64,000 bases of DNA, from assembly GCF_018390605.1 (NCBI RefSeq), contig NZ_JAHBGD010000024.1:124001-188000 (forward strand), in the 5' to 3' direction. The stretch comes from Ancylobacter defluvii (lineage in GTDB: Bacteria > Pseudomonadota > Alphaproteobacteria > Rhizobiales > Xanthobacteraceae). How positions within the stretch are numbered: position 1 is the stretch's first letter; the number at the start of each line of letters is the position of its first letter. Below are positions 1 through 64,000 of the stretch, piece after piece. Position numbers and translations under genes: made by a program. The notes below the pieces were generated by a model, which was not told where the DNA came from, ran no database searches, and saw only the letters and a list, made by a program, of their open reading frames with translations.

Positions 1-1
1 G

Positions 2-484
2 GCGATCCGCACCCGCATCCTCTCCTTCGCGTGGAACGAGGAGATGAAGAGCTTCGTCGATGCCGAGGAGGACGGGCAGATCGATGCCAGCCTGCTGCTG
101 CTCGCCGATCTCGGCTTCGTGCGGCCGGACGACCCGCGTTTCATCGCCACGGTGGAGCGGGTCGGCAGGGACCTGAAGCGCAACGGCTACATGATGCGCT
201 ATGCCGGCGAGGACGATTTCGGCCTGCCGGAGACGTCGTTCACCATCTGCTCCTTCTGGTACGCCAACGCGCTCGACATGATCGGCCGGCGCGACGAGGC
301 GCGCGAGATGTTCCAGAGCCTGCTCGACCGGCGCAACGAGGCCGGGCTACTCTCCGAGGACATCGACAATCAGACGCTGGAACTGTGGGGCAATATTCCG
401 CAGACCTATTCGATGGTGGGGCTCATCGACACGGCCATGCGCCTGTCGAAGACATGGGAGGAAGCGTTCTGGCGCGGCTCGTAA
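2..484 (+). CDS. GH15-family glycosidase (glucoamylase/trehalase type), C-terminal part
   Basis: The reading frame is open from the left edge, so only the last 160 residues are visible. Motifs such as ETSFTICSFWYANAL and DNQTLELWGNIPQTYSMVGLI match the C-terminal (alpha/alpha)6 barrel of glycoside hydrolase family 15, which cleaves alpha-glucosides such as trehalose, maltodextrin or glucans with inversion. There is no signal peptide information because the N terminus is missing. The stop codon lies 28 bases inside the downstream otsA frame, so the two genes are translationally coupled. The pairing with a trehalose-phosphate synthase suggests a role in trehalose or glucan turnover, but substrate cannot be read from this fragment. 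Confidence 0.85.
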   Translation, partial: AIRTRILSFAWNEEMKSFVDAEEDGQIDASLLLLADLGFVRPDDPRFIATVERVGRDLKRNGYMMRYAGEDDFGLPETSFTICSFWYANALDMIGRRDEAREMFQSLLDRRNEAGLLSEDIDNQTLELWGNIPQTYSMVGLIDTAMRLSKTWEEAFWRGS

Positions 485-1911
485 TCGTTTCAAACCGGGT
501 GGCCTCGCCGAAGGAGCGCGGGGCCAAGGCAGGTGGGCTGGCCGTTGCCCTGCGCGAGGCGCTGAACAAGCGCGGCGGGCTGTGGTTCGGCTGGAGTGGC
601 GAGACTCAGGTCGACCCGCCGAGCGAGCCCAAGGTGTTCCGATCCGGCAAGGTGACCTACGCGCTGCAGACCCTCGATCCCGAGGACCAGCGCGCCCACT
701 ATGCCGGCTACGCCAATGGCACATTGTGGCCGCTGTGCCATTACCGGCTCGGCCTGCTCAATTTCCGCCGCACCGACTGGGAAGGCTACCGGCGGGTGAA
801 CGCCACCTTCGCGCGGGCGCTGATGCCGCTGCTGAAGCCCGACGACATCGTCTGGGTGCATGATTACCACTTCATCCCGCTGGCGAGCGAATTGCGCGCG
901 CTCGGCTTCGAGGGGCGGATCGGCTATTTCCATCACATCCCCTTTCCGACGCCGGAAGTGTTCCTCACCCTGCCCTCGCATGCGGCGCTGGTACGGGACC
1001 TGTCGCGCTACGACCTCGTCGGGCTGCAGACAGAGCATGATGTGCGGGCGCTGCTCACCTATGTGTCGAGCGAGGCGCGCGGCTGGATCGCCCCCGGCGG
1101 CGTGGTCGGCCTGCGCGACCGGCGCTTCCGCATCGCCACCTACCCGATCGGCATCGACGCCGACGCCTTCGTGCACGACGCCGAGGCTGCCGCCGGCAGC
1201 GAAGAGGAAGAGCGGCTGAAGGCCAGCCTCGCCGGACGGGCGCTGGCGGTCGGCGTCGACCGGCTCGACTATTCCAAGGGGCTGCCGAACAAGTTCGCCG
1301 CCTTCGGCGAGTTGCTCAAGAGCCATCCGGAACGGCGCTCCACCGTCACCATGATGCAGGTCGCCCCGCTCAGCCGCAGCGAGGTGACGGAGTATCAGGC
1401 GCTGCGGCGCGAGCTGGAGGAGCTGGCCGGCGCGATCAACGGCGAATATGCCGAGTTCGACTGGGTGCCGCTGCGCTATCTCAACCGGCCGTTCCAGCGC
1501 GCGACGCTGGCCGCCATCTACCGCACCGCGCGGCTCGGCGTGGTGACGCCGCTGCGCGACGGCATGAACCTCGTCGCCAAGGAATATGTGGCGGCACAGA
1601 ATCCGGAAGATCCGGGCGTGCTGGTGCTCTCCCGCTTCGCCGGCGCCGCCGACGAACTCTCCGGCTCGGTGATCGTCAATCCCTACGACGTCGAGGGCAT
1701 GGCGGACGCGCTCAACTCGGCGCTGTCCATGACGCTCGGCGAGCGCAAGGACCGCTGGCGCGCCAACATGGAGAAGGTGACGCGCAACACCATTCACAGG
1801 TGGTGCGAAACCTTCATCACCGATCTTTCGGGGGTTGACGGCTACGGGGCTGGCGTCGAACCTGCGCGGAGCCTTCCCGCTCCGAAGAAGGCGACGCGCG
1901 GCCGGAACTGA
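454..1911 (+). CDS. otsA: Trehalose-6-phosphate synthase (GT20)
   Basis: The product is 485 aa, the usual length for OtsA, which makes trehalose-6-phosphate from UDP-glucose and glucose-6-phosphate in the cytoplasm. The protein opens with the family start LVIVSNRVA and a glycine pair followed by LAVAL. It carries [36 protein letters not shown] and the acceptor/nucleotide region [14 protein letters not shown]. The start is taken at the ATG at 454, just upstream of the conserved beta strand. This overlaps the preceding GH15 gene by 31 bases, and a start slightly downstream (CTG at 469) cannot be excluded. No otsB phosphatase is visible in the window. The last 20 residues are a basic, low-conservation tail. 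Confidence 0.95.
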
Positions 1912-1973
1912 GCGGTCGCCGTCTTGACGACCGACATCTCCCGCCCCTCCCGACCTCAACCTATCGGCGACGC

Positions 1974-2999
1974 ATGTGGCAGGTTCCTCCTCAGCCGGTG
2001 AATGAAACCGAGCGACTGGCAGTGCTTGAAGCCTGCCGCATGATGGATTCCCCCGGCGACGAACGCTTCGACCGGCTGACCTGGCTCGCCCAGCACCTCT
2101 ACGAAGCCGACGTCGCCTTCCTCAGCTTCATCGACGAGCATCGCCAGTGGATGAAATCGCTGAGCGCGCCACTGGTCGGCACCTCCATCGATCGCAAGCT
2201 GTCGGTGTGCCAGCACATCATTTCCACCGGCGCGCCGCTGATGTCGCCGGACCTGAAGACCGATCCGCGCTTCACCGGCCATCCGGTGGTGCCGCAGATT
2301 CCGCTGCGCTTCTATGCCGGGGTGCCGCTGATCGCCGCTCCCGACCTCGCCATCGGCTCGCTCTGCGTGATGCGGCGCGCGCCGGCCGGCGCCGACGAGC
2401 CGTTCGACTTCTCGCCGCTGGAAGCGCTCGCCGCCATCGCCGTCGACGCGGTGGCGCTGGCGCAGCGCAACGAGGAGCTGGCGGCGGAAACCCGCATCGA
2501 CGCGCTGACCGGCCTCGCCAACCGCCGCGGCTTCGACGATGCGCTGCTGCGGGCCGCGAGCGATTGCAACCGGCGCAGCGAACCGCTGTCGGCGCTGCTC
2601 ATCGACATCGACCGCTTCAAGACGATCAACGACCAGCTCGGCCATCTCGCCGGCGACATGGTGCTGCGGCGGGTCGGCGAGGCCCTCGCCGGCGTGGCGC
2701 TGCGCAAGGGCGATACGGTGGCGCGCTTCGGCGGCGAGGAGTTCGTGATGCTGCTGCCCGGCAGCGACCTTACCGGGGCGATGGAGGTCGCCGCGCGGGT
2801 GCGCGGCCGGCTCATCGCGGCCGGCATTCCCCGACCGGAAAGCGCCATCGTCACCGTCAGCATCGGCGTGGCGGCGCAGCCCGGCAATGCCATAGACGGG
2901 CTCGACCTGATCGCCCGCGCCGACGCGGCGCTCTACGCCGCCAAGCGGGCTGGGCGCGACCGCATCGTCGGCGACGGCATCGAGGCCACGACGAATTAG
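1974..2999 (+). CDS. GAF-GGDEF diguanylate cyclase
   Basis: The protein has 341 aa. An N-terminal GAF domain (about residues 30-165, with VAFLSFIDEHRQWMKS and the segment around SVCQHII) is joined to a GGDEF domain (about 175-335). The active-site loop reads GGEEF at 253-257, which supports synthesis of cyclic di-GMP from GTP. A complete inhibitory I-site RxxD (RKGD, 244-247) lies exactly five residues before it, so product feedback inhibition is expected. There are no membrane segments, so this is a cytosolic sensor whose GAF ligand is unknown. It stands alone after otsA with a 62-base gap. Confidence 0.93.
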   Translation: MWQVPPQPVNETERLAVLEACRMMDSPGDERFDRLTWLAQHLYEADVAFLSFIDEHRQWMKSLSAPLVGTSIDRKLSVCQHIISTGAPLMSPDLKTDPRFTGHPVVPQIPLRFYAGVPLIAAPDLAIGSLCVMRRAPAGADEPFDFSPLEALAAIAVDAVALAQRNEELAAETRIDALTGLANRRGFDDALLRAASDCNRRSEPLSALLIDIDRFKTINDQLGHLAGDMVLRRVGEALAGVALRKGDTVARFGGEEFVMLLPGSDLTGAMEVAARVRGRLIAAGIPRPESAIVTVSIGVAAQPGNAIDGLDLIARADAALYAAKRAGRDRIVGDGIEATTN

Positions 3000-3061
3000 C
3001 GCGCTCACCGCGATCGGGCGGCGGCCCCTTGCCCAGCCGACGCCGCGCACGCGGAGGGCGG

Positions 3062-4000
3062 CTAGGCCTCGATGCGCCCGACGTCGGGCAGCCAGCGCAC
3101 CGACATGGCGAAATCCTGCGCGCCGCCCGGCGGGATATGCGCCAGGCCGGGCTTGTCGGCGAACTCGCCGGAGGCACCTTCCGGGCTGGCATAGCCGTAC
3201 CACGGCTCGATGCACAGGAAGGGCGCGCCGGGCTTCGACCAGATGCCGAGCTGCGGCATGGAGGGGAAGGCCACCTCCAGCCCCTGCGCGCCGGGCACCC
3301 CGAAGCGCACATGGCGCGAGCGCGGCGCGGTGAAGATCAGCGCGTCGCGCTCGAACAGGGCGTCGGTCGGCTCCAGCACGTCGCCATGGACGAGCGGGCT
3401 CGGCTCGGCGACCGCCGAGAGCAGGCCGCCGACCGGGCGGTGGATCGGCGCCACCTCCGCCTTCTCGAACACCAGCCGATGCTCACTGCGGGCGCCGCCA
3501 TAAGGCAGCGGCCACAGGAAAGCGGGGTGGAAGCCGAAGCTCGCCGGCAGCGGCTCGGCACCGGGATTGGACACCGTCGCGGTGATAAGCAGCGTCGCCT
3601 CCGCCAGCGCATAGGTGACGCGCAGGGCGAAGTCGAACGGGTATTGCGCGCGGGTCTCGTCATCGGCGTCGAGGCCGAAGGTGACCGAGGACGGCCCCTT
3701 CTCGACCAGAGTGAAGACGCGGCGACGGGCAAGTCCGTGCTGGAGCATCTTGTAGCGCTGGCCCTTGTGCACCAGCTCGTCGCCCGGCAACCGGCCGACG
3801 ATGGGAAACAGCAGCGGCGCCCGGCCACCCCAGAACGCGGCATCGCCGTGCCAGAGCAGATCGCGCCCCTGCGCATCGCGCAGGCGCACCAGCTCGGCGC
3901 CAAGCGGTGAAACCTGGGCGGAGAGATGATCGGAAGCGATGGAGACGGCACCCTCCACTCCCCCGGCGGCCGCGGCCTTGTTTGTCGGCTCGACGCTCAT
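3062..4000 (-). CDS. Aldose 1-epimerase family protein
   Basis: The protein has 312 aa with the galactose-mutarotase beta-sandwich pattern. It shows an N-terminal GAELVRLRD strand, GRAPLLFPIVGRL, the catalytic-histidine region ASFGFHPAFLWPL and the catalytic-glutamate region CIEPWYGY. Members interconvert alpha and beta anomers of hexoses or phosphorylated hexoses. The start is chosen at 4000 because GGAG sits about 8 bases upstream; an in-frame ATG at 4012 is possible and a longer frame to 4111 has no support. It converges with the GGDEF gene. The exact sugar substrate is not determinable. Confidence 0.88.
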   Translation of the reverse strand: MSVEPTNKAAAAGGVEGAVSIASDHLSAQVSPLGAELVRLRDAQGRDLLWHGDAAFWGGRAPLLFPIVGRLPGDELVHKGQRYKMLQHGLARRRVFTLVEKGPSSVTFGLDADDETRAQYPFDFALRVTYALAEATLLITATVSNPGAEPLPASFGFHPAFLWPLPYGGARSEHRLVFEKAEVAPIHRPVGGLLSAVAEPSPLVHGDVLEPTDALFERDALIFTAPRSRHVRFGVPGAQGLEVAFPSMPQLGIWSKPGAPFLCIEPWYGYASPEGASGEFADKPGLAHIPPGGAQDFAMSVRWLPDVGRIEA

Positions 4001-4301
4001 GGCTGTCTCCATCCCTCGCTTCACTCGGCTCCAGCCTATCGCGATTCCGGCGCCGACGGCGAGGCTGCACGGAAAGCCTGCACATCGTCGATGACCGGGG
4101 AATGTCCCCACGGGGCTTTCGCAACTGCAAAAGCGGACAGATCACCGCAACGCGCCAAAAACAATTACATTGAAATAATTCAAATAACTTACAGAAGAAT
4201 GTCGAATTGACGCAGAGGATATCCACGCGTTCCGATTGCCGAATACAATCAACCATTGCATATTCGTGAAATATCCGCGCACAGAAAAACAATCGACGTC
4301 C
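4001..4301. other. AT-rich divergent intergenic region
   Basis: About 300 bases between the epimerase and the FkbM methyltransferase. The part near 4140-4300 is far more AT-rich than the surroundings, with runs such as CAAAAACAATTACATTG. It must hold divergent promoters, but I see no clear palindrome, terminator or RNA gene. Confidence 0.4.
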
Positions 4302-5219
4302 ATGCCCTCCACTCTCGGTCCCGACGATATCGCCAATATCCTGCGTCGTTATTTCAACCAGGGCGACCGATCCCCCGACATCGTCCTCGACACGACGCCG
4401 CGTGCCGATGTCAGCCCGTCGGTGGTCGACGAGTTGCTCGCGCGTCCCGACGTGCATGACGAGGATTATCTGGTGTTCCGACACTTTGCCGACCCGCGCA
4501 CCACCATTCTCGATGTCGGGGCGAATTTCGGCTATTCGGCCACCTCGATCTGGCGATCCGGCGCCAGGGCTGCGGTCGTGTCTTTCGAACCGATCCCGAT
4601 GTATGCGCGCGTGCTCGACGCGCTGGCGCAGCGGATCAACCCGCCGCCCGGCGGCCTGCTGCATCGCTGGCGGCACCCCAAGCGGTACGAATCTTTCAGC
4701 ACCGGGGTTTCGGACCGGATCGGCACGATCACCTTCCACCTGTCGGTGCTGAACGAAGACCGGATCAACAGCGCCCTGACCACGGCTTCGGACACCGTCG
4801 ACATCGAAAGCTATGTGCGGAACACGCTGTTTTTCGCCAAGGCCAATGGGATCGACATCACCTCGTTCCGGCTGCATCCATTCATCGCGCCGGTGACGAC
4901 GCTCGACCGATGGCTCGCCGAAGCCCCCTCCACGCTCAAGCGGCAGCGGATCGTCGCCATCAAGATCGACACCGAAGGCTTCGAGGGCCACACCATGGTC
5001 GGGGCGTCGGGATTGCTGAGCAGGCAGCGCCCGCTGATCATGGCCGAATGCGGCCACGCCATCCCGCTGGCCGTCGAGACCGCACGGCTGCACGGCTATG
5101 TCATGCTCCGGCGTGTCGGCGACCGGCTGGAGATCGCCGACGCGCCGTCAGGGGTCAATACGTTCTACGGCCATCCCAGCCAGTTTCGCCGCTATCGCAG
5201 GATGGGGCTGATGGCCTGA
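4302..5219 (+). CDS. FkbM-family SAM-dependent methyltransferase
   Basis: About 305 aa. The S-adenosylmethionine binding motif ILDVGANFGYSA lies near residue 68, followed by VVSFEPIP and, later, VAIKIDTEGFEGHTMVGA and PLIMAECG, the layout of FkbM-type O-methyltransferases that modify sugars of surface polysaccharides or secondary metabolites. The start is uncertain: ATG 4302 is preferred, with an alternative TTG at 4236 that adds 22 residues; neither has a strong ribosome site. The upstream DNA is AT-rich, which together with the isolated position may point to acquisition, but the coding part has normal GC content. Confidence 0.82.
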   Translation: MPSTLGPDDIANILRRYFNQGDRSPDIVLDTTPRADVSPSVVDELLARPDVHDEDYLVFRHFADPRTTILDVGANFGYSATSIWRSGARAAVVSFEPIPMYARVLDALAQRINPPPGGLLHRWRHPKRYESFSTGVSDRIGTITFHLSVLNEDRINSALTTASDTVDIESYVRNTLFFAKANGIDITSFRLHPFIAPVTTLDRWLAEAPSTLKRQRIVAIKIDTEGFEGHTMVGASGLLSRQRPLIMAECGHAIPLAVETARLHGYVMLRRVGDRLEIADAPSGVNTFYGHPSQFRRYRRMGLMA

Positions 5220-5435
5220 GCCCGACGCCGGCTCCGGCGGAGCGGCGACGGCAAGCGTCTGGTCGACAAGCCGCTCGCGCCGACCGTTCGCGGAAGCGGC
5301 TGCCGCCGATCCGCGTCCGATCGGGAAAAAATGCCAAAAAGCGAATAGAAGCTACGCGCGAAATATGGGATCTGAATCCCGCATCACATCTGCGCGTTCC
5401 ATCCCTTCCCACGCCTCCACCTTACCGGACCCGTC

Positions 5436-6788
5436 ATGGCCAAGACCCTCGGCCCCGTCGCCGCGTTGCTGCTCGGCGTGTTCTTTCTGGTGACCGGCAG
5501 CGGCCTGCAAAACACGCTGCTGCCGCTGCGCGGCGCCTTCGAGGGCTTCAGCGCGGTGCAGCTCGGCGTGCTGGGTTCCAGCTATTATCTCGGCTTCGTC
5601 GCCGGCTGCCTGATCGTGCCGCGCCTGGTGCGTCGCTCCGGGCATATCCGCGCCTTCGCGGCACTGACCTCCGGCGCGGTGGCGGCGATGCTGGCGCATC
5701 CGCTGTGGATCGAGCCGACAGTGTGGTTCGTGCTGCGCGCCATTACCGGCTTCTGCTTCGCCGGGCTCTATCTCGTCATCGAAAGCTGGCTGAACGACCG
5801 CGCCACCAACCAGACCCGCGGCTTCGTGATGAGCGCCTATGTCATCATCGACTATGCGGCGCTGACCGCCGGCCAGATGATGATCACCCTGTCGCCGGTG
5901 CGCGGCTTCGAACTGTTCGCCGTCGCCGCCATCCTGTTCTCGCTGGCGACGCTGCCGGTGGCGATGACCGGGGCCGGCCAGCCGGCGCCGATCGAGACCG
6001 CGCGCATCCGCCCGATCCGGCTGATGCGCGCCGCGCCGGTGGGGGTGGTCGGCTGCTTCGTGGTCGGGCTGACCAATGGCTCGCTGTGGTCGCTGGGACC
6101 GATCTTCGGCATCGGGCGCGGGCTCACCGCCGACGGCGCCGCGACCTTCATGAGCGCCGTGGTGGTGGCGGGCGCCGTCGCGCAATGGCCGGTCGGCTTC
6201 CTCTCCGACCGCATGGACCGGCGGCGCATCCTCGCCTGGATCCTCGCCGGCGCCGTGGTGGCCGGCATCGTGCTGGGCGCGATGCCGCTCGGGCTGCTCG
6301 GCCTCAGCGGCCTCGGGCTGCTCTATGGGGCGCTCGCTATGCCGGCCTATTCGCTGGCCGCCGCGCATGCCTATGACCGCACGCCGCCGGCCGAGGCGGT
6401 GGAGACCGCGGCCGGGCTGCTGCTCGCCTATGGCATCGGCTCGGTGGTCGGCCCGTCGCTCGCCTCGGTCGGCATGCTGCATTACGGGCCGGGGGCGCTG
6501 TTCTTCTTCACCGCCGTCAGCCACCTGCTGCTGTTTGCCTTCGTGCAGTGGCGGATGATCTGGCACAAGGAAGCCCCGCGCGCCGCCAAGACGTCGGAGG
6601 CGGTCGCCTGCTCGCCGACCGGCATGGTGCCGACGCCGGAAATGCCGGTACCGGCTCCGACGGCCGCGGCGGATGCCGACGCGGTGATCGCCGACATTAC
6701 CGGCGAGGACCCGCCACCGCTGTCGCCGGCGGCAGCGGCGCAGGATCCGGTGCTGGCGCCGCAGGATGGACGCTCCGACGGCGCCTGA
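5436..6788 (+). CDS. MFS transporter (YcaD-like)
   Basis: 450 aa with roughly twelve hydrophobic segments. It opens with LGPVAALLLGVFFLVTGSGLQNTLLPLRG and contains the loop LSDRMDRRRILAW between the two halves, typical of the major facilitator superfamily. Similarity in pattern is to the YcaD/UMF1-like group with no firm substrate. The last 60 or so residues are a proline- and alanine-rich cytoplasmic tail, unusual for the group. The gene is single, 216 bases after the FkbM gene, with an ATG start. Confidence 0.85.
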   Translation: MAKTLGPVAALLLGVFFLVTGSGLQNTLLPLRGAFEGFSAVQLGVLGSSYYLGFVAGCLIVPRLVRRSGHIRAFAALTSGAVAAMLAHPLWIEPTVWFVLRAITGFCFAGLYLVIESWLNDRATNQTRGFVMSAYVIIDYAALTAGQMMITLSPVRGFELFAVAAILFSLATLPVAMTGAGQPAPIETARIRPIRLMRAAPVGVVGCFVVGLTNGSLWSLGPIFGIGRGLTADGAATFMSAVVVAGAVAQWPVGFLSDRMDRRRILAWILAGAVVAGIVLGAMPLGLLGLSGLGLLYGALAMPAYSLAAAHAYDRTPPAEAVETAAGLLLAYGIGSVVGPSLASVGMLHYGPGALFFFTAVSHLLLFAFVQWRMIWHKEAPRAAKTSEAVACSPTGMVPTPEMPVPAPTAAADADAVIADITGEDPPPLSPAAAAQDPVLAPQDGRSDGA

Positions 6789-6848
6789 GGCGGAACCGGC
6801 GGCGGGGTGTGGCGTTACCGTCCGCATCCCCGCGACGGAGACCCGCCG

Positions 6849-7037
6849 ATGTTCAAATACGCCGTCATCTTCCTGGTGATCTCGCTCATTGCCGGCGGGA
6901 TCGGCTTCACCGGCGTCTCGGCGCTGGCGCGGCGGATCTCCTTCATCCTGTTCGGCCTGTTCTTCCTCGGCTTCCTGGCGCTGATCGGCCTCGCCCTGCT
7001 GGTCGACAAGGCGATGACGTCGCCGAGCCCGGTCTAG
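6849..7037 (+). CDS. Small DUF1328 membrane protein
   Basis: 62 aa. It begins MFKYAVIFLVISLIAGGIGFTG and has a second hydrophobic segment FILFGLFFLGFLALIGLALL, the two-helix pattern of the DUF1328 (YtjA-type) inner-membrane family. GGAG lies just upstream of the ATG. Function of the family is unknown; members often occur next to stress genes, and here the next gene, on the other strand, is a superoxide dismutase whose stop codon overlaps this one by 4 bases. Confidence 0.88.
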   Translation: MFKYAVIFLVISLIAGGIGFTGVSALARRISFILFGLFFLGFLALIGLALLVDKAMTSPSPV

Positions 7038-7708
7038 CCGGCGAGGCGCTCGCCGACGAAGGCCCAGTTCACCCGCTCGTCGAGCAGCGCCTTCACATGG
7101 GCGGTGCGCCGGTTCTCCCAATCGAGATAGTAGGCGTGCTCCCACACATCGATGCCGAGCAGCGGCGCCTTGCCCTCGGCGATCGGGTTGCCGGCATCCT
7201 GCAGGCCGAGCACCTGCAGCTTTTCATTATCCGCCACCAGCCACACCCAGCCGGTGCCGAACACGCCGTCGGCGGTCTCCACCATCTTGGCCTTCAGCGG
7301 ATCGATGCCGCCGAAATCGCGGGTGGCGGCTTCGACCAGTGCGGCGGGCGGCGCGGCCGGGCCGCCCTTGAACTGCTGCCAGTAGAAATTGTGGTTCCAC
7401 GCCTGGCCGGCATTGTTGAACACCGGCGTGGCGTTGTCCGCCTTGGCGCGGCGGATCACCTCCTCCAGCTCCATATCGGCATAGGGCTTGCCCTCGACCA
7501 GCTTGTTGAGCTTGTCGAAATAGGCCTTGTGGTGCTTGCCGTAATGCAGGCCGACGGTGCGCGCGGAGACGGTGGGGGCGAGCGCATCCTCGCCATAGGG
7601 CAGCGGCGGCTGCTGGAACGGCGCGGCGGCGCGGGCGACATGCGGGCCGGCGAGGCCGGTGGCGGCGACGGCACCGGCGGCGGCGAGCAAAGTGCGACGG
7701 GTGAACAT
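7034..7708 (-). CDS. Fe/Mn superoxide dismutase with Tat signal
   Basis: 224 aa. The mature part has all four metal ligands of iron/manganese superoxide dismutases: H55 (LHYGKHHKAY), H106 (WNHNFYW), D187 and H191 (DVWEHAYYLDWENR). The enzyme dismutates superoxide to oxygen and hydrogen peroxide. The N terminus MFTRRTLLAAAGAVAA carries a twin-arginine pair (R4, R5), a hydrophobic stretch and a signal cleavage region near ARAAA, so the enzyme should be folded with its metal in the cytoplasm and exported by Tat. This is less common than the cytosolic form. The start is the ATG of the signal peptide. Iron versus manganese preference is not decided here. Confidence 0.94.
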   Translation of the reverse strand: MFTRRTLLAAAGAVAATGLAGPHVARAAAPFQQPPLPYGEDALAPTVSARTVGLHYGKHHKAYFDKLNKLVEGKPYADMELEEVIRRAKADNATPVFNNAGQAWNHNFYWQQFKGGPAAPPAALVEAATRDFGGIDPLKAKMVETADGVFGTGWVWLVADNEKLQVLGLQDAGNPIAEGKAPLLGIDVWEHAYYLDWENRRTAHVKALLDERVNWAFVGERLAG

Positions 7709-7821
7709 GACGGGGCTCCTTGGAGGCGGCCTCCGCCTGGGAGGCGCTCTCGCTCAAACCGCCAAGGCCGCGACTTCGTTCCGGAGCGCCCCGCCGCGAC
7801 GAGATTTGCGCAAGGATCCAC

Positions 7822-8502
7822 CTAGGGCGGCGGCGGGAAGGCGAGGATGTCGCGGGTGTAGCTCTCGACGAGGGCGCTGAAGGCGCGCCCGTCCGGCAGC
7901 TTCAGCACCGCGCGGTGCTCCAGCAGGAACTCCGGCATGTCGAGGTTGCGGCCGGGATCGGCGGGGATCGGCGCGCCCATCTCCCACCCCACCGGCAGAG
8001 GCTGCCACAGCAGCCTGGCCGCGAGGGTGGAGCGGCTGAAGCCGAGCGGGCGCACCACCCGGCCGAAGGCGGTATCGGTGGTCTCCAGCTCGCGGTTCAT
8101 CTCCTCGGCGAGCAGGGCGGGACGGTACCAGTTGTCCGCCTCCGACAGCACCCGCGCGCCGCAGGTGAGGCGCACCCGGCGATAGACGATGCGTTCCTGC
8201 GGCCCGGCGCCGAGCAACTCGCGTATGGCGGCGTCGGCCGGCTTGTCGGCCTCGCGCACCCGGCCGGCCACCACCTTGGCGCCGGCCGGCGCCAGCGCGT
8301 GCGCGGCGCACCAGCGATCGAGAGTGAGGGTGGCGCTGGCATTGGAGAGCAGCTCGGCATTGAGCGTCTGCACCAGCGCATAGGCCTGGAGCCGCGCCAG
8401 CGCGGTATCGGGCCAGGGCGGCCGGCCGGCCTCGAACGCGCGGGCGGGAAGCGACAGCCCGGCAAGGACAAGGAGGGCGAGGATCAGGCGGCGTGACAAC
8501 AT
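7822..8502 (-). CDS. Exported protein, possibly of chorismate-lyase-like fold
   Basis: 226 aa with a clear Sec signal peptide (MLSRRLILALLVLAGLSLPARAF). I do not recognise the family with certainty. The central part, with YRRVRLTCGARVLSEADNWYRPALL, FGRVVRPLGFSR and the later LEHRAVL, recalls the chorismate pyruvate-lyase/UTRA sheet, where an aromatic or acyl ligand binds, but the catalytic identity cannot be confirmed. Likely periplasmic. It is transcribed towards the superoxide dismutase gene with a 113-base gap, and could be co-transcribed with it. Confidence 0.6.
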   Translation of the reverse strand: MLSRRLILALLVLAGLSLPARAFEAGRPPWPDTALARLQAYALVQTLNAELLSNASATLTLDRWCAAHALAPAGAKVVAGRVREADKPADAAIRELLGAGPQERIVYRRVRLTCGARVLSEADNWYRPALLAEEMNRELETTDTAFGRVVRPLGFSRSTLAARLLWQPLPVGWEMGAPIPADPGRNLDMPEFLLEHRAVLKLPDGRAFSALVESYTRDILAFPPPP

Positions 8503-8690
8503 GGCGAACCCGCGAACCAGGAAGCGGCGAAACTAGGGCCCGCACGCGCCACCGCCAAGAGGCCAGTTCCCGAGGCCGGAATCTGCCGCCTGCCGGGGCA
8601 ACGCCCTTGCCTCCCCTGCCTTGACACAGCGCAAGGAGGCACCGGCGAGACGGCGCTAGGCTACCCCGTTAGCACCGAACGGAGGATGCC

Positions 8691-8822
8691 ATGCCCATCG
8701 AGACCATCCTGTTCCTCGCCGCCACGCTGATGCTGTTTGGCGGCTTCGCCGGCACGCTTGCCTATGTCGATGCCTCCACCCGCGTGCAGCGGCGCGCCAA
8801 CCACCCCGTGCCCGGCGAGTGA
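8691..8822 (+). CDS. 43-residue single-pass membrane peptide
   Basis: A short frame encoding MPIETILFLAATLMLFGGF and ending in a basic tail RVQRRANHPVPGE. The ribosome site GGAGG lies 6 bases before the ATG, stronger than for most genes here. The sequence predicts one transmembrane helix with the charged end in the cytoplasm. No family recognised. Located between the exported protein and mbfA. Confidence 0.6.
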   Translation: MPIETILFLAATLMLFGGFAGTLAYVDASTRVQRRANHPVPGE

Positions 8823-8875
8823 CCTGAACGCGTGGACTTGGGCGCGCGGATTTGGGCGCGTGACCCGCCGGCGGC

Positions 8876-9853
8876 TCAGCTGCCGCCGATGAGAATGCCG
8901 GTGGCGAGCACCAGCGCGCCGCCGATGACCACCTGCACCACCGCGCGCAGGAACGGCGTCTCCATATAGCGGTTCTGGATGAAGGCGATGACCCAGAGCT
9001 CAACGAACACCACCGCGACGGCGAGCAGGGTCGCGGTCCAGAAGTCCGGGATGAGATAGGGTAGCGCGTGGCCGAGGCCGCCAATGGCGGTCATCACCCC
9101 CGAGGCGAAGCCGCGCTTGATCGGCGAGCCGCGCCCGGAAATGACGCCATCGTCATGCGCCGCCTCGGTGAAGCCCATGGAGATGCCGGCGCCGAGGGCG
9201 GCGGCGAGACCGACCAGCAGCGTGGTTCCGGAATTCTGGGTGGCGAAGGCGGTGGCGAAGATCGGCGCCAGCGTCGAGACCGAGCCGTCCATCAACCCGG
9301 CGAGCCCCGGCTGCACCCAGGTGAGCACGAATTGCCGGCGCGCGCGCGCATCCTCCTCGACGCGGGCGCCGCCTTCCTTGTGGCTCGCCTCCAGATGCTC
9401 GGCGATGTCTAAATGCCGGCGCTCCTCGTGGGCGAGATCGCCGAGCAGCTTGCGGGTGGCGGCATCGGTGCTCGCCTGCGCGGCGCGGGCATAGAAGCCG
9501 GCGGCATCGTCCTCCATCTGCGCCGCCTCCCGGCGGATGCGCTCGATGCCGAGATTCTCCACCAGCCAGACCGGGCGGCGCGAATAATAGCCGGCAACAT
9601 GTTCGCGGCGAATCAGCGGGATGACGGTGCCGAAGCGCTGCTGGAACAGGGCGATGAGCCGCGCACGGTGGCCATCCTCCTCCGCCGCCATGGCGTCGAA
9701 GGTGGCAGCAGTGTCGGGAAAGTCGGCCCGCAGCCGCTCGGCATAGCTGGCGTAGATGCGTCCGTCATCCTCTTCAGAGGCGATGGCGAGGGCGAGTACC
9801 TCTTTCTCCGACAGATCCGAGAAGCGGCGGCGACCGGCGAGGCTGGCGAACAT
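8876..9853 (-). CDS. mbfA: Membrane-bound ferritin, iron exporter MbfA
   Basis: 325 aa with an N-terminal ferritin-like domain (about 15-165; diiron carboxylate motifs around ASEEDDGRIY, EEDGHR and AHEERRHLD) joined to a C-terminal VIT1/CCC1-type membrane domain (TMs from about residue 185 onward, with GLMDGSVSTLAPIFA and MGFTEAAHDDG). This is the layout of MbfA, an inner-membrane protein that lowers cellular iron in rhizobia and Agrobacterium. In those species it is repressed by Irr under low iron, and a matching box lies directly in front of this start. The ATG at 9853 fits the family N terminus. It is a single gene. Confidence 0.93.
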   Translation of the reverse strand: MFASLAGRRRFSDLSEKEVLALAIASEEDDGRIYASYAERLRADFPDTAATFDAMAAEEDGHRARLIALFQQRFGTVIPLIRREHVAGYYSRRPVWLVENLGIERIRREAAQMEDDAAGFYARAAQASTDAATRKLLGDLAHEERRHLDIAEHLEASHKEGGARVEEDARARRQFVLTWVQPGLAGLMDGSVSTLAPIFATAFATQNSGTTLLVGLAAALGAGISMGFTEAAHDDGVISGRGSPIKRGFASGVMTAIGGLGHALPYLIPDFWTATLLAVAVVFVELWVIAFIQNRYMETPFLRAVVQVVIGGALVLATGILIGGS

Positions 9854-9862
9854 GGCATACCT

Positions 9863-9883
9863 TTATTAGAATAATTCCAATAA
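9863..9883. promoter_or_regulatory. Irr-type iron control box (ICE) before mbfA
   Basis: An AT-rich near-palindrome with core TTAGAATAATTCCAA at 9866-9880, flanked by TTAT and TAA arms. It begins 10 bases upstream of the mbfA start codon. It resembles the Irr consensus of two TTTAGAA-like half sites in inverted order with 3 bases between. Repression of mbfA by Irr through such a box is established in related rhizobia; binding here is inferred. Confidence 0.75.
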
Positions 9884-10023
9884 TGTTTACTGCCTTGCAG
9901 CAGAACCGACAATGCGGGTGGTTACGGATCAAGCCGCCGGCCGTAAGCCTTTCGCCATGCGGCCTCCGGCGGAGCCACCGACAGCGCGCCGCCACGCGCA
10001 CCACCTGGATGTGATGCGGCAAT

Positions 10024-10049
10024 AATAGTTAGGTATTGACCTAACTATT
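10024..10049. promoter_or_regulatory. ArsR-type operator (perfect 11-bp arms)
   Basis: AATAGTTAGGT (10024-10034), four-base spacer ATTG, then the exact inverted copy ACCTAACTATT (10039-10049). It lies 21 bases before the ArsR gene start and covers the likely -35 element, the arrangement expected for autorepression by the ArsR-family product. Confidence 0.85.
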
Positions 10050-10064
10050 TACCTACCCTATCGT
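10036..10064 (+). promoter_or_regulatory. Predicted sigma-70 promoter of the arsR-SRPBCC operon
   Basis: TTGACC (10036-10041) is followed after 17 bases by TATCGT (10059-10064). The -35 lies inside the operator palindrome, so repressor binding would block polymerase. Transcription would start only a few bases before the ATG at 10071. Confidence 0.55.
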
Positions 10065-10070
10065 CAGGGC

Positions 10071-10415
10071 ATGAACATGACGCTGGCCGCTCTCGACGGC
10101 ACCTTTCGCGCCCTTGCCGATCCCACCCGTCGCGCCGTCGTGGAAGCGCTGGTGCGTGGACCGGCCTCGGTGAGCGACCTCGCCCGCCCTTTCGAGATGG
10201 CGCTGCCGAGCTTCCTCCAGCATCTCAAGGTGCTGGAGGACAGCGGCCTCGTCGCCACCCGCAAGATCGGCCGGGTGCGCACCTGCAGCCTGCGCGCCGA
10301 ACCACTGGCGGCCGCCGGCCACTGGCTCGACGCCCAGCGCCTGCTGTGGACGCAACGCCTCGACCAGCTCGACAGCCTGCTCCTGCACCTGAACAACCAA
10401 GAGGAAACGCGATGA
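10071..10415 (+). CDS. ArsR/SmtB-family repressor (SRPBCC-linked type)
   Basis: 114 aa winged helix-turn-helix protein with the typical start FRALADPTRRAVVEAL, then SVSDLARPFEMALPSFLQHLKVLEDSGLV as recognition helices and RKIGRVRTCSL as wing. No metal-binding cysteine cluster (CxC in helix 3) is present, so it is not a classical metal sensor. It belongs to the large group paired with activator-of-Hsp90-like SRPBCC genes, whose effector is mostly unknown. Its stop overlaps the start of the SRPBCC gene (ATGA). The palindrome in front of it makes autoregulation likely. Confidence 0.9.
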   Translation: MNMTLAALDGTFRALADPTRRAVVEALVRGPASVSDLARPFEMALPSFLQHLKVLEDSGLVATRKIGRVRTCSLRAEPLAAAGHWLDAQRLLWTQRLDQLDSLLLHLNNQEETR

Positions 10416-10894
10416 CCACAATGCCGAACAGTGTTTTCGACCCCTCGCTCGACCTGGAACTGCGGCGGGAGGTGGACGTGCCGCCGCAACTGGTGTGGCG
10501 CGCCTGGACCGAGCCGGAACTGCTGAAGCAGTGGTTCACCCCGGCGCCGTGGAAGACCACGGAATGCGAACTCGACCTGCGGCCCGGCGGCAAGTTCCGC
10601 ACCGTGATGCAGGGGCCGGAAGGAGAGGAGCATGACAGCACCGGCTGCGTGCTGTTCGTGATCCCGCAGAAGCTGCTGGTGTTCACCGACGCGCTCGGCC
10701 CCGGCTACCGTCCGAACGCCAGCGCCTTCATGAGCGCCTCGGTCGAGATCACCCCGACCGCCACCGGCACCCTCTATGTCGCCCGCGCCTTGCACAAGGA
10801 CGCGGAGGCGAAGCAGCAGCACGAGGAGATGGGCTTCCACCAGGGCTGGGCCACCGCGCTCGACCAGTTGGTGGCGCTGGTGAAGCGGTTGTAA
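10412..10894 (+). CDS. SRPBCC (AHSA1-type) domain protein
   Basis: 160 aa. The sequence has the START/SRPBCC helix-grip pattern: EVDVPPQLVWRAWTEPELLKQWFTPAPW at the start, DLRPGGKFRTVM in the sheet and GWATALDQLVALV as the final long helix. Such proteins bind hydrophobic ligands or act as small enzymes; the family is often called activator of Hsp90 ATPase 1-like without that function in bacteria. It is translationally coupled to the ArsR gene, so it is probably the main target of that repressor. The start is the ATG in the ATGA overlap. Confidence 0.9.
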   Translation: MTTMPNSVFDPSLDLELRREVDVPPQLVWRAWTEPELLKQWFTPAPWKTTECELDLRPGGKFRTVMQGPEGEEHDSTGCVLFVIPQKLLVFTDALGPGYRPNASAFMSASVEITPTATGTLYVARALHKDAEAKQQHEEMGFHQGWATALDQLVALVKRL

Positions 10895-10940
10895 GGGCAA
10901 CGCCGTCAGGGGGCGTGACCAAAGCCCGCTCACCCCGTCC

Positions 10941-10963
10941 CCCTCCCTGACAGGGAGAGGGAG
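10941..10963. repeat. REP-like palindromic sequence
   Basis: CTCCCTG and CAGGGAG arms around one base, within a C/G-rich context (CCCTCCCTGACAGGGAGAGG). Similar small palindromes are scattered between genes of many Hyphomicrobiales genomes. Only this copy is seen in the window. It may also work as a weak terminator for the SRPBCC gene. Confidence 0.45.
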
Positions 10964-11050
10964 CTCGGGCCGGGATGCCGGACCGAGGCAGAAGGGGGAA
11001 GCGGAATCCGGCGGCCAAGCTTGTACGGCGGACACCCGGCCCGGCCGGCG

Positions 11051-11488
11051 TCAGCTCGGATTATCCGGCTTGCCATCATCGTCCATGTCGGCATGGAACA
11101 CGTGCAGCACGTGATGGACGATGGGCGACAGCACCACGCCGGTCGCCAGCACGATGACGAGGCCGGAGAAGATGGCGTAGGAACCGGCGAACAGCTTGCC
11201 GGCATCGGTCTTCAGCTCCGCCACCGGCCCCATGCCGGACAGGATCATCGCGGCGTTGAGATAGGCATCGACCAAGCCCATGCCCTCGAAGCCGGCATAG
11301 CCGGCCATGCCGACCGCCAGCCCGAACAACATGATCGCGAACCAGATCGCGATCGCCGTGCCCAGACGGCCGAAGAACACGCGGCGCGTCGAGATCGGCC
11401 GGCCGAGACGGACGAAAAACGACAAAGGCGGCGTGGCAAGGCCCGTGGCCTCGACATTCGCCGCCTTCGGTATTTTCCTGCGCGCCAT
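11051..11488 (-). CDS. Two-helix channel-like membrane protein with atypical pore loop
   Basis: 145 aa. After a basic N terminus there is a first membrane helix (FGRLGTAIAIWFAIMLFGLAVG), a short re-entrant-looking region (MGLVDAYLNAAMILSGMGPV) and a second membrane helix (KLFAGSYAIFSGLVIVLATGVVL), followed by a HHVLHVFH stretch and an acidic tail. The order helix-pore-helix matches two-transmembrane potassium channels. The expected selectivity filter TVGYG is replaced by SGMGP, so it is either a channel with altered selectivity or a non-conducting relative. Start is the ATG at 11488. It is downstream of rpoD on neither transcript; rpoD ends 36 bases upstream in the same direction. Confidence 0.6.
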   Translation of the reverse strand: MARRKIPKAANVEATGLATPPLSFFVRLGRPISTRRVFFGRLGTAIAIWFAIMLFGLAVGMAGYAGFEGMGLVDAYLNAAMILSGMGPVAELKTDAGKLFAGSYAIFSGLVIVLATGVVLSPIVHHVLHVFHADMDDDGKPDNPS

Positions 11489-11523
11489 CGCCAGCTCTCC
11501 TCAAGCCAGCGCCGCGCCGCCGC

Positions 11524-13521
<1,998 letters not shown>

Positions 13522-13784
13522 GCGCGTGCTCCTTAGACCACCGGCGGCAAATGCCTCCGGTCAAAAGCGGCGGGCAAACCGCCGCCTGAACCAACGTCCC
13601 GCCTTCGGGAAAATGCGGGCCGACCTGCCGCGTTTACAGCCTGAACCGTAAACGTCCGCTTGCCTGTCCCGAACCCTCCCCCGCGCCGGCCGGGCGATAC
13701 CGGCGCGAAGATGATGCCGACGCAAACAGGGGCCTCTCGCGCCACGGCGCTTTCACGCTCGCGGGCGGGGGACCCTGAACCTTC

Positions 13785-15731
13785 TCACATCGACCGCCCC
13801 GATCGTCCGGAGGCGGCGCCGAACCCCTCTACCAAAGCTTCGGTCCCGTCAAGTGCCGCAAGCTGTCTTTGTACGTCGAGGAAACGAGCCCAGTTGAGTT
13901 CGTCGGGCTCCTCGGCGAGGCGTCTTTCCGCCTCCTTGATGTCCTTAGATAGAGCGTGAGCACGCCGGTGCAAGACCAGCCGCTGATGCCACCACAACTC
14001 GACATCGTTCGGCGCGGCATTGGCAAAGGCCGGCCAATCGTGCCGCGGCACCGCCTGCGCCGCGAGGCGGCGGGCGAGAGCGGCGAGCCCTTCCGCCTCG
14101 ATGCGGGCGGCGACGCTTTCCGCATCCTCGCAGCCCTCGATATGGGCGGCGAGCAGCACCTGGCGCAGCTGGTCGGCCTCCTTGTTGAGGAAAGGCAGTT
14201 CGGCGATGTCCTCCGCCGAACGGTCGAGCAGCCAGGGATGGTTCATCAGCGCGAAGAGCAGCAGCGCCTCGTTGCGCGGCACCGCACTGGCCGCCCCCTG
14301 GATCAGCGCCGAACGGCGGACCGCCTCGCCGGCGACCGCGTCGCGGGGCAAGGGGGCGCGATCACCCCAGCCACCGGCGCGCCCGCGGCCCGGCTTGCCC
14401 CTGCCCTGCCCCTGGCGACCCTCGCCGAACGGGCGACGCCCGCCTCCGGCCGAGACGAAGGCGGGAGCGAAAAGCCCGCGCAGGCGCTCCATCAAATCCG
14501 CGCGATAATGCTTGCGCACCGTCTCGTCGCCGATGAGGCGGACGATCTCGCCGATGCGCGCCTCCAGCGCCGCGCGACGCTCGGGCGTGTCGTAGGTGGC
14601 GTTCTCCAGCTCGCGCGACCACAGTACCTCGGCGAGCGGGCGGGCCTGCGCCAGCACCGCTTCCATCGCCTCGCGTCCGCCGGCGCGGATAAGGTCGTCG
14701 GGATCCTGCCCCTCGGGCAGCATGCCGAAGGACAGGCTGACGCCGGGCTTCAGGTGCGGCAGGGCAAGGTCCATCGCGCGCCAGGCGGCGCGGCGGCCGG
14801 CCTTGTCGCCGTCGAACAGCAGCAGCGGCTCCGGCGCCATCTTCCACAACAGCGCCAGCTGCTCCTCGGTGAGCGCGGTGCCGAGCGGGGCGACGGTGGC
14901 GGAAAAGCCGGCCTCGACCATGGCGATGACGTCGACATAGCCTTCGACCGCGATCACCGGCGCGCCCTTATGGGCGGCCGCGCGGGCCTGGAAGCCGTTA
15001 TAGAGCAGCGCCCCCTTGTGGAAGAGCGAGGTCTCCGGCGAATTGAGGTATTTCGCCGGGACGTCCTTCTCCAGCGCCCGTCCGCCGAAGGCGACCACGC
15101 GCCCGCGCAAATCGTGGATGGGGAACATCACGCGATCACGGAAACGGTCATAGGGGACCGGGATGTCGTCGGCGGCGATGAGCAGCCCGGCCTCGACCAT
15201 GTCCTCGACCGGGACGCCACGGGCGCCGAGCGCCTCTTTCAGCGCGAAGCGCTCCGGCAGCGCGTAGCCGATGCGGAAGCGCGCCTGCGTCGCCGGGCCG
15301 AGGCCGCGATCGGCGAGATAGCCGCGCCCCTTGGCGCCGGCGCGGCCCTGCAGCATCGCCTCATAATATTTGGCCGCGAGTTCCATCACCTCGTGCAGGG
15401 TCTTGCGGCGGACCTCCTTCGCCTCCTCCTCGCGGGAGGAAACCGGCATCGGCAGGCCGGCCATGTTGGCCAGCCGCTCCACCGCCTCCGGGAAGGCGAG
15501 GCCCTCGGTCTCGATCAGGAAATCGAACTGGTCGCCGTGCTTGCCGGAGGAGAAGCAGTGATAGAAGCCCTTCTGGTCGTTGACATAGAAGGACGGCGTC
15601 TTCTCGGCGTTAAAGGGGGAGAGACCGCGCCATTCCCGCCCCTGCTTCTTCAACTGCACACGCTTGCCCACCACCTCCGAGAGGGGGAGGCGTTGGCGGA
15701 TCTCGTCGAGGAACGACGGCGGAAAGCGCAT
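13785..15731 (-). CDS. dnaG: DNA primase DnaG
   Basis: 648 aa. The protein makes RNA primers at the replication fork together with the replicative helicase. It has an N-terminal zinc-ribbon-shaped domain (residues 1-100), a TOPRIM catalytic core (VIAVEGYVDVIAM with the acidic residues and LLFDGDKAGRRAA), and a C-terminal helicase-binding domain from about 480. The zinc-binding residues are mostly lost: by alignment to the E. coli residues C40, H43, C61 and C64 the positions are S38, N41, C59 and S62. The start is set at the MRFPPSFLDEIRQRL methionine (15731); an upstream in-frame ATG at 15776 adds 15 unlikely residues. A glycine/arginine-rich linker lies near residue 440. Confidence 0.97.
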   Translation of the reverse strand: MRFPPSFLDEIRQRLPLSEVVGKRVQLKKQGREWRGLSPFNAEKTPSFYVNDQKGFYHCFSSGKHGDQFDFLIETEGLAFPEAVERLANMAGLPMPVSSREEEAKEVRRKTLHEVMELAAKYYEAMLQGRAGAKGRGYLADRGLGPATQARFRIGYALPERFALKEALGARGVPVEDMVEAGLLIAADDIPVPYDRFRDRVMFPIHDLRGRVVAFGGRALEKDVPAKYLNSPETSLFHKGALLYNGFQARAAAHKGAPVIAVEGYVDVIAMVEAGFSATVAPLGTALTEEQLALLWKMAPEPLLLFDGDKAGRRAAWRAMDLALPHLKPGVSLSFGMLPEGQDPDDLIRAGGREAMEAVLAQARPLAEVLWSRELENATYDTPERRAALEARIGEIVRLIGDETVRKHYRADLMERLRGLFAPAFVSAGGGRRPFGEGRQGQGRGKPGRGRAGGWGDRAPLPRDAVAGEAVRRSALIQGAASAVPRNEALLLFALMNHPWLLDRSAEDIAELPFLNKEADQLRQVLLAAHIEGCEDAESVAARIEAEGLAALARRLAAQAVPRHDWPAFANAAPNDVELWWHQRLVLHRRAHALSKDIKEAERRLAEEPDELNWARFLDVQRQLAALDGTEALVEGFGAASGRSGRSM

Positions 15732-15902
15732 GAATGGATTCGAACCGGTGTTTCGCGGACGCCTAGCAACAGGCAAGAGCCGGGCCGAGTGACCTTATGG
15801 CGTTCCGGCGGAAGGGTCGAGCCGCCGGTGCGGCCCGTCGGCAGGCGCGAAAACCGCGCCCGCTATCCACATTATCCACCGTGGAAAAGAGTCGCGCAAC
15901 AC

Positions 15903-15918
15903 TCAACCAATCGGTTGA
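15903..15918. promoter_or_regulatory. ArsR operator copy 1
   Basis: TCAACC, spacer AATC, GGTTGA: a perfect 6-bp inverted repeat with four-base spacer. It overlaps the TTGACA -35 element of the second arsR gene. Confidence 0.8.
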
Positions 15919-15943
15919 CAATCTATCGCCGCCAGTAGATATT
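15915..15943 (+). promoter_or_regulatory. Promoter of second arsR-SRPBCC operon, probably leaderless
   Basis: TTGACA at 15915-15920 is a perfect -35 element. With 17 bases of spacing the -10 falls on GATATT at 15938-15943. A start of transcription about 7 bases later would coincide with the ATG at 15951, so the mRNA would have almost no leader. Confidence 0.6.
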
Positions 15944-15958
15944 CAACCGCATGGTTGA
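15943..15958. promoter_or_regulatory. ArsR operator copy 2, covering the start codon
   Basis: TCAACC, spacer GCAT, GGTTGA: the same 6-bp arms and 4-base spacer as copy 1. The centre is 40 bases from that of copy 1, close to four helical turns, and the repeat spans the ATG of the arsR gene. Confidence 0.8.
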
Positions 15959-16316
15959 GCAACTTCCCATATCCACCCCGTTGGACCTCGTGTTCCACGC
16001 CCTCGCCGATCCGACGCGCCGGGCGATGCTGCACGCGCTATCCAACGGAGAGCGCACGGTCGGCGAACTTGCCGAACCGTTCGCCATGTCGCTTGCCGGC
16101 GCCTCCAAGCACGTGAAGGCACTGGAGTCCGCCGGCCTGATCCGCCGCGAGGTGAAGGGGCGCCAGCATCTGTGCCGCCTCGATGCCGCCCGGCTCGCCG
16201 ACGCCGCCCAATGGCTCAGCTTCTACGAACGCTTCTGGACCGAACGCCTCAACGTCCTCGACGCCCTGCTGCGCCAGGAGGACGTCCAATCGGACACACA
16301 GGGAGACCAGAGATGA
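15951..16316 (+). CDS. ArsR/SmtB-family repressor, second copy
   Basis: 121 aa. It has the same family signature as the gene at 10071: FHALADPTRRAMLHAL, then TVGELAEPFAMSLAGASKHVKALESAGLI and wing residues RREVKGRQHLCRL. It lacks metal-sensing cysteines. Two identical-arm operators lie across its promoter and start codon. The stop codon overlaps the following SRPBCC gene (ATGA). It is only a paralogue of the first ArsR, since its operator sequence is different, so the two modules should be regulated independently. Confidence 0.92.
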   Translation: MVEQLPISTPLDLVFHALADPTRRAMLHALSNGERTVGELAEPFAMSLAGASKHVKALESAGLIRREVKGRQHLCRLDAARLADAAQWLSFYERFWTERLNVLDALLRQEDVQSDTQGDQR

Positions 16317-16891
16317 ACCAGCACGCCACCGCCCAAACCTCCGCCGGTGCCTTCGCCGCCGACGGGTACGGCACCCGCCTTTCCCCCGACACACTGCGCT
16401 TCGAGCGCCTGCTGCCCGGCCCGGTGGAACGGGTCTGGGCTTATCTCACCGAGCCGGAAAAGCGCCGCCGCTGGATGGCCGACGGCCCGATGGAACTCAC
16501 CCCCGGCGGCCAGGTCGATCTCGTCTTCCGCAATGGCGAGCTGAATGGCGGCCAGCCGACGCCGGAGCGCTTCGCCAAATATGATGGCGAGCACCACAAT
16601 CAGGGCATCGTGCTGGCCTGCGAGCCCAACCGGCTGCTGCGCTTCAGCTGGGATGGCTGCTCGGCCGGCGCCTCGGAAGTGACCTTCGAGCTTGCCCCGC
16701 GCGGCGAGAAGGTGCTGCTCACCGTCACCCACCAGCGTCTCGCCTCGCGCGACGCCATGCTCAGCGTAGCCGGCGGCTGGCACGCCCACCTCGCCCTGCT
16801 GGCTTCGGTACTGGAAGGCCACGAGCGCCCGGCGATCTGGCCGCTCATGTCGCGCTATGCCGACGAATACGAGGCGCGAATTCCCAAGTAA
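16313..16891 (+). CDS. SRPBCC (AHSA1-type) domain protein, second copy
   Basis: 192 aa. After an N-terminal extension of about 25 residues the helix-grip fold begins at LRFERLLPGPVERVWAYLTEPEKRRRWM, with LTPGGQVDLVFRNGEL in the sheet and a long C-terminal helix. GGGAGACC upstream of the ATG is a good ribosome site. Coupled to the ArsR gene by a 4-base overlap. Ligand or reaction is unknown; substrate-specific versions of this family act on aromatic compounds or bind lipids. Confidence 0.9.
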   Translation: MNQHATAQTSAGAFAADGYGTRLSPDTLRFERLLPGPVERVWAYLTEPEKRRRWMADGPMELTPGGQVDLVFRNGELNGGQPTPERFAKYDGEHHNQGIVLACEPNRLLRFSWDGCSAGASEVTFELAPRGEKVLLTVTHQRLASRDAMLSVAGGWHAHLALLASVLEGHERPAIWPLMSRYADEYEARIPK

Positions 16892-16949
16892 GGGTACCCG
16901 CCCGGTGAGGGTACCCGCGTCAGGCGGCGGGGGCGACGCTCAGCTTGCC

Positions 16950-17675
16950 CTAGACGCCGTGCCGGGCGATCAGCCCGGCGACGAAGCCGGAGGCCTTCGC
17001 CGCCTCGACGAAGCGGACGATCTCGCCCAGCGCCGTCGCCTTGGCCTTCGGCGTGCCGATGGCCTGCTGCACGGCGGCGTATTGGCCGGGCAGCAGCCGT
17101 CCGCCCGGCACGCGGGCGAGATCGGCGAGCAGGCCGGGACGCAGGCCGGCGAGCGCATCGCGCTTGTTGTCGATGAAGTCGGCCAGCGCCTCGGCCATGG
17201 TCTCGGAAGGCACCAGCGTCGCCTGGGCGATGTTGCGCTCCAGCCAGAGGCCGTAGGCGGTGCGCCGCGTCACGGCGATCTCGACGCCCGCCGCATCGAC
17301 CTCGGCTACCGATTGCAAGGGCGAGCCGGCCGGCACCAGATAGGTCGCCTCGATCTCGCAATAGGCCGGGGAGAAGGCGATCACCTCCGCCCGCTGCGGT
17401 TCGGCGCCGATATTGGCGATGTCCCATTCATCGCGCGCCGCCGCATCGGCGACGAGGCCGGGCGAGGCATAGGGCACCAGCTTCAGCACCACGCCGAGAT
17501 GCCCGGCGAAGGCCTGCGCCATGTCGGGCGACACGCCGACCGGATCACCCGCCTCGGTGCAGCCGGTGACCAGCAGGAAGTTCGACAGGTTGATGCCGGC
17601 GCGCAGCACCCCGCCGGGCGCCAGCAGGTCCCGCACCGCGGACGGTGGCGGGTCGAGATCGAGACGAAAGGTCAT
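16950..17675 (-). CDS. Family-3 solute-binding-like protein without signal peptide
   Basis: 241 aa that look like a periplasmic amino-acid binding protein: GVLRAGINLSNFLLV, GDPVGVSPDMAQAFAGHLGV, EWDIANIGAEPQRAEVIAFSPAYCEIEATYLVPA and VAVTRRTAYG-like strands. Two things are odd. The N terminus MTFRLDLDPPPSAVRDLL is not a signal peptide, so the protein should stay in the cytoplasm. No permease or ATPase gene is next to it. It may be a binding domain recruited for sensing or carrier use. The convergent SRPBCC gene ends 58 bases away. Confidence 0.75.
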   Translation of the reverse strand: MTFRLDLDPPPSAVRDLLAPGGVLRAGINLSNFLLVTGCTEAGDPVGVSPDMAQAFAGHLGVVLKLVPYASPGLVADAAARDEWDIANIGAEPQRAEVIAFSPAYCEIEATYLVPAGSPLQSVAEVDAAGVEIAVTRRTAYGLWLERNIAQATLVPSETMAEALADFIDNKRDALAGLRPGLLADLARVPGGRLLPGQYAAVQQAIGTPKAKATALGEIVRFVEAAKASGFVAGLIARHGV

Positions 17676-17747
17676 GAAAGCCTCCCGCCGGCTGGCAAGC
17701 GGTCCTTCAGGCCGGCAGGCGGGACGAGCCCGCCCGGCCGGTCCCGC

Positions 17748-18203
17748 TCACGCGGTCAGCAGCGTCTTCACCGCGCCGCTCGCCTTGCCGAAATCCATCA
17801 CGCCGGTGTAGCGCTCCTTCAGCGCCGCCATGGTGCGGCCCATGTCCTTGAGGCCATGGGCGTCGATCTCGGCGATCACCGCGGCAATGGCGGCCTGCGA
17901 TTCGGCCTCGCTCATCTGCGTCGGCAGGAACGACAGGATGACCTTGATCTCCTCGCGCTCCTGCGTCGCCAGATCGACGCGGCCGGCCTCCTCATAGACC
18001 TTGGCGGATTCCTCGCGCTGCTTGACCATCTTGGTGAGCAGGCCGAGCAGATCGTCGTCGGACAGCGGATCCTTGCCCTGGCCGCGCGCCTCGATGTCGC
18101 GATCCTTGATCGCCGCATTGATCAGGCGAAGCGTGCCCAGCCGCAGCTTGTCGCCGGCCTTCATCGATTCCTTGAGCGAAGTATTGATCTTCTCGCGCAG
18201 CAC
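17748..18203 (-). CDS. GatB/YqeY domain protein
   Basis: 151 aa, nearly all helix, with the YqeY pattern MLREKINTSLKESMKAGDKLRLGTLRLINAAI, EEIKVILSFLPTQMSE and VMDFGKASGAVKTLL. The domain is also found at the end of the GatB subunit of the tRNA-dependent amidotransferase, where it contacts tRNA. The function of the free form is not settled. It is divergent from carA, with 264 bases between. In many alphaproteobacteria the same YqeY-carA-dnaG-rpoD neighbourhood is kept, as here. Confidence 0.93.
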   Translation of the reverse strand: MLREKINTSLKESMKAGDKLRLGTLRLINAAIKDRDIEARGQGKDPLSDDDLLGLLTKMVKQREESAKVYEEAGRVDLATQEREEIKVILSFLPTQMSEAESQAAIAAVIAEIDAHGLKDMGRTMAALKERYTGVMDFGKASGAVKTLLTA

Positions 18204-18467
18204 GTCTGCCTCTCTTCACATCCTATGTCCGGGCGGCGGCGGCGACCGGTGTCGCGCCGCTCCGTCACGCCCGAAAAGCTTCGAAAAACTCCCACGGCCA
18301 CGATCGGCCGCCTGATTTCCGCCGCGCGGACCATCCATGGCAAATCTTGCATGGAAAGTCTTGCATGCAGCTCCGCGCTGCACGAAGAACCGATGCGCAG
18401 CGTTGCGGGCTGGCATAAGGCGCAGCAAGCGATTAATTAGGCCACACTTAACCGAGGAACAAGACAC

Positions 18468-19673
18468 ATGAGCGGCAACGCATCCGATGCGGCCACCGAT
18501 GACGTGTGGGCCGAACCGCTTCCCACCGCGCTTCTCGTTCTCGCCGACGGCACCGTGCTGGAAGGCTTCGGGCTCGGCGCCACCGGCCAGGCGGTCGGCG
18601 AGGTGTGCTTCAACACCGCCATGACGGGCTACCAGGAAGTGCTGACCGACCCGTCCTATGCCGGACAGATCATCACCTTCACCTTCCCGCATATCGGCAA
18701 TGTCGGCACCAATGAGGAAGACATCGAGACCGTCTCGATGGCCGGCGCCTCCGGCGTGCGCGGCGTGGTGCTGCACTCCGCCATCACCGATCCCTCGAAT
18801 TATCGCGCCACCCGCCATTTCGACAACTGGCTGAAGGCCCGCGGCATCATCGCCATTTCCGGCATCGACACCCGGGCGCTCACCGCGCTGATCCGCGACA
18901 AGGGCATGCCGAATGCGGTGATCGCCCACGCACCGGACGGCACGTTCGATCTCGACGCCCTGAAGAAGGAAGCGGCCGCCTGGCCGGGCCTCGTCGGCAT
19001 GGATCTGGTGCCGATGGTGACCAGCGCCCAGCGCTTCAGCTGGGATGAGACGCCGTGGCAGTGGCCGGAAGGCTATGGCCGGCAGGACGCGCCGGCGCAT
19101 CATGTGGTCGCCATCGACTACGGCATCAAGCGCAACATTCTGCGCCTGCTCGCCCGCGCCGGCTGCAAGGTGACCGTGGTGCCGGCGACCACCTCGGCCG
19201 AGGAGATCCTCTCGCTCCAGCCGGACGGCGTGTTCCTCTCCAACGGCCCGGGCGACCCGGCGGCGACGGGGGAATATGCGGTGCCGGTGATTCGCGACAT
19301 CATCGATCGCGGCATCCCGACCTTCGGCATCTGCCTCGGCCACCAGATGCTCGGCCTCGCGGTGGGCGGGCGTACCATGAAGATGCACCAGGGCCACCAC
19401 GGGGCCAACCACCCGGTGAAGGACATGACCACCGGCAAGGTGGAGATCACCTCGATGAACCACGGCTTCGCGGTCGACCGCGACAGCCTGCCGGCCACCG
19501 CCGCGGAAACCCATGTCTCGCTGTTCGACGGGTCGAATGCCGGCATCCAGCTGACCGACAAGCCGGTGTTCTCGGTGCAGTACCATCCCGAGGCGAGCCC
19601 CGGCCCGCAGGACAGCCACTATCTATTCGACCGCTTCGTCGAGATGATCGCCAACAACAAGAAGGCGGCCTGA
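18468..19673 (+). CDS. carA: Carbamoyl-phosphate synthase small subunit
   Basis: 401 aa. The N-terminal half is the CarA-specific domain (LVLADGTVLEGFGLGATG, MTGYQEVLTDPSYAGQII) and the C-terminal half is a class-I glutamine amidotransferase with nucleophile cysteine in FGICLGHQMLGLA and the His-Glu pair in VQYHPEASPGP. It hydrolyses glutamine and passes ammonia to CarB for carbamoyl phosphate, used in arginine and pyrimidine synthesis. The ATG has GAGGA just upstream. The partner carB lies 2.1 kb downstream, separated by three unrelated genes. An intrinsic terminator begins inside the last codons. Confidence 0.97.
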   Translation: MSGNASDAATDDVWAEPLPTALLVLADGTVLEGFGLGATGQAVGEVCFNTAMTGYQEVLTDPSYAGQIITFTFPHIGNVGTNEEDIETVSMAGASGVRGVVLHSAITDPSNYRATRHFDNWLKARGIIAISGIDTRALTALIRDKGMPNAVIAHAPDGTFDLDALKKEAAAWPGLVGMDLVPMVTSAQRFSWDETPWQWPEGYGRQDAPAHHVVAIDYGIKRNILRLLARAGCKVTVVPATTSAEEILSLQPDGVFLSNGPGDPAATGEYAVPVIRDIIDRGIPTFGICLGHQMLGLAVGGRTMKMHQGHHGANHPVKDMTTGKVEITSMNHGFAVDRDSLPATAAETHVSLFDGSNAGIQLTDKPVFSVQYHPEASPGPQDSHYLFDRFVEMIANNKKAA

Positions 19674-19685
19674 GCCGCCTTTTTT
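19662..19685 (+). terminator. Intrinsic terminator of carA
   Basis: AAGGCGGC, loop CTGA, GCCGCCTT, then a T run to 19685. The carA stop codon TGA is in the loop. Confidence 0.9.
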
Positions 19686-19701
19686 CGGGAACAGCCAGGA
19701 T

Positions 19702-19737
19702 AAAAAGGCCGGGAGCGGGCGCGCTCCCGACCTTTTT
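19702..19737. terminator. Bidirectional terminator between carA and SDR gene
   Basis: AAAAAGG and CCTTTTT ends around GGGAGC/GCTCCC arms. A T run follows on both strands, so it can end both carA readthrough and the SDR transcript, whose stop codon is 3 bases away. Confidence 0.8.
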
Positions 19738-19739
19738 CG

Positions 19740-20495
19740 TCAGTGGGTGCCGTCGTTGAGGATGGCGAAGACCTTCTCGTAATCCCCGCGCGCCTCGGCG
19801 CCGCGCAGGAAGCCGACGCGCTGGACGCAGATCTCCGGCCCGTCCGGATGCGCCTTCAGCAGCTCGATGGTTTCAGCGATGAAGGCATCGAGCGGCAGCG
19901 CATTGGGGTTCTGCGACTGGCCCGGCATCAGGTCGGTGGCGACCAGAGGCGGCACGATCTCGACGACGCCGACCGAGGTGCCGGCGAGCTGCGCGCGCAG
20001 GCTCTGGCTCCAGGAATGGATCGCCGCCTTGGTGGCGTTGTAGGTCGGGGTCAGCACCAGCGGCACGAAGGCCAGGCCGGAGGAGACGGTGACGACCGTC
20101 GCCGAGGGCTGGCGCCTGAGGTGCGGCAGCAGAGCCGCGGTAAGCCGGATCGGCCCGAGCAGGTTGGTGGCGACGATCGCCTCCGGCACGGCGAGGTCGA
20201 CCGCGTCGGCGGTCCAGTCCTCGGCGACCATGATGCCGGCATTGTTGATGACGACGTTCAGCGCCGGATATTTCTCCGCCACCGTGCCGGCGAAGGCGGC
20301 AATCGCCTGCGCATCCGCCACGTCGAGCCGTTCATAGGCCATGCCGGGATTGGCGGCGACGATCTCTTCCAGCGCCTCCTTCCGACGACCGGTGATGATG
20401 ATCCGGTTCCCCTCTTTGTGCAGCGCCTCGGCAAGCGCCCGGCCGATGCCGCCATTGCCGCCGGTGATCAGGATGGTGTTGCCGCCAATGTGCAT
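19740..20495 (-). CDS. Short-chain dehydrogenase (DltE-like)
   Basis: 251 aa Rossmann-fold oxidoreductase. It has the nucleotide motif TGGNGGIG (11-18), NNAG near 85, catalytic serines at 138-139 and the Y152-x3-K156 pair in TYNATKAA. The pattern resembles the DltE/COG3967 group. The start is at 20495, with GGAGA upstream; a longer frame to 20546 has no support. It is divergent from an HxlR regulator with 111 bases between, the classic arrangement in which the regulator controls the oxidoreductase in response to electrophiles or aldehydes. Substrate is unknown. Confidence 0.92.
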   Translation of the reverse strand: MHIGGNTILITGGNGGIGRALAEALHKEGNRIIITGRRKEALEEIVAANPGMAYERLDVADAQAIAAFAGTVAEKYPALNVVINNAGIMVAEDWTADAVDLAVPEAIVATNLLGPIRLTAALLPHLRRQPSATVVTVSSGLAFVPLVLTPTYNATKAAIHSWSQSLRAQLAGTSVGVVEIVPPLVATDLMPGQSQNPNALPLDAFIAETIELLKAHPDGPEICVQRVGFLRGAEARGDYEKVFAILNDGTH

Positions 20496-20545
20496 TTTCG
20501 TCTCCGCGAATGCTGGTGTTGCGTCGGCGACGGTTGTAAGTTTCA

Positions 20546-20564
20546 TACTAACTATCAGAAAGTA
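20546..20564. promoter_or_regulatory. Candidate HxlR operator
   Basis: TACT (20546-20549) and AGTA (20561-20564) form an inverted pair with 11 bases between, in an AT-rich stretch between the divergent SDR and HxlR genes. A related TACTTACCTGAAAG lies at 20582-20595. HxlR/DUF24 regulators often bind such spaced TACT/AGTA half sites. Short arms make this tentative. Confidence 0.35.
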
Positions 20565-20606
20565 GGCACCTCAAATATCTATACTTACCTGAAAGAGAGT
20601 GATGTC

Positions 20607-21020
20607 ATGCCCGTTCCGGCACACACCCCCGCCGTTCCGCCGTCCGACGCCTACCCGGCCGAGACCGACCCGCGCGTCGAGGCGCTGGTGAACGAGGTGA
20701 TCGGCCGCGTCGCCGACAAATGGACGATGATCGTTCTGGAAGTGCTGACCGAGCACGGCGAATTGCGCTTCACCCGCATCGGCGAGTTCGCCGGCGGCAT
20801 CAGCCAGAAGATGCTGACCCAGACGCTGCGGCAGATGGAGCGCGACGGCCTGGTAGTGCGCACGGTGCATCCGGTGATCCCGCCGCGGGTCGAGTACCGG
20901 CTCACCGATCTCGGCTTCAGCCTGGCCGAGGCGTTCTGCGGCGTCTGGCTATGGGCGGAGGCCAATATCGAGCGCATCGAGCAGGCCCGCGCGGCGTTCG
21001 ACGCGGCGAAAGCCGGCTGA
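20607..21020 (+). CDS. HxlR-family transcriptional regulator
   Basis: 137 aa winged-helix protein of the HxlR/DUF24 family. It shows VADKWTMIVLEVLTEHGELRFTRIGEFAGGISQKMLTQTLRQMERDGLVVRTVHPVIPPRVEYRLTD in pattern (helices 2-4 and wing). Many members sense quinones or aldehydes through a cysteine near the N terminus. Here the only cysteine is in the C-terminal helix (AFCGVW), so sensing by a conserved N-terminal cysteine is not supported. It is divergent from the SDR gene, the probable target. The start ATG is at 20607, with GAGAG upstream. Confidence 0.9.
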   Translation: MPVPAHTPAVPPSDAYPAETDPRVEALVNEVIGRVADKWTMIVLEVLTEHGELRFTRIGEFAGGISQKMLTQTLRQMERDGLVVRTVHPVIPPRVEYRLTDLGFSLAEAFCGVWLWAEANIERIEQARAAFDAAKAG

Positions 21021-21069
21021 GACGGAACCGGGACGCGCATGGAGGGTTCTGCCGGGAGAGGAGCCTCCA

Positions 21070-21567
21070 ATGCCCATTCCCGAGCATCTGCGCTTCAAGC
21101 CTTCGGCCGGCGTGCCCAACAATCCCGACCTGCCGGTGCTGATCTATCGCGCCGCCCTGCCCGCCGATCCGGCGCGGATCGAGGCCGCGATCAACGCCAA
21201 TGACTGGGACTGCCGCTGGCGCGACGGCATCTTCGACTATCACCACTTCCATTCCACCGCGCATGAAACGCTGGGCATCGCCCGGGGCACCGCGCAGGTG
21301 ATGATCGGCGGCGAGGGTGGCGCCGCGCTGAAGCTGGCGCCGGGCGACGTCGTGGTGCTGCCGGCCGGCACCGGCCATCGGCGGCTGGAGGCCAGCGTCG
21401 ATTTCCTGGTGGTCGGCGCCTATCCGCTCGGACAGGATTATGAGATCGAGCGACCGTCGGCGAACGGCCTCGACGAGGCCTTCGCGCGCATCCGCGCCGT
21501 GCCGCTGCCCGGCGGCGATCCCGTCGAAGGCCGCGAGGGACCACTCATGCAATTGTGGAAGGTATGA
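21070..21567 (+). CDS. Cupin-domain protein (YjlB-like)
   Basis: 165 aa single cupin barrel. The metal-binding motif is visible in the first half as HHFHSTAHETLGIARG (several histidines and a glutamate), and the second motif as LAPGDVVVLPAGTGHRRLE. This fits the YjlB-type cupins of unknown activity. It lies 49 bases after the HxlR gene on the same strand with AGGAG-like GGAGAGGAG upstream, so it may be co-transcribed and belong to the same stress module. A terminator lies 123 bases downstream. Confidence 0.88.
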   Translation: MPIPEHLRFKPSAGVPNNPDLPVLIYRAALPADPARIEAAINANDWDCRWRDGIFDYHHFHSTAHETLGIARGTAQVMIGGEGGAALKLAPGDVVVLPAGTGHRRLEASVDFLVVGAYPLGQDYEIERPSANGLDEAFARIRAVPLPGGDPVEGREGPLMQLWKV

Positions 21568-21689
21568 GCCGATCCGCGTCCCTCGCAGGGCGACAAGCCA
21601 CTCCCGCCCTTCCCCCCCGCGGGAATCTGGTTTAAGGGAAGCCCCAATCGCGGGGCACCCTCCGCCAACAAACTGATCCGGGTTCACCA

Positions 21690-21715
21690 GGACGCGTCGC
21701 AAACGCGTCCTTTTT
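21690..21715 (+). terminator. Intrinsic terminator before carB
   Basis: GGACGCGT (21690-21697), loop of 5, ACGCGTCC (21703-21710), then TTTTT. It ends 38 bases before the carB start, so it either ends the cupin transcript or works as an attenuator in the carB leader. Confidence 0.85.
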
Positions 21716-21753
21716 CGTGCGCCCGGTCGAATGCGCGAGCCGCACGGGATCCG

Positions 21754-25089
<3,336 letters not shown>

Positions 25090-25232
25090 CCTCGCGATTC
25101 GCTTTTGCGATCGCGAGCCGATCCGGCCGACAACAGACAGACATCAGCCCGACGCGAAGGTCCTTTCGCCGTAACGGCGGCGGGGCCCATCGCGGGGGCT
25201 GTGTTTGCTTTTTGGGAGGTCATAAAAGACCT

Positions 25233-25706
25233 ATGGAAAAATTTCCGATGACCGCCGGCGGGCATGCCGCCCTCGAGGACGAGTTGAAGCGCCGCCAGCA
25301 GGTGGAGCGTCCGCGCATCATCGACGCCATCTCCGAAGCCCGCGCCCATGGCGATCTCTCCGAGAACGCCGAGTATCATGCGGCGAAGGAACAGCAGGCG
25401 CTGAACGAAGGCCGCATCGCCGAGCTGGAGGACAAGCTGTCGCGCTCCGAGATCATCGATGTCGCCAAGCTTACCGGCGACGTGGTGAAATTCGGCGCCA
25501 CGGTGAAGCTGATCGACGAGGACACCGAGGAAGAGCGCGTCTGGCAGATCGTTGGCGACATGGAAGCCGACGCCAAGGCCGGCCGCATCTCCATCTCCTC
25601 GCCGATGGCCCGCGCTCTGATCGGCAAGAAGCAGGGCACCTCGGTGGAAGTGGTGACGCCGAAGGGCGCCCGCTCCTACGAGATCGCCGACGTCCGCTTC
25701 GCCTGA
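25233..25706 (+). CDS. greA: Transcription elongation factor GreA
   Basis: 157 aa. It has the N-terminal coiled coil ([35 protein letters not shown] with the acidic tip residues) and the C-terminal FKBP-like domain ([36 protein letters not shown]). It enters the RNA polymerase secondary channel and stimulates cleavage of backtracked RNA. GGGAGG about 12 bases before the ATG at 25233 supports this start over an upstream TTG. The gene follows carB after 143 bases. Confidence 0.97.
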
Positions 25707-25721
25707 TCTCCTGACATCCCC

Positions 25722-26819
25722 ATGGCGCGCGGCGGCTCCGAGCTGAAGCCCGATCCGGCCAACTTCCCGGATCCGGCCAGAATCGAGGCCGTCGCGCCCA
25801 ATCTCAAACGCCGGCTCTCCGGCGTCACCGCGACGCTGGAGCGCGTGGTGCCGGTGCAGGCGCGGGCGCTGCGCATCGCCGCGCTGGGACCGAAACTGGC
25901 GGCCGGGGTGCCGCGCATCGGCTGGACGGATCTGCGGCATTTCTGGCAGGCGCCGCCGGGCCGCCCGGCGCGCATCTGGCACGCCCGGCGCAACATCGAG
26001 ATGCTGGCCGGCGTCGTGCTGCGCGACATGCTGCGCATGAAGCTGCGGCTGGTCTTCACCTCCGCCTCGCAGCGCCACCATACGGGATGGACGCGTTTCC
26101 TGATCTCGCGCATGGACGCGGTGATCTCTACCTCGGGCAAGACCGCGGGCTATCTCAAGCGGCCTTCCACCGTCATCCATCACGGCATCGATGCCGAGAC
26201 GTTCCGTCCGGCGCCAGACCGCGTGACGGCGCGGGCAGCGCTGGGGCTGCCGGACCTCAGGCTCATCGGCTGCTTCGGGCGCATCCGCGCCCAGAAGGGC
26301 ACCGACGTGTTCGTCGATGCCCTGATGCAGGTGCTATCGGAGCATCCCGGCTGGGGCGGCGTCGTGCTCGGCCGGGCGGTAGGCTCCGATGCCGGCTTCC
26401 TCGACGGATTGAAGGCGAAAGTGAAGGCCGCGGGACTGGAAGACCGCCTGCTGTTCCCCGGCGAAGTGGAAACCTCGGCGACGCCGGACTGGTATCGCGC
26501 GCTCGACCTTTATGTCGCGCCACAGCGTTGGGAGGGCTTCGGCGTCACGCCTATCGAGGCCATGGCCTGCGGCGTGCCGGTCATCGCCACCCGCGTCGGC
26601 GCCTTTGAGGAACTGGTAATCGAGGGGATCACCGGGGCGCTCGTTCCACCCGGCGATGTCGCCGCCATGGCGGCGGCGATGCGGAACCATATCGAGCTCG
26701 GCGACGCCGCGCGGGCGGCGATGGGCGAGCAGGCGCGGGCGCACGCTCTCGCCGAGTTCTCGCTGGAGCGCGAGGCCTCAAAGATCAATGCCGTCTACGA
26801 GGCGGCCTGGCGCGGCTGA
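25722..26819 (+). CDS. lpcC: LPS core mannosyltransferase LpcC (GT4)
   Basis: 365 aa GT-B glycosyltransferase. Residues that match rhizobial LpcC include VAPNLKRRLSGVT near the start, RIWHARRNIEML, RLVFTSASQRHHTGWTRFLI, GCFGRIRAQKGTDVFVDAL and the family-4 donor motif EGFGVTPIEAMACGVPV. LpcC adds mannose to Kdo in the inner LPS core of Rhizobium. It follows greA with 15 bases and an ATG. Its last 25 bases overlap the 3' end of a convergent glycosyltransferase gene, which supports a cluster for surface polysaccharide. The start could be a little downstream. Confidence 0.9.
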   Translation: MARGGSELKPDPANFPDPARIEAVAPNLKRRLSGVTATLERVVPVQARALRIAALGPKLAAGVPRIGWTDLRHFWQAPPGRPARIWHARRNIEMLAGVVLRDMLRMKLRLVFTSASQRHHTGWTRFLISRMDAVISTSGKTAGYLKRPSTVIHHGIDAETFRPAPDRVTARAALGLPDLRLIGCFGRIRAQKGTDVFVDALMQVLSEHPGWGGVVLGRAVGSDAGFLDGLKAKVKAAGLEDRLLFPGEVETSATPDWYRALDLYVAPQRWEGFGVTPIEAMACGVPVIATRVGAFEELVIEGITGALVPPGDVAAMAAAMRNHIELGDAARAAMGEQARAHALAEFSLEREASKINAVYEAAWRG

Positions 26820-27625
26820 GCGTCAGTGCCCGCATTGGCCTCTCGCGTGCCGTGCAGCCCGCGCTCCCAATAGGCGCGAACCCAGTCGACCGGGCCGAAA
26901 CCCGGACGGTTGCGGGTGCCCCACGCCTTCACATCGGCGCGGGCGACCTCGCTCGGCTTGGGCACGCCGTGGAACACGACGAGCGGCGCCCGGCGTGGCT
27001 TGATGGCGCGACGGAACAGATAGTTCAGTGGCCAGTGCGGCACGCAATGACGGCGGAAGGAGACGGCGAAACCTTCCGGGAAATAACGGCGCCGATGCGC
27101 ACGCACGCCGATATAGACCTGATCGTTCTTGGCGATGGCGTAGGCGGCATCGGGATTGGCCATGGCATCGAGATAGAGATGCTCCTGCTCGCCGGGACGC
27201 CAGGCGACCATCGAGCTCTGGGCGCCGCGATCCGGGCGCATCGACACCGGCAGCAACTCCCAGATGCTCGGGTTCCACTCGCGCAAGATGTGCAGGCCGG
27301 GCGTCGCCCGGGCATGGGCGACGATGGGGTCGAGCGGCGCCAAGATCACCACGTCGAGATCGAGATAGAGCGCGAGGTCGACGCCTTCGAAGAGGCCGGG
27401 CGCGAACATCCCGAGCTTCGGCCAGCAGCCGCGCCAGCGCAGCGCGAGCGCCCCGGTACCGGGCAGGTCGGCGGTCTCGATCTCCGGGCGCAGGCCGTCC
27501 GCCCGGTCGGTGAGGCAGATGAAGCGGAACGGTTCGGAAAGGTGGTCGCGCACGCCCTGATAAAGAACGTTCACATCCTCGGACGGATACGCCTCGCCCC
27601 ATTTGATGCAGATGACGGCGAGCAT
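26795..27625 (-). CDS. Putative glycosyltransferase (LPS cluster)
   Basis: 276 aa, in an operon with two other glycosylation genes. The centre carries LALYLDLDVVILAPLDPIVA, where the two aspartates of DLD resemble the DxD metal site of GT-A type transferases. The N terminus MLAVICIKWGEAYPSEDVNVLY is the usual first strand. I recognise it only as a conserved Hyphomicrobiales glycosyltransferase-like protein. Its start ATG overlaps the stop of the upstream gene, and it converges on lpcC with a 25-base overlap. Probably cytoplasmic and membrane-associated by partners. Confidence 0.72.
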   Translation of the reverse strand: MLAVICIKWGEAYPSEDVNVLYQGVRDHLSEPFRFICLTDRADGLRPEIETADLPGTGALALRWRGCWPKLGMFAPGLFEGVDLALYLDLDVVILAPLDPIVAHARATPGLHILREWNPSIWELLPVSMRPDRGAQSSMVAWRPGEQEHLYLDAMANPDAAYAIAKNDQVYIGVRAHRRRYFPEGFAVSFRRHCVPHWPLNYLFRRAIKPRRAPLVVFHGVPKPSEVARADVKAWGTRNRPGFGPVDWVRAYWERGLHGTREANAGTDAQPRQAAS

Positions 27626-28656
27626 CAGGCGGGGCTCCGGGTGTCGGGAACGGGCAGTTTTAGCACGGGCGCCAGCGCGCGGGCGAGGACATCGCGCGCA
27701 TCCTCGGCCGGCGGCACCAGCCGGGTGAGCGTGGCGGCGAACTGTTCCGGCGTGACGCTGCGCATCGGCAGGATGGCGAGGCTGGCGCCGGCCATGCCGG
27801 CGATGATCTCGTTGGCATAGTGCTTGTGCACCACGCGCGACTTCAACCCGATCACCGGCCGGCCAGCGGCGAGGCCCTCGGCCAGCATGCTGAGCGAATC
27901 CTCGGTGACGACGACGGCATCCGCCCCGAACAGCGCCCGTACCGAGCCGGGACCGGCCGTGCGGTAATCGACGAACTCCGCCACCACGCCCGACGCCGCC
28001 AGCGCCTTGAAGCGGTCGGACACCTCGTCCGGCGTGCGGCGCGAGGTGGTGACGCGCCATTTCACGCCGTAGCGCGCCGCCACCGCCGGCACGAAGGCAA
28101 GCAGCGCCTCCCACTCCTCCGGCGGGTATTCGCGGCGATAGGCCGAGCCGCCGACCAGCAGCGCAAGCGAAGCGCCGTCGAGCGCCGCGATGTCGGCGAG
28201 CCGGCGCAGCGGCGGGTAGACGTCGGCATCGACGGTCGAGGGGATCGGCGCATAGGCGGCGCCGGGATCGCCCGCCTGCCGCGGCGAGGACACGATATTG
28301 AGCGCGATGGCGGTCTCGTCATAGCCGTCAATGCCGCCGGACACGACCAGCGGCGCCCCGAAATGCCGCGAGAGCAGCATGCCGGCGGCGATGGTCGGGC
28401 GACCCGAGGCGACGATGATGTCGGGCCGGGTGACGCTTGCGAGATCGACACCGTACAGCAGCCGCAGCCACAAGCGGGCATCCTTCCCCCAGCGGCGCAT
28501 GATCAGCTTGCGGAGGTCGTCGCGTGCCCATTTGGCGGGGCGGATCTCCAGCCGCAGCACATCGGTGCGCGCGAGGCGGGCGACGGCGAGCGCCAGTCCC
28601 TCGGCCTGATTGAAATGGCCGGGCTGCCGGTCGCGCAGGACGAGCACGCGTGTCAC
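27625..28656 (-). CDS. ELM1-family protein (GT-B fold)
   Basis: 343 aa, GTG start at 28656. The protein shows RVLVLRDRQPGHFNQAEGLALAV, PDIIVASGRPTIAAGMLLSRHFGAP, LALLVGGSA and VVVTEDSLSMLAEGLAAGRPVIGL, which match the ELM1 family (PF06258), named after a plant mitochondrial fission factor but in bacteria found in envelope polysaccharide clusters with a UDP-glycosyltransferase-like fold. Its GTG start overlaps the stop of the GT8 gene (GTGA) and its stop overlaps the next start (ATGA), so it is tightly coupled. Activity is not known. Confidence 0.85.
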   Translation of the reverse strand: MTRVLVLRDRQPGHFNQAEGLALAVARLARTDVLRLEIRPAKWARDDLRKLIMRRWGKDARLWLRLLYGVDLASVTRPDIIVASGRPTIAAGMLLSRHFGAPLVVSGGIDGYDETAIALNIVSSPRQAGDPGAAYAPIPSTVDADVYPPLRRLADIAALDGASLALLVGGSAYRREYPPEEWEALLAFVPAVAARYGVKWRVTTSRRTPDEVSDRFKALAASGVVAEFVDYRTAGPGSVRALFGADAVVVTEDSLSMLAEGLAAGRPVIGLKSRVVHKHYANEIIAGMAGASLAILPMRSVTPEQFAATLTRLVPPAEDARDVLARALAPVLKLPVPDTRSPA

Positions 28657-29561
28657 GCCGCCTGCCCCGTACCGAGCAGACGGCGCCCCAGCCAGTTGCG
28701 GAACCGCTGCCATTTGCGCACCCGCTTCGCGATCTTGCGCGAGAGCTTGGTCTTCATCTTCGCCTGCGCGAAGGGGGTGCGGGCGCGGTGGGCGAGAAAG
28801 CGGGCGCGGGCCGGATGATCGCAATCGGCGTAGTTCGGCTTGATCTGCCCGATGAAATGGATGATGGCGGCATCGTCCCAGTCGACGGGATCGCCCTCAT
28901 AGCGACCCTTCACCAGCCGGCGGTGCAGGTTCCAGCGTTCGTCGAGCGCCAGCCAATTGCCACGCAGCGTGCCGTTGAGCGCATCCTGGTCCATCATCGG
29001 CAGATCGGGATGATCGGCGGCGAACGCCATCACCTTCTCGGACAGGCTCTCGCGGCGCCACTGGTCGAGGTCGATCAGCAGCACACCGCTGTTGAAGTAG
29101 CGCATCGCGCCCGGCAGGCCGATGGCGATGTTGCGCGCGGCATGGCGGGCGGGATCGAGCCGGGCGACATCGTCCACCGCCGCCACGGCAAAGCGCTGCA
29201 TGTCGAGCCCGGCCAGCGGGGCGAGCGGCGCGTTGATCAGCGTGTCGCAATCGACATAGAGCAGCCGGCCCTGCGCCTCCGGCAGCAGCAGCGGCATCAG
29301 GATGCGGGCATAGGCGGTGCGCGAGAGATGGTGGTTCACCGGGCGGGCGCCGAAATGGCGCTCCATCTCGCGGGCCAGATCGACGAAGGCGATGTTGTCC
29401 CGCGTGTAGCTGGCGCGCATCCGCGCCTGGTCCTCGGCGCCGACATTGTCGCAGAACACCACGACGCGCCCGATCTCACCGCCCGTATTGGCCGCCAGCG
29501 AGGCGAGCAGCACCGCGGTGAGCTCGACATAGGCGGTGTCCGTGGCGGTGGCGACGATCAT
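28653..29561 (-). CDS. Glycosyltransferase family 8 protein
   Basis: 302 aa. The N terminus MIVATATDTAYVELTAVLLASL, the metal-binding DxD in LLYVDCDTLINAPL (D104, D106), the segment YFNSGVLLIDLDQWR and the later IIHFIGQIKPN are hallmarks of GT8 (LPS galactosyl/glucosyl type) enzymes, which use a UDP-sugar and keep anomeric configuration. A basic C terminus (KLSRKIAKRVRKW) may bind the inner membrane. It overlaps the Lrp gene upstream and the ELM1 gene downstream by 4 bases each. Confidence 0.92.
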   Translation of the reverse strand: MIVATATDTAYVELTAVLLASLAANTGGEIGRVVVFCDNVGAEDQARMRASYTRDNIAFVDLAREMERHFGARPVNHHLSRTAYARILMPLLLPEAQGRLLYVDCDTLINAPLAPLAGLDMQRFAVAAVDDVARLDPARHAARNIAIGLPGAMRYFNSGVLLIDLDQWRRESLSEKVMAFAADHPDLPMMDQDALNGTLRGNWLALDERWNLHRRLVKGRYEGDPVDWDDAAIIHFIGQIKPNYADCDHPARARFLAHRARTPFAQAKMKTKLSRKIAKRVRKWQRFRNWLGRRLLGTGQAA

Positions 29562-30034
29562 TTCGTCTGCCCGTCCATCGGTACGATGGCGGCGTCCTTG
29601 GCCTGCCTGAGGGTCAGCGCCGTCTTCACCTTGCTGACATTGGGGGCGCTGGTAAGTTCCAGCACGAAATTCTGGAACGAGCGCAGGTCCGGCGCCACGC
29701 AGAGCAGGATGAAGTCGGTCTCGCCGGAAAGCATCCAGCAGGAGCGCACCAGCGGCCAGCGCTCCACCTGATCGGCGAAGGCGGTGAGGTCGGCCTCGGC
29801 CTGGCTGACCAGATGCACCATGGCGAAGGCCATCAGGTCGAAGCCGAGCGTCTTCTCGTCCAGCAGCGCCCGGTAGCCCTTGATGATGCCTTCTTCTTCC
29901 AGTGCCCGCACCCGGCGCAGGCAGGGCGGCGCCGAGATGCCGACCCTTTGGGAGAGCTCGACATTGGTGATGCGGCCATCCCCCTGAAGCTCGCGCAGGA
30001 TGTTCCAGTCGATCGTATCGATGCGGCGCGCCAC
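29558..30034 (-). CDS. Lrp/AsnC-family regulator, first gene of a glycosylation operon
   Basis: 158 aa from a GTG at 30034, supported by CAGGAGAG about 7 bases upstream. It has the N-terminal helix-turn-helix (IDWNILRELQGDGRITNVELSQRVGISAPPCLRRVRALEEEGII) and the C-terminal ligand-binding RAM domain (FVLELTSAPNVSKVKTALTLRQ). Most Lrp-family proteins sense amino acids. Here it is unusual in being translationally joined to three glycosylation genes. It may regulate its own operon, but no operator is obvious upstream of 30034. Confidence 0.92.
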   Translation of the reverse strand: MARRIDTIDWNILRELQGDGRITNVELSQRVGISAPPCLRRVRALEEEGIIKGYRALLDEKTLGFDLMAFAMVHLVSQAEADLTAFADQVERWPLVRSCWMLSGETDFILLCVAPDLRSFQNFVLELTSAPNVSKVKTALTLRQAKDAAIVPMDGQTK

Positions 30035-30334
30035 GCGGGCTCTCCTGATTGGGGGCGACGAAAGGCGCCGCGCCCGGCGCGCACCATAGAGGAGCGGCCC
30101 ATCAGCGCAATAATCTTTCGCGCGGGGCGGCGCAATCTTGCCTTGGGACAACTTTGGGATAAGCCACGAGCCGCTTGCAGAGCAAAGCCCGAGTCCCTAC
30201 ATTTTCGCATGGCTGGGAGTAGCTGGCCGGCTCGTCTCTTGCTTGCGCCCTCTTGCAAGCGACGGTGCCACGGACCAGATGCAGCATCCTGAAGGTGTGG
30301 CCAGTGCCGCGCCACGATATTTGCGAGTGCTTTC

Positions 30335-31303
30335 ATGTCGCCGGCCCCCAACCACATCAAGGTGGCGATCATCGGCTCCGGCCCAGCCGGCTATACCGCG
30401 GCCATCTATGCCGCGCGTGCCATGCTGGAACCGGTGCTGTTCCAGGGCATCCAGCCCGGCGGACAGCTGACCATCACCACCGATGTCGAGAACTATCCTG
30501 GCTTCAAGGACCCGATCCAGGGTCCGTGGCTGATGGAGCAGATGCAGGCGCAGGCCGAGCACGTGGGCACGCGCATCATCAGCGACATCGTCACCAAGGC
30601 CGATTTCTCCTCCCGCCCGTTCCGGCTGGAAACCGATTCGGGGCAGGTGTGGATCGCCGACACGGTGGTCCTGTCGACCGGCGCCCAGGCGCGCTGGCTC
30701 GACCTGCCCTCCGAGCAGGCCTATCGGGGCTTCGGCGTCTCCGCCTGCGCCACTTGCGACGGCTTCTTCTATCGCGGCAAGGAGGTCTTCGTGATCGGCG
30801 GTGGCAACACCGCGGTCGAGGAAGCGCTGTTCCTCACCAATTTCGCCTCCAAGGTGACGGTGGTGCATCGCCGCGACAGCTTCCGCGCCGAGCGCATCCT
30901 GCAGGACCGTCTGTTCGCCCACCCCAAGGTCGAGGTGGTGTGGAACGCGGCCTTGCACGAGGTGAAGGGCGAGAATGAGCCCACCAAGGTCACCGGCGTG
31001 GTGCTGAAGAATGTCGAGACCGGCGCCTTCAGCGAACACAGAGCGGACGGCGTGTTCATCGCCATCGGCCATGCCCCGGCGACCGAACTCGTCGCCGGCC
31101 AGCTCAGGCTGAAGCCGAGCGGCTATGTGTGGACCGCCCCTTACTCCACCTCCACCTCGGTGGAAGGCGTGTTCGCGGCCGGCGACGTCGCCGATGATAT
31201 TTTCCGGCAGGCGGTGACCGCCGCCGGCATGGGCTGCATGGCTGCGCTCGAAGCGGAGCGTTTCCTCGCCGCCCGACATCCCCTCGCACATGCGGCGGAG
31301 TGA
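30335..31303 (+). CDS. trxB: Thioredoxin reductase
   Basis: 322 aa. It has the FAD site IGSGPAGYTAAIYAARA near the N terminus, the redox pair CATC (C138 and C141), the NADPH site VIGGGNTAVEEALF and the second FAD motif VFAAGDVADDIFRQAVTAAGMGC. The enzyme reduces thioredoxin with NADPH. A LysR gene starts just after it, an arrangement common in rhizobia. About 300 bases lie upstream between it and the divergent Lrp gene and must carry both promoters. Confidence 0.97.
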   Translation: MSPAPNHIKVAIIGSGPAGYTAAIYAARAMLEPVLFQGIQPGGQLTITTDVENYPGFKDPIQGPWLMEQMQAQAEHVGTRIISDIVTKADFSSRPFRLETDSGQVWIADTVVLSTGAQARWLDLPSEQAYRGFGVSACATCDGFFYRGKEVFVIGGGNTAVEEALFLTNFASKVTVVHRRDSFRAERILQDRLFAHPKVEVVWNAALHEVKGENEPTKVTGVVLKNVETGAFSEHRADGVFIAIGHAPATELVAGQLRLKPSGYVWTAPYSTSTSVEGVFAAGDVADDIFRQAVTAAGMGCMAALEAERFLAARHPLAHAAE

Positions 31304-31304
31304 T

Positions 31305-32225
31305 ATGGACGGCAAGGCGCGGGCTCGCGACATGGACTGGGACAAGCTCAAGGTCTTCCACGTCGCGGCGGAGGCCGGGTCCTTCACCCATGCCGGCGAG
31401 GCGCTGGGGCTGTCGCAGTCGGCGGTGAGCCGGCAGGTATCGGCGCTGGAGCAGGAACTCAACATCCCGCTGTTCCACCGCCACGCCCGCGGCCTGATCC
31501 TGACCGAGCAGGGCGACCTGCTCTACCGCACCGCCCATGAAGTGTTCATGAAGCTGGAGGCGGCGCGGGCCAAGCTGACCGACTCGCGCGAAAAGCCGAA
31601 TGGCGAACTGCGTGTCACCACCACCATGGGCCTCGGCACCCATTGGCTGACGGCGCGCATCGGCGAGTTTCTCGAACTCTATCCCGATATCCGCATCACG
31701 CTGATCCTGACCGATGACGAACTCGACCTCGCCATGCGCGAGGCTGATGTCGCCATCCGCCTGCGCCAGCCGGTGCAGCCGGACCTGATCCAGCGCAAGC
31801 TGTTCACCGTGCATTTCCATGCCTTCGCCTCGGCGGAATACCTCAAGCGCAACGGTCATCCGCGCACGCTGGACGAACTCGACAAGCACCGCATCATCCT
31901 GCTCGGCGGCCCGATCCCCTCCTATTTCCAGGGCCTGAACTGGCTGGAGCGGGCGGGCCTCGAGGACGGACAGGATGGGCGCGTGCCCTCGCTGTCGGTC
32001 AATAACGTGCTCGGCCTCAAGCGGGCAGTGGAGCGCGGGGTGGGCATCGGCATCGTGCCGGACTACCTGCTGGAAGACTCGGCGACGCTGGTGCAGCTGT
32101 TTCCGGAACGGCCGACGCCGACGCTGGAAGCCTATTTCGTCTATCCGCAGGAAATGCGCTCGGTGGCCCGCATCCAAGTGTTCCGCGACTTCCTGGTCGC
32201 CAAGGCGCAGCGCTGGAACTTCTGA
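31305..32225 (+). CDS. LysR-family regulator linked to trxB
   Basis: 306 aa. The N-terminal winged helix (MDWDKLKVFHVAAEAGSFTHAGEALGLSQSAVSRQVSALE) is followed by a ligand-binding domain (GELRVTTTMGLGTHWLTARIGEFLELYPDI and so on) as in LysR regulators. Start 31305 is preferred because GGCGGAG lies just upstream; ATG 31290 is possible. It begins one base after the trxB stop and is most likely co-transcribed. Ligand unknown; a role in thiol stress is inferred only from position. Confidence 0.92.
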   Translation: MDGKARARDMDWDKLKVFHVAAEAGSFTHAGEALGLSQSAVSRQVSALEQELNIPLFHRHARGLILTEQGDLLYRTAHEVFMKLEAARAKLTDSREKPNGELRVTTTMGLGTHWLTARIGEFLELYPDIRITLILTDDELDLAMREADVAIRLRQPVQPDLIQRKLFTVHFHAFASAEYLKRNGHPRTLDELDKHRIILLGGPIPSYFQGLNWLERAGLEDGQDGRVPSLSVNNVLGLKRAVERGVGIGIVPDYLLEDSATLVQLFPERPTPTLEAYFVYPQEMRSVARIQVFRDFLVAKAQRWNF

Positions 32226-32520
32226 CACGCCTCACTGTCTAGTTTTTATGCACACGCCGTTTCGGGGGCGTGGATGGAGCACAGCACGCAGCCGAAAGAT
32301 TTGCGGAAATCAACGCAAACTTGACCTGAATCGTTATAAAATTGTCGCAGAAATGCGAACTGACGACAGATCATTGCTGATGCCCGTAAAACGCATGCCT
32401 GCCATGCGGGCACAATTCATTGCCAAATGCCTTATGAACAGTCATATGTTGCTTCGACGCTGATGCACCGAGTGCTTCAGCTGTTCCCCTCTGGAAGGTC
32501 GCCGCTCTGCGGCGAAACTC
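32226..32520. other. Intergenic region with possible small RNA
   Basis: About 300 bases between lysR and the strong terminator at 32521. No convincing ORF. It contains TTGACC (32321-32326) and an A-rich TATAAA at 32335-32340 that may be promoter parts, and CTGTTCCCCTCTGG at 32481-32494, a C-rich stretch of the kind used as anti-Shine-Dalgarno by small RNAs. The terminator placed without a nearby upstream gene end allows an independent RNA. Confidence 0.35.
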
Positions 32521-32548
32521 GCCGGGCTCTCTTGAGCCCGGCTTTTTT
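32521..32548 (+). terminator. Strong intrinsic terminator
   Basis: GCCGGGCTC, loop TCTT, GAGCCCGGC, then TTTTTT. It ends 18 bases before the convergent antiporter stop, and 296 bases past lysR. Confidence 0.92.
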
Positions 32549-32566
32549 CTTTCTGGAAATCGGTCT

Positions 32567-34219
32567 TCATACTCCGAGTATGTTCTCGATCATGCGGCCG
32601 GCTACTTCGCGCTCGGCATAGACCACCAGATCGGCGCCACGGCGGCGCAGGTGCTCCACCCCCTCCTCGCTATGGGCGCGGGCGGTGATGAACAGGTCGC
32701 GACGCATATGGCGGGCAGCCTCGATCAGCGCCCCGCCCTGCAATTCATCCGGTACCGTCACCATCAACGTCCGCGCGCCGGCAATGCCGGCATCCCGCAG
32801 CACTTCCGTCGGGCTGCCGCCGGCAACGATGCCGCGCCCGCCCCCACGTCGCCAGCCCTCGACCTTCAGCCGGTCCTGATCGACCACCACCAGTGGAACC
32901 TTTGCCTCGGTGAGTTGCGCGGCCACCGCGGAGCCGACTCGGCCGAGACCGACCAGGATGACCGGCCCGTCACCATAGGGCTGGTGCGGCCCGTAGATCG
33001 CGTCGGAAACCGGCACCACCGCCATTTCCTCGCGGGCAAAGCGCGCCGCCCAGCGCGCCGCCACCCTGAAGGCGAAGGGATTGAGGGCGATGGAGAGCAT
33101 CGCTCCGGCGACGATGAGGTCGCGCGCCTCCGTCGGCGCCAGGCCTTCATTGATGCCGAGGCCGATGAGGATGAACGAGAACTCGCCGATCTGCGCCAGG
33201 CTCGCCGCCACCGTCGCCGCCATGCCGTGCGAGCGGCCGAGCAAGCGCACCAGCCCGACCGCCGCCGCCGATTTGACCAGCAGGATGACGGTGAGCACCG
33301 CCACCACGTCGAGCGGCCGGCGGACCAGGATGCTCGGATCGAACAGCATGCCGACCGAGACGAAGAACAGCACCGCGAAAGCATCACGCAGAGGCAGCGA
33401 TCCTTCCGCCGCGCGATGGCTGAGATCGGATTCGCCCAGCACCAGCCCGGCGAAGAAGGCGCCGAGCGCGAAGGACACGCCGAACAGCTGCGCCGAGCCA
33501 TAGGCGATGCCCAGGGCGACTCCGAGCACGGAAAGGGTGAACAATTCGCGTGAGCCGGTGCGGGCGACCATCGCCAGCATGGCCGGTATCACCCGGCGCC
33601 CCACCACCAGCATCAGCGCCACGAACAGGGCGACGGCGCCAAGCGTGGTGCCGATCGAGGCAGCAAGGTCCGCCATGTCGGCCTGCTGCCCGCGCGCCAA
33701 CCCCGCCAGTACCGGCACCAGCACCAGCACCAGCACCATGGCGAGGTCTTCCACCACCAGCCAGCCGATGGCGACGCGGCCGTTCTCGGTCTCCAGCGCC
33801 CGCTGCTCCTCCAGCGCGCGCAGCATCACCACCGTCGAAGCCACCGACAGCGACAGGCCGAAGACCAGACCACCGGCCACCGACCAGCCCCAGATCAGTG
33901 CCAGGCCGAGGCCGACAACGGTGGCGACCGCGATCTGCGCCACCGCTCCCGGCACGGCGACGCTCCAGACCCGCAGGAGGTCGCGCAGGGTGAAGTGAAG
34001 ACCGACGCCGAACATCAGCAGGATGACGCCGAGTTCGGCCAGTTGCGGGGCGAGCGAGGTATCGGCGACGAAGCCGGGAGTATAGGGGCCGACCATCAGC
34101 CCGGCGCACAGATAGCCGACGATGGGAGACAGACGCAGCCGCGTCGCAAGATAGCCAAGGATCGCTGCCAGCACGAAGGCGAGACAGACGGTCGCGATCA
34201 ACGGCACCTGATGCGGCAT
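32567..34219 (-). CDS. Kef/YbaL-type cation:proton antiporter with TrkA-N domain
   Basis: 550 aa. The N-terminal part (1-385) is a CPA2 antiporter with about 12 helices, starting VPLIATVCLAFVLAAILGYLATRLRLSPIVGYLCAGL and containing SLSVASTVVMLRALEE and GSFALGAFFAGLVLGESDLSHR-like segments. The C-terminal part (from about 415) is a Rossmann TrkA-N domain with GPVILVGLGRVGSAVA. It exports potassium or sodium in exchange for protons, gated by nucleotide. The start at 34219 (MPHQVPLIA) fits; the longer frame to 34423 has no support. A terminator lies just beyond its 3' end. Confidence 0.93.
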   Translation of the reverse strand: MPHQVPLIATVCLAFVLAAILGYLATRLRLSPIVGYLCAGLMVGPYTPGFVADTSLAPQLAELGVILLMFGVGLHFTLRDLLRVWSVAVPGAVAQIAVATVVGLGLALIWGWSVAGGLVFGLSLSVASTVVMLRALEEQRALETENGRVAIGWLVVEDLAMVLVLVLVPVLAGLARGQQADMADLAASIGTTLGAVALFVALMLVVGRRVIPAMLAMVARTGSRELFTLSVLGVALGIAYGSAQLFGVSFALGAFFAGLVLGESDLSHRAAEGSLPLRDAFAVLFFVSVGMLFDPSILVRRPLDVVAVLTVILLVKSAAAVGLVRLLGRSHGMAATVAASLAQIGEFSFILIGLGINEGLAPTEARDLIVAGAMLSIALNPFAFRVAARWAARFAREEMAVVPVSDAIYGPHQPYGDGPVILVGLGRVGSAVAAQLTEAKVPLVVVDQDRLKVEGWRRGGGRGIVAGGSPTEVLRDAGIAGARTLMVTVPDELQGGALIEAARHMRRDLFITARAHSEEGVEHLRRRGADLVVYAEREVAGRMIENILGV

Positions 34220-34361
34220 TGCCCGGCGCCTCCCTTGCGCGTGACGGATGGGGTGTCGGGTGAGGCGGCGGACAACACCGCCGCTCACCGCAAGGTGACC
34301 GCCCAAACCCAAGGAGGCAAGCGACGAAGCCGGCCGGGCGACGATTTGCCCGGCGGGCCGG

Positions 34362-35363
34362 TCACATGAACAACTGCTCGCTGGCGGCCATGCCGGCATA
34401 GAGCCCGGCGACCTGTTCGCCATAACCGTTATAGATCAGGGTCGGACGGCGCTCGCCGGTGCCGATGTCGCGCTCGCTGGCCTGGCTCCAGCGCGGATGC
34501 GGCACCGCCGGGTTCACATTGGCCCAGAAGCCGTATTCGCGGCCCTGCACCTGCTCCCACAGCCCGACCGGGCGCTTGTCGACGAAGGAGATTCGCACGA
34601 TCGACTTCACCGACTTGAAGCCGTACTTCCACGGCAGCGCGAGGCGCAGCGGCGCACCGAACTGATTCGGCGCCGGCTTGCCATAGATGCCGGTGACGAA
34701 GAAGGCGAGGTCGTTCATTCCCTCGGCCATGGTCACGCCGTCGACATAGGGCCAGGGATAGACGAAGCGGTTCTGGCCGGGAGCCACCTCCGGGTTCACG
34801 AAGGTTTCCATGCGGATGAACTTCGCGCTGGAGAGCGGCTTGGCGAAGGCGATGAACTCGCGCACCGGGAAGCCGGTCCACGGCACCGCCATCGACCACG
34901 CCTCGACGCAGCGGTGACGGTAGAGCCGCTCCTCCAGCGGCATGGCGCGGATGATGTCGTCGATGCCGACTTCGCGCTCCTTCTCGACGAGGCCGTCGAT
35001 CTTCACCGTCCACGGCCGCCGCGGCATGCGGGCCGCAATGTCCGCGACCTGATAGTTCCGCCGGTCGGAGCCGAACTCGTAGAAATTGTTGTAATTGCCG
35101 GAGATGTCTTCCGGCGTGACCGGACGGTCGAGCGTGAAGGCCGGGTTGCGCTTTGCCGGATAAAGATCCTTGGTCGGATCATTGGCCGGATCGCCTGGCG
35201 CGGTTGCCGCCTCGGCCGGCCATCCCAGGCCGGCGGCGAGCCCTGTAGCCCCGGCGGCCAGCCCCACTCCGGCACCGAGAAGATGGCGGCGCGACAGATA
35301 AACGGATTCGGGCGTGGCGGCGCCCTCCGGCAGTTCCCAAGAGCGGCGGCGGCGGATCAGCAT
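34362..35363 (-). CDS. msrP: Periplasmic methionine sulfoxide reductase MsrP (molybdenum)
   Basis: 333 aa. A Tat signal (SRRHLLGAGVGLAAG, R25 and R26) is followed by the molybdopterin domain of the SUOX family. C152 in RHRCVEAWSM is the molybdenum ligand. Later markers are FVYPWPYVDG and LALPWKYGFKSVKSI. MsrP repairs oxidised methionines in periplasmic proteins. The start at 35363 has GGAG nearby; ATG 35375 is an alternative. The usual heme partner MsrQ (YedZ) is not visible next to it in this window, so it would have to be elsewhere. Confidence 0.95.
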   Translation of the reverse strand: MLIRRRRSWELPEGAATPESVYLSRRHLLGAGVGLAAGATGLAAGLGWPAEAATAPGDPANDPTKDLYPAKRNPAFTLDRPVTPEDISGNYNNFYEFGSDRRNYQVADIAARMPRRPWTVKIDGLVEKEREVGIDDIIRAMPLEERLYRHRCVEAWSMAVPWTGFPVREFIAFAKPLSSAKFIRMETFVNPEVAPGQNRFVYPWPYVDGVTMAEGMNDLAFFVTGIYGKPAPNQFGAPLRLALPWKYGFKSVKSIVRISFVDKRPVGLWEQVQGREYGFWANVNPAVPHPRWSQASERDIGTGERRPTLIYNGYGEQVAGLYAGMAASEQLFM

Positions 35364-35487
35364 GGTCGTCTCCATCAGCTGGCACGCAGAAGATACGTTG
35401 GAAAGACGCCCGCCGTTACAATCCTGTTGCGTTCAACTCCTCGTGCGGTCCGTGCTCGTGCGAACGCGGCGGCGTGCGAACGCGAAA

Positions 35488-35515
35488 CGGCCCGGTATCT
35501 TGCGATACCGGGCCG
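35488..35515 (-). terminator. Terminator hairpin of the DUF992 gene
   Basis: CGGCCCGGTATC, loop, GATACCGGGCCG: perfect 12-bp arms. It is 25 bases downstream of the DUF992 stop on the minus strand and is followed there by TTTC, a short T run. Confidence 0.75.
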
Positions 35516-35540
35516 CTTGCACACCGAAAGGCGGGATCGA

Positions 35541-36035
35541 TCAGTTCGGCCGGAGGGTCAGGTCGCCGACGCCGACGGCAAGGTTCACGCCGGTCTGGCC
35601 TTCGACGCTGAACGGCTGCAGCGCGATGGTGTTCTGGGAGCCGCCGAGCAGTGCGTTGCCGCCGACGCCGACGCCGAGAGCGACGCTACCCGACACGCCA
35701 GCATAGCGGCCGGCGAGATCGCTGGAATCGATGCGGGTGGTCGGCGCGAACACGCCCCAGATCAGGGCGTTGCGACCGGTGACGCCGACATCGAGGCCCC
35801 AGCGGCGAATGGTGCCCTCATAGGCATAGCGCGCGCCGCGACGGGTGACGAACCGGCAATCGAGTGTGCGCTTCGAACCGATGATGAAGCTCACCGACCT
35901 GGAGCCGGTGCACTCCAGCGTGCCAACCTGCACGCGGTTTATCTGCTGCGCCGAGGCCGGCGTTGCCAGGACGCCACCGAAGCCGGCAGCCAGCGTCGCC
36001 GCGAAAACGCCGAGCGTCACATATTTGCGAAACAT
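35541..36035 (-). CDS. DUF992 exported protein
   Basis: 164 aa. A Sec signal peptide (MFRKYVTLGVFAATLAAGFGG, cut near SAQQ) is followed by a beta-rich domain with RVQVGTLECTG, FIIGSKRTLDCRFV and GVGVGGNALLGGS, the DUF992 pattern found in many Hyphomicrobiales. Two cysteines (in TLECTG and LDCRF) may form a disulfide. Location is the periplasm or outer surface. Function is unknown. It is a single gene with its own terminator. Confidence 0.9.
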   Translation of the reverse strand: MFRKYVTLGVFAATLAAGFGGVLATPASAQQINRVQVGTLECTGSRSVSFIIGSKRTLDCRFVTRRGARYAYEGTIRRWGLDVGVTGRNALIWGVFAPTTRIDSSDLAGRYAGVSGSVALGVGVGGNALLGGSQNTIALQPFSVEGQTGVNLAVGVGDLTLRPN

Positions 36036-36123
36036 GATCGATCTCCTTGGACCAAGCGCCTCTGCGCCGGAAACGGGACCATTAGGGGGACCGGCGACTG
36101 CCGGCCCGCCCCATACTATTACC

Positions 36124-38104
<1,981 letters not shown>

Positions 38105-38241
38105 CGCGCATTAACCTCCTGCCGCGAAATTGCCCCGAAATCGCGCGGCATCGCCCAAGTACCGTCGACGGCGAGCCGCGTTCACCATCGAAACTCTCTC
38201 CATCGCAACGGAATGCTCCGGCGCCGGATGAGGATTTCGCC

Positions 38242-38553
38242 ATGCCGCACCACGATGTCGTCGCCGCCGCCGAGGTGAAGCACACTTCGGTCCGCCGCTT
38301 TCGCCGGGCGCTGATGGAAGCCGGCGTCGTGCTCACCCTGACGCTCGCCATCGTGGCGGTGCTGTGCATGTTCGGGCTGCAGGCGGCCTCGGCGATGGAA
38401 ATCGGCGTGCTTGACGGCGTCGATCCCAGCGGGCGGCTCACCATCGGTGCCATGCTGCTTGCCGCCTTCGTCGCCCTGTGCGGCCTGTCGAGCTACATGC
38501 TGCGCAACACGCTGCAAACCGTCGAGCCGCGGCATCGGCGCCGCCAGGGCTGA
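38242..38553 (+). CDS. Small membrane protein, two predicted helices
   Basis: 103 aa, start ATG with GAGGA upstream. A basic N terminus (KHTSVRRFRRAL) precedes one helix (GVVLTLTLAIVAVLCMFGLQAAS) and a second (LTIGAMLLAAFVALCGLSSYML) and a basic tail. No family recognised. It lies 137 bases after the GST gene. Confidence 0.65.
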   Translation: MPHHDVVAAAEVKHTSVRRFRRALMEAGVVLTLTLAIVAVLCMFGLQAASAMEIGVLDGVDPSGRLTIGAMLLAAFVALCGLSSYMLRNTLQTVEPRHRRRQG

Positions 38554-38691
38554 CCCGCCGTCCGAGGGCGCCGGTGACGCGGGTTTGACCGCGCCGGCGG
38601 CATGTTGTCGGCACCGGCCGTTGCCTGTGCCGCCCGCTCTGATCTAACGATGCGTAAGGTCGTCCGGCCGGAGAGCCAACCGGAGAGCATC

Positions 38692-39852
38692 GTGATCCGC
38701 CCCTTCCGCATCGTCGTCTTGTCTCTCACCCTCGCTTTGCTTGCGAACCCGGCGCCGGCACAGGATGCCGCGCCCGCCGGCATCCGCACCTCCGCCGGCA
38801 CGATGAGCGTTGAAACCGTCGCCGGCGGCTTCGAGAACCCCTGGAGCCTCGCCTTCCTGCCGGATGGGCGCATGCTGGTGACGGAGCGGCCGGGCCGGCT
38901 GCGGATCGTAAACCGATCCGGCACCGTCTCGGCGCCGGTGGCCGGCATGCCGCCGGTCTATGCCAACGGCCAGGGCGGGCTGCTCGACATCGTGCCGGCG
39001 CCGGATTTCGAGACCAGCCGGCTGATCTATTTCTCCTACGCCGAACCGCGCGAGGGCAGCTCGGGCACCAGCGTCGCCCGGGCGAAGCTCAGCGAGAATG
39101 GCGGCGGCGCCCGGCTGGAGAACCTCGAGGTGATCTTCCGCCAGCAGCCGGCCGCCGGCGGCTCCAGCCATTACGGCTCGCGCCTCGCCTTCGGCCGCGA
39201 CGGCACGCTGTTCGTCACCCTCGGCGACCGCTATTCGCTGCGCGGCGAGGTGCAGAAGCTGTCGACCCATATCGGCAAGATCGTGCGCATCAACCCCGAC
39301 GGCTCGACGCCGGCCGACAACCCCTTCGCCAAGACGGCGAATGCGCGGCCGGAGATCTGGAGCCTCGGCCACCGCAACGTGCAGGGCGCGGCCATCGACC
39401 CGCAAACCGGCCGGCTGTGGACGGTCGAGCACGGTGCGCGCGGCGGCGACGAGCTCAACCACCCCGAGGCCGGCATGAATTACGGCTGGCCGGTGATCAC
39501 CTATGGCCGCGACTATTCCGGGCTGGCGATCGGCGAAGGCACCGCCAAGCCGGGCATGGAACAGCCGGTGAAATATTGGGATCCCTCCATCTCCCCGGCC
39601 GGGCTCGCCTTCTATACCGGCAACCTCATTCCAGGCTGGAAGGGCGATCTGTTCACCGGCGGCCTCTCGGGCACCCGCCTGGTGCGGCTGCGGCTCGATC
39701 CCTCCCGCGAGCGGGTGGTCGAGGAGGAAGCGCTGCTCACCGAGCGCGGCGAGCGCATCCGCGATGTGCGGCAGGGGCCGGACGGGGCGCTGTGGCTGCT
39801 CACCGACGATCCCGGCGAGGGGCGGCTGCTGCGCCTCGCGCCGGGAGAGTGA
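38692..39852 (+). CDS. PQQ-type soluble sugar dehydrogenase, exported
   Basis: 386 aa from a GTG at 38692 with CCGGAGAGCATC upstream. The signal peptide is IRPFRIVVLSLTLALLANPAPAQ. The mature part is the GSDH/Asd beta-propeller: FENPWSLAFLPDGRMLVTERPGRLRI, SSHYGSRLAFGRDGTLFVTLGDR with the cofactor-region histidine, SLGHRNVQGAAIDPQTGRLWTVEHGARGGDELNHPEAGMNYGWP. The family oxidises aldoses in the periplasm with pyrroloquinoline quinone. No PQQ synthesis genes occur in this window, so cofactor supply must come from elsewhere. Confidence 0.92.
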   Translation: MIRPFRIVVLSLTLALLANPAPAQDAAPAGIRTSAGTMSVETVAGGFENPWSLAFLPDGRMLVTERPGRLRIVNRSGTVSAPVAGMPPVYANGQGGLLDIVPAPDFETSRLIYFSYAEPREGSSGTSVARAKLSENGGGARLENLEVIFRQQPAAGGSSHYGSRLAFGRDGTLFVTLGDRYSLRGEVQKLSTHIGKIVRINPDGSTPADNPFAKTANARPEIWSLGHRNVQGAAIDPQTGRLWTVEHGARGGDELNHPEAGMNYGWPVITYGRDYSGLAIGEGTAKPGMEQPVKYWDPSISPAGLAFYTGNLIPGWKGDLFTGGLSGTRLVRLRLDPSRERVVEEEALLTERGERIRDVRQGPDGALWLLTDDPGEGRLLRLAPGE

Positions 39853-39865
39853 CCGGCCGCCTCGC

Positions 39866-40228
39866 CTACCACTTCTGGAAGATGAACCACGCCCCCAGCG
39901 CGATGAAGGCAAAGCCGATGGCGTGGTTCCAGCCGAGCGGCTCCTTCAGCCAGAACACCGAGAAGCCGGCGAACACGATGAGGGTGATGACCTCCTGCAT
40001 GGTCTTGAGCTCGGCGGTCGCGTACACGGCCGAGCCGATGCGATTGGCCGGCACGGCGAGGCAATACTCGAAGAAGGCGATGCCCCAGCTGGCCAGCACG
40101 GCGATGAATAGCGGCGCCGACTTGTGCTTGAGATGGCCGTACCAGGCGAAGGTCATGAAGATGTTGGAAGCAGTGAGCAGCAGGAGCGGCAGCAGCGCGG
40201 GGGGAAACAATGAGGTGAGCGCGGGCAT
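39866..40228 (-). CDS. DUF486 small transporter-like membrane protein
   Basis: 120 aa with four hydrophobic segments: SLFPPALLPLLLLTASNIFMTFAW, HKSAPLFIAVLASWGIAFFEYCL, LKTMQEVITLIVFAGFSVFWL and HAIGFAFIALGAWFIFQ. This is the DUF486 family, a half-size relative of the drug/metabolite transporter superfamily. Start ATG 40228 with GAGAG upstream; the frame to 40276 is less likely. It converges on the sugar dehydrogenase with 13 bases between. Substrate unknown. Confidence 0.85.
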   Translation of the reverse strand: MPALTSLFPPALLPLLLLTASNIFMTFAWYGHLKHKSAPLFIAVLASWGIAFFEYCLAVPANRIGSAVYATAELKTMQEVITLIVFAGFSVFWLKEPLGWNHAIGFAFIALGAWFIFQKW

Positions 40229-40315
40229 GAATATCTCTCGCGGGAGGAACCGGCGAGAGATAGCGCCCACCACCATGGCGTCAATGCGTCCGTCGCCGCG
40301 GAGCGGCCGGACGCC

Positions 40316-41008
40316 TCACATCTCGACCCATTGCCGAAGCAGGTTGTGATAGACGTTGGTCAGCGACAGCACCGCCGGGGAATCGATCGGCACCGCCTCG
40401 CGGGTCTGCACGATGGCGACGTCGAGATCGTAGAGCAGTGCGCGGCGACCGTCGTCCTTGATCATAGACTGGCTCCAGAAGAAGCTCGACCAGCGGCTGC
40501 CGCGGGTGATCTGTTTCACCGCGTGGAGACTGCTCGCCGGATAGACCACCATGTGGCCGGCCGGCAGCTTCACCTCCTGGCCGCCGAACGTGTCCTCGAT
40601 CACCAGTTCGCCGCCGTCATAATCCTCGGGATCGGTGAGGAAGAGGGTGCTGGAAACGTCCGCCCGCATGCGCGCGCCGGTGCCGGGAATGGCGCGGATG
40701 GCGCTGTCGACATGCGCGCCGAACTCCATGCCGACATCGTAGCGATTGAACATCGGCGGCAGCACCCGCAGCGGCATGGCGGCGGAATTGAACACCGGGT
40801 TGCGGCCGAGCGCCCGCAGGATGAGATCGCCGAGCTCGCGCGCCTCGGCGGAATCCTCGGGGATCTGCAAATTTTTCTTGGCCATGGCCGCCTGCGCGCC
40901 GGCGGTGGCGCGGCCGTCGACCCAGCGCGAGGCCTCCAGCACGCGGCGGCAATGGGCGACCTCCTCGCGGGTCAGCACGTCGGGGATGGTCACGAGCATG
41001 GGGCGCAT
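40316..41008 (-). CDS. piuC: Fe(II)/2-oxoglutarate dioxygenase PiuC/YbiX
   Basis: 230 aa. It has the PiuC start [29 protein letters not shown], the iron ligands H99 and D101 (AHVDSAI) and H162 (LHAVKQI), and an arginine (around 169-172) for 2-oxoglutarate. The family is an oxygenase linked to siderophore-receptor genes in gamma- and alphaproteobacteria, with unknown substrate. It follows the TonB receptor on the same strand after 78 bases, so both are probably one iron-regulated transcript. The start could be 41008 or 40999. Confidence 0.93.
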
Positions 41009-41086
41009 CCGAATGAAAAGAGGGGGAAAGCAGGCGTCGCCTGCCCTCCCCCGAAAGTGAGACGGTCGATTTGATACGGAGGTCGC

Positions 41087-43351
41087 TCAGAAAGTCGCGC
41101 CCACCGTGAACACCACGGCGCGGCCGGTGCCGACCACGGCGCGATTGTTGAAGCCCGCCACGTAGTTGAGCTCGTCCGTCAGATTGTAGCCGTTGACGGC
41201 GAAGCGGTAGTTGCCCTGCTTGTAGGAAACCAGCGCGTCGAGCGAGAAGGTCTCCGGAACCCAGGAAGTGTTGGCGGTGTTAGTGTAGTAACCGTCGGTA
41301 TAGCTGATGCCACCGCCGACCAGCAGTTCACCCGGGATCTGGGTGAACCAGTGCTTGGCAACATCGTAGGTCGTCCAGATAGAGGCCGAGTTGCGAGGCG
41401 CGTAGTTCACCTCGTTGCCGATGTTCGATGCCGTGGGCGAGTAGGTGATTTCACTGTCGAGATAGGTGTAGGCCGCCTGCACCGTCCAGGCGTCGGTCAG
41501 GTTGCCGGTCGCTCCAAGCTCGACACCCTGAACGCGCTGCTTGTCGCCCGTCTGATCGAACAGCTGCGTCGCGTCATTAAAGTAATACGCATTACCCTTG
41601 ATGGTGCGGAACAAGGCACCCGTTAGCCCGAGCTTTCCGTCGAGCAGCGAGAACTTGGCACCGATCTCTGCGGTCTCGTTCGATTCCGGCTCAAGAGCCG
41701 ACGTCGCGCTCAGCGGGTTCGGGGTAACCGCGACGTTGCCACCCGGCGGCGTGTAGGACTTGCCCCACGAAACGTAATAGGTCTGCTCCTTGGTCGGCTC
41801 CCAAATCAGCGAGAGGCTCGGGCTGAAGAAGCTGGAGTGCGAATCGTAGTCCGTCCAGCCGGGAACATTAGGCGCGGGCCGCTTACCACCCGTGCTCGAG
41901 GTTTCGTAGTTGATGTTGTAGTTGTCGAAACGACCAGCGGCGAGCAGCGAGACCGTATCGACGAACCAGAAGCGATCCGAGGCAAAGATCGCCGAATTGG
42001 TCGCCTGGGAGCGGCGCAGATTCAGGCCGCTGTCGTAAACATAGAAGCTGTTGGAATTATAGAAGGACGGATCGGCGACGGTGCCGACGGTCTTCGTGGA
42101 GGGAACATTGGTGAAATAGCTGCGGGCGTCGTTCTGGAAGAAGAGATCGACGCCGGCTACGAATTGATTTCGGAACCCTCCGATGTTGAAATCGGCGATG
42201 GCGGTGGTGATGTTCTGGCCGCCATAAGTCTCCTGATCGAAGCCCGCCGGGCCACCGAGAGTATACGGCACGTTCGGATTGCCGTTGACAACAAAGTTGC
42301 CGCAGGTGATGGCGGCACAGGATGCCGCCGACTGGGTATAGTAGCGGTTGTAATAAGCTAACCGACTGTCGTTAGTGATGGTCAGCCACTCGTTCACCTC
42401 GTTGCGATACTTGGCGGTGAACATGGTGACGTCGTAATTATCCTTGTCGGTCTCCTTGCCATAGTAGTTGGAGCGCGACACGCCGGGATATTCCGTCACC
42501 GGCAGGGAAACGCCGGTGCTGCGGGTGGCAAACGGCACGCCCATGTCGGTCTGGCCGTCGCCATCCTGATAGAAGATGTTCAGGTGCAGCGTCTGGTCGG
42601 TACCGAGACCGAAGCCGACCGCACCTAGGAAGCCGTAGCGATCCTTGTACATGTAGTCGCGATCGACCAGATCCTGCTCGGTATACATGCCAACGAAACG
42701 CACGGCGGTGGTGTCGTCGATCTGTTTGTTGACGTCGCCCACCACGCGGTAGAGCGGACCATTGCCGATCTGCCCCTCGAAATCATACTTGTCGCCGAGA
42801 TGGGCCTCCTTCTGGGTGATATTGATCGCACCACCAGTGGTACCCATACCGAAATTCTCGGACGACGAACCCTTGAACACTTCTACAGACTCAAAAGCGA
42901 AGCTGTCGCGGGTATAAGAGCCGAAGTCGCGCAGACCATCGACATAGATGTCGCCATTGGCCTGGAAGCCGCGGATGCGGAACTGATCGCCGTTCATGCC
43001 GCCATTGCCCTCGCCGGACGAGGCGGTGACGCCGGGAACGTTGCGCAGCGCCTGTTCGAGCGTAGTGACGCCCTGCTGCTGCATCGTCTCCTGCGAGATG
43101 ACGGTAATCGTCTGCGGGGTGTCCTGAATGGTTCCCGGAATGCGCGATATGCCGGTGGTCGCCTCCAGCGCGTTAGCCGGTGCGTTGTCGCCCGCGACGG
43201 TGACGGTGGGCAGCTCTTCCGTCGAGCTCGGAGTGGAGGCGGCCTGCTGGGCCTGCGCATCCATCAACGGCATCGCCGACATCGTCATCGCCAGACCGGT
43301 GGTCAAGGCGGCACCGGATACCGATGGCCTTAGCGTCTTCATCTTCGTCAT
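41087..43351 (-). CDS. fiu: TonB-dependent siderophore receptor (Fiu-like)
   Basis: About 754 aa from ATG 43351 (ATG 43342 also possible). A signal peptide ends near AQAQQA. The plug domain begins ELPTVTVAGDNAP and has IPGTIQDTPQTITVISQE, and the 22-strand barrel ends with the aromatic terminal FTVGATF needed for outer-membrane insertion. Pairing with piuC, as in the E. coli fiu-ybiX locus and Pseudomonas piuA-piuC, points to catecholate siderophore uptake. The ligand is not proven. Confidence 0.9.
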   Translation of the reverse strand: MTKMKTLRPSVSGAALTTGLAMTMSAMPLMDAQAQQAASTPSSTEELPTVTVAGDNAPANALEATTGISRIPGTIQDTPQTITVISQETMQQQGVTTLEQALRNVPGVTASSGEGNGGMNGDQFRIRGFQANGDIYVDGLRDFGSYTRDSFAFESVEVFKGSSSENFGMGTTGGAINITQKEAHLGDKYDFEGQIGNGPLYRVVGDVNKQIDDTTAVRFVGMYTEQDLVDRDYMYKDRYGFLGAVGFGLGTDQTLHLNIFYQDGDGQTDMGVPFATRSTGVSLPVTEYPGVSRSNYYGKETDKDNYDVTMFTAKYRNEVNEWLTITNDSRLAYYNRYYTQSAASCAAITCGNFVVNGNPNVPYTLGGPAGFDQETYGGQNITTAIADFNIGGFRNQFVAGVDLFFQNDARSYFTNVPSTKTVGTVADPSFYNSNSFYVYDSGLNLRRSQATNSAIFASDRFWFVDTVSLLAAGRFDNYNINYETSSTGGKRPAPNVPGWTDYDSHSSFFSPSLSLIWEPTKEQTYYVSWGKSYTPPGGNVAVTPNPLSATSALEPESNETAEIGAKFSLLDGKLGLTGALFRTIKGNAYYFNDATQLFDQTGDKQRVQGVELGATGNLTDAWTVQAAYTYLDSEITYSPTASNIGNEVNYAPRNSASIWTTYDVAKHWFTQIPGELLVGGGISYTDGYYTNTANTSWVPETFSLDALVSYKQGNYRFAVNGYNLTDELNYVAGFNNRAVVGTGRAVVFTVGATF

Positions 43352-43424
43352 TCGTCCAACCCCTGGTGAGCACGTCAACATCAGTCGATAAAGGAAGAGT
43401 CTAACTCAGTTCAAACTCTATGTT

Positions 43425-43440
43425 TTTTAGGAATTCAAAA
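43425..43440. promoter_or_regulatory. Candidate iron-box 1
   Basis: TTTTAGGAATTCAAAA: near-palindrome around GAATTC, about 75 bases before the receptor start. It is similar in composition to Irr-type boxes, but the match to a consensus is only partial. Confidence 0.4.
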
Positions 43441-43474
43441 GTCTATCCCGCCTGTAATGCCAGACCGATCCTTG

Positions 43475-43491
43475 TTTTTAATTGTTAAAAA
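43475..43491. promoter_or_regulatory. Candidate iron-box 2
   Basis: TTTTTAA, spacer TTG, TTAAAAA: perfect 7-bp inverted repeat with a 3-base spacer, centrally placed between the divergent genes. The spacing equals that of Irr ICE motifs; the arms differ from the usual TTTAGAA. Confidence 0.45.
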
Positions 43492-43617
43492 TTGAATCAA
43501 AGTCCAACTCCTTGCCATTACATAATTCAATGCCCTATTTCCGTCTCAATCTGAACGCCTGAACGCCACTGTTGCCCCAACGACACATGGCGGTTCATTT
43601 GTGGATCGTGATCGCGC

Positions 43618-44607
43618 ATGGCCGATGAATGGATCTCCCTTGCGGCGCTGAAGCGCATGGGTGCCGACGAACTGAAGGCCCGCATCGCCGAAGGTCCGCA
43701 GGCCGCCGCCCGCTGGGTGCAGGCCGGAGCGCTGAACGGTCTCATCAATGCCCAGCTCGCCTGGGGACGGATGCTGCTCGACGGCACCGGCACGGCGCGC
43801 GATGCCGAGGCCGGCCTGCGCTGGTTCAGCAGCGCCGCCGCCGCCGGCAGTGCCGAAGGCATCAACATGGTGGGGCGCTGCCATGAGCATGGCTGGGGCA
43901 CGCCCGTCGACCCGGCGCAGGCGGTGGAATTCTATCGCCGGGCCGCGCAGATGAACGATGCCTGGGCGCAGTTCAATCTCGCCGGGCTGCTGCTGGCCGG
44001 CAATGGTGCGCCGCTGGATCGCCGGCAGGCGCTCGTTCTCTATGCCCGTGCCGCCCGTTCCGGGCATGCCAAGGCCGCCACCATGATCGGCCGCTACCTC
44101 GAGAATGGCTGGGACCGGCCGGCACGACCTCAGGCAGCCCTGCGCTGGTATCGTCGCGGCGCCCAGGGCGGCGACTATCGCGGCCAGTTCGATTATGGTC
44201 GCCTGCTGCTCGCCAGCGGCCGGACCGAAGAAGGCCTCGTCTGGATGGGTCGCAGCATCGAGAGCGCGGTGCCGGCGTTCTGCCGGCTCGCCGGCGCGGG
44301 GTTGCGCGCCAGCACGGATCCGGCCATCGGGCAGCTGGCGCTACACGCGCTCCGGCGCGCCAGCGAGAGCGGCACGGCGCAAGACCTGCGCGCCTACGCC
44401 TCCGCCCTCGCCGAGGGGGTGGGCGGTCAAGCGCAGCCGGAAGCAGCGAGGAGCACCTTCGCGCAGGCACGCATAATCGAGGAGCGCGACAGGCTCGTCC
44501 AGGAAGCGGCCATGCAACCAGATGCCGGCGGCCGGGCAGCGACCGCCGCAACAAGGGGGCCCCGGCTGTCGCGGGCAATCCGCGCATGGCTCGGCCGCTG
44601 GTCCTAG
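43618..44607 (+). CDS. Sel1-repeat protein of the piuC module
   Basis: 329 aa of Sel1-like (SLR) tetratricopeptide-type repeats, such as AQLAWGRMLLDGTGTARDAEAGLRWFSSAAAAGSAEGINMVGRCHEHGWG and AWAQFNLAGLLLAGNGAPLDRRQALVLYARAARSGHAKAA in outline, covering about residues 40-250. No signal peptide, so cytosolic. In Pseudomonas an Sel1 gene follows piuC (PA4516). Here it is kept in the same locus but turned around, divergent from the receptor. It is probably a scaffold or interaction protein for the module. Confidence 0.85.
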   Translation: MADEWISLAALKRMGADELKARIAEGPQAAARWVQAGALNGLINAQLAWGRMLLDGTGTARDAEAGLRWFSSAAAAGSAEGINMVGRCHEHGWGTPVDPAQAVEFYRRAAQMNDAWAQFNLAGLLLAGNGAPLDRRQALVLYARAARSGHAKAATMIGRYLENGWDRPARPQAALRWYRRGAQGGDYRGQFDYGRLLLASGRTEEGLVWMGRSIESAVPAFCRLAGAGLRASTDPAIGQLALHALRRASESGTAQDLRAYASALAEGVGGQAQPEAARSTFAQARIIEERDRLVQEAAMQPDAGGRAATAATRGPRLSRAIRAWLGRWS

Positions 44608-44616
44608 CGCGAAGCC

Positions 44617-45009
44617 TCAGTGCCGGCTCTCTGCCCAGGCGCGAAATTCGCGCAGCAGATTGGCGAAATCCCAGAAGGCGGCGCCCAGAAAAAGGGCGGC
44701 GACCAAAGCCAGCACCGTCGCGGTGCCCTGGGAGAAGTCGATCGGGCCGCGGGCGAAATCATAGGCGCTGAAGGCACCGAATAGCATCACGACACCGGCG
44801 ATGATCAGATAGGCGACGCGGTCGAGCCGGCTGGCCGCCAGCGCCAGCAGCAGCGCGACAACGATGCCGATCGCCGCCGCCCACAGGAATCCCAATGAGA
44901 ACAGCGTTGCCGTCCAGCGCCCGACGACGAAGGACAGATAGGCAAGCGCCGCGAGCACCAGAAACCCCGCCCGCAGCCGAACCATGGATTGTCCGCTGAT
45001 CCGCGTCAT
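44617..45009 (-). CDS. Hypothetical four-helix membrane protein
   Basis: 130 aa with four hydrophobic segments (AGFLVLAALAYLSFVVG, LFSLGFLWAAAIGIVVALLLALA, AYLIIAGVVMLFGAFSAY, TATVLALVAALFLGAAFW). Start 45009, with GGGGAGC upstream; 44985 is possible. No family recognised. It converges on the Sel1 gene (9 bases apart) and is divergent from the lipid kinase. Confidence 0.65.
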   Translation of the reverse strand: MTRISGQSMVRLRAGFLVLAALAYLSFVVGRWTATLFSLGFLWAAAIGIVVALLLALAASRLDRVAYLIIAGVVMLFGAFSAYDFARGPIDFSQGTATVLALVAALFLGAAFWDFANLLREFRAWAESRH

Positions 45010-45240
45010 TGCCGGCCGCTCCCCGCCTTGCCATGCTGGCAGCCTAATCGGACGTCCTCATCCGCGTCGAGCATGCACTTGCAACAAATTTTCCGACATT
45101 GCAGCCTCATACGTCCCGCCATCGCGCGCCAAACGCGACCGGTGGAACCCATCCGCCTCGCCGCCGTTGCCGCTCCGTCCGAAGCTGATACGCCTGCCCC
45201 CGCCCTTCCCCGACTCTTGCCCTCATTGCCGAGCCACATC

Positions 45241-46155
45241 ATGCGTCACGTTCTCGTCCTGCTGAACGCCAAGGCGGGCACCCTGCAGAATCGCGACGGC
45301 GAAGCCGTGCGCCAGGAGGTTGCCGAACGGCTCGCTCGCGACGGGCGCAAGGTGGAGGTGTATCTGCTCAACGGCGAGGCATTGGTGCGCGCCATCCGCG
45401 CCAGTGGGCGCGGCCCGCACGACACGGTGATCGTCGGCGGCGGCGACGGCAGCGTCAGCCTGGCGGCGCGCTGCCACGAACACTCCGGCAAGGCGCTCGG
45501 TATCCTGCCGCTGGGCACCATGAACCTGCTGGCGCACGACATCGGCATGCCGACCGACATCGGCGCCGCGCTCGATGCGCTCGATACCGCCCGGTCGATA
45601 CGCGTCGACATGGGCACGCTGAACGGGCGGCGGTTTCACACCATCTCCGGCTTCGGCTTCTTCAGCCAGATGGCGCGGGCGCGGGAAACCGCGCGTCGCT
45701 GGGGGCTTGGCCGCTTCTTCGCGGTGCCGATCGCCGCCTTCCTCGCCCTTCGACGCACCGGCCGCATTCATATCGACGTCGAGGTGGATGGGCACAGCCG
45801 GCACTTCGCGGCGTTCTCGGCGCTGGTCACCGTCAACCGCTTCACCGGGCCGGGCTGGCGCCGCGGGCGGCTCGACGAGGACCTGCTCGAAGTGCACATC
45901 GTCGAGGATCGGGGGGCGCTTGCCAAATTGAAGGCAGGCGCCGACCTGATGACCGATAGCTGGCGCGGCAATCCCGGCATCGTCAGCCTCTCCGGCCACG
46001 ACATCGTCATCAGCCGCGGCGGGCGCAAGCGTACCTGGGTCTCGACCGATGGCGAACTGACCCGCGAACGCCTGCCGCTCCACTACCGTGTGGTGCCGCA
46101 GGCGCTGGAACTGCTGGTGCCGGACGCCGCGCCTCAGCGCGGCTCGATCTCGTAG
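45241..46155 (+). CDS. Diacylglycerol kinase family lipid kinase
   Basis: 304 aa. The N-terminal catalytic domain has the glycine-rich nucleotide motif TVIVGGGDGSVSLAA and GILPLGTMNLLAHDIGMP; the second domain shows the beta sandwich with GFGFFSQMAR and WVSTDGE. This is the DagK/LCB5/YegS-type fold, which phosphorylates diacylglycerol or sphingoid lipids. Starting ATG 45241 matches the typical VLVLLNAKAG first strand. The last 22 bases overlap the convergent SIMPL gene. Confidence 0.9.
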   Translation: MRHVLVLLNAKAGTLQNRDGEAVRQEVAERLARDGRKVEVYLLNGEALVRAIRASGRGPHDTVIVGGGDGSVSLAARCHEHSGKALGILPLGTMNLLAHDIGMPTDIGAALDALDTARSIRVDMGTLNGRRFHTISGFGFFSQMARARETARRWGLGRFFAVPIAAFLALRRTGRIHIDVEVDGHSRHFAAFSALVTVNRFTGPGWRRGRLDEDLLEVHIVEDRGALAKLKAGADLMTDSWRGNPGIVSLSGHDIVISRGGRKRTWVSTDGELTRERLPLHYRVVPQALELLVPDAAPQRGSIS

Positions 46156-46877
46156 GTCACGGAGACACTGGCCTGGATCTCGGCCTCCCCGGCCTCGACG
46201 GACACCGAATCGGCCTTCATCAGCATCGGCGCCGCCATGGCCCGCCCCATCGGACGCACGCCGCCATTGCCGGTAACGGTGACGATGCGCACCAGCCGTA
46301 CGCCGCTTGCCAGGGCGATCAGTTCGGCCTGGTGACGGGCATCCTCCACCGCAGCGACCCGCGCCTTGTCTTCCAGCTTGGCGGGTTCGGCGATGTCGAA
46401 GGCAATGCCGCCGATCTGGTTGGCGCCGGAGGTCACCATCTTGTCGAGCAGGTCGCCGAGACGCGCAAGGTCACGCAGTCGCACCGACACGGTGTTCTGC
46501 ACCTGGTAGCCGGTGACACGCGGCGGCTCGGTGGAATCCTTCTTCGGCGGCGCATATTGCGGCTGTACCGAGAAGCCGGAGGTAGCGATGTCGCGCGCCT
46601 CGATTCCGGCCCCCTTGAGCGCAGCGATCATCTCGGCCACCGCCATGCTGTTGGCGTCGAGCGCCTCGCGCGCCGTCTTGCCATCGCTGACCACGCCGGT
46701 GGAAAAGCGCGCCATGTCGGGGATGGCGGTGGCGCGGCCCTCGCCGGTGACGGTGAGCGTCGGCCGCCGGGGGGCGCTGGAGGCCTCCTGTGCCGCGAGG
46801 GACGACAGGCCACCGATCAGGCTGGCGGAGACGAGGGTGGCGGCAAGAGCGGCCTTGGCGAGTTTCATAGTGCGCAT
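46134..46877 (-). CDS. SIMPL-domain (DUF541) exported protein
   Basis: 247 aa. A signal peptide (MKLAKAALAATLVSASLIGGLSSLAAQ) is followed by the SIMPL domain: PTLTVTGEGRATAIPDMARFSTGV, SGFSVQPQYAPP, YQVQNTVSVRLRDLARLGDLLDKMVTSGANQIGGIAFDI. SIMPL proteins form periplasmic oligomers and some protect against oxidative stress. The start is ATG 46877 or 46868. Convergent with the lipid kinase. Confidence 0.9.
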   Translation of the reverse strand: MRTMKLAKAALAATLVSASLIGGLSSLAAQEASSAPRRPTLTVTGEGRATAIPDMARFSTGVVSDGKTAREALDANSMAVAEMIAALKGAGIEARDIATSGFSVQPQYAPPKKDSTEPPRVTGYQVQNTVSVRLRDLARLGDLLDKMVTSGANQIGGIAFDIAEPAKLEDKARVAAVEDARHQAELIALASGVRLVRIVTVTGNGGVRPMGRAMAAPMLMKADSVSVEAGEAEIQASVSVTYEIEPR

Positions 46878-47056
46878 TCCCTGAAACAGGATGGTGTCGC
46901 GCCGACGCAGCGGCAGCCGATGCAAACCACCTTCCAATGGCGGCGGCAATACGGCGGTGGACGATGCCGGCGGGGTGACGTGCCAAGTGTTGGCGAGACG
47001 GCGGGTATTTGCTAGCGTTCGGCCACTTCCGCCGGAGCGGCCCTGCTCTCCGCGGC

Positions 47057-47132
47057 GGGCCTGTAGCTCAATGGTTAGAGCCGGCCGCTCATAACGGTCT
47101 GGTTGCAGGTTCAAGTCCTGCCGGGCCCACCA
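47057..47132 (+). tRNA. tRNA-Ile2 (anticodon CAU, lysidine type)
   Basis: A complete cloverleaf can be drawn: acceptor GGGCCTG (47057-47063) with CGGGCCC (47122-47128), D stem GCTC/GAGC, anticodon stem GGCCG/CGGTC around loop CTCATAA, T stem GCAGG/CCTGC with loop TTCAAGT, and an encoded CCA at 47130-47132. The anticodon is CAU. Shape and sequence match tRNA-Ile2, whose C34 is changed to lysidine to read AUA, rather than a methionine tRNA. Its 3' end is the insertion site of the element that follows. Confidence 0.9.
47114..47132. other. attL core (tRNA 3' end)
   Basis: AGTCCTGCCGGGCCCACCA, 19 bases, identical to 59682-59700. Just upstream the tRNA has TTCA where the other copy has TTCG, which marks the left limit of identity. 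Confidence 0.92.
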
Positions 47133-47164
47133 ACACCTTGATTTCGTTCGATTTGGCGCCGACT

Positions 47165-47318
47165 GTACCAACAGCGATACCGTAGAAATTCGTTTTAAAT
47201 CAAACTCGTAGCTCGACAGAACACTTTGTGCGCCCCCATGCATCCCAGTGCATCCCCGCCTTGTGTTGGTACGGAACGTTGGTACGGTTCCGGCCATACC
47301 AACACTCGGGGTACCAAC
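47165..47318. repeat. Integrase arm-type sites, left end
   Basis: Five copies of GTTGGTAC or its complement: 47165-47172, 47265-47272, 47278-47285, 47296-47303 (one base different) and 47311-47318. They lie between the tRNA and the integrase start, where arm-binding sites of tyrosine integrases are expected. Confidence 0.7.
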
Positions 47319-47321
47319 GAA

Positions 47322-48509
47322 ATGGCACTGACAGACGTAAAGTGCAGGGGAACTAAGCCAACCGAGAAGACTCAGAAGCTGTCGGACGGCGGCGGGCTTT
47401 TCCTTCAGGTGAACCCCAACGGCAGCAAACTATGGCGGTGCGCTTATCGTTGGGACGGAAAACAGCGACTCGCGGCCTTCGGGCGATACCCTGAGGCATC
47501 GCTAGCGGATGCACGACAGAAGCGAGCCGACCTCAAAGCCTTGTTGGCATCCGGCATCGACCCGTCAAAGGCAACCACCCCTCTGCCCGTTGAGCACCCC
47601 TTCAAGCAGGTGACCGAGCTTTGGTTCAAAGCGAACGAAGCAAGGTGGGAACCGTCCTACAGCACTCGCCTTTGGGCTCGCCTGCGGGATGACGCGATTC
47701 CCGATCTTGGCGAGAAGGATGTGAAGGCGATCACGCCACAGGAGGTGCTCGCCACCCTCCGCAAGATCGAGGAACGCAACGCGATCGAAATGGCAAAGCG
47801 AGTCCGCTTCGCAATCAGTTCGGTTTTCAAATATGCGATCGCGGAGGGCTGGTGCAGCCTCGATCCGACCACCAGCTTGGCGTCGGCTTTGAAGGCTGCG
47901 CCGGAGCCCAAGCGACGCGCGGCGCTGAACGCGAAGGAACTGCCAACCTTCCTCGCCCGCCTATCGCACTATCCGGGCAGGCAAACGGCACTGGCATTGA
48001 AGCTGGTGGCACACACCTTTGTGCGTTCAGCCGAGATCCGGTTTGCGACATGGGACGAGTTCGACGGCGAAACCTGGAACATTCCCGGCTCGCGCATGAA
48101 GATGGGTCTCGACCATCTGGTGCCGCTCACCACACAGGCGAAGGGCATTCTTGCTGAACTCAAAGAGATTGCTGCCGGCTCGAAATGGGTCCTGCCCGGC
48201 GAGCGTGGATACAAGCCAATCTCCGAAAATACTTTAATATATAGCCTATACCGTATGGGCCATCACAGCCGCGCGACCATTCACGGATTCCGCGCGACCG
48301 CCTCCACTATTCTCAACGAATCCGGTTTGTTCCGCCCCGACGTTATTGAGCGTCAACTTGCCCATGTACCTCAGAACGAGGTTCGCGCCGCCTATAATCG
48401 CGCCCTATACATCAAGGAGCGGCGGGAAATGATGGCGTGGTACAGTGATTATATCGACGCCGCGGAGCGCGAGGGGATGAAGCACGACCTAACCGAGCTG
48501 CTTGAGTGA
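47322..48509 (+). CDS. int: P4-type tyrosine integrase
   Basis: 395 aa. The N-terminal arm-binding domain (DUF4102) shows KLSDGGGLFLQVNPNGSKLWR, AAFGRYPEASLADARQKR. The catalytic domain has R235 (FVRSAEIRFATW), K260, H321 and R324 (HGFRATAST), H348 (LAHVPQNEV) and nucleophile Y358 (AAYNRAL). Complete set, so likely active. Start ATG 47322 lies just past an arm-type site; a longer frame exists but runs through these sites. The gene points away from the tRNA. Confidence 0.96.
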   Translation: MALTDVKCRGTKPTEKTQKLSDGGGLFLQVNPNGSKLWRCAYRWDGKQRLAAFGRYPEASLADARQKRADLKALLASGIDPSKATTPLPVEHPFKQVTELWFKANEARWEPSYSTRLWARLRDDAIPDLGEKDVKAITPQEVLATLRKIEERNAIEMAKRVRFAISSVFKYAIAEGWCSLDPTTSLASALKAAPEPKRRAALNAKELPTFLARLSHYPGRQTALALKLVAHTFVRSAEIRFATWDEFDGETWNIPGSRMKMGLDHLVPLTTQAKGILAELKEIAAGSKWVLPGERGYKPISENTLIYSLYRMGHHSRATIHGFRATASTILNESGLFRPDVIERQLAHVPQNEVRAAYNRALYIKERREMMAWYSDYIDAAEREGMKHDLTELLE

Positions 48510-48663
48510 CGCGCCACACCAAGTGAAAATGGAGACGCATGGGGACGTACGCAAATAGTCACAGGATGACTAGAATGCATTTTCAAAAATTATGTGAAAT
48601 TACAGACGCTTGTCGCAAGCGCATCTGCAAGGTATATTACTTGCGGTGCCCCTAAAACGAGAT

Positions 48664-48695
48664 GAGGGCACTCCGGGTGGCTCCGGAATGCCCTC
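48664..48695 (+). promoter_or_regulatory. Hairpin in the leader of the replication gene
   Basis: GAGGGCA, then TCCGG, a six-base loop, CCGGA, and TGCCCTC: 12 pairs with one symmetric mismatch. It lies 23 bases before the TTG start of the replication gene and has no T run, so attenuation of translation or a protein-binding site is more likely than termination. Confidence 0.5.
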
Positions 48696-48717
48696 TGATC
48701 CTTGAAAGGATGCTCGC

Positions 48718-50769
48718 TTGCCCAGTCAATATACTTCAGCAGCCCATGCGCTGCAAGCGTCAGATTATGATCTCACTGACCTGCTGGCGCCAGAGACGGG
48801 CAGCATTGTCTCACTCGACAATAGATCGCTCGCGCTGCGTCTCGCGGCCGGAGGGAAGCCAGTCTTTCCTTGCGGGCCTGACAAGCGCCCCCTCACCCCT
48901 CGCAGTTTTCACGATGCCTCGACCGATGTCAGTCGCATTGGGCATTGGTGGCGCGATCATCCGCAAGCCTTGGTTGGGTTGCCGACTGGTGAGCCGAGCG
49001 GCCTCGCCGTGCTCGACCTTGACCGCCATCGGGCAGAGCAGGACGGCATAGCCGCCATTCGCGCGCTTGGTTTCGTTCCGACCGATCTATCGCCCGTGTC
49101 AGTCACGACACCATCGGGCGGGCTTCACCTCTATTTTCAGCACCGCAACGGGCTGACATGCAGTGCCCGTCACCTACCCGATGGTGTCGATATTCGAGCG
49201 GAAGGCGGCTATGTCATCGCCCCCGGCACGCTGCTGCCCGATGGGTGTCGCTATGGCACAGCGAACACCTTGGACAAACTACCACCCTTCCCTCCCGCTT
49301 TAGCGCCTCCCGTTCGCGCCAAATCCGATCCTCACGACCTTTCGGACTTGCTTGCCCCATCTCCGGATTGGGACACGGTGCGCGGTGCCCTCTCAGCCAT
49401 CCCGCCCGATGTCGATTATTGCGACTGGTTCAACATCGGGATGGCACTCCATAGCGCTTGCGGCGGCCTCCCTGAGGGGCTCGACGTTTGGGATGCCTGG
49501 TCCAAGGGCGGCACCAAATACAAGGGCCCCCGTGAGCTGGCCTCCAAATGGAGAAGCTTCACTGCCTGGGGCGGCATCGGCCTTGGTACGCTCTTTCACC
49601 TCGCCAGCGCTTACGGCTGGAGCGATCGGCCGGAATGGGGAGCCGATGATTTCGAGGACCTGCAGCCCCTCGCCTCTCGGCTGAAGCTTCTCACGCCTGC
49701 CGACTGCAAGTCCGCTCCCTCGCGAGGCTACATCATCAAGGGCATGCTCGCCCCGCGCGATGTCGGATGCATCTTCGGTCAACCGGGCGCCGGGAAGTCG
49801 CTGCTCGCCCCTCACCTCGCCTACGCCGTCGCACAGGGGCGCGAGGCTTTCGGCCTGCGCACCCGACAGGGCGGCGCCTTCTACGTCGCTGCGGAGGACG
49901 CGCACGGCATGCTGGGCAGGGTAAGAGCCCTGGAGATGGCACATAACGACGCGCCGCAATTCAAAGTGGTTGACGGGGTTTGCGACTTGCTCGCGGACGG
50001 CTCGCCCGATCTGGCGGATTTGGTGAACCTGGTGCGGGAGCATCGTCCCGCCTTAATCGTCATCGACACGCTTGCCATGGCGTTCCCCGGCCTTGAAGAA
50101 AACGACGCCAAGGGCATGGGGCGCGTCGTCGCCGTTGCACGCAAGCTGACTCAGTGGGGCGCCGCCGTGCTGCTGATCCATCACGACACCAAGGCCGAAG
50201 GTGCCACGCCGCGAGGCCATAGCCTGCTGAATGGTGCTCTCGACATGGCGTTGTGGGTGAAGCGCGACGAAGAGGGTATCATCCGGGGGCGCCTCACCAA
50301 GAATCGCAACGGCACCTGTGATCGTGACATAGCCTTCCGCATTGAGACGGAAGACGGCGGGCAGGATGACGATGGGGACGCTGTGACATGGCCACGCTGC
50401 GGCGAGCTTGTCGGCCCCCCCGCACGAAAGGAAAAAGCTCTGCCGCGGGGAGCGCAAGCCGCGCTCCATATCCTGCGGGATATGGAGCAGCCTGTGACCG
50501 AGGCGACGTGGAGACAGGCATGCATCGACGGTCGCAGAATGTCGCCGTCCGAGGATAGGAAGTCTCGCATCACAGCATTTCGCCGCGCCGTGGGTGAGCT
50601 GATCCAACGTGGTTCAATCCGCTTCGAGAACGGCTTCTATTGGGAAGATGATGGATTTGATCCTATCGCAGCTCGGCAGGGCGACAGACAGCGACAAAGC
50701 GGCGACATGTCGCCAAATGTCGCTACGGGCACAGGCGAGACCGGCGACAGACAGCGACACACCCCTTAA
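48718..50769 (+). CDS. Satellite replication protein: primase-polymerase and RepA-like ATPase
   Basis: 683 aa from a TTG start preceded by GAAAGGA. Domains in order: an archaeo-eukaryotic type primase-polymerase (35-190; DLD at 100-102, H137 in GGLHLYF, DIRAEGGYVIAPGT), a PriCT-2 domain (about 217-282, DYCDWFNIGMALHSACGG), and a RecA-like hexameric helicase ATPase (335-560; Walker A GQPGAGKS at 354-361, Walker B ALIVID at 445-450). Such proteins start and drive replication of satellites and plasmids. Its last codons lie inside the iteron cluster, which repeats the residues GDRQR. Confidence 0.9.
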   Translation: MPSQYTSAAHALQASDYDLTDLLAPETGSIVSLDNRSLALRLAAGGKPVFPCGPDKRPLTPRSFHDASTDVSRIGHWWRDHPQALVGLPTGEPSGLAVLDLDRHRAEQDGIAAIRALGFVPTDLSPVSVTTPSGGLHLYFQHRNGLTCSARHLPDGVDIRAEGGYVIAPGTLLPDGCRYGTANTLDKLPPFPPALAPPVRAKSDPHDLSDLLAPSPDWDTVRGALSAIPPDVDYCDWFNIGMALHSACGGLPEGLDVWDAWSKGGTKYKGPRELASKWRSFTAWGGIGLGTLFHLASAYGWSDRPEWGADDFEDLQPLASRLKLLTPADCKSAPSRGYIIKGMLAPRDVGCIFGQPGAGKSLLAPHLAYAVAQGREAFGLRTRQGGAFYVAAEDAHGMLGRVRALEMAHNDAPQFKVVDGVCDLLADGSPDLADLVNLVREHRPALIVIDTLAMAFPGLEENDAKGMGRVVAVARKLTQWGAAVLLIHHDTKAEGATPRGHSLLNGALDMALWVKRDEEGIIRGRLTKNRNGTCDRDIAFRIETEDGGQDDDGDAVTWPRCGELVGPPARKEKALPRGAQAALHILRDMEQPVTEATWRQACIDGRRMSPSEDRKSRITAFRRAVGELIQRGSIRFENGFYWEDDGFDPIAARQGDRQRQSGDMSPNVATGTGETGDRQRHTP

Positions 50770-50788
50770 GGGGTGTCGCCATGTCGCC
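50680..50788. repeat. Iteron cluster, candidate origin of replication
   Basis: A 17-base direct repeat GGCGACAGACAGCGACA at 50680-50696 and 50743-50759, exactly 63 bases apart (six turns). Further GCGACA/TGTCGC units lie at 50701-50714 (palindrome GGCGACATGTCGCC), 50718-50723, 50774-50780 and 50782-50788. A long inverted repeat with ACCCCTTAAGGGGT follows at 50754-50779. The cluster spans the end of the replication gene, the expected place for an iteron origin. Confidence 0.75.
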
Positions 50789-51105
50789 GTCGCTGCCATC
50801 CATGGATTAGATTTAAATCCAATTGGAGTTGCGTCGGGTGAGTTGGGACGTATCGCAATTCGTAACGAGAGACGTTCCTCGCCCTCATAGCTGGGGTGCC
50901 GCACCTCACCAGCACTAGCTTGCTTCATCCCATCCGTTGCTTCGATCCTATCGCAGTTCGCCGTCACAAGCGGCGGGAGCGCCGTTACGCCCTGTCCCTG
51001 CACGGGTCCCTCCCTACCCCGACCCATCGCGGGGACGCTGACCCCCGAAAGAACGCGCTTGACAATATTTTTGAAATATGAATTGCCATGTGATAAGTTG
51101 TCGAC
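50789..51105. other. Gap between origin and terminase genes
   Basis: About 317 bases without a convincing gene. It starts with a patch of AATTGGAGTTGCGTCGG type sequence and ends in an AT-rich promoter region. In lambda-type systems cos lies just upstream of the small terminase gene, so a packaging site is possible here, but I cannot mark one. Confidence 0.4.
51059..51079 (+). promoter_or_regulatory. Promoter/operator before the terminase genes
   Basis: TTGACA (51059-51064) is a perfect -35 element, directly followed by ATATTT, TTG, AAATAT, a perfect 6-bp inverted repeat (51065-51079) in the spacer. This suits a promoter controlled by a small regulator. The -10 element is not clear. Confidence 0.5.
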
Positions 51106-51618
51106 ATGGATGAATTCGATCTAAGTGACATCCTGGCCGATGATAGGCCTCCAGCCATTCCCGCTATTCTCGATACGTCGAGCATGGCGCGCCTCCTAGA
51201 CATAACCGCAGAGCGTGTTCGGATGCTTGCGAAAGACGGTGTGCTCATCAAAACTGATCGCGGCCGTTTCGACACGCAGGCTTCACTTCAGAACTACATT
51301 CGGAGGTTGCGCGAGTCCGCCGCTCGTGCGGGCCGCCCATCACAGGGCGGCGACGCTCTGAAGGCTGAGCGGCTTCGCCTCACCAGTGCGCAGGCGGAGG
51401 CGCAGGAAGCCAAGAATGCCGTCTTGCTGGGCGAGCTGGTGCCCGCCGCCGACGTGGAAGCCAAATGGGCAGAAATCCTGACCGACGTGCGGGCGGCGAT
51501 ACTGGCCGTTCCCGGCCGGATTGCAGGACGGATGAACCTCTCGGCGACCGATATCACCGCGATAGACGCCGAGATTCGGCTCGCTTTGACAGAGGCGGGC
51601 AATGCCGACCCTGCTTGA
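51106..51618 (+). CDS. Terminase small subunit (Nu1-like)
   Basis: 170 aa. An N-terminal winged helix (MARLLDITAERVRMLAKDGVLIKTDRGRFDTQASLQNYIRRLRES) resembles the Nu1 DNA-binding domain that recognises cos, followed by LKAERLRLTSAQAEAQEAKN and a helical region that would bind the large subunit. Its end overlaps the large subunit start by 17 bases. It starts at ATG 51106. Probably recognises the satellite's packaging site. Confidence 0.85.
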   Translation: MDEFDLSDILADDRPPAIPAILDTSSMARLLDITAERVRMLAKDGVLIKTDRGRFDTQASLQNYIRRLRESAARAGRPSQGGDALKAERLRLTSAQAEAQEAKNAVLLGELVPAADVEAKWAEILTDVRAAILAVPGRIAGRMNLSATDITAIDAEIRLALTEAGNADPA

Positions 51619-53368
51619 TATCGAGCGCGCCGCACGCCGCGCCTTGATCCCTCCGCCAAAGCTCGATTTGCCGACGTGGATCGAAGCGAACGTGCGCCTC
51701 CCCTCCTCAGTCTCGGCGGTACCTGGCGCACTGCGCCTCAGCCCTGTACAGTGGGGAATAGCGGAAGCCATCGGCGATCCGTCTATCGAACGCGTGACGT
51801 TGGTGAAGCCTGTCCGCCTTGGGCTTACGACCCTGATCACGTCGACCGTCGCCAGCTACATCGCAAACGAGCCCTCGCCCATCCTCGCGCTGCTGCCGAC
51901 CGAGTCCGACTGTCGCGACTATGTTGTAAGCGATATCGAGCCCATCTTCGATGCCTCACCGGAACTGCGCGGGCTCCTCAGTGGCGATGTTGATGAGACC
52001 GGTCGCTCAACCCTTCTGTCCCGCAAGTTTCCGGGTGGATCGCTCAAGATCGTTGCAGCTAAGTCGCCCCGCAATCTGCGGCGTCACAATGTGCGGATTC
52101 TGCTGATCGACGAAGCCGACGCGATGGAGTCCGGTCCCGAGGGCTCGCCCATCACGCTCGCCGAGCGGCGCACGCTGTCGTTTCCCAATCGCAAGATCAT
52201 CATGGGCTCGACGCCCATCTATGAGGAAGCGAGCCACGTTCTGCGCGCCTATCGGGAGTCGGATCAGCGCATTTTCGAGGTGTGCTGCCCGTCGTGCGGC
52301 GCGTTTCAGCAAATCCTATGGCGGCATATCCAGTGGCCGGAAGGCGAACCCGAGCGCGCGTATTTCATCTGCGAGGCGCATGGGTGCATCGTCGAAGAGC
52401 GTCAGAAAGGCGAGATGGTTGCCAAGGGCCGTTGGCGCGCCATGCGTCCCGAGTTGAAGGGACATGCCGGCTTTCGCTGCAACGTACTTGTCAGCACCCT
52501 TGCCAACGCCAGTTGGGGCAAGATCGCGCGGGAATTCCTCACCGCGAAGCGCAACGTCGACCAGCTTCAGACCTGGACGAACACACTCCTAGCCGAGGGT
52601 TGGCGCGAAGCCGCCGAGGAAGTCGACGAGTCTGCACTCGCCTCGCGCGTCGAGCCGTTCGGCCTGGCGGCGATGCCGGCCGATGTGCTGATCGTGACGG
52701 CGGGTGTCGACGTGCAGCGCGACCGGCTGGAAATCGTCTTCATCGGGCACGGGCGGGACGAGCTTTTCATTCTCGGCAATGCCGTCATCTGGGGCTTGCC
52801 GGAAGACGACCCCACCTGGGCCGAACTCGATGAACTGTTGAAATCAACATGGCAGCACCCGAACGGCGGCACGCTGCGAGTTGACGCGGCGGCTGTTGAT
52901 GCCGGTGACGGCGCGACCATGGATCGGGTGCTTTCGTTTTGTCAGCCGCGCTTCGGCCGGCGCGTGGTCGCCATCAAGGGCGCGAGCGGGAACCGGCCGG
53001 CAATCGCGGCGAGCGCGACGAAAGGCTCCCGGCTTTTCATCGTCGGCGTGGACGGTGAAAAATCGCGGCTGTTGGCACGCCTCAGCCGCGCACAGGGCAT
53101 CCGATTCAGCCGCGACCTTGAGCCACGCTATTTCGAGGAAATAGCTTCCGAGCGCGTTGTGGTGCGCTATACGCGTGGCGTTCCGAACCGCCTGTGGGAG
53201 CGCAAGCCCGGTCTGCGCGCGGAATGTCTCGACGCGACCGTGTACGCCATTGCGGTGCGCGGGTTGCTTCACATGAACCTAGAGCGGCGCACCGAGGAAT
53301 TGGCGAGCGCGGCAGCACCCGCACCGCGTTTACCAAACGTGATTAAGTCAGCATGGTTGAATCGGTGA
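51602..53368 (+). CDS. Terminase large subunit (GpA-like)
   Basis: 588 aa, GpA family (lambda type). The ATPase has an atypical Walker A region LVKPVRLGLTT (67-77) and Walker B LLIDEADAM (167-175), then TLSFPNRKIIMGSTP and the zinc-like CCPSCGAFQ. The C-terminal nuclease part has VTAGVDVQRDRLEIVFIGHG and VDAAAVDAGDG. It cuts and translocates DNA into procapsids. Length is somewhat below lambda gpA (641). Complete. Confidence 0.93.
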   Translation: MPTLLDIERAARRALIPPPKLDLPTWIEANVRLPSSVSAVPGALRLSPVQWGIAEAIGDPSIERVTLVKPVRLGLTTLITSTVASYIANEPSPILALLPTESDCRDYVVSDIEPIFDASPELRGLLSGDVDETGRSTLLSRKFPGGSLKIVAAKSPRNLRRHNVRILLIDEADAMESGPEGSPITLAERRTLSFPNRKIIMGSTPIYEEASHVLRAYRESDQRIFEVCCPSCGAFQQILWRHIQWPEGEPERAYFICEAHGCIVEERQKGEMVAKGRWRAMRPELKGHAGFRCNVLVSTLANASWGKIAREFLTAKRNVDQLQTWTNTLLAEGWREAAEEVDESALASRVEPFGLAAMPADVLIVTAGVDVQRDRLEIVFIGHGRDELFILGNAVIWGLPEDDPTWAELDELLKSTWQHPNGGTLRVDAAAVDAGDGATMDRVLSFCQPRFGRRVVAIKGASGNRPAIAASATKGSRLFIVGVDGEKSRLLARLSRAQGIRFSRDLEPRYFEEIASERVVVRYTRGVPNRLWERKPGLRAECLDATVYAIAVRGLLHMNLERRTEELASAAAPAPRLPNVIKSAWLNR

Positions 53369-53431
53369 GTGAACGCAATCAACCTCGGGCACATGAGATT
53401 CTGAGCTAATGATTCGTCGCAGGAGGATGGC

Positions 53432-54091
53432 GTGCCGTTGGATCCGATCCTAGTTAACCGCTTCAATGAATTGAAAAAAGAGGCGGATAATATTGAGGCC
53501 TCGAAGATAGTAGACCAAAGCGAATACATACCAAAATATGCCATCAACGGAAATAGACTGTTGACTTGGAGAGTAAAGGTTAGAAATTTGATTTCAATTG
53601 CTTGCGGTCAAAAATCAGAACATTATATTCAATTTCTTGAAGAAGAAAAACCAGATTCGTTTAGTAATTATCATGATATATTCCTCAGATTAAGGGCTGT
53701 ATTTTCGGCTGCGAAGGAAGATTTTGAAGGAGGTTACTTAATTACCTTGAAAAATCTAATTCAAGCAGAGGTTTTTAGTACAGAGTTAGATCAAGCTCGC
53801 GAGCTTTTGGAAAGCGGGTATCTCACTCCGGCGGCTGTAGTCGCGGGTGTCGTTCTTGAAACAAAACTTCGACAGCTATGCTCCAGTAGAGGTATACCTG
53901 AAGGAAAACTTGACAGAATGAATGCCGATCTAGCTAAATCTGGCCTGTATACGCTACTGGTTCAAAAACGAATTACAGCCTTGGCCGACATTCGTAACAA
54001 TGCGGCACACGGTCAACCAGACAAATTTAATGAATCCGACGTTCAAGATTTTATATCTTACGTAGAGAGATTTTCAGCCGATTATACTTAA
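53432..54091 (+). CDS. AT-rich cargo gene with HEPN-like motif
   Basis: 219 aa from a GTG at 53432 with a perfect AGGAGG site. Base composition is far lower in GC than the neighbouring phage genes, and codons differ. All-helical prediction. Near the C terminus ALADIRNNAAHG gives R188-x4-H193, the catalytic-type motif of HEPN nucleases. It sits between terminase and capsid genes and is not needed for packaging. Possible anti-phage or interference gene; no close family recognised. Confidence 0.65.
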   Translation: MPLDPILVNRFNELKKEADNIEASKIVDQSEYIPKYAINGNRLLTWRVKVRNLISIACGQKSEHYIQFLEEEKPDSFSNYHDIFLRLRAVFSAAKEDFEGGYLITLKNLIQAEVFSTELDQARELLESGYLTPAAVVAGVVLETKLRQLCSSRGIPEGKLDRMNADLAKSGLYTLLVQKRITALADIRNNAAHGQPDKFNESDVQDFISYVERFSADYT

Positions 54092-54200
54092 GCTCTGCAA
54101 CGATTATGCGGCGAGTTGGCGTGAGGGAGATGGAGCCAATCAGAACCGCTCCCCACGTTCGGCGCCGGGGCGACTTCCATCCCCGGTGCGTACGGGCTGA

Positions 54201-54401
54201 TTACGCACCCACAGCGCAATCTGACACAAGACGCTCGGCAGCAGCCTGGATAAAACCGATTTCAATGCCGGTTATTTGCGAATCCGCGACCATTCTCTTG
54301 ATAGCGTTGAGAAACAGGATGGGATTCTGCTCCGCCTGCATTTCCTGCAAGAGAGCGGCGAAAGCCTTCCGACCAACCTCACATTGTTCTGAATAATTCA
54401 T
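54201..54401 (-). CDS. Small protein on the opposite strand
   Basis: 66 aa from ATG 54401 with GGAGA upstream. Predicted helical (EQCEVGRKAFAALLQEMQ, LFLNAIKRMVADS). No family recognised. It is divergent from the capsid genes across a repeat-rich region, a position typical of a regulator. Confidence 0.5.
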   Translation of the reverse strand: MNYSEQCEVGRKAFAALLQEMQAEQNPILFLNAIKRMVADSQITGIEIGFIQAAAERLVSDCAVGA

Positions 54402-54473
54402 CGCATCGTCTCCATATCTGGCGATGCGCATATGCAACCAATATTCGAGTATTTCGTCAAATCACAAAAATTG

Positions 54474-54510
54474 CAATTTAAATGTGACATTCAATTTAAA
54501 TTGTGACATT
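54474..54510. repeat. Tandem AT-rich direct repeats
   Basis: CAATTTAAATGTGACATT (54474-54491) and CAATTTAAATTGTGACATT (54492-54510), differing only by one extra T. They lie about 70 bases before the small opposite-strand gene and could be operators or promoter -10 elements. Confidence 0.65.
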
Positions 54511-54778
54511 CAGTCGATAAAATGCGCAAACGAAGCCTCTAAATTGGAAGTCGTTATTTTTATTCTGTTCGCTTTCATCCAGTACGCAAGCAATATTGCC
54601 GCCTGAGTGAAGTCATACCCGGCACGATGGAACGCATCGACCGCCTCGCGAGCTTTCCGAACTTGGTTCGGCGTCATCCCTCTGACCCTAAAGAGACGGG
54701 CGGCGCCAGAGGCAACCGCCCGTAAGTTTCAAGGAGTTGAACCAACATCGCGATCACTCGATGCCAGCATCACCCTTG
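54511..54778. other. Regulatory gap without a clear gene
   Basis: Part of a 458-base gap between the 66-aa gene and the next gene. It has a 62-codon open frame at 54607-54795, but with no ribosome site and no plausible protein features; it runs into the operator-like repeat. Confidence 0.45.
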
Positions 54779-54829
54779 TATCAGATTGGAATTGATAATT
54801 CTAATGGAATTGATAATTCCAATCTGATA
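54779..54829. promoter_or_regulatory. 51-bp operator-like inverted repeat before capsid operon
   Basis: Outer arms TATCAGATTGGAATT (54779-54793) and AATTCCAATCTGATA (54815-54829) are perfect 15-base inverted copies. Inside, TGGAATTGATAATTC is repeated directly at 54787-54801 and 54805-54819, 18 bases apart, and each core is itself a palindrome around GGAATT-GAT-AATTCC or close to it. It ends 30 bases before the next gene. Binding by a dimer of dimers is likely. Confidence 0.75.
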
Positions 54830-54859
54830 TCATCCGATCCATAATGGAGGCTCGGATTG

Positions 54860-55411
54860 ATGGCCAGCTTTACCCTGCGCGAATTCAGTGACGTCATTAG
54901 CCGCGCCGAGGCGCGTCGGAACCTGAAGAAGCTGGATAACCAGTTCAAGGGCCTCGCCGCTCGTGGCCTTCTGACTCAGGCCAGCGCGTATTTTGGTCCG
55001 CGGGGAGCCCTGCTCTTTCCCGAAATTGAGTGCTATCGCGCGCGACTGCTAATTGCCCTTATCGAGGCCGGTGGCATCGCCTCGGATGACCTCGCCCAGT
55101 TCAACGTCGCGGTGGGCAGGTCGCTGCCGATGGTGGTCGCCTCGCTTGGCGAGGCAAGCCCGCCGTTTTGGCTCATGGCGGTGGACCGGATCCGCGATCC
55201 TGAGACCGATGAGGTACGCGCCAGCTATCCACACTGGATTCGCGACGACAGGCCGCTCGGCAGCCTTCACACAGACCTGCTGCAGCCCGATCCCGAGGGC
55301 TTCACGCTCGACACAATTGGCCCCATCGAGATGGTGCAGACTGTGCCGGTGACGCGCTTGCTGCTCCCCCTCTGGCGGCAGTTTCGTAAGCATGAGACCG
55401 CTCATGCTTGA
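54860..55411 (+). CDS. Probable satellite regulator or small head-operon protein
   Basis: 183 aa from ATG 54860 with GGAGG upstream. The first 75 residues (LREFSDVISRAEARRNLKKLDNQFKGLAARGLL, ending in LFPEIECYRARLLIALIEAG) look like a MerR-type winged helix; the rest has no family. It directly follows the 51-bp operator-like repeat and overlaps the portal gene by 20 bases, so it may control the head genes. Not recognised with certainty. Confidence 0.55.
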   Translation: MASFTLREFSDVISRAEARRNLKKLDNQFKGLAARGLLTQASAYFGPRGALLFPEIECYRARLLIALIEAGGIASDDLAQFNVAVGRSLPMVVASLGEASPPFWLMAVDRIRDPETDEVRASYPHWIRDDRPLGSLHTDLLQPDPEGFTLDTIGPIEMVQTVPVTRLLLPLWRQFRKHETAHA

Positions 55412-56759
55412 ACGTGCTCGCGCCAAACTGGCGCAGTGGATTGCTCCTGAGCACACCCGGAAGTTCGACGGAGCGTCGCAGGGACGCCGAACGTTCGGCG
55501 CCGGCACATTCGGTCGGGTGAACAGCGAAGTCGGCGCAGCGGGACAGGCCCTTGCGGCACGTTCCGCTTACCTCGCGGCGAACAATCCTCTGATCGCCAA
55601 CGCGGTCGGGAACATCGTCGGCGAAGCAGTCGGCAGCGGCATCCGCCCTTCATCGGACCTGGTGGCAGAATTCGACGCCTGGTCCGATCATGCCGATGCG
55701 GACGGCCGAACCGACTTCTACGGGCTGCAGACGATCATCTGCACCGATGTCGTGGTGCGCGGCGAGTCCTTCGTTCTCTTGAGCAACGACGAGTCCGGTC
55801 TCACGCTTCGCGTGCTCGACGTCGAGCAAGTCGACCGTAGCTTGACGCGCGACCTTGGCAACGGTGCCCAGATTGTGCAGGGCATCGAATTCGACACCAG
55901 CGGCAACCGTGTCGCCTATCACATCTCGCCTGCCCGGCTCACCGATACGTTCGCTTCCTGGGCACCGCCCGTTCGCGTCGACGCTGCCGACGTGCAGCAT
56001 ATCTTCCGGCCATTGTTTCCCGGACAGGTGCGTGGGGTGCCGTGGACCGCTCCCATCATTCTGTCGGCTGGCGAACTCGACAAGCTCAGCGACGCGCTGC
56101 TCATGGGCGCCAGTGTCGCGGCGATGTTCTGTGGTGTCGTCACCGACCAGAACGACTTGTCTAGCGGCGAAGACCCGTTCGGCGGTGAAGCCCAGCCCTC
56201 GCTGGAACCTGGCACCCTGATCCGCCTGAAAGGTGGCCAGTCCGTCACCTTCGCCACGCCGCAGCAATCCCAAGCCGTCGCCGAACTGCTGAAGGTGCAG
56301 ATACGCCAACTCGCCGCAGGGATGGGCTTGCCCGCCTTCATGGTCGACGGCGATCTGACTGGCGCCAACTATTCCAGCCTGCGCGCCGGCCTTCTGCCGT
56401 TCCGCCGCCGGATCGAAGCTTTCCAGTATCACTGCTTGGTGCCGCAGCTTCTCGCGCCCGTGTGGCGCCGCTGGCTGGCGACCGAAGGTGACGCCGACGC
56501 ATCGGCGCGCGTCGAATGGATCATGCCCAAGCCGTTGCAGGTTGATCCTCAGAAAGACGTTGAAGCCGATTTGGCCGAACTGAATGCCGGCCTTGCCAGC
56601 CGTCGCCAGAAGGTCGCGGCGCGTGGCTGGAACGCCGAACAGCTTGACGCCGAGATTGCCGCCGACCGTGCGCGGGAAAAGCGCCTTGGGCTGACCTTCG
56701 GCGCCTCCCCGCCATCGCAGAAGCCCGAAACTCCCACTCGAAGCGGAGTCGACGAATGA
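55392..56759 (+). CDS. Phage portal protein (lambda family)
   Basis: 455 aa. Features of lambda gpB-type portals: RSAYLAANNPLIANAVGNIVGEAVGSGIRP, WSDHADADGRTDFYGLQTIICTDVVVRGESFVLL, HIFRPLFPGQVRGVPWTAP, MGLPAFMVDGDLTGANYSSLRAGLLPFRRRIEAFQ (in outline). It forms the vertex ring through which DNA enters. The start could be 55392 or 55404. The stop overlaps the capsid gene start (ATGA). Confidence 0.93.
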   Translation: MRPLMLERARAKLAQWIAPEHTRKFDGASQGRRTFGAGTFGRVNSEVGAAGQALAARSAYLAANNPLIANAVGNIVGEAVGSGIRPSSDLVAEFDAWSDHADADGRTDFYGLQTIICTDVVVRGESFVLLSNDESGLTLRVLDVEQVDRSLTRDLGNGAQIVQGIEFDTSGNRVAYHISPARLTDTFASWAPPVRVDAADVQHIFRPLFPGQVRGVPWTAPIILSAGELDKLSDALLMGASVAAMFCGVVTDQNDLSSGEDPFGGEAQPSLEPGTLIRLKGGQSVTFATPQQSQAVAELLKVQIRQLAAGMGLPAFMVDGDLTGANYSSLRAGLLPFRRRIEAFQYHCLVPQLLAPVWRRWLATEGDADASARVEWIMPKPLQVDPQKDVEADLAELNAGLASRRQKVAARGWNAEQLDAEIAADRAREKRLGLTFGASPPSQKPETPTRSGVDE

Positions 56760-58630
56760 GAGCCGAACCGAATGCGCGCGGACGATCCCTGAAGCCGGCT
56801 GTGCGTCGCCAGCGGGATGACGTCAGCATTGAACCCGGCGCCATAGTTGATCGCCCGTTGGAGGCTCGCACGGAACGATACCGTGCAGCGTCCGCCCGCC
56901 CGTCGAGCTGGTCCGACGAGACCATGACTTTCGAGGCTGTTGCCGCCACCAGCACCGCCGGGGTTCGCCGTCGTGATGGGCGCAGCACCTATGTCGAAGT
57001 GCTTGACGTCGCGAGCGTGGATACCGCCGCCTTGGTCGATCTGCCCGTGCTCGACAATCACCGCCGCGCCTCCGGTCGCGATGTTGTCGGCATCGTGCAG
57101 CGCGCCCGCATCGAAGGCGACTCGCTGATCGTCACGGTGCGCATGAGCCAAGCCGATGATGCCCGCCCGCTGGTGCAGCGCGCCAAGGATGGGCTGTTGA
57201 GCCTGTCCATTGGTTACACCGAAGCCGGCCGCACCGAGTCCGTCGTGAACGGTGAGCGCGTGCGCACCGTAACCCCTGCAATCTTTGAAGTTTCCCTAGT
57301 CGCAGTCCCGGCTGATCGGGCTGCCCGAGTCAGGAGTGGCGCTATGCCCGATATCGAAGAAATTGAAGACCGGGCGCCGCTGGTGCCCGAAATGCCGGAA
57401 GCCGATCAGGCACGCATCCGCAGCATCGGCGAGCTTGCGGACCTGCCGCCGTCGTTTGCCGAAGGGCAGATTTCGACCGGCGCGACGATCGAGGGAGCCC
57501 GCGCCGCCGCGCGTGCCGAGATGATCCGCCGTTCCGAAGGCACTCGCACCATCCGCGCGACCGTCTCGCAGCCCGATCCGGGCGTGCAGCTCCGCGCCAT
57601 GGGCGATGCTCTCGACGCGCGCGTGAACGGCACCGCTCCCAGCGAAGCCGGCCGCCCGTTCATCGGCGCCAGCCTGCGCGACCTGGCAACGGAATGCCTT
57701 CACGCTCGCGGCGTCTCGACGCGCGGCATGAACCCGGATGCGCTGTTCCGTGCGGCGCACACCACGTCGGACTTCCCGCACCTCCTGCAGGGAGTCGGCG
57801 CCCGCACGCTGCTGGCGTCCTACACCGCCGCCGCGTCCCCGCTGAGGCAGGTTGCGCGGCAGGGCTCGCGGGCGGACTTCCGTCCCGGCTCGACGCTGAA
57901 GCTCGGCGAGCTGTCCGCCCTGTCCAAGGTGACGGAGTCGGGCGAGGTGAAAGCCGTCTCCCGTTCGGAAGCGGCCGAGTCCTATGTGCTCGACACCTAT
58001 GCGGGCATGTTCTCGATCACCCGCAAGGCGCTGATCAACGACGATTTGAACGCCTTCGCAGATTGGTCCCGTGCGGCCGGGCAGGCTGCTGCTGCGACTG
58101 AGGCGGGTGTGCTCTGGTCCCTGCTGTCGCAGGCGAGCGGCGCCGGTCCCGTCATGAACGAAGACTCCAAGCGCCTCTTCCATGCTGATCACGGCAACCT
58201 GCTCACGGGTGCCGCGCTCGACGTGGACTCGCTCAGCGGGGCGCGGCTCGCGCTGCGCACCATGAAGGGGCTCGACGGAAAGACGGTGATCACCGTGACG
58301 CCGCGCTATCTCGTGGTCGGTCCCGAACTGGAGACCGTCGCCGAACAGGTGCTCGCCGCGATCACCGCCACCACGGTTGCCGACGTGAATCCCTTCGCCG
58401 GCAAGCTGACGCTGCTGGTGGAGCCGCGCATCACCGATGATGCCTGGTACATCTTCGGCGATCCGGCGACGGCCCCCGTGCTGGAATACTCCTACCTGTC
58501 GAGCGCGCCGGGTCCGCAGATGGCGAGCCGCGAGGGTTGGGACGTTCTCTCGACCGAATATCGCGTGGTGCTCGACTTCGGCGCCGGTGCCGTCGACTGG
58601 CGCGGTGCTGTTCGGAATCCGGGTGAGTGA
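56756..58630 (+). CDS. Fused prohead protease and major capsid protein
   Basis: 624 aa. The N-terminal part (about 50-200) is an HK97-type prohead protease, with H102 in LDNHRRA and S151 in LLSLSIGY, ending EVSLVAVPADRAA. A linker with acidic and glutamine-rich sequence follows. The C-terminal part (about 310-620; SYTAAASPLRQVARQGSRADF, SITRKALINDDLNAF, RYLVVGPELETVAEQVL) is an HK97-fold major capsid protein. Fusion proteins of this type are known in phages and must be cut for assembly. It is the sole capsid gene. Confidence 0.9.
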   Translation: MRAEPNARGRSLKPAVRRQRDDVSIEPGAIVDRPLEARTERYRAASARPSSWSDETMTFEAVAATSTAGVRRRDGRSTYVEVLDVASVDTAALVDLPVLDNHRRASGRDVVGIVQRARIEGDSLIVTVRMSQADDARPLVQRAKDGLLSLSIGYTEAGRTESVVNGERVRTVTPAIFEVSLVAVPADRAARVRSGAMPDIEEIEDRAPLVPEMPEADQARIRSIGELADLPPSFAEGQISTGATIEGARAAARAEMIRRSEGTRTIRATVSQPDPGVQLRAMGDALDARVNGTAPSEAGRPFIGASLRDLATECLHARGVSTRGMNPDALFRAAHTTSDFPHLLQGVGARTLLASYTAAASPLRQVARQGSRADFRPGSTLKLGELSALSKVTESGEVKAVSRSEAAESYVLDTYAGMFSITRKALINDDLNAFADWSRAAGQAAAATEAGVLWSLLSQASGAGPVMNEDSKRLFHADHGNLLTGAALDVDSLSGARLALRTMKGLDGKTVITVTPRYLVVGPELETVAEQVLAAITATTVADVNPFAGKLTLLVEPRITDDAWYIFGDPATAPVLEYSYLSSAPGPQMASREGWDVLSTEYRVVLDFGAGAVDWRGAVRNPGE

Positions 58631-58863
58631 TGCAGACCACTGATGAACTTCTTGCAGAAGCCCGGACTGCCTATCACCGACTTCAGATCGGTGAGAGTGC
58701 CGTCGAGGTTCGCGACAGCGACGGTTCGAGCATCCGTTACACAGCGGCGAACGCAAACATGCTTGTCCGCTACATCAAGTCGCTCGAAGCTGCTCTAGAG
58801 CATCGCATCGGCGGCCCCTCCTCAATCATCCGATTCCAAACGTCGAAAGGACTCGACCGATGA
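58630..58863 (+). CDS. Head-to-tail joining protein (gpW-like)
   Basis: 77 aa from ATG 58630, overlapping the capsid stop. DELLAEARTAYHRLQIGES and SSIRYTAANANMLVRYIKSLEAAL match the two-helix, one-hairpin gpW fold, which plugs the portal after packaging and prepares the head for a tail. Overlaps the next gene by 4 bases. Confidence 0.82.
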   Translation: MQTTDELLAEARTAYHRLQIGESAVEVRDSDGSSIRYTAANANMLVRYIKSLEAALEHRIGGPSSIIRFQTSKGLDR

Positions 58864-59189
58864 AGAACTATGTCCAGAGGGGCGAAACCCTCACCTTCCC
58901 TGCCCCTGCCGCCGTCGTTTCCGGTGAGATCGTGATTGCCGGCTCGATCATCGGCGTTGCCGCCGGTGGCGCTGCCAGCGGCGCAGATGTCGACGTCGAC
59001 GTGACGGGCGTATTCACCCTACCCAAGGTCGCGGCGCTCGCTGTCACGCTCGGCGCTACTGTCTATTGGGACGCGGCGAACAAACTCGTCACCACCACCG
59101 CCAGCGGCAACACCAAGCTGGGCTATGCCGTCGCCGCAGTCGGCAATCCGAGCGCCACCGTCAACGTGCGGCTGGTGCCTGTCGTCTAA
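58860..59189 (+). CDS. DUF2190 capsid decoration protein
   Basis: 109 aa. MKNYVQRGETLTFPAPAAVVSGE and LGATVYWDAANKLVTTTASGNTKLGYAV match the DUF2190 pattern found next to phage capsid genes and thought to decorate or cement the shell. It is the last gene of the head operon; no tail gene follows. Confidence 0.85.
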   Translation: MKNYVQRGETLTFPAPAAVVSGEIVIAGSIIGVAAGGAASGADVDVDVTGVFTLPKVAALAVTLGATVYWDAANKLVTTTASGNTKLGYAVAAVGNPSATVNVRLVPVV

Positions 59190-59270
59190 CGACTGCGCTT
59201 CGAGCGCAATCAAGCAACTTCAGAGGCCCCGGATAGGCGTGGAACATCTCCGGAGCCTCAATCTCACCCG

Positions 59271-59507
59271 TTAACCTTCCGCTTCTGCAGAACTCTCTTG
59301 CTGTCGAACAAAAGGATCCTTTCGGCTGTGAAACGGTGGGTTCAGCATCTCATCGCGGTGAATCGAGAATCCACTGACCTTGTACATCACTCGACGCTCG
59401 TTGATTTGCTTAAATACATCATCAAGCGTCACAGCGCCGTGGAACACATATGTATCAGTGCTTCCGTCGTTGGTGACGACTGCGACGAAGCGGGATTCTT
59501 GGCTCAT
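59271..59507 (-). CDS. Small protein at the right end of the element
   Basis: 78 aa with TTGGAGG before the ATG at 59507. Mixed alpha/beta prediction (SRFVAVVTNDGSTDTYVFHGAVTLDDVF, RRVMYKVSGFSIH). No family recognised. It converges on the head operon and lies 175 bases from the right attachment core. Confidence 0.55.
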   Translation of the reverse strand: MSQESRFVAVVTNDGSTDTYVFHGAVTLDDVFKQINERRVMYKVSGFSIHRDEMLNPPFHSRKDPFVRQQESSAEAEG

Positions 59508-59625
59508 AAGCTGACCTCCAAGTGAGTGGGCAGCATACCCGACTCGGGGATGGCCTAGGGGCAGGCTCGGCGTCTGTCCCCATTTTTAACGAAATCTGTG
59601 GAAGGTCTCCTACCGCACCAAAGGT

Positions 59626-59649
59626 GTTGGTATCGATGTTGGTACCAAC
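59626..59649. repeat. Integrase arm-type sites, right end
   Basis: GTTGGTAT at 59626-59633, and GTTGGTAC at 59638-59645 overlapping GTACCAAC at 59642-59649 (palindrome GTTGGTACCAAC). Same 8-base word as at the left end, about 35 bases before the right core. Confidence 0.7.
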
Positions 59650-59681
59650 TCCAAATTCCATAGATATTTCAAAAACTTTCG

Positions 59682-59700
59682 AGTCCTGCCGGGCCCACCA
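59682..59700. other. attR core
   Basis: AGTCCTGCCGGGCCCACCA, identical to the tRNA 3' end at 47114-47132. Upstream it reads TTTCG, the usual T-loop form TTCGA, so this is probably the original chromosomal 3' end of the tRNA displaced by integration. Confidence 0.92.
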
Positions 59701-59840
59701 TTTTACCGTCCCCTGAAGTCTGCAGAGATGCACTGAAGGACGGCCCCCCCTGAAAAGTCACAGGTCAGTATCGCGCTGACGTCTATTGCCGTCCGCAGGA
59801 GTGTGTCGGCATCCAAAAATCTGTTGGCACATATGAGGGC

Positions 59841-60150
59841 ATGAAATCCAACGGTCCCGCAGATACCAACAACATGCCGCCGACTGATACCGCCGTGCGG
59901 AATGCCAAAGGCAAAGAGCAGCCCTACAAGCTGTCCGATGGCGGTGGGCTTTACGTCCCCGTCAATCAGAACGGCTCCCGCTATGAGCGCCTCGCCTACC
60001 GCTTTTCCAGGAAGCAGAAGACATCGGCACTCGGAACCTATCCCTCGGTCACTCTCGCTGATGCAAGAACCCGGCGAGATGAAGCGAAGCGTGTCCTGGC
60101 ACCGGGAACCGACCCCAGCGAGAAGCGACGCGCCGACAAGCAGGCAGTAG
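59841..60150 (+). pseudogene. Truncated second P4-type integrase
   Basis: The frame encodes an intact DUF4102-like N terminus (MPPTDTAVRNAKGKEQPYKLSDGG, LGTYPSVTLADARTRRDEAK, GTDPSEKRRADKQA from about 59874) and then runs into unrelated sequence after about 60150. The core-binding and catalytic domains are absent. ATACCAAC at 59863-59870 resembles the arm sites of the intact element. A remnant of an earlier element at the same tRNA. Confidence 0.8.
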
Positions 60151-60505
60151 CTGCGCGGTACCGGCATCGACATGCGTTCGGTCTATGCCCATGCCGGCAT
60201 TCTCCCCGTGACGAGATGCGCGTTCCTGCCCAATCGCCGGTTCGACTGGGCCAACCGAAAATGGCGAACCCGCCGTTCGCGACCCCGTCGCCTGGTTGAT
60301 CGCCGAGCCGTCGCGCTTCGACACAGCCATAGGCACGGCGGCGCTGCTCGGCGCTGACCAGATCGCCAACCCGGCCTCATATTTTGCCGGCCAGCGGCTG
60401 CTCATCCACCGGGCGCTTCTCGATTGGGTTCGTGCCCCGACGCTGGCGAGTTCGGCCGACAGATCGGCCAGGCGATGTTCGAAGCTCCCCACTCGAGGAT
60501 GCTTC
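60151..60505. other. Non-coding remnant region
   Basis: About 355 bases between the integrase remnant and the autotransporter stop. An open stretch (LIAEPSRFDTAIGTAALLGADQIA) gives no recognisable domain. Probably remains of an old integration. Confidence 0.4.
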
Positions 60506-63500
60506 TCAGAACCTCACCGAGAGCGTGGCGTTGAAGCCGTTCTGGGTGACGCCGTCACCGAACTGGCCCTGATAGGCCAGCCCGAGCGTCGCCGCCTCGG
60601 ACAGGTTCACATCGAGCCCCGCCTCGACCACCGCCGCATCCTCGGCGATCGGCACTCCGGCCACCGTGAAGTTGTCCGAGCCGGCAAAGGCCAGCGTCGA
60701 AGCCGGCACCACATCGCCAAACGCATGCCGCCAGCCCAGCGCTCCGCTCAGCACCACCTCCCCGGTTCCAAAAGCCATTGTGGTCGAGGCCCGCAGCCCC
60801 AGCGTCGTGAACGTCGTCTCCATGTCCTGGCCCGCCGCGCTGAGAGCCGCCGCCCCGCCCTGCTCCGTGAAGCCATCCGTGTCGATGCTGACATAGGCCA
60901 GCCCCGCGAAGGGCTCGAAGGATGCCGTGCCGACATCGAGGCGATAACCGACATCGCCGAAGGCCTGGAACGCGCCGGCGTCATAATCGCCGTTCAGCTG
61001 GTCCGAGAAGCCGGGGATCGCCACCGCGCGCGCCGTCTCGATCTCGCTCCACGTATAGGCAAGGCCGAGCCGCACCCCCACGGGCCCCTGCTGCGTACCG
61101 CCATAGAGGCCGACATGCCAATCGGCGCCGTCGCCGGAAGAAGAACGGTCGTCAATGTCGAAGGAAGCGGAGGAGTAGCCCGCCATCACGCCGAGCCGCC
61201 AGCTCTCCAGCACCTGCGCATCGGCACCCATGAAGACGCCGCCAACGTCGTTGTTCACCGAGGCGGCGTTGTCCGTGCCCGCAAAGCTGCCCCAGGAGCC
61301 GAAGCCATAGGCCCAGAACGCGCCGCGTTCGGTATCGGCGGGAAGGGCCTTCACCGCCCCGCCATCATAGGCCATCACCGGGCTTGTCGGCGCCGCCACC
61401 CCGCCGAACGCCGCTCGCAGCCGCCCGGCCACCGCGTCGCGCAGGAAGTGGCTGTTCTGCATCAGCACCGACTGCGCCGAGGCATGGATCTCGCCCGAGA
61501 GCTGGTCGAAACCGGAACGGATCGCCGACAGATCGTTCGGCAACAGCGCCACGGCGTCATAGAGCGGGTTCTCCGCCGCGAGGCCGAGGCTCTCCACCGC
61601 CTCGGCCGTCGCCGCCTGCGTCGGCGTTGCCGCCGTCGACGCGAAGTCGATGTCGTTGCGCGCAACCTCCAGCGCCACCGTGCCGGCGGCATAATCATAG
61701 GCGACCTCGGTGTCGAGGAAGGCGAAATCGGCCTGCACCTCATCGAAGCGGCCTGTCAGACCGCCCTCGGCCGCAAGCAGCGTGTAGCTGCCGCGCGGCG
61801 ATACGTCGGAGGCTTCGACCGCCAGCCGAGCGCCGCTCTCAAGCGTTGCGCTGCCGGCCACCTTCAGCGCCCTGTCTTCGCCCGGCTGTACCATCGCGAG
61901 CGTGGCGCCATCTTGTAGGATCACGTCGGCATCCACCGTCAGATCGGTGCCGAGCGTCGCGCCGTCGCGGACGGTCACCGTGCTGTTCCCGCCAGACCCG
62001 ACCGTGCCGTAACCCGTCAGCGTCGCTCCCGCCCAGATATCGAACGACCCGCCAAGAACCACATCGCGCCATGACCGGCTCTGACCAACCGACAGCATGC
62101 CGGCCTCGATACGGGTGAGCCCCGAGAAGTCCGCGCCGTCACCATTGTAAGTCAGCGTGTAGCCGCCGCGCTTGTTCAGCACACCGCTGCCGGATATGCG
62201 GCCAGCATAGGTGGCGTCGCGCTCGTCCTCGGAAAAGTTCAGCGTGGCGGTCGGGCCGATAGCGACCCCGCCGGTGAACCGGCTGGCCGAGGTGCTCAGT
62301 GCGCCGTTCTCCAGCGACCAGTCCAGATAGGAGGATCCCGTCAGCGTGAGTGCTCCAGGGCGACGCTTAACCATCTCGCCCCGTACACCTTCGTAACCCT
62401 CGATATCGCCCGCAAAGGCCGCATTGGCCCCTTGGTTGAACACCACTGTTCCAGCATTCCGGATATCGCCACGGATCGTGGTGGCGTCGCCGATCAGCGT
62501 GCCCTCTTCAACGATCACGCCGGTGTATCTATGTCGGGAACCGGTGAGCGACAGCGTGCCGCCCCCCGTCTTACGCAGATCTTTGCCCAGGACCTCGCCG
62601 CCAAGGGTCAGGGTTGTCGCGGACAGCACGTCGATCGCGCTGAGCGGACCGACCGCTATCTCGCGGTTCGACGACATGTCGGCGGTGGTGGCCAGCACAC
62701 CCTGCCGAAGGAGGACGATGGCCGAGGGCGCGCCCAGATTGGCATCCGACGACACCGACACCGTTCCTCCCTCGACGAAGGTGCCAGCGGTATAGGTGTT
62801 CATGCCGGACAGGACGAGCGTGCCGAGATCAGTCTTCACGAGGTTCACATCGCCAGTCAGGTTGGAGGCGATGATCGCGGTCATCGCGCGCCCGGCCTCG
62901 GTACCGTCGCCGACCCTTATGATCGGCTCATAGCCGGGAGCGGCCAGAGCGATAGGATCGCCTTCGATCCGGTAGCCGTCGCTGGCGAACTGCATGCCGG
63001 TGACGCCGATGGCACCCTGTGCATTGTCCACGGTGACCGTACCCGGCGCGCCCTGAAACACCGCGAAGCTTGGATTTGGATAGGGACCGGTTGTCGTGCC
63101 TTCCGCGTTCGTCCAATTCGGACGATTGGCGCTCCAGATCCCGGCCCCGCCATTGACCATGCCGTTGCCATGTTGCGCCGCTACGCCGCCGTCCCAGAAG
63201 GCCATTGGATAGTCGCCGCTGGCCACGAGATTGACCTGATGCGCGACCGAGGTCTGGATCGACACCTGATTCAGACCGACCTCCAGCGGAACCCGGCCGA
63301 ATTCGAGCAGGTTGTCCGTTAACGTCCCACCATAGTCGAACAACCGGTAGACACCGGCGCCGAACCCGCCGAGATCGTAGATGTCCAGATAGCCATCGAG
63401 GGTCACATCGCCGCCGACGTCGAACAATGGCGTACCCGACGGGCCGCCGAGCGAAACATCGATGTAGGAGTATTGCTGCAGAACGGCATCGCCGGTGATC

Positions 63501-64000
63501 GCCAGCGTCTGGCCTTGCCGTCCCGACAGCACATTGCCCTCGCCAAACACAACATCGCCCGCGACCGTGCCCCGCCCCGCCAGGCCACCGCCATCAGAGA
63601 TCCAGGATCCCATCGAGACATCGCCGTTCAAGTTGCCGTCAACGACCAGGCGGCCGTTGGTCAGCAGCGCCCCTCCGCTCAGCGCGCCCTCGACGACCAG
63701 CGTGCCGCCGGACACAACCGTGGTGCCAGCAAATTGCGAGCCGTCTCCGGTCAGTCGCGTCACGCCGGCCCGCTGCTCGATCCGGTGGGAGCCGGCGCCC
63801 ACGCTGTTCAAGGCTGGCGCGAACGCATAGTCGTAGCTCGTATGGTTGAAGACGAGCGTGCCGGCGCCACGGCCGAAATCCAGGCTGCTCGCTTCCACCT
63901 CGCCTGGAGCGACGGCTGCGGCGTTCGCTGCTGCGCCGATGTTCAGCGTACCCGACGAGCCGGCTGCCCGCCCGAGTCTGATTATGCCGGGCGTCGTTTC
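60506..64000 (-). CDS. Autotransporter with PATR-type passenger, 5' end outside window
   Basis: 1164 residues are visible, and the frame is open to the right edge (TTPGIIRLGRAAGSSG). The passenger has repeated glycine-rich beta strands such as GTLVLSGMNTYTAGTFVEGG and KTGGGTLSLTGSRHRYTG, the autotransporter-associated repeat that folds as a beta helix. The C-terminal 270 residues are the beta-barrel translocator (from AFWAYGFGSWGSF), ending in VRF as required for outer-membrane assembly. Function is surface display, perhaps adhesion. It is transcribed towards the integration hotspot. Confidence 0.93.
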   Translation of the reverse strand, partial: ETTPGIIRLGRAAGSSGTLNIGAAANAAAVAPGEVEASSLDFGRGAGTLVFNHTSYDYAFAPALNSVGAGSHRIEQRAGVTRLTGDGSQFAGTTVVSGGTLVVEGALSGGALLTNGRLVVDGNLNGDVSMGSWISDGGGLAGRGTVAGDVVFGEGNVLSGRQGQTLAITGDAVLQQYSYIDVSLGGPSGTPLFDVGGDVTLDGYLDIYDLGGFGAGVYRLFDYGGTLTDNLLEFGRVPLEVGLNQVSIQTSVAHQVNLVASGDYPMAFWDGGVAAQHGNGMVNGGAGIWSANRPNWTNAEGTTTGPYPNPSFAVFQGAPGTVTVDNAQGAIGVTGMQFASDGYRIEGDPIALAAPGYEPIIRVGDGTEAGRAMTAIIASNLTGDVNLVKTDLGTLVLSGMNTYTAGTFVEGGTVSVSSDANLGAPSAIVLLRQGVLATTADMSSNREIAVGPLSAIDVLSATTLTLGGEVLGKDLRKTGGGTLSLTGSRHRYTGVIVEEGTLIGDATTIRGDIRNAGTVVFNQGANAAFAGDIEGYEGVRGEMVKRRPGALTLTGSSYLDWSLENGALSTSASRFTGGVAIGPTATLNFSEDERDATYAGRISGSGVLNKRGGYTLTYNGDGADFSGLTRIEAGMLSVGQSRSWRDVVLGGSFDIWAGATLTGYGTVGSGGNSTVTVRDGATLGTDLTVDADVILQDGATLAMVQPGEDRALKVAGSATLESGARLAVEASDVSPRGSYTLLAAEGGLTGRFDEVQADFAFLDTEVAYDYAAGTVALEVARNDIDFASTAATPTQAATAEAVESLGLAAENPLYDAVALLPNDLSAIRSGFDQLSGEIHASAQSVLMQNSHFLRDAVAGRLRAAFGGVAAPTSPVMAYDGGAVKALPADTERGAFWAYGFGSWGSFAGTDNAASVNNDVGGVFMGADAQVLESWRLGVMAGYSSASFDIDDRSSSGDGADWHVGLYGGTQQGPVGVRLGLAYTWSEIETARAVAIPGFSDQLNGDYDAGAFQAFGDVGYRLDVGTASFEPFAGLAYVSIDTDGFTEQGGAAALSAAGQDMETTFTTLGLRASTTMAFGTGEVVLSGALGWRHAFGDVVPASTLAFAGSDNFTVAGVPIAEDAAVVEAGLDVNLSEAATLGLAYQGQFGDGVTQNGFNATLSVRF

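Follow-up and report, generated by a model that had tools for sequence, protein, structure and literature searches.

The question raised by this locus is whether a 12.6-kb element inserted at a tRNA gene, which carries an integrase, a replication gene, and a set of phage head genes, is a satellite that builds its own capsids or the residue of a prophage that once had a tail. The element lies in a 64,000-nucleotide stretch of the Ancylobacter defluvii genome (contig NZ_JAHBGD010000024.1), here called the window, and a first-pass annotation had described it as a tail-less, capsid-forming phage satellite. We arrive at the same reading, an integrated, capsid-forming phage satellite, with a probability of about 0.86. 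Its features, in window coordinates, are as follows.

47057..47132, + strand: tRNA with a CAT anticodon, with attL (47110-47132) at its 3' end
47226..48509, + strand: tyrosine integrase (Arm-DNA-bind_3, Phage_int_M, and Phage_integrase)
48718..50769, + strand: replication protein (Prim-Pol, PriCT_2, and AAA_25 ATPase)
50680..50788, no strand assigned: origin-like site, six TGTCGCC iterons and hairpin ACACCCCTTAAGGGGTGT at 50759-50776
51106..51618, + strand: terminase small subunit TerS (phrog_57; Phage_Nu1 below its cut-off)
51602..53368, + strand: terminase large subunit TerL of the gpA type (ATPase and nuclease)
53432..54091, + strand: low-GC cargo gene (weak HEPN match; R-x4-H motif in the translation)
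54857..55411, + strand: orfX, conserved portal-adjacent gene (no family match; predicted MerR-type fold)
55392..56759, + strand: portal of the lambda family (HMM; Pfam and PHROGs)
56756..58630, + strand: prohead protease/major capsid fusion (HMM; alignment of fused proteins)
58627..58863, + strand: gpW-like head-tail adaptor (HMM)
58860..59189, + strand: cement/decoration protein (Phage_cement_2)
59678..59700, + strand: attR, copy of the 23-bp repeat (comparison with genomes of the genus)

Gene identities were assigned by HMM searches against Pfam and PHROGs, which recovered all of the genes on which the original proposal was built, namely, the integrase (at the left end of the element in the window), the replication gene, the terminase pair, the portal, the protease-capsid fusion, and the gpW-like and cement genes. 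In the fusion, His102 and Ser151 are invariant among the 95 fused proteins aligned, and the Peptidase_S78 score is below the Pfam cut-off. The fusion had been named, together with the primase-polymerase, as what would set a distinct family apart; it is not distinctive, since annotations of complete Rhodobacter and Paracoccus phages include it as well. Apart from the gpW adaptor, PHROGs and Pfam gave no tail, lysis, or repressor match for the ten main proteins, and seven more small ORFs that lie in the element or overlap it had no Pfam match at E values of ≤0.05; the ORF scan took in part of the overlapping antisense ORFs. The claim that nothing recognizable for tails, lysis, or phage repression is present is thus borne out for families in the scanned ORFs, except that a probable regulator, the MerR-fold orfX, is present.

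The element measures 12,568 bp from repeat to repeat, in agreement with the tRNA-bounded 12.6 kb first described. The two copies of the 23-nt repeat (47110-47132 and 59678-59700) are identical at 22 of 23 positions, and by our estimate chance would not be expected to place a repeat of this length exactly at the end of a tRNA. The tRNA was typed as Met by ARAGORN; we take its earlier assignment as tRNA-Ile2 to be plausible. The repeats differ in one allele, TTCAAG in the left copy and TTCGAG in the right copy. Twenty-nine other genomes of the genus were compared by blastn, and the right copy was matched in 18 of them and had no match in 11; among the 18, 14 are identical to the right copy across all 23 bases, one (L237) has TTCGAG as in the right copy, and three have a single mismatch to it. 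Because these genomes match the right copy, this copy is probably the original 3' end of the host tRNA, and the left copy was probably brought by the element. To the right of the tRNA, the same 18 of 29 genomes share only the repeat itself with the window (23 to 33 aligned bases), and L253, one of the 11 without a repeat match, gave an unrelated 50-base match there. No exact empty site was found among the 29 genomes compared, so it is the repeat and the difference in alleles that carry the case for insertion. An N-terminal integrase fragment (59841-60299) lies immediately beyond attR; it has 51% identity to the element integrase and matches Arm-DNA-bind_3 only. The fragment is probably the remnant of an earlier insertion, which suggests that the same tRNA site has been used before.

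Relatives were gathered by scanning two collections with an alignment of ten TerL proteins. The best 80 of 171 TerL relatives were kept from the genome collection and the best 80 of 454 were used from the virus collection, two of which were already in the set; the survey comprises 161 sources, the window included. All kept genome-collection relatives with a genus, family, or class name are Alphaproteobacteria, and three metagenome-assembled genomes (L093, L099, and L101) are without a class name. In the host's own family, relatives of the capsid protein occur in 50 of 296 genomes, the own genome counted. TerL, portal, and capsid were all called in 132 loci, and the gene order of the window, with TerL before the portal and no tape-measure label, recurs in 108 of these. 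The window and duplicates between the collections (e.g., L033/L079, L082/L164, L086/L171, L091/L186, L095/L198, and L106/L228) are included in the locus counts, and the 108 is an upper bound, as our tape-measure profile does not detect every tape measure: among 78 cargo ORFs, it missed one that matched TMP_2, the Pfam family of lambda-type tape measures. This match probably belongs to a 996-aa ORF of L232 between terL and the portal gene. The remaining loci are (i) two with TerL before the portal and a tape-measure label, (ii) 11 of a phage type, and (iii) 11 with the portal before TerL, six of which carry a tape-measure label. Usually, the genes run from the primase through TerS, TerL, cargo, orfX, portal, capsid, gpW, and cement to the integrase.

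The att search was tried on 102 integrase-bearing loci, 42 of which gave a repeat of at least 17 bp; three self-overlaps (L173, L182, and L217) were dropped, and seven repeats not overlapping a tRNA were left out of the sizes. The 32 tRNA-anchored elements, including that of the window, range from 9,851 to 13,234 bp, with a median of 12,162 bp. The repeat of L101 has the same sequence as the tRNA-end repeat of the window, and the tape-measure label of this locus is on no ORF inside the element bounds used. Of the 388 ORFs in the 31 tRNA-anchored relatives of the window element, none was labelled as a tape measure, sheath, or tube, and only three of their 126 unlabelled ORFs of at least 50 aa are longer than 400 aa. 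For these 126 ORFs and four of the window (130 leftover ORFs), regulators, primases, and replication proteins predominate in the families listed (25 of 81 in PHROGs and 25 of 32 in Pfam), with gpW and DUF6441 once each; a rarer tail gene may lie among the other families. An excisionase/regulator PHROG was matched by six of the 130, relatives and window taken together. The virus-collection contigs that carry the family have a median length of 12,410 bp (n = 53).

Some loci depart from this pattern. Within the same host family, a further TerL lineage (L037, L038, L039, L046, L047, L049, and L057) shows ~34 to 37% identity to the window TerL and has related head genes, several of them beside an integrase and a tRNA; in L039 and L046, a tape-measure homologue lies between terS and terL. 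Loci L040 to L044 and L048 have integrase-linked capsid fusions, and no portal or large terminase was detected in them by blast with the window proteins; their packaging genes may be divergent or borrowed. The 10,690-bp Rhodovastum atsumiense plasmid RHOAph (L035; NZ_OW485609.1) encodes ParA, a toxin-antitoxin pair, DUF3987, and a capsid-protease fusion, and neither a terminase nor a portal is annotated on it.

The genes of the element are a subset of those of a phage genome, as they would be in a defunct prophage from which the tail and lysis genes had been deleted recently. In the relative from Bosea sp. 117 (L033/L036/L079), terL and the portal and capsid genes are each present as two ORFs, which reflects either decay within the family or sequence errors. 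The sign of such a deletion had been named in advance as relatives in which the same left part runs on into tail and lysis genes; none was seen in the gene maps of the 160 related loci, which cover flanks of up to 10 kb with ORFs annotated in part. The phage-type relatives (Rhizobiales and IMG/VR sequences) have TerL proteins with 56 to 59% identity to that of the window and also relatives of its portal, capsid, gpW, and cement proteins. However, all 11 are arranged differently (neck, TerL, gpW, and portal) and lack orfX. Baseplate and fibre genes are present in the one of the 11 that was checked, the 49,987-bp contig L224, and the phage label of the others rests on gene order. We take L224 to be P2-like.

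In a FastTree phylogeny of TerL with 132 rows, the close TerL clade comprises 118 rows, and nine phage-type rows form with L133 one nested group of ten inside the satellite-rich clade; the tree has local support only, with long branches flagged, and does not settle the direction of change. L133 was scored as tail-less by our script yet is placed in this phage group. In 14 pairs, dN/dS ratios lie between 0.03 and 0.40 for those of the TerS, TerL, portal, capsid, and cement genes that were called in both members. Between the window and L078, they are 0.31 for TerS, 0.08 for TerL, 0.11 for the portal, 0.18 for the capsid, and 0.21 for the cement protein, at dS values of 1.3 to 1.7 that are near saturation. 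At the level of codon comparison, this shows that the head and packaging genes are under purifying selection. In four pairs (L207/L213, L091/L085, L167/L168, and L117/L121), the integrases are only 24 to 41% identical and the TerL proteins 87 to 98%, which points to frequent swapping of the integrase and probably of the target tRNA. A recent deletion is very unlikely, and we set it aside on three grounds: the recurrence of the same order in 108 of 132 loci, the tRNA-anchored repeats with narrow sizes where they were found, and selection, the main genes of the window being open with dN/dS ratios well below 1. Tail-less order, narrow tRNA-anchored sizes, and purifying selection on the head genes all support the satellite reading.

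Less likely again is a small complete virus, independent of any helper, with an unrecognized tail or a tail-less virion. Several ORFs of the family have no known function, and ~12-kb contigs occur in the virus collection, as such a virus would predict. Portals, gpA-type terminases, and gpW are components of tail-accepting heads, and their presence in the element argues against a tail-less virion, as does the absence of any lysis family from the scanned window proteins against a self-sufficient virus. Moreover, few long unlabelled ORFs are available to encode an unrecognized tail, and the conserved unknown gene has a predicted MerR-type fold.

If the element is a satellite, its tails would come from elsewhere. 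A search for a complete helper prophage with a matching tail had been proposed, and none was matched: the own genome holds a prophage with a sheath and a baseplate hub, but its portal and capsid are of families other than those of the element, and the genome has no gpW besides that of the element. We presume this sheath-bearing prophage to be Mu-like. Its tape measure (788 aa) is 29% identical to that of L045. As a guess, the helper tail is possibly contractile, of the P2/Mu type, based on the matches of sister-element tape-measure and chaperone genes to PhageMin_Tail and TAC E/41/14 and on the related tape measure in the own-genome prophage. Sheath matches were obtained in four of ten host-family genomes searched (two of ten over the cut-off), and six had none, so a resident contractile helper is often absent. 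A second sheath-domain gene of the own genome, in a 789-aa frame (G000:C11:96327-96815), possibly belongs to a contractile injection system or another prophage. Gene transfer agents (GTAs) have no integrase or att sites and occupy a fixed, vertically inherited locus, unlike the element, which has an integrase and att repeats and whose relatives sit at different tRNAs. That the satellite instead uses the tails of a resident GTA is the least credible explanation of all, since the one strong Phage-tail_3 (PF13550) gene of 1,309 to 1,408 aa in 10 of 10 family genomes searched, the own included (in length, we assume, GTA-like), is offset by the lack of a PF13550 match in five of eight other host genomes, with all three Roseomonas-type hosts among these, and by the PhageMin_Tail and TAC E/41/14 matches of the sister-element tape measure and chaperone.

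Two features of the satellite are new in this analysis, the portal-adjacent MerR-fold gene and the iteron/hairpin origin-like site. A MerR-fold gene lies beside the portal gene in 77 of 110 non-phage loci with TerL before the portal and in all five portal-first loci without a tape measure; it is found in none of the 11 phage-type loci and in none of the eight loci with a tape-measure label. From the modelled fold, we infer that orfX may be a regulator of the head operon. The site at 50680..50788 is a putative replication origin, judging from its iterons and hairpin. A hairpin site near terS occurs in 13 of 110 loci and the hairpin as such in only 14 to 15 of 110; short repeats upstream of terS are found more generally, in 23 of 93 loci versus 3 of 93 control stretches. 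A search of the element for a cos site gave no result. Around the cargo gene, the GC content drops from ~0.64 to 0.44; its HEPN match (E = 3e-4) is under the family cut-off, and PADLOC gave no match for it.

A set of sister elements (L052, L055, L058, L060, L067, L068, L053, and L045) is satellite-like, and the head genes are accompanied by a tape-measure homologue and, in most cases, by a TAC-type chaperone. Matches to tape-measure families are encoded by L052, L053, L040, and L042. Among the 55 ORFs of L052, L045, L053, L034, and L036, PhageMin_Tail was matched three times, TAC E/41/14 twice, and Phage_attach once, and the full list of 16 Pfam families matched by these ORFs includes no tube, sheath, baseplate, or fibre. 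A 53-bp tRNA-Pro repeat bounds the 15,301-bp element of L052, and the att-bounded lengths of L055 and L058 are 15,061 and 18,086 bp, respectively; no att repeat was found in L045. On the TerL tree, the tape-measure label switches four times. A tape measure in a satellite is not in itself a novelty, since E. coli satellites with a capsid, a tape measure, and a baseplate part but no terminase are on record in the passages of PMC10448857 that concern them.

The published capsid-forming phage-inducible chromosomal islands (cf-PICIs) reportedly fall into three radiations, or capsid clades. With the cf-PICIs (Alqurainy et al. 2023), as their features are given in the relevant passages of PMC11389934, PMC10690885, and PMC10448857, the element shares its own terminase pair, portal, protease, capsid, connector, integrase, and replication protein, as well as the absence of tail genes. 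In contrast to them, it has a protease fused to the capsid, a gpA/Nu1-type terminase, a Prim-Pol/AAA_25 protein, and the portal-adjacent MerR-fold gene. An HNH endonuclease with the packaging genes (passages of PMC10690885) and an alpA homologue and a Pri-Rep initiator (passages of PMC10448857) are listed as cf-PICI features. The scanned ORFs of the window element include neither an HNH endonuclease nor an AlpA/excisionase match, and the Prim-Pol/PriCT_2/AAA_25 protein, recognized from domain matches, is a candidate counterpart of Pri-Rep. In L060, an HNH gene adjoins terL. By analogy, the element would work like a cf-PICI; membership is not claimed because AlpA and HNH were not found in its scanned ORFs.

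Other satellites are similar in part. The E. coli RepA_N satellites, in the account in PMC10448857, share with the tape-measure-bearing sisters a capsid, decoration, and tape measure, lack most tail genes, and mostly adjoin tRNAs, as here, but they are without the terminase, prohead protease, and adapters that the present elements have. The Streptomyces satellites MulchRoom and MiniFlayer also encode head and packaging genes, and the MulchRoom tail is inferred to be that of the helper; they differ in being actinobacterial, with virulent helpers, terminal repeats, and no primase, and are described as having no significant homology to PICIs, cf-PICIs, PLEs, or P4 (the relevant passages of PMC10690885). 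A complete temperate phage, in turn, has tail and lysis genes, none of which were found in the scanned ORFs of the element. A literature search for alphaproteobacterial capsid-forming satellites listed no paper whose title or passages point to such a case; in PMC10690885, Alphaproteobacteria are mentioned once, in a cited title.

Upon induction or helper infection, the satellite would excise, and its Prim-Pol protein would replicate the DNA from the iteron/hairpin site, while the MerR-fold orfX protein would switch the head operon. The TerS and TerL that it encodes would then start at a cos site of the satellite and fill a small head, made by the satellite as well, with its DNA; gpW would link this head to helper-made tails, possibly of the contractile P2/Mu type; lysis would also be supplied by the helper. 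The interval between terL and the regulator holds variable cargo, with defence-like genes in some relatives. More tentatively, and at somewhat less than even odds, these elements may be an independent alphaproteobacterial radiation apart from the published cf-PICIs, with a MerR-fold switch of its own; beside it, several 15- to 18-kb forms with a tape measure and tail chaperone may set the length (or the injection properties) of the helper tail. If this is true, a satellite would set the length of a tail whose tube and sheath come from its helper.

The findings point to widespread capsid-building satellites in Alphaproteobacteria, a family that can be recognized by its TerL, gene order, and size. 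Small defence genes may be sought in the stretch from terL to the portal gene. The family would also be a test case for how heads made by a satellite are matched to tails from another source and, in the sister elements, for why some satellites bring their own tape measure.
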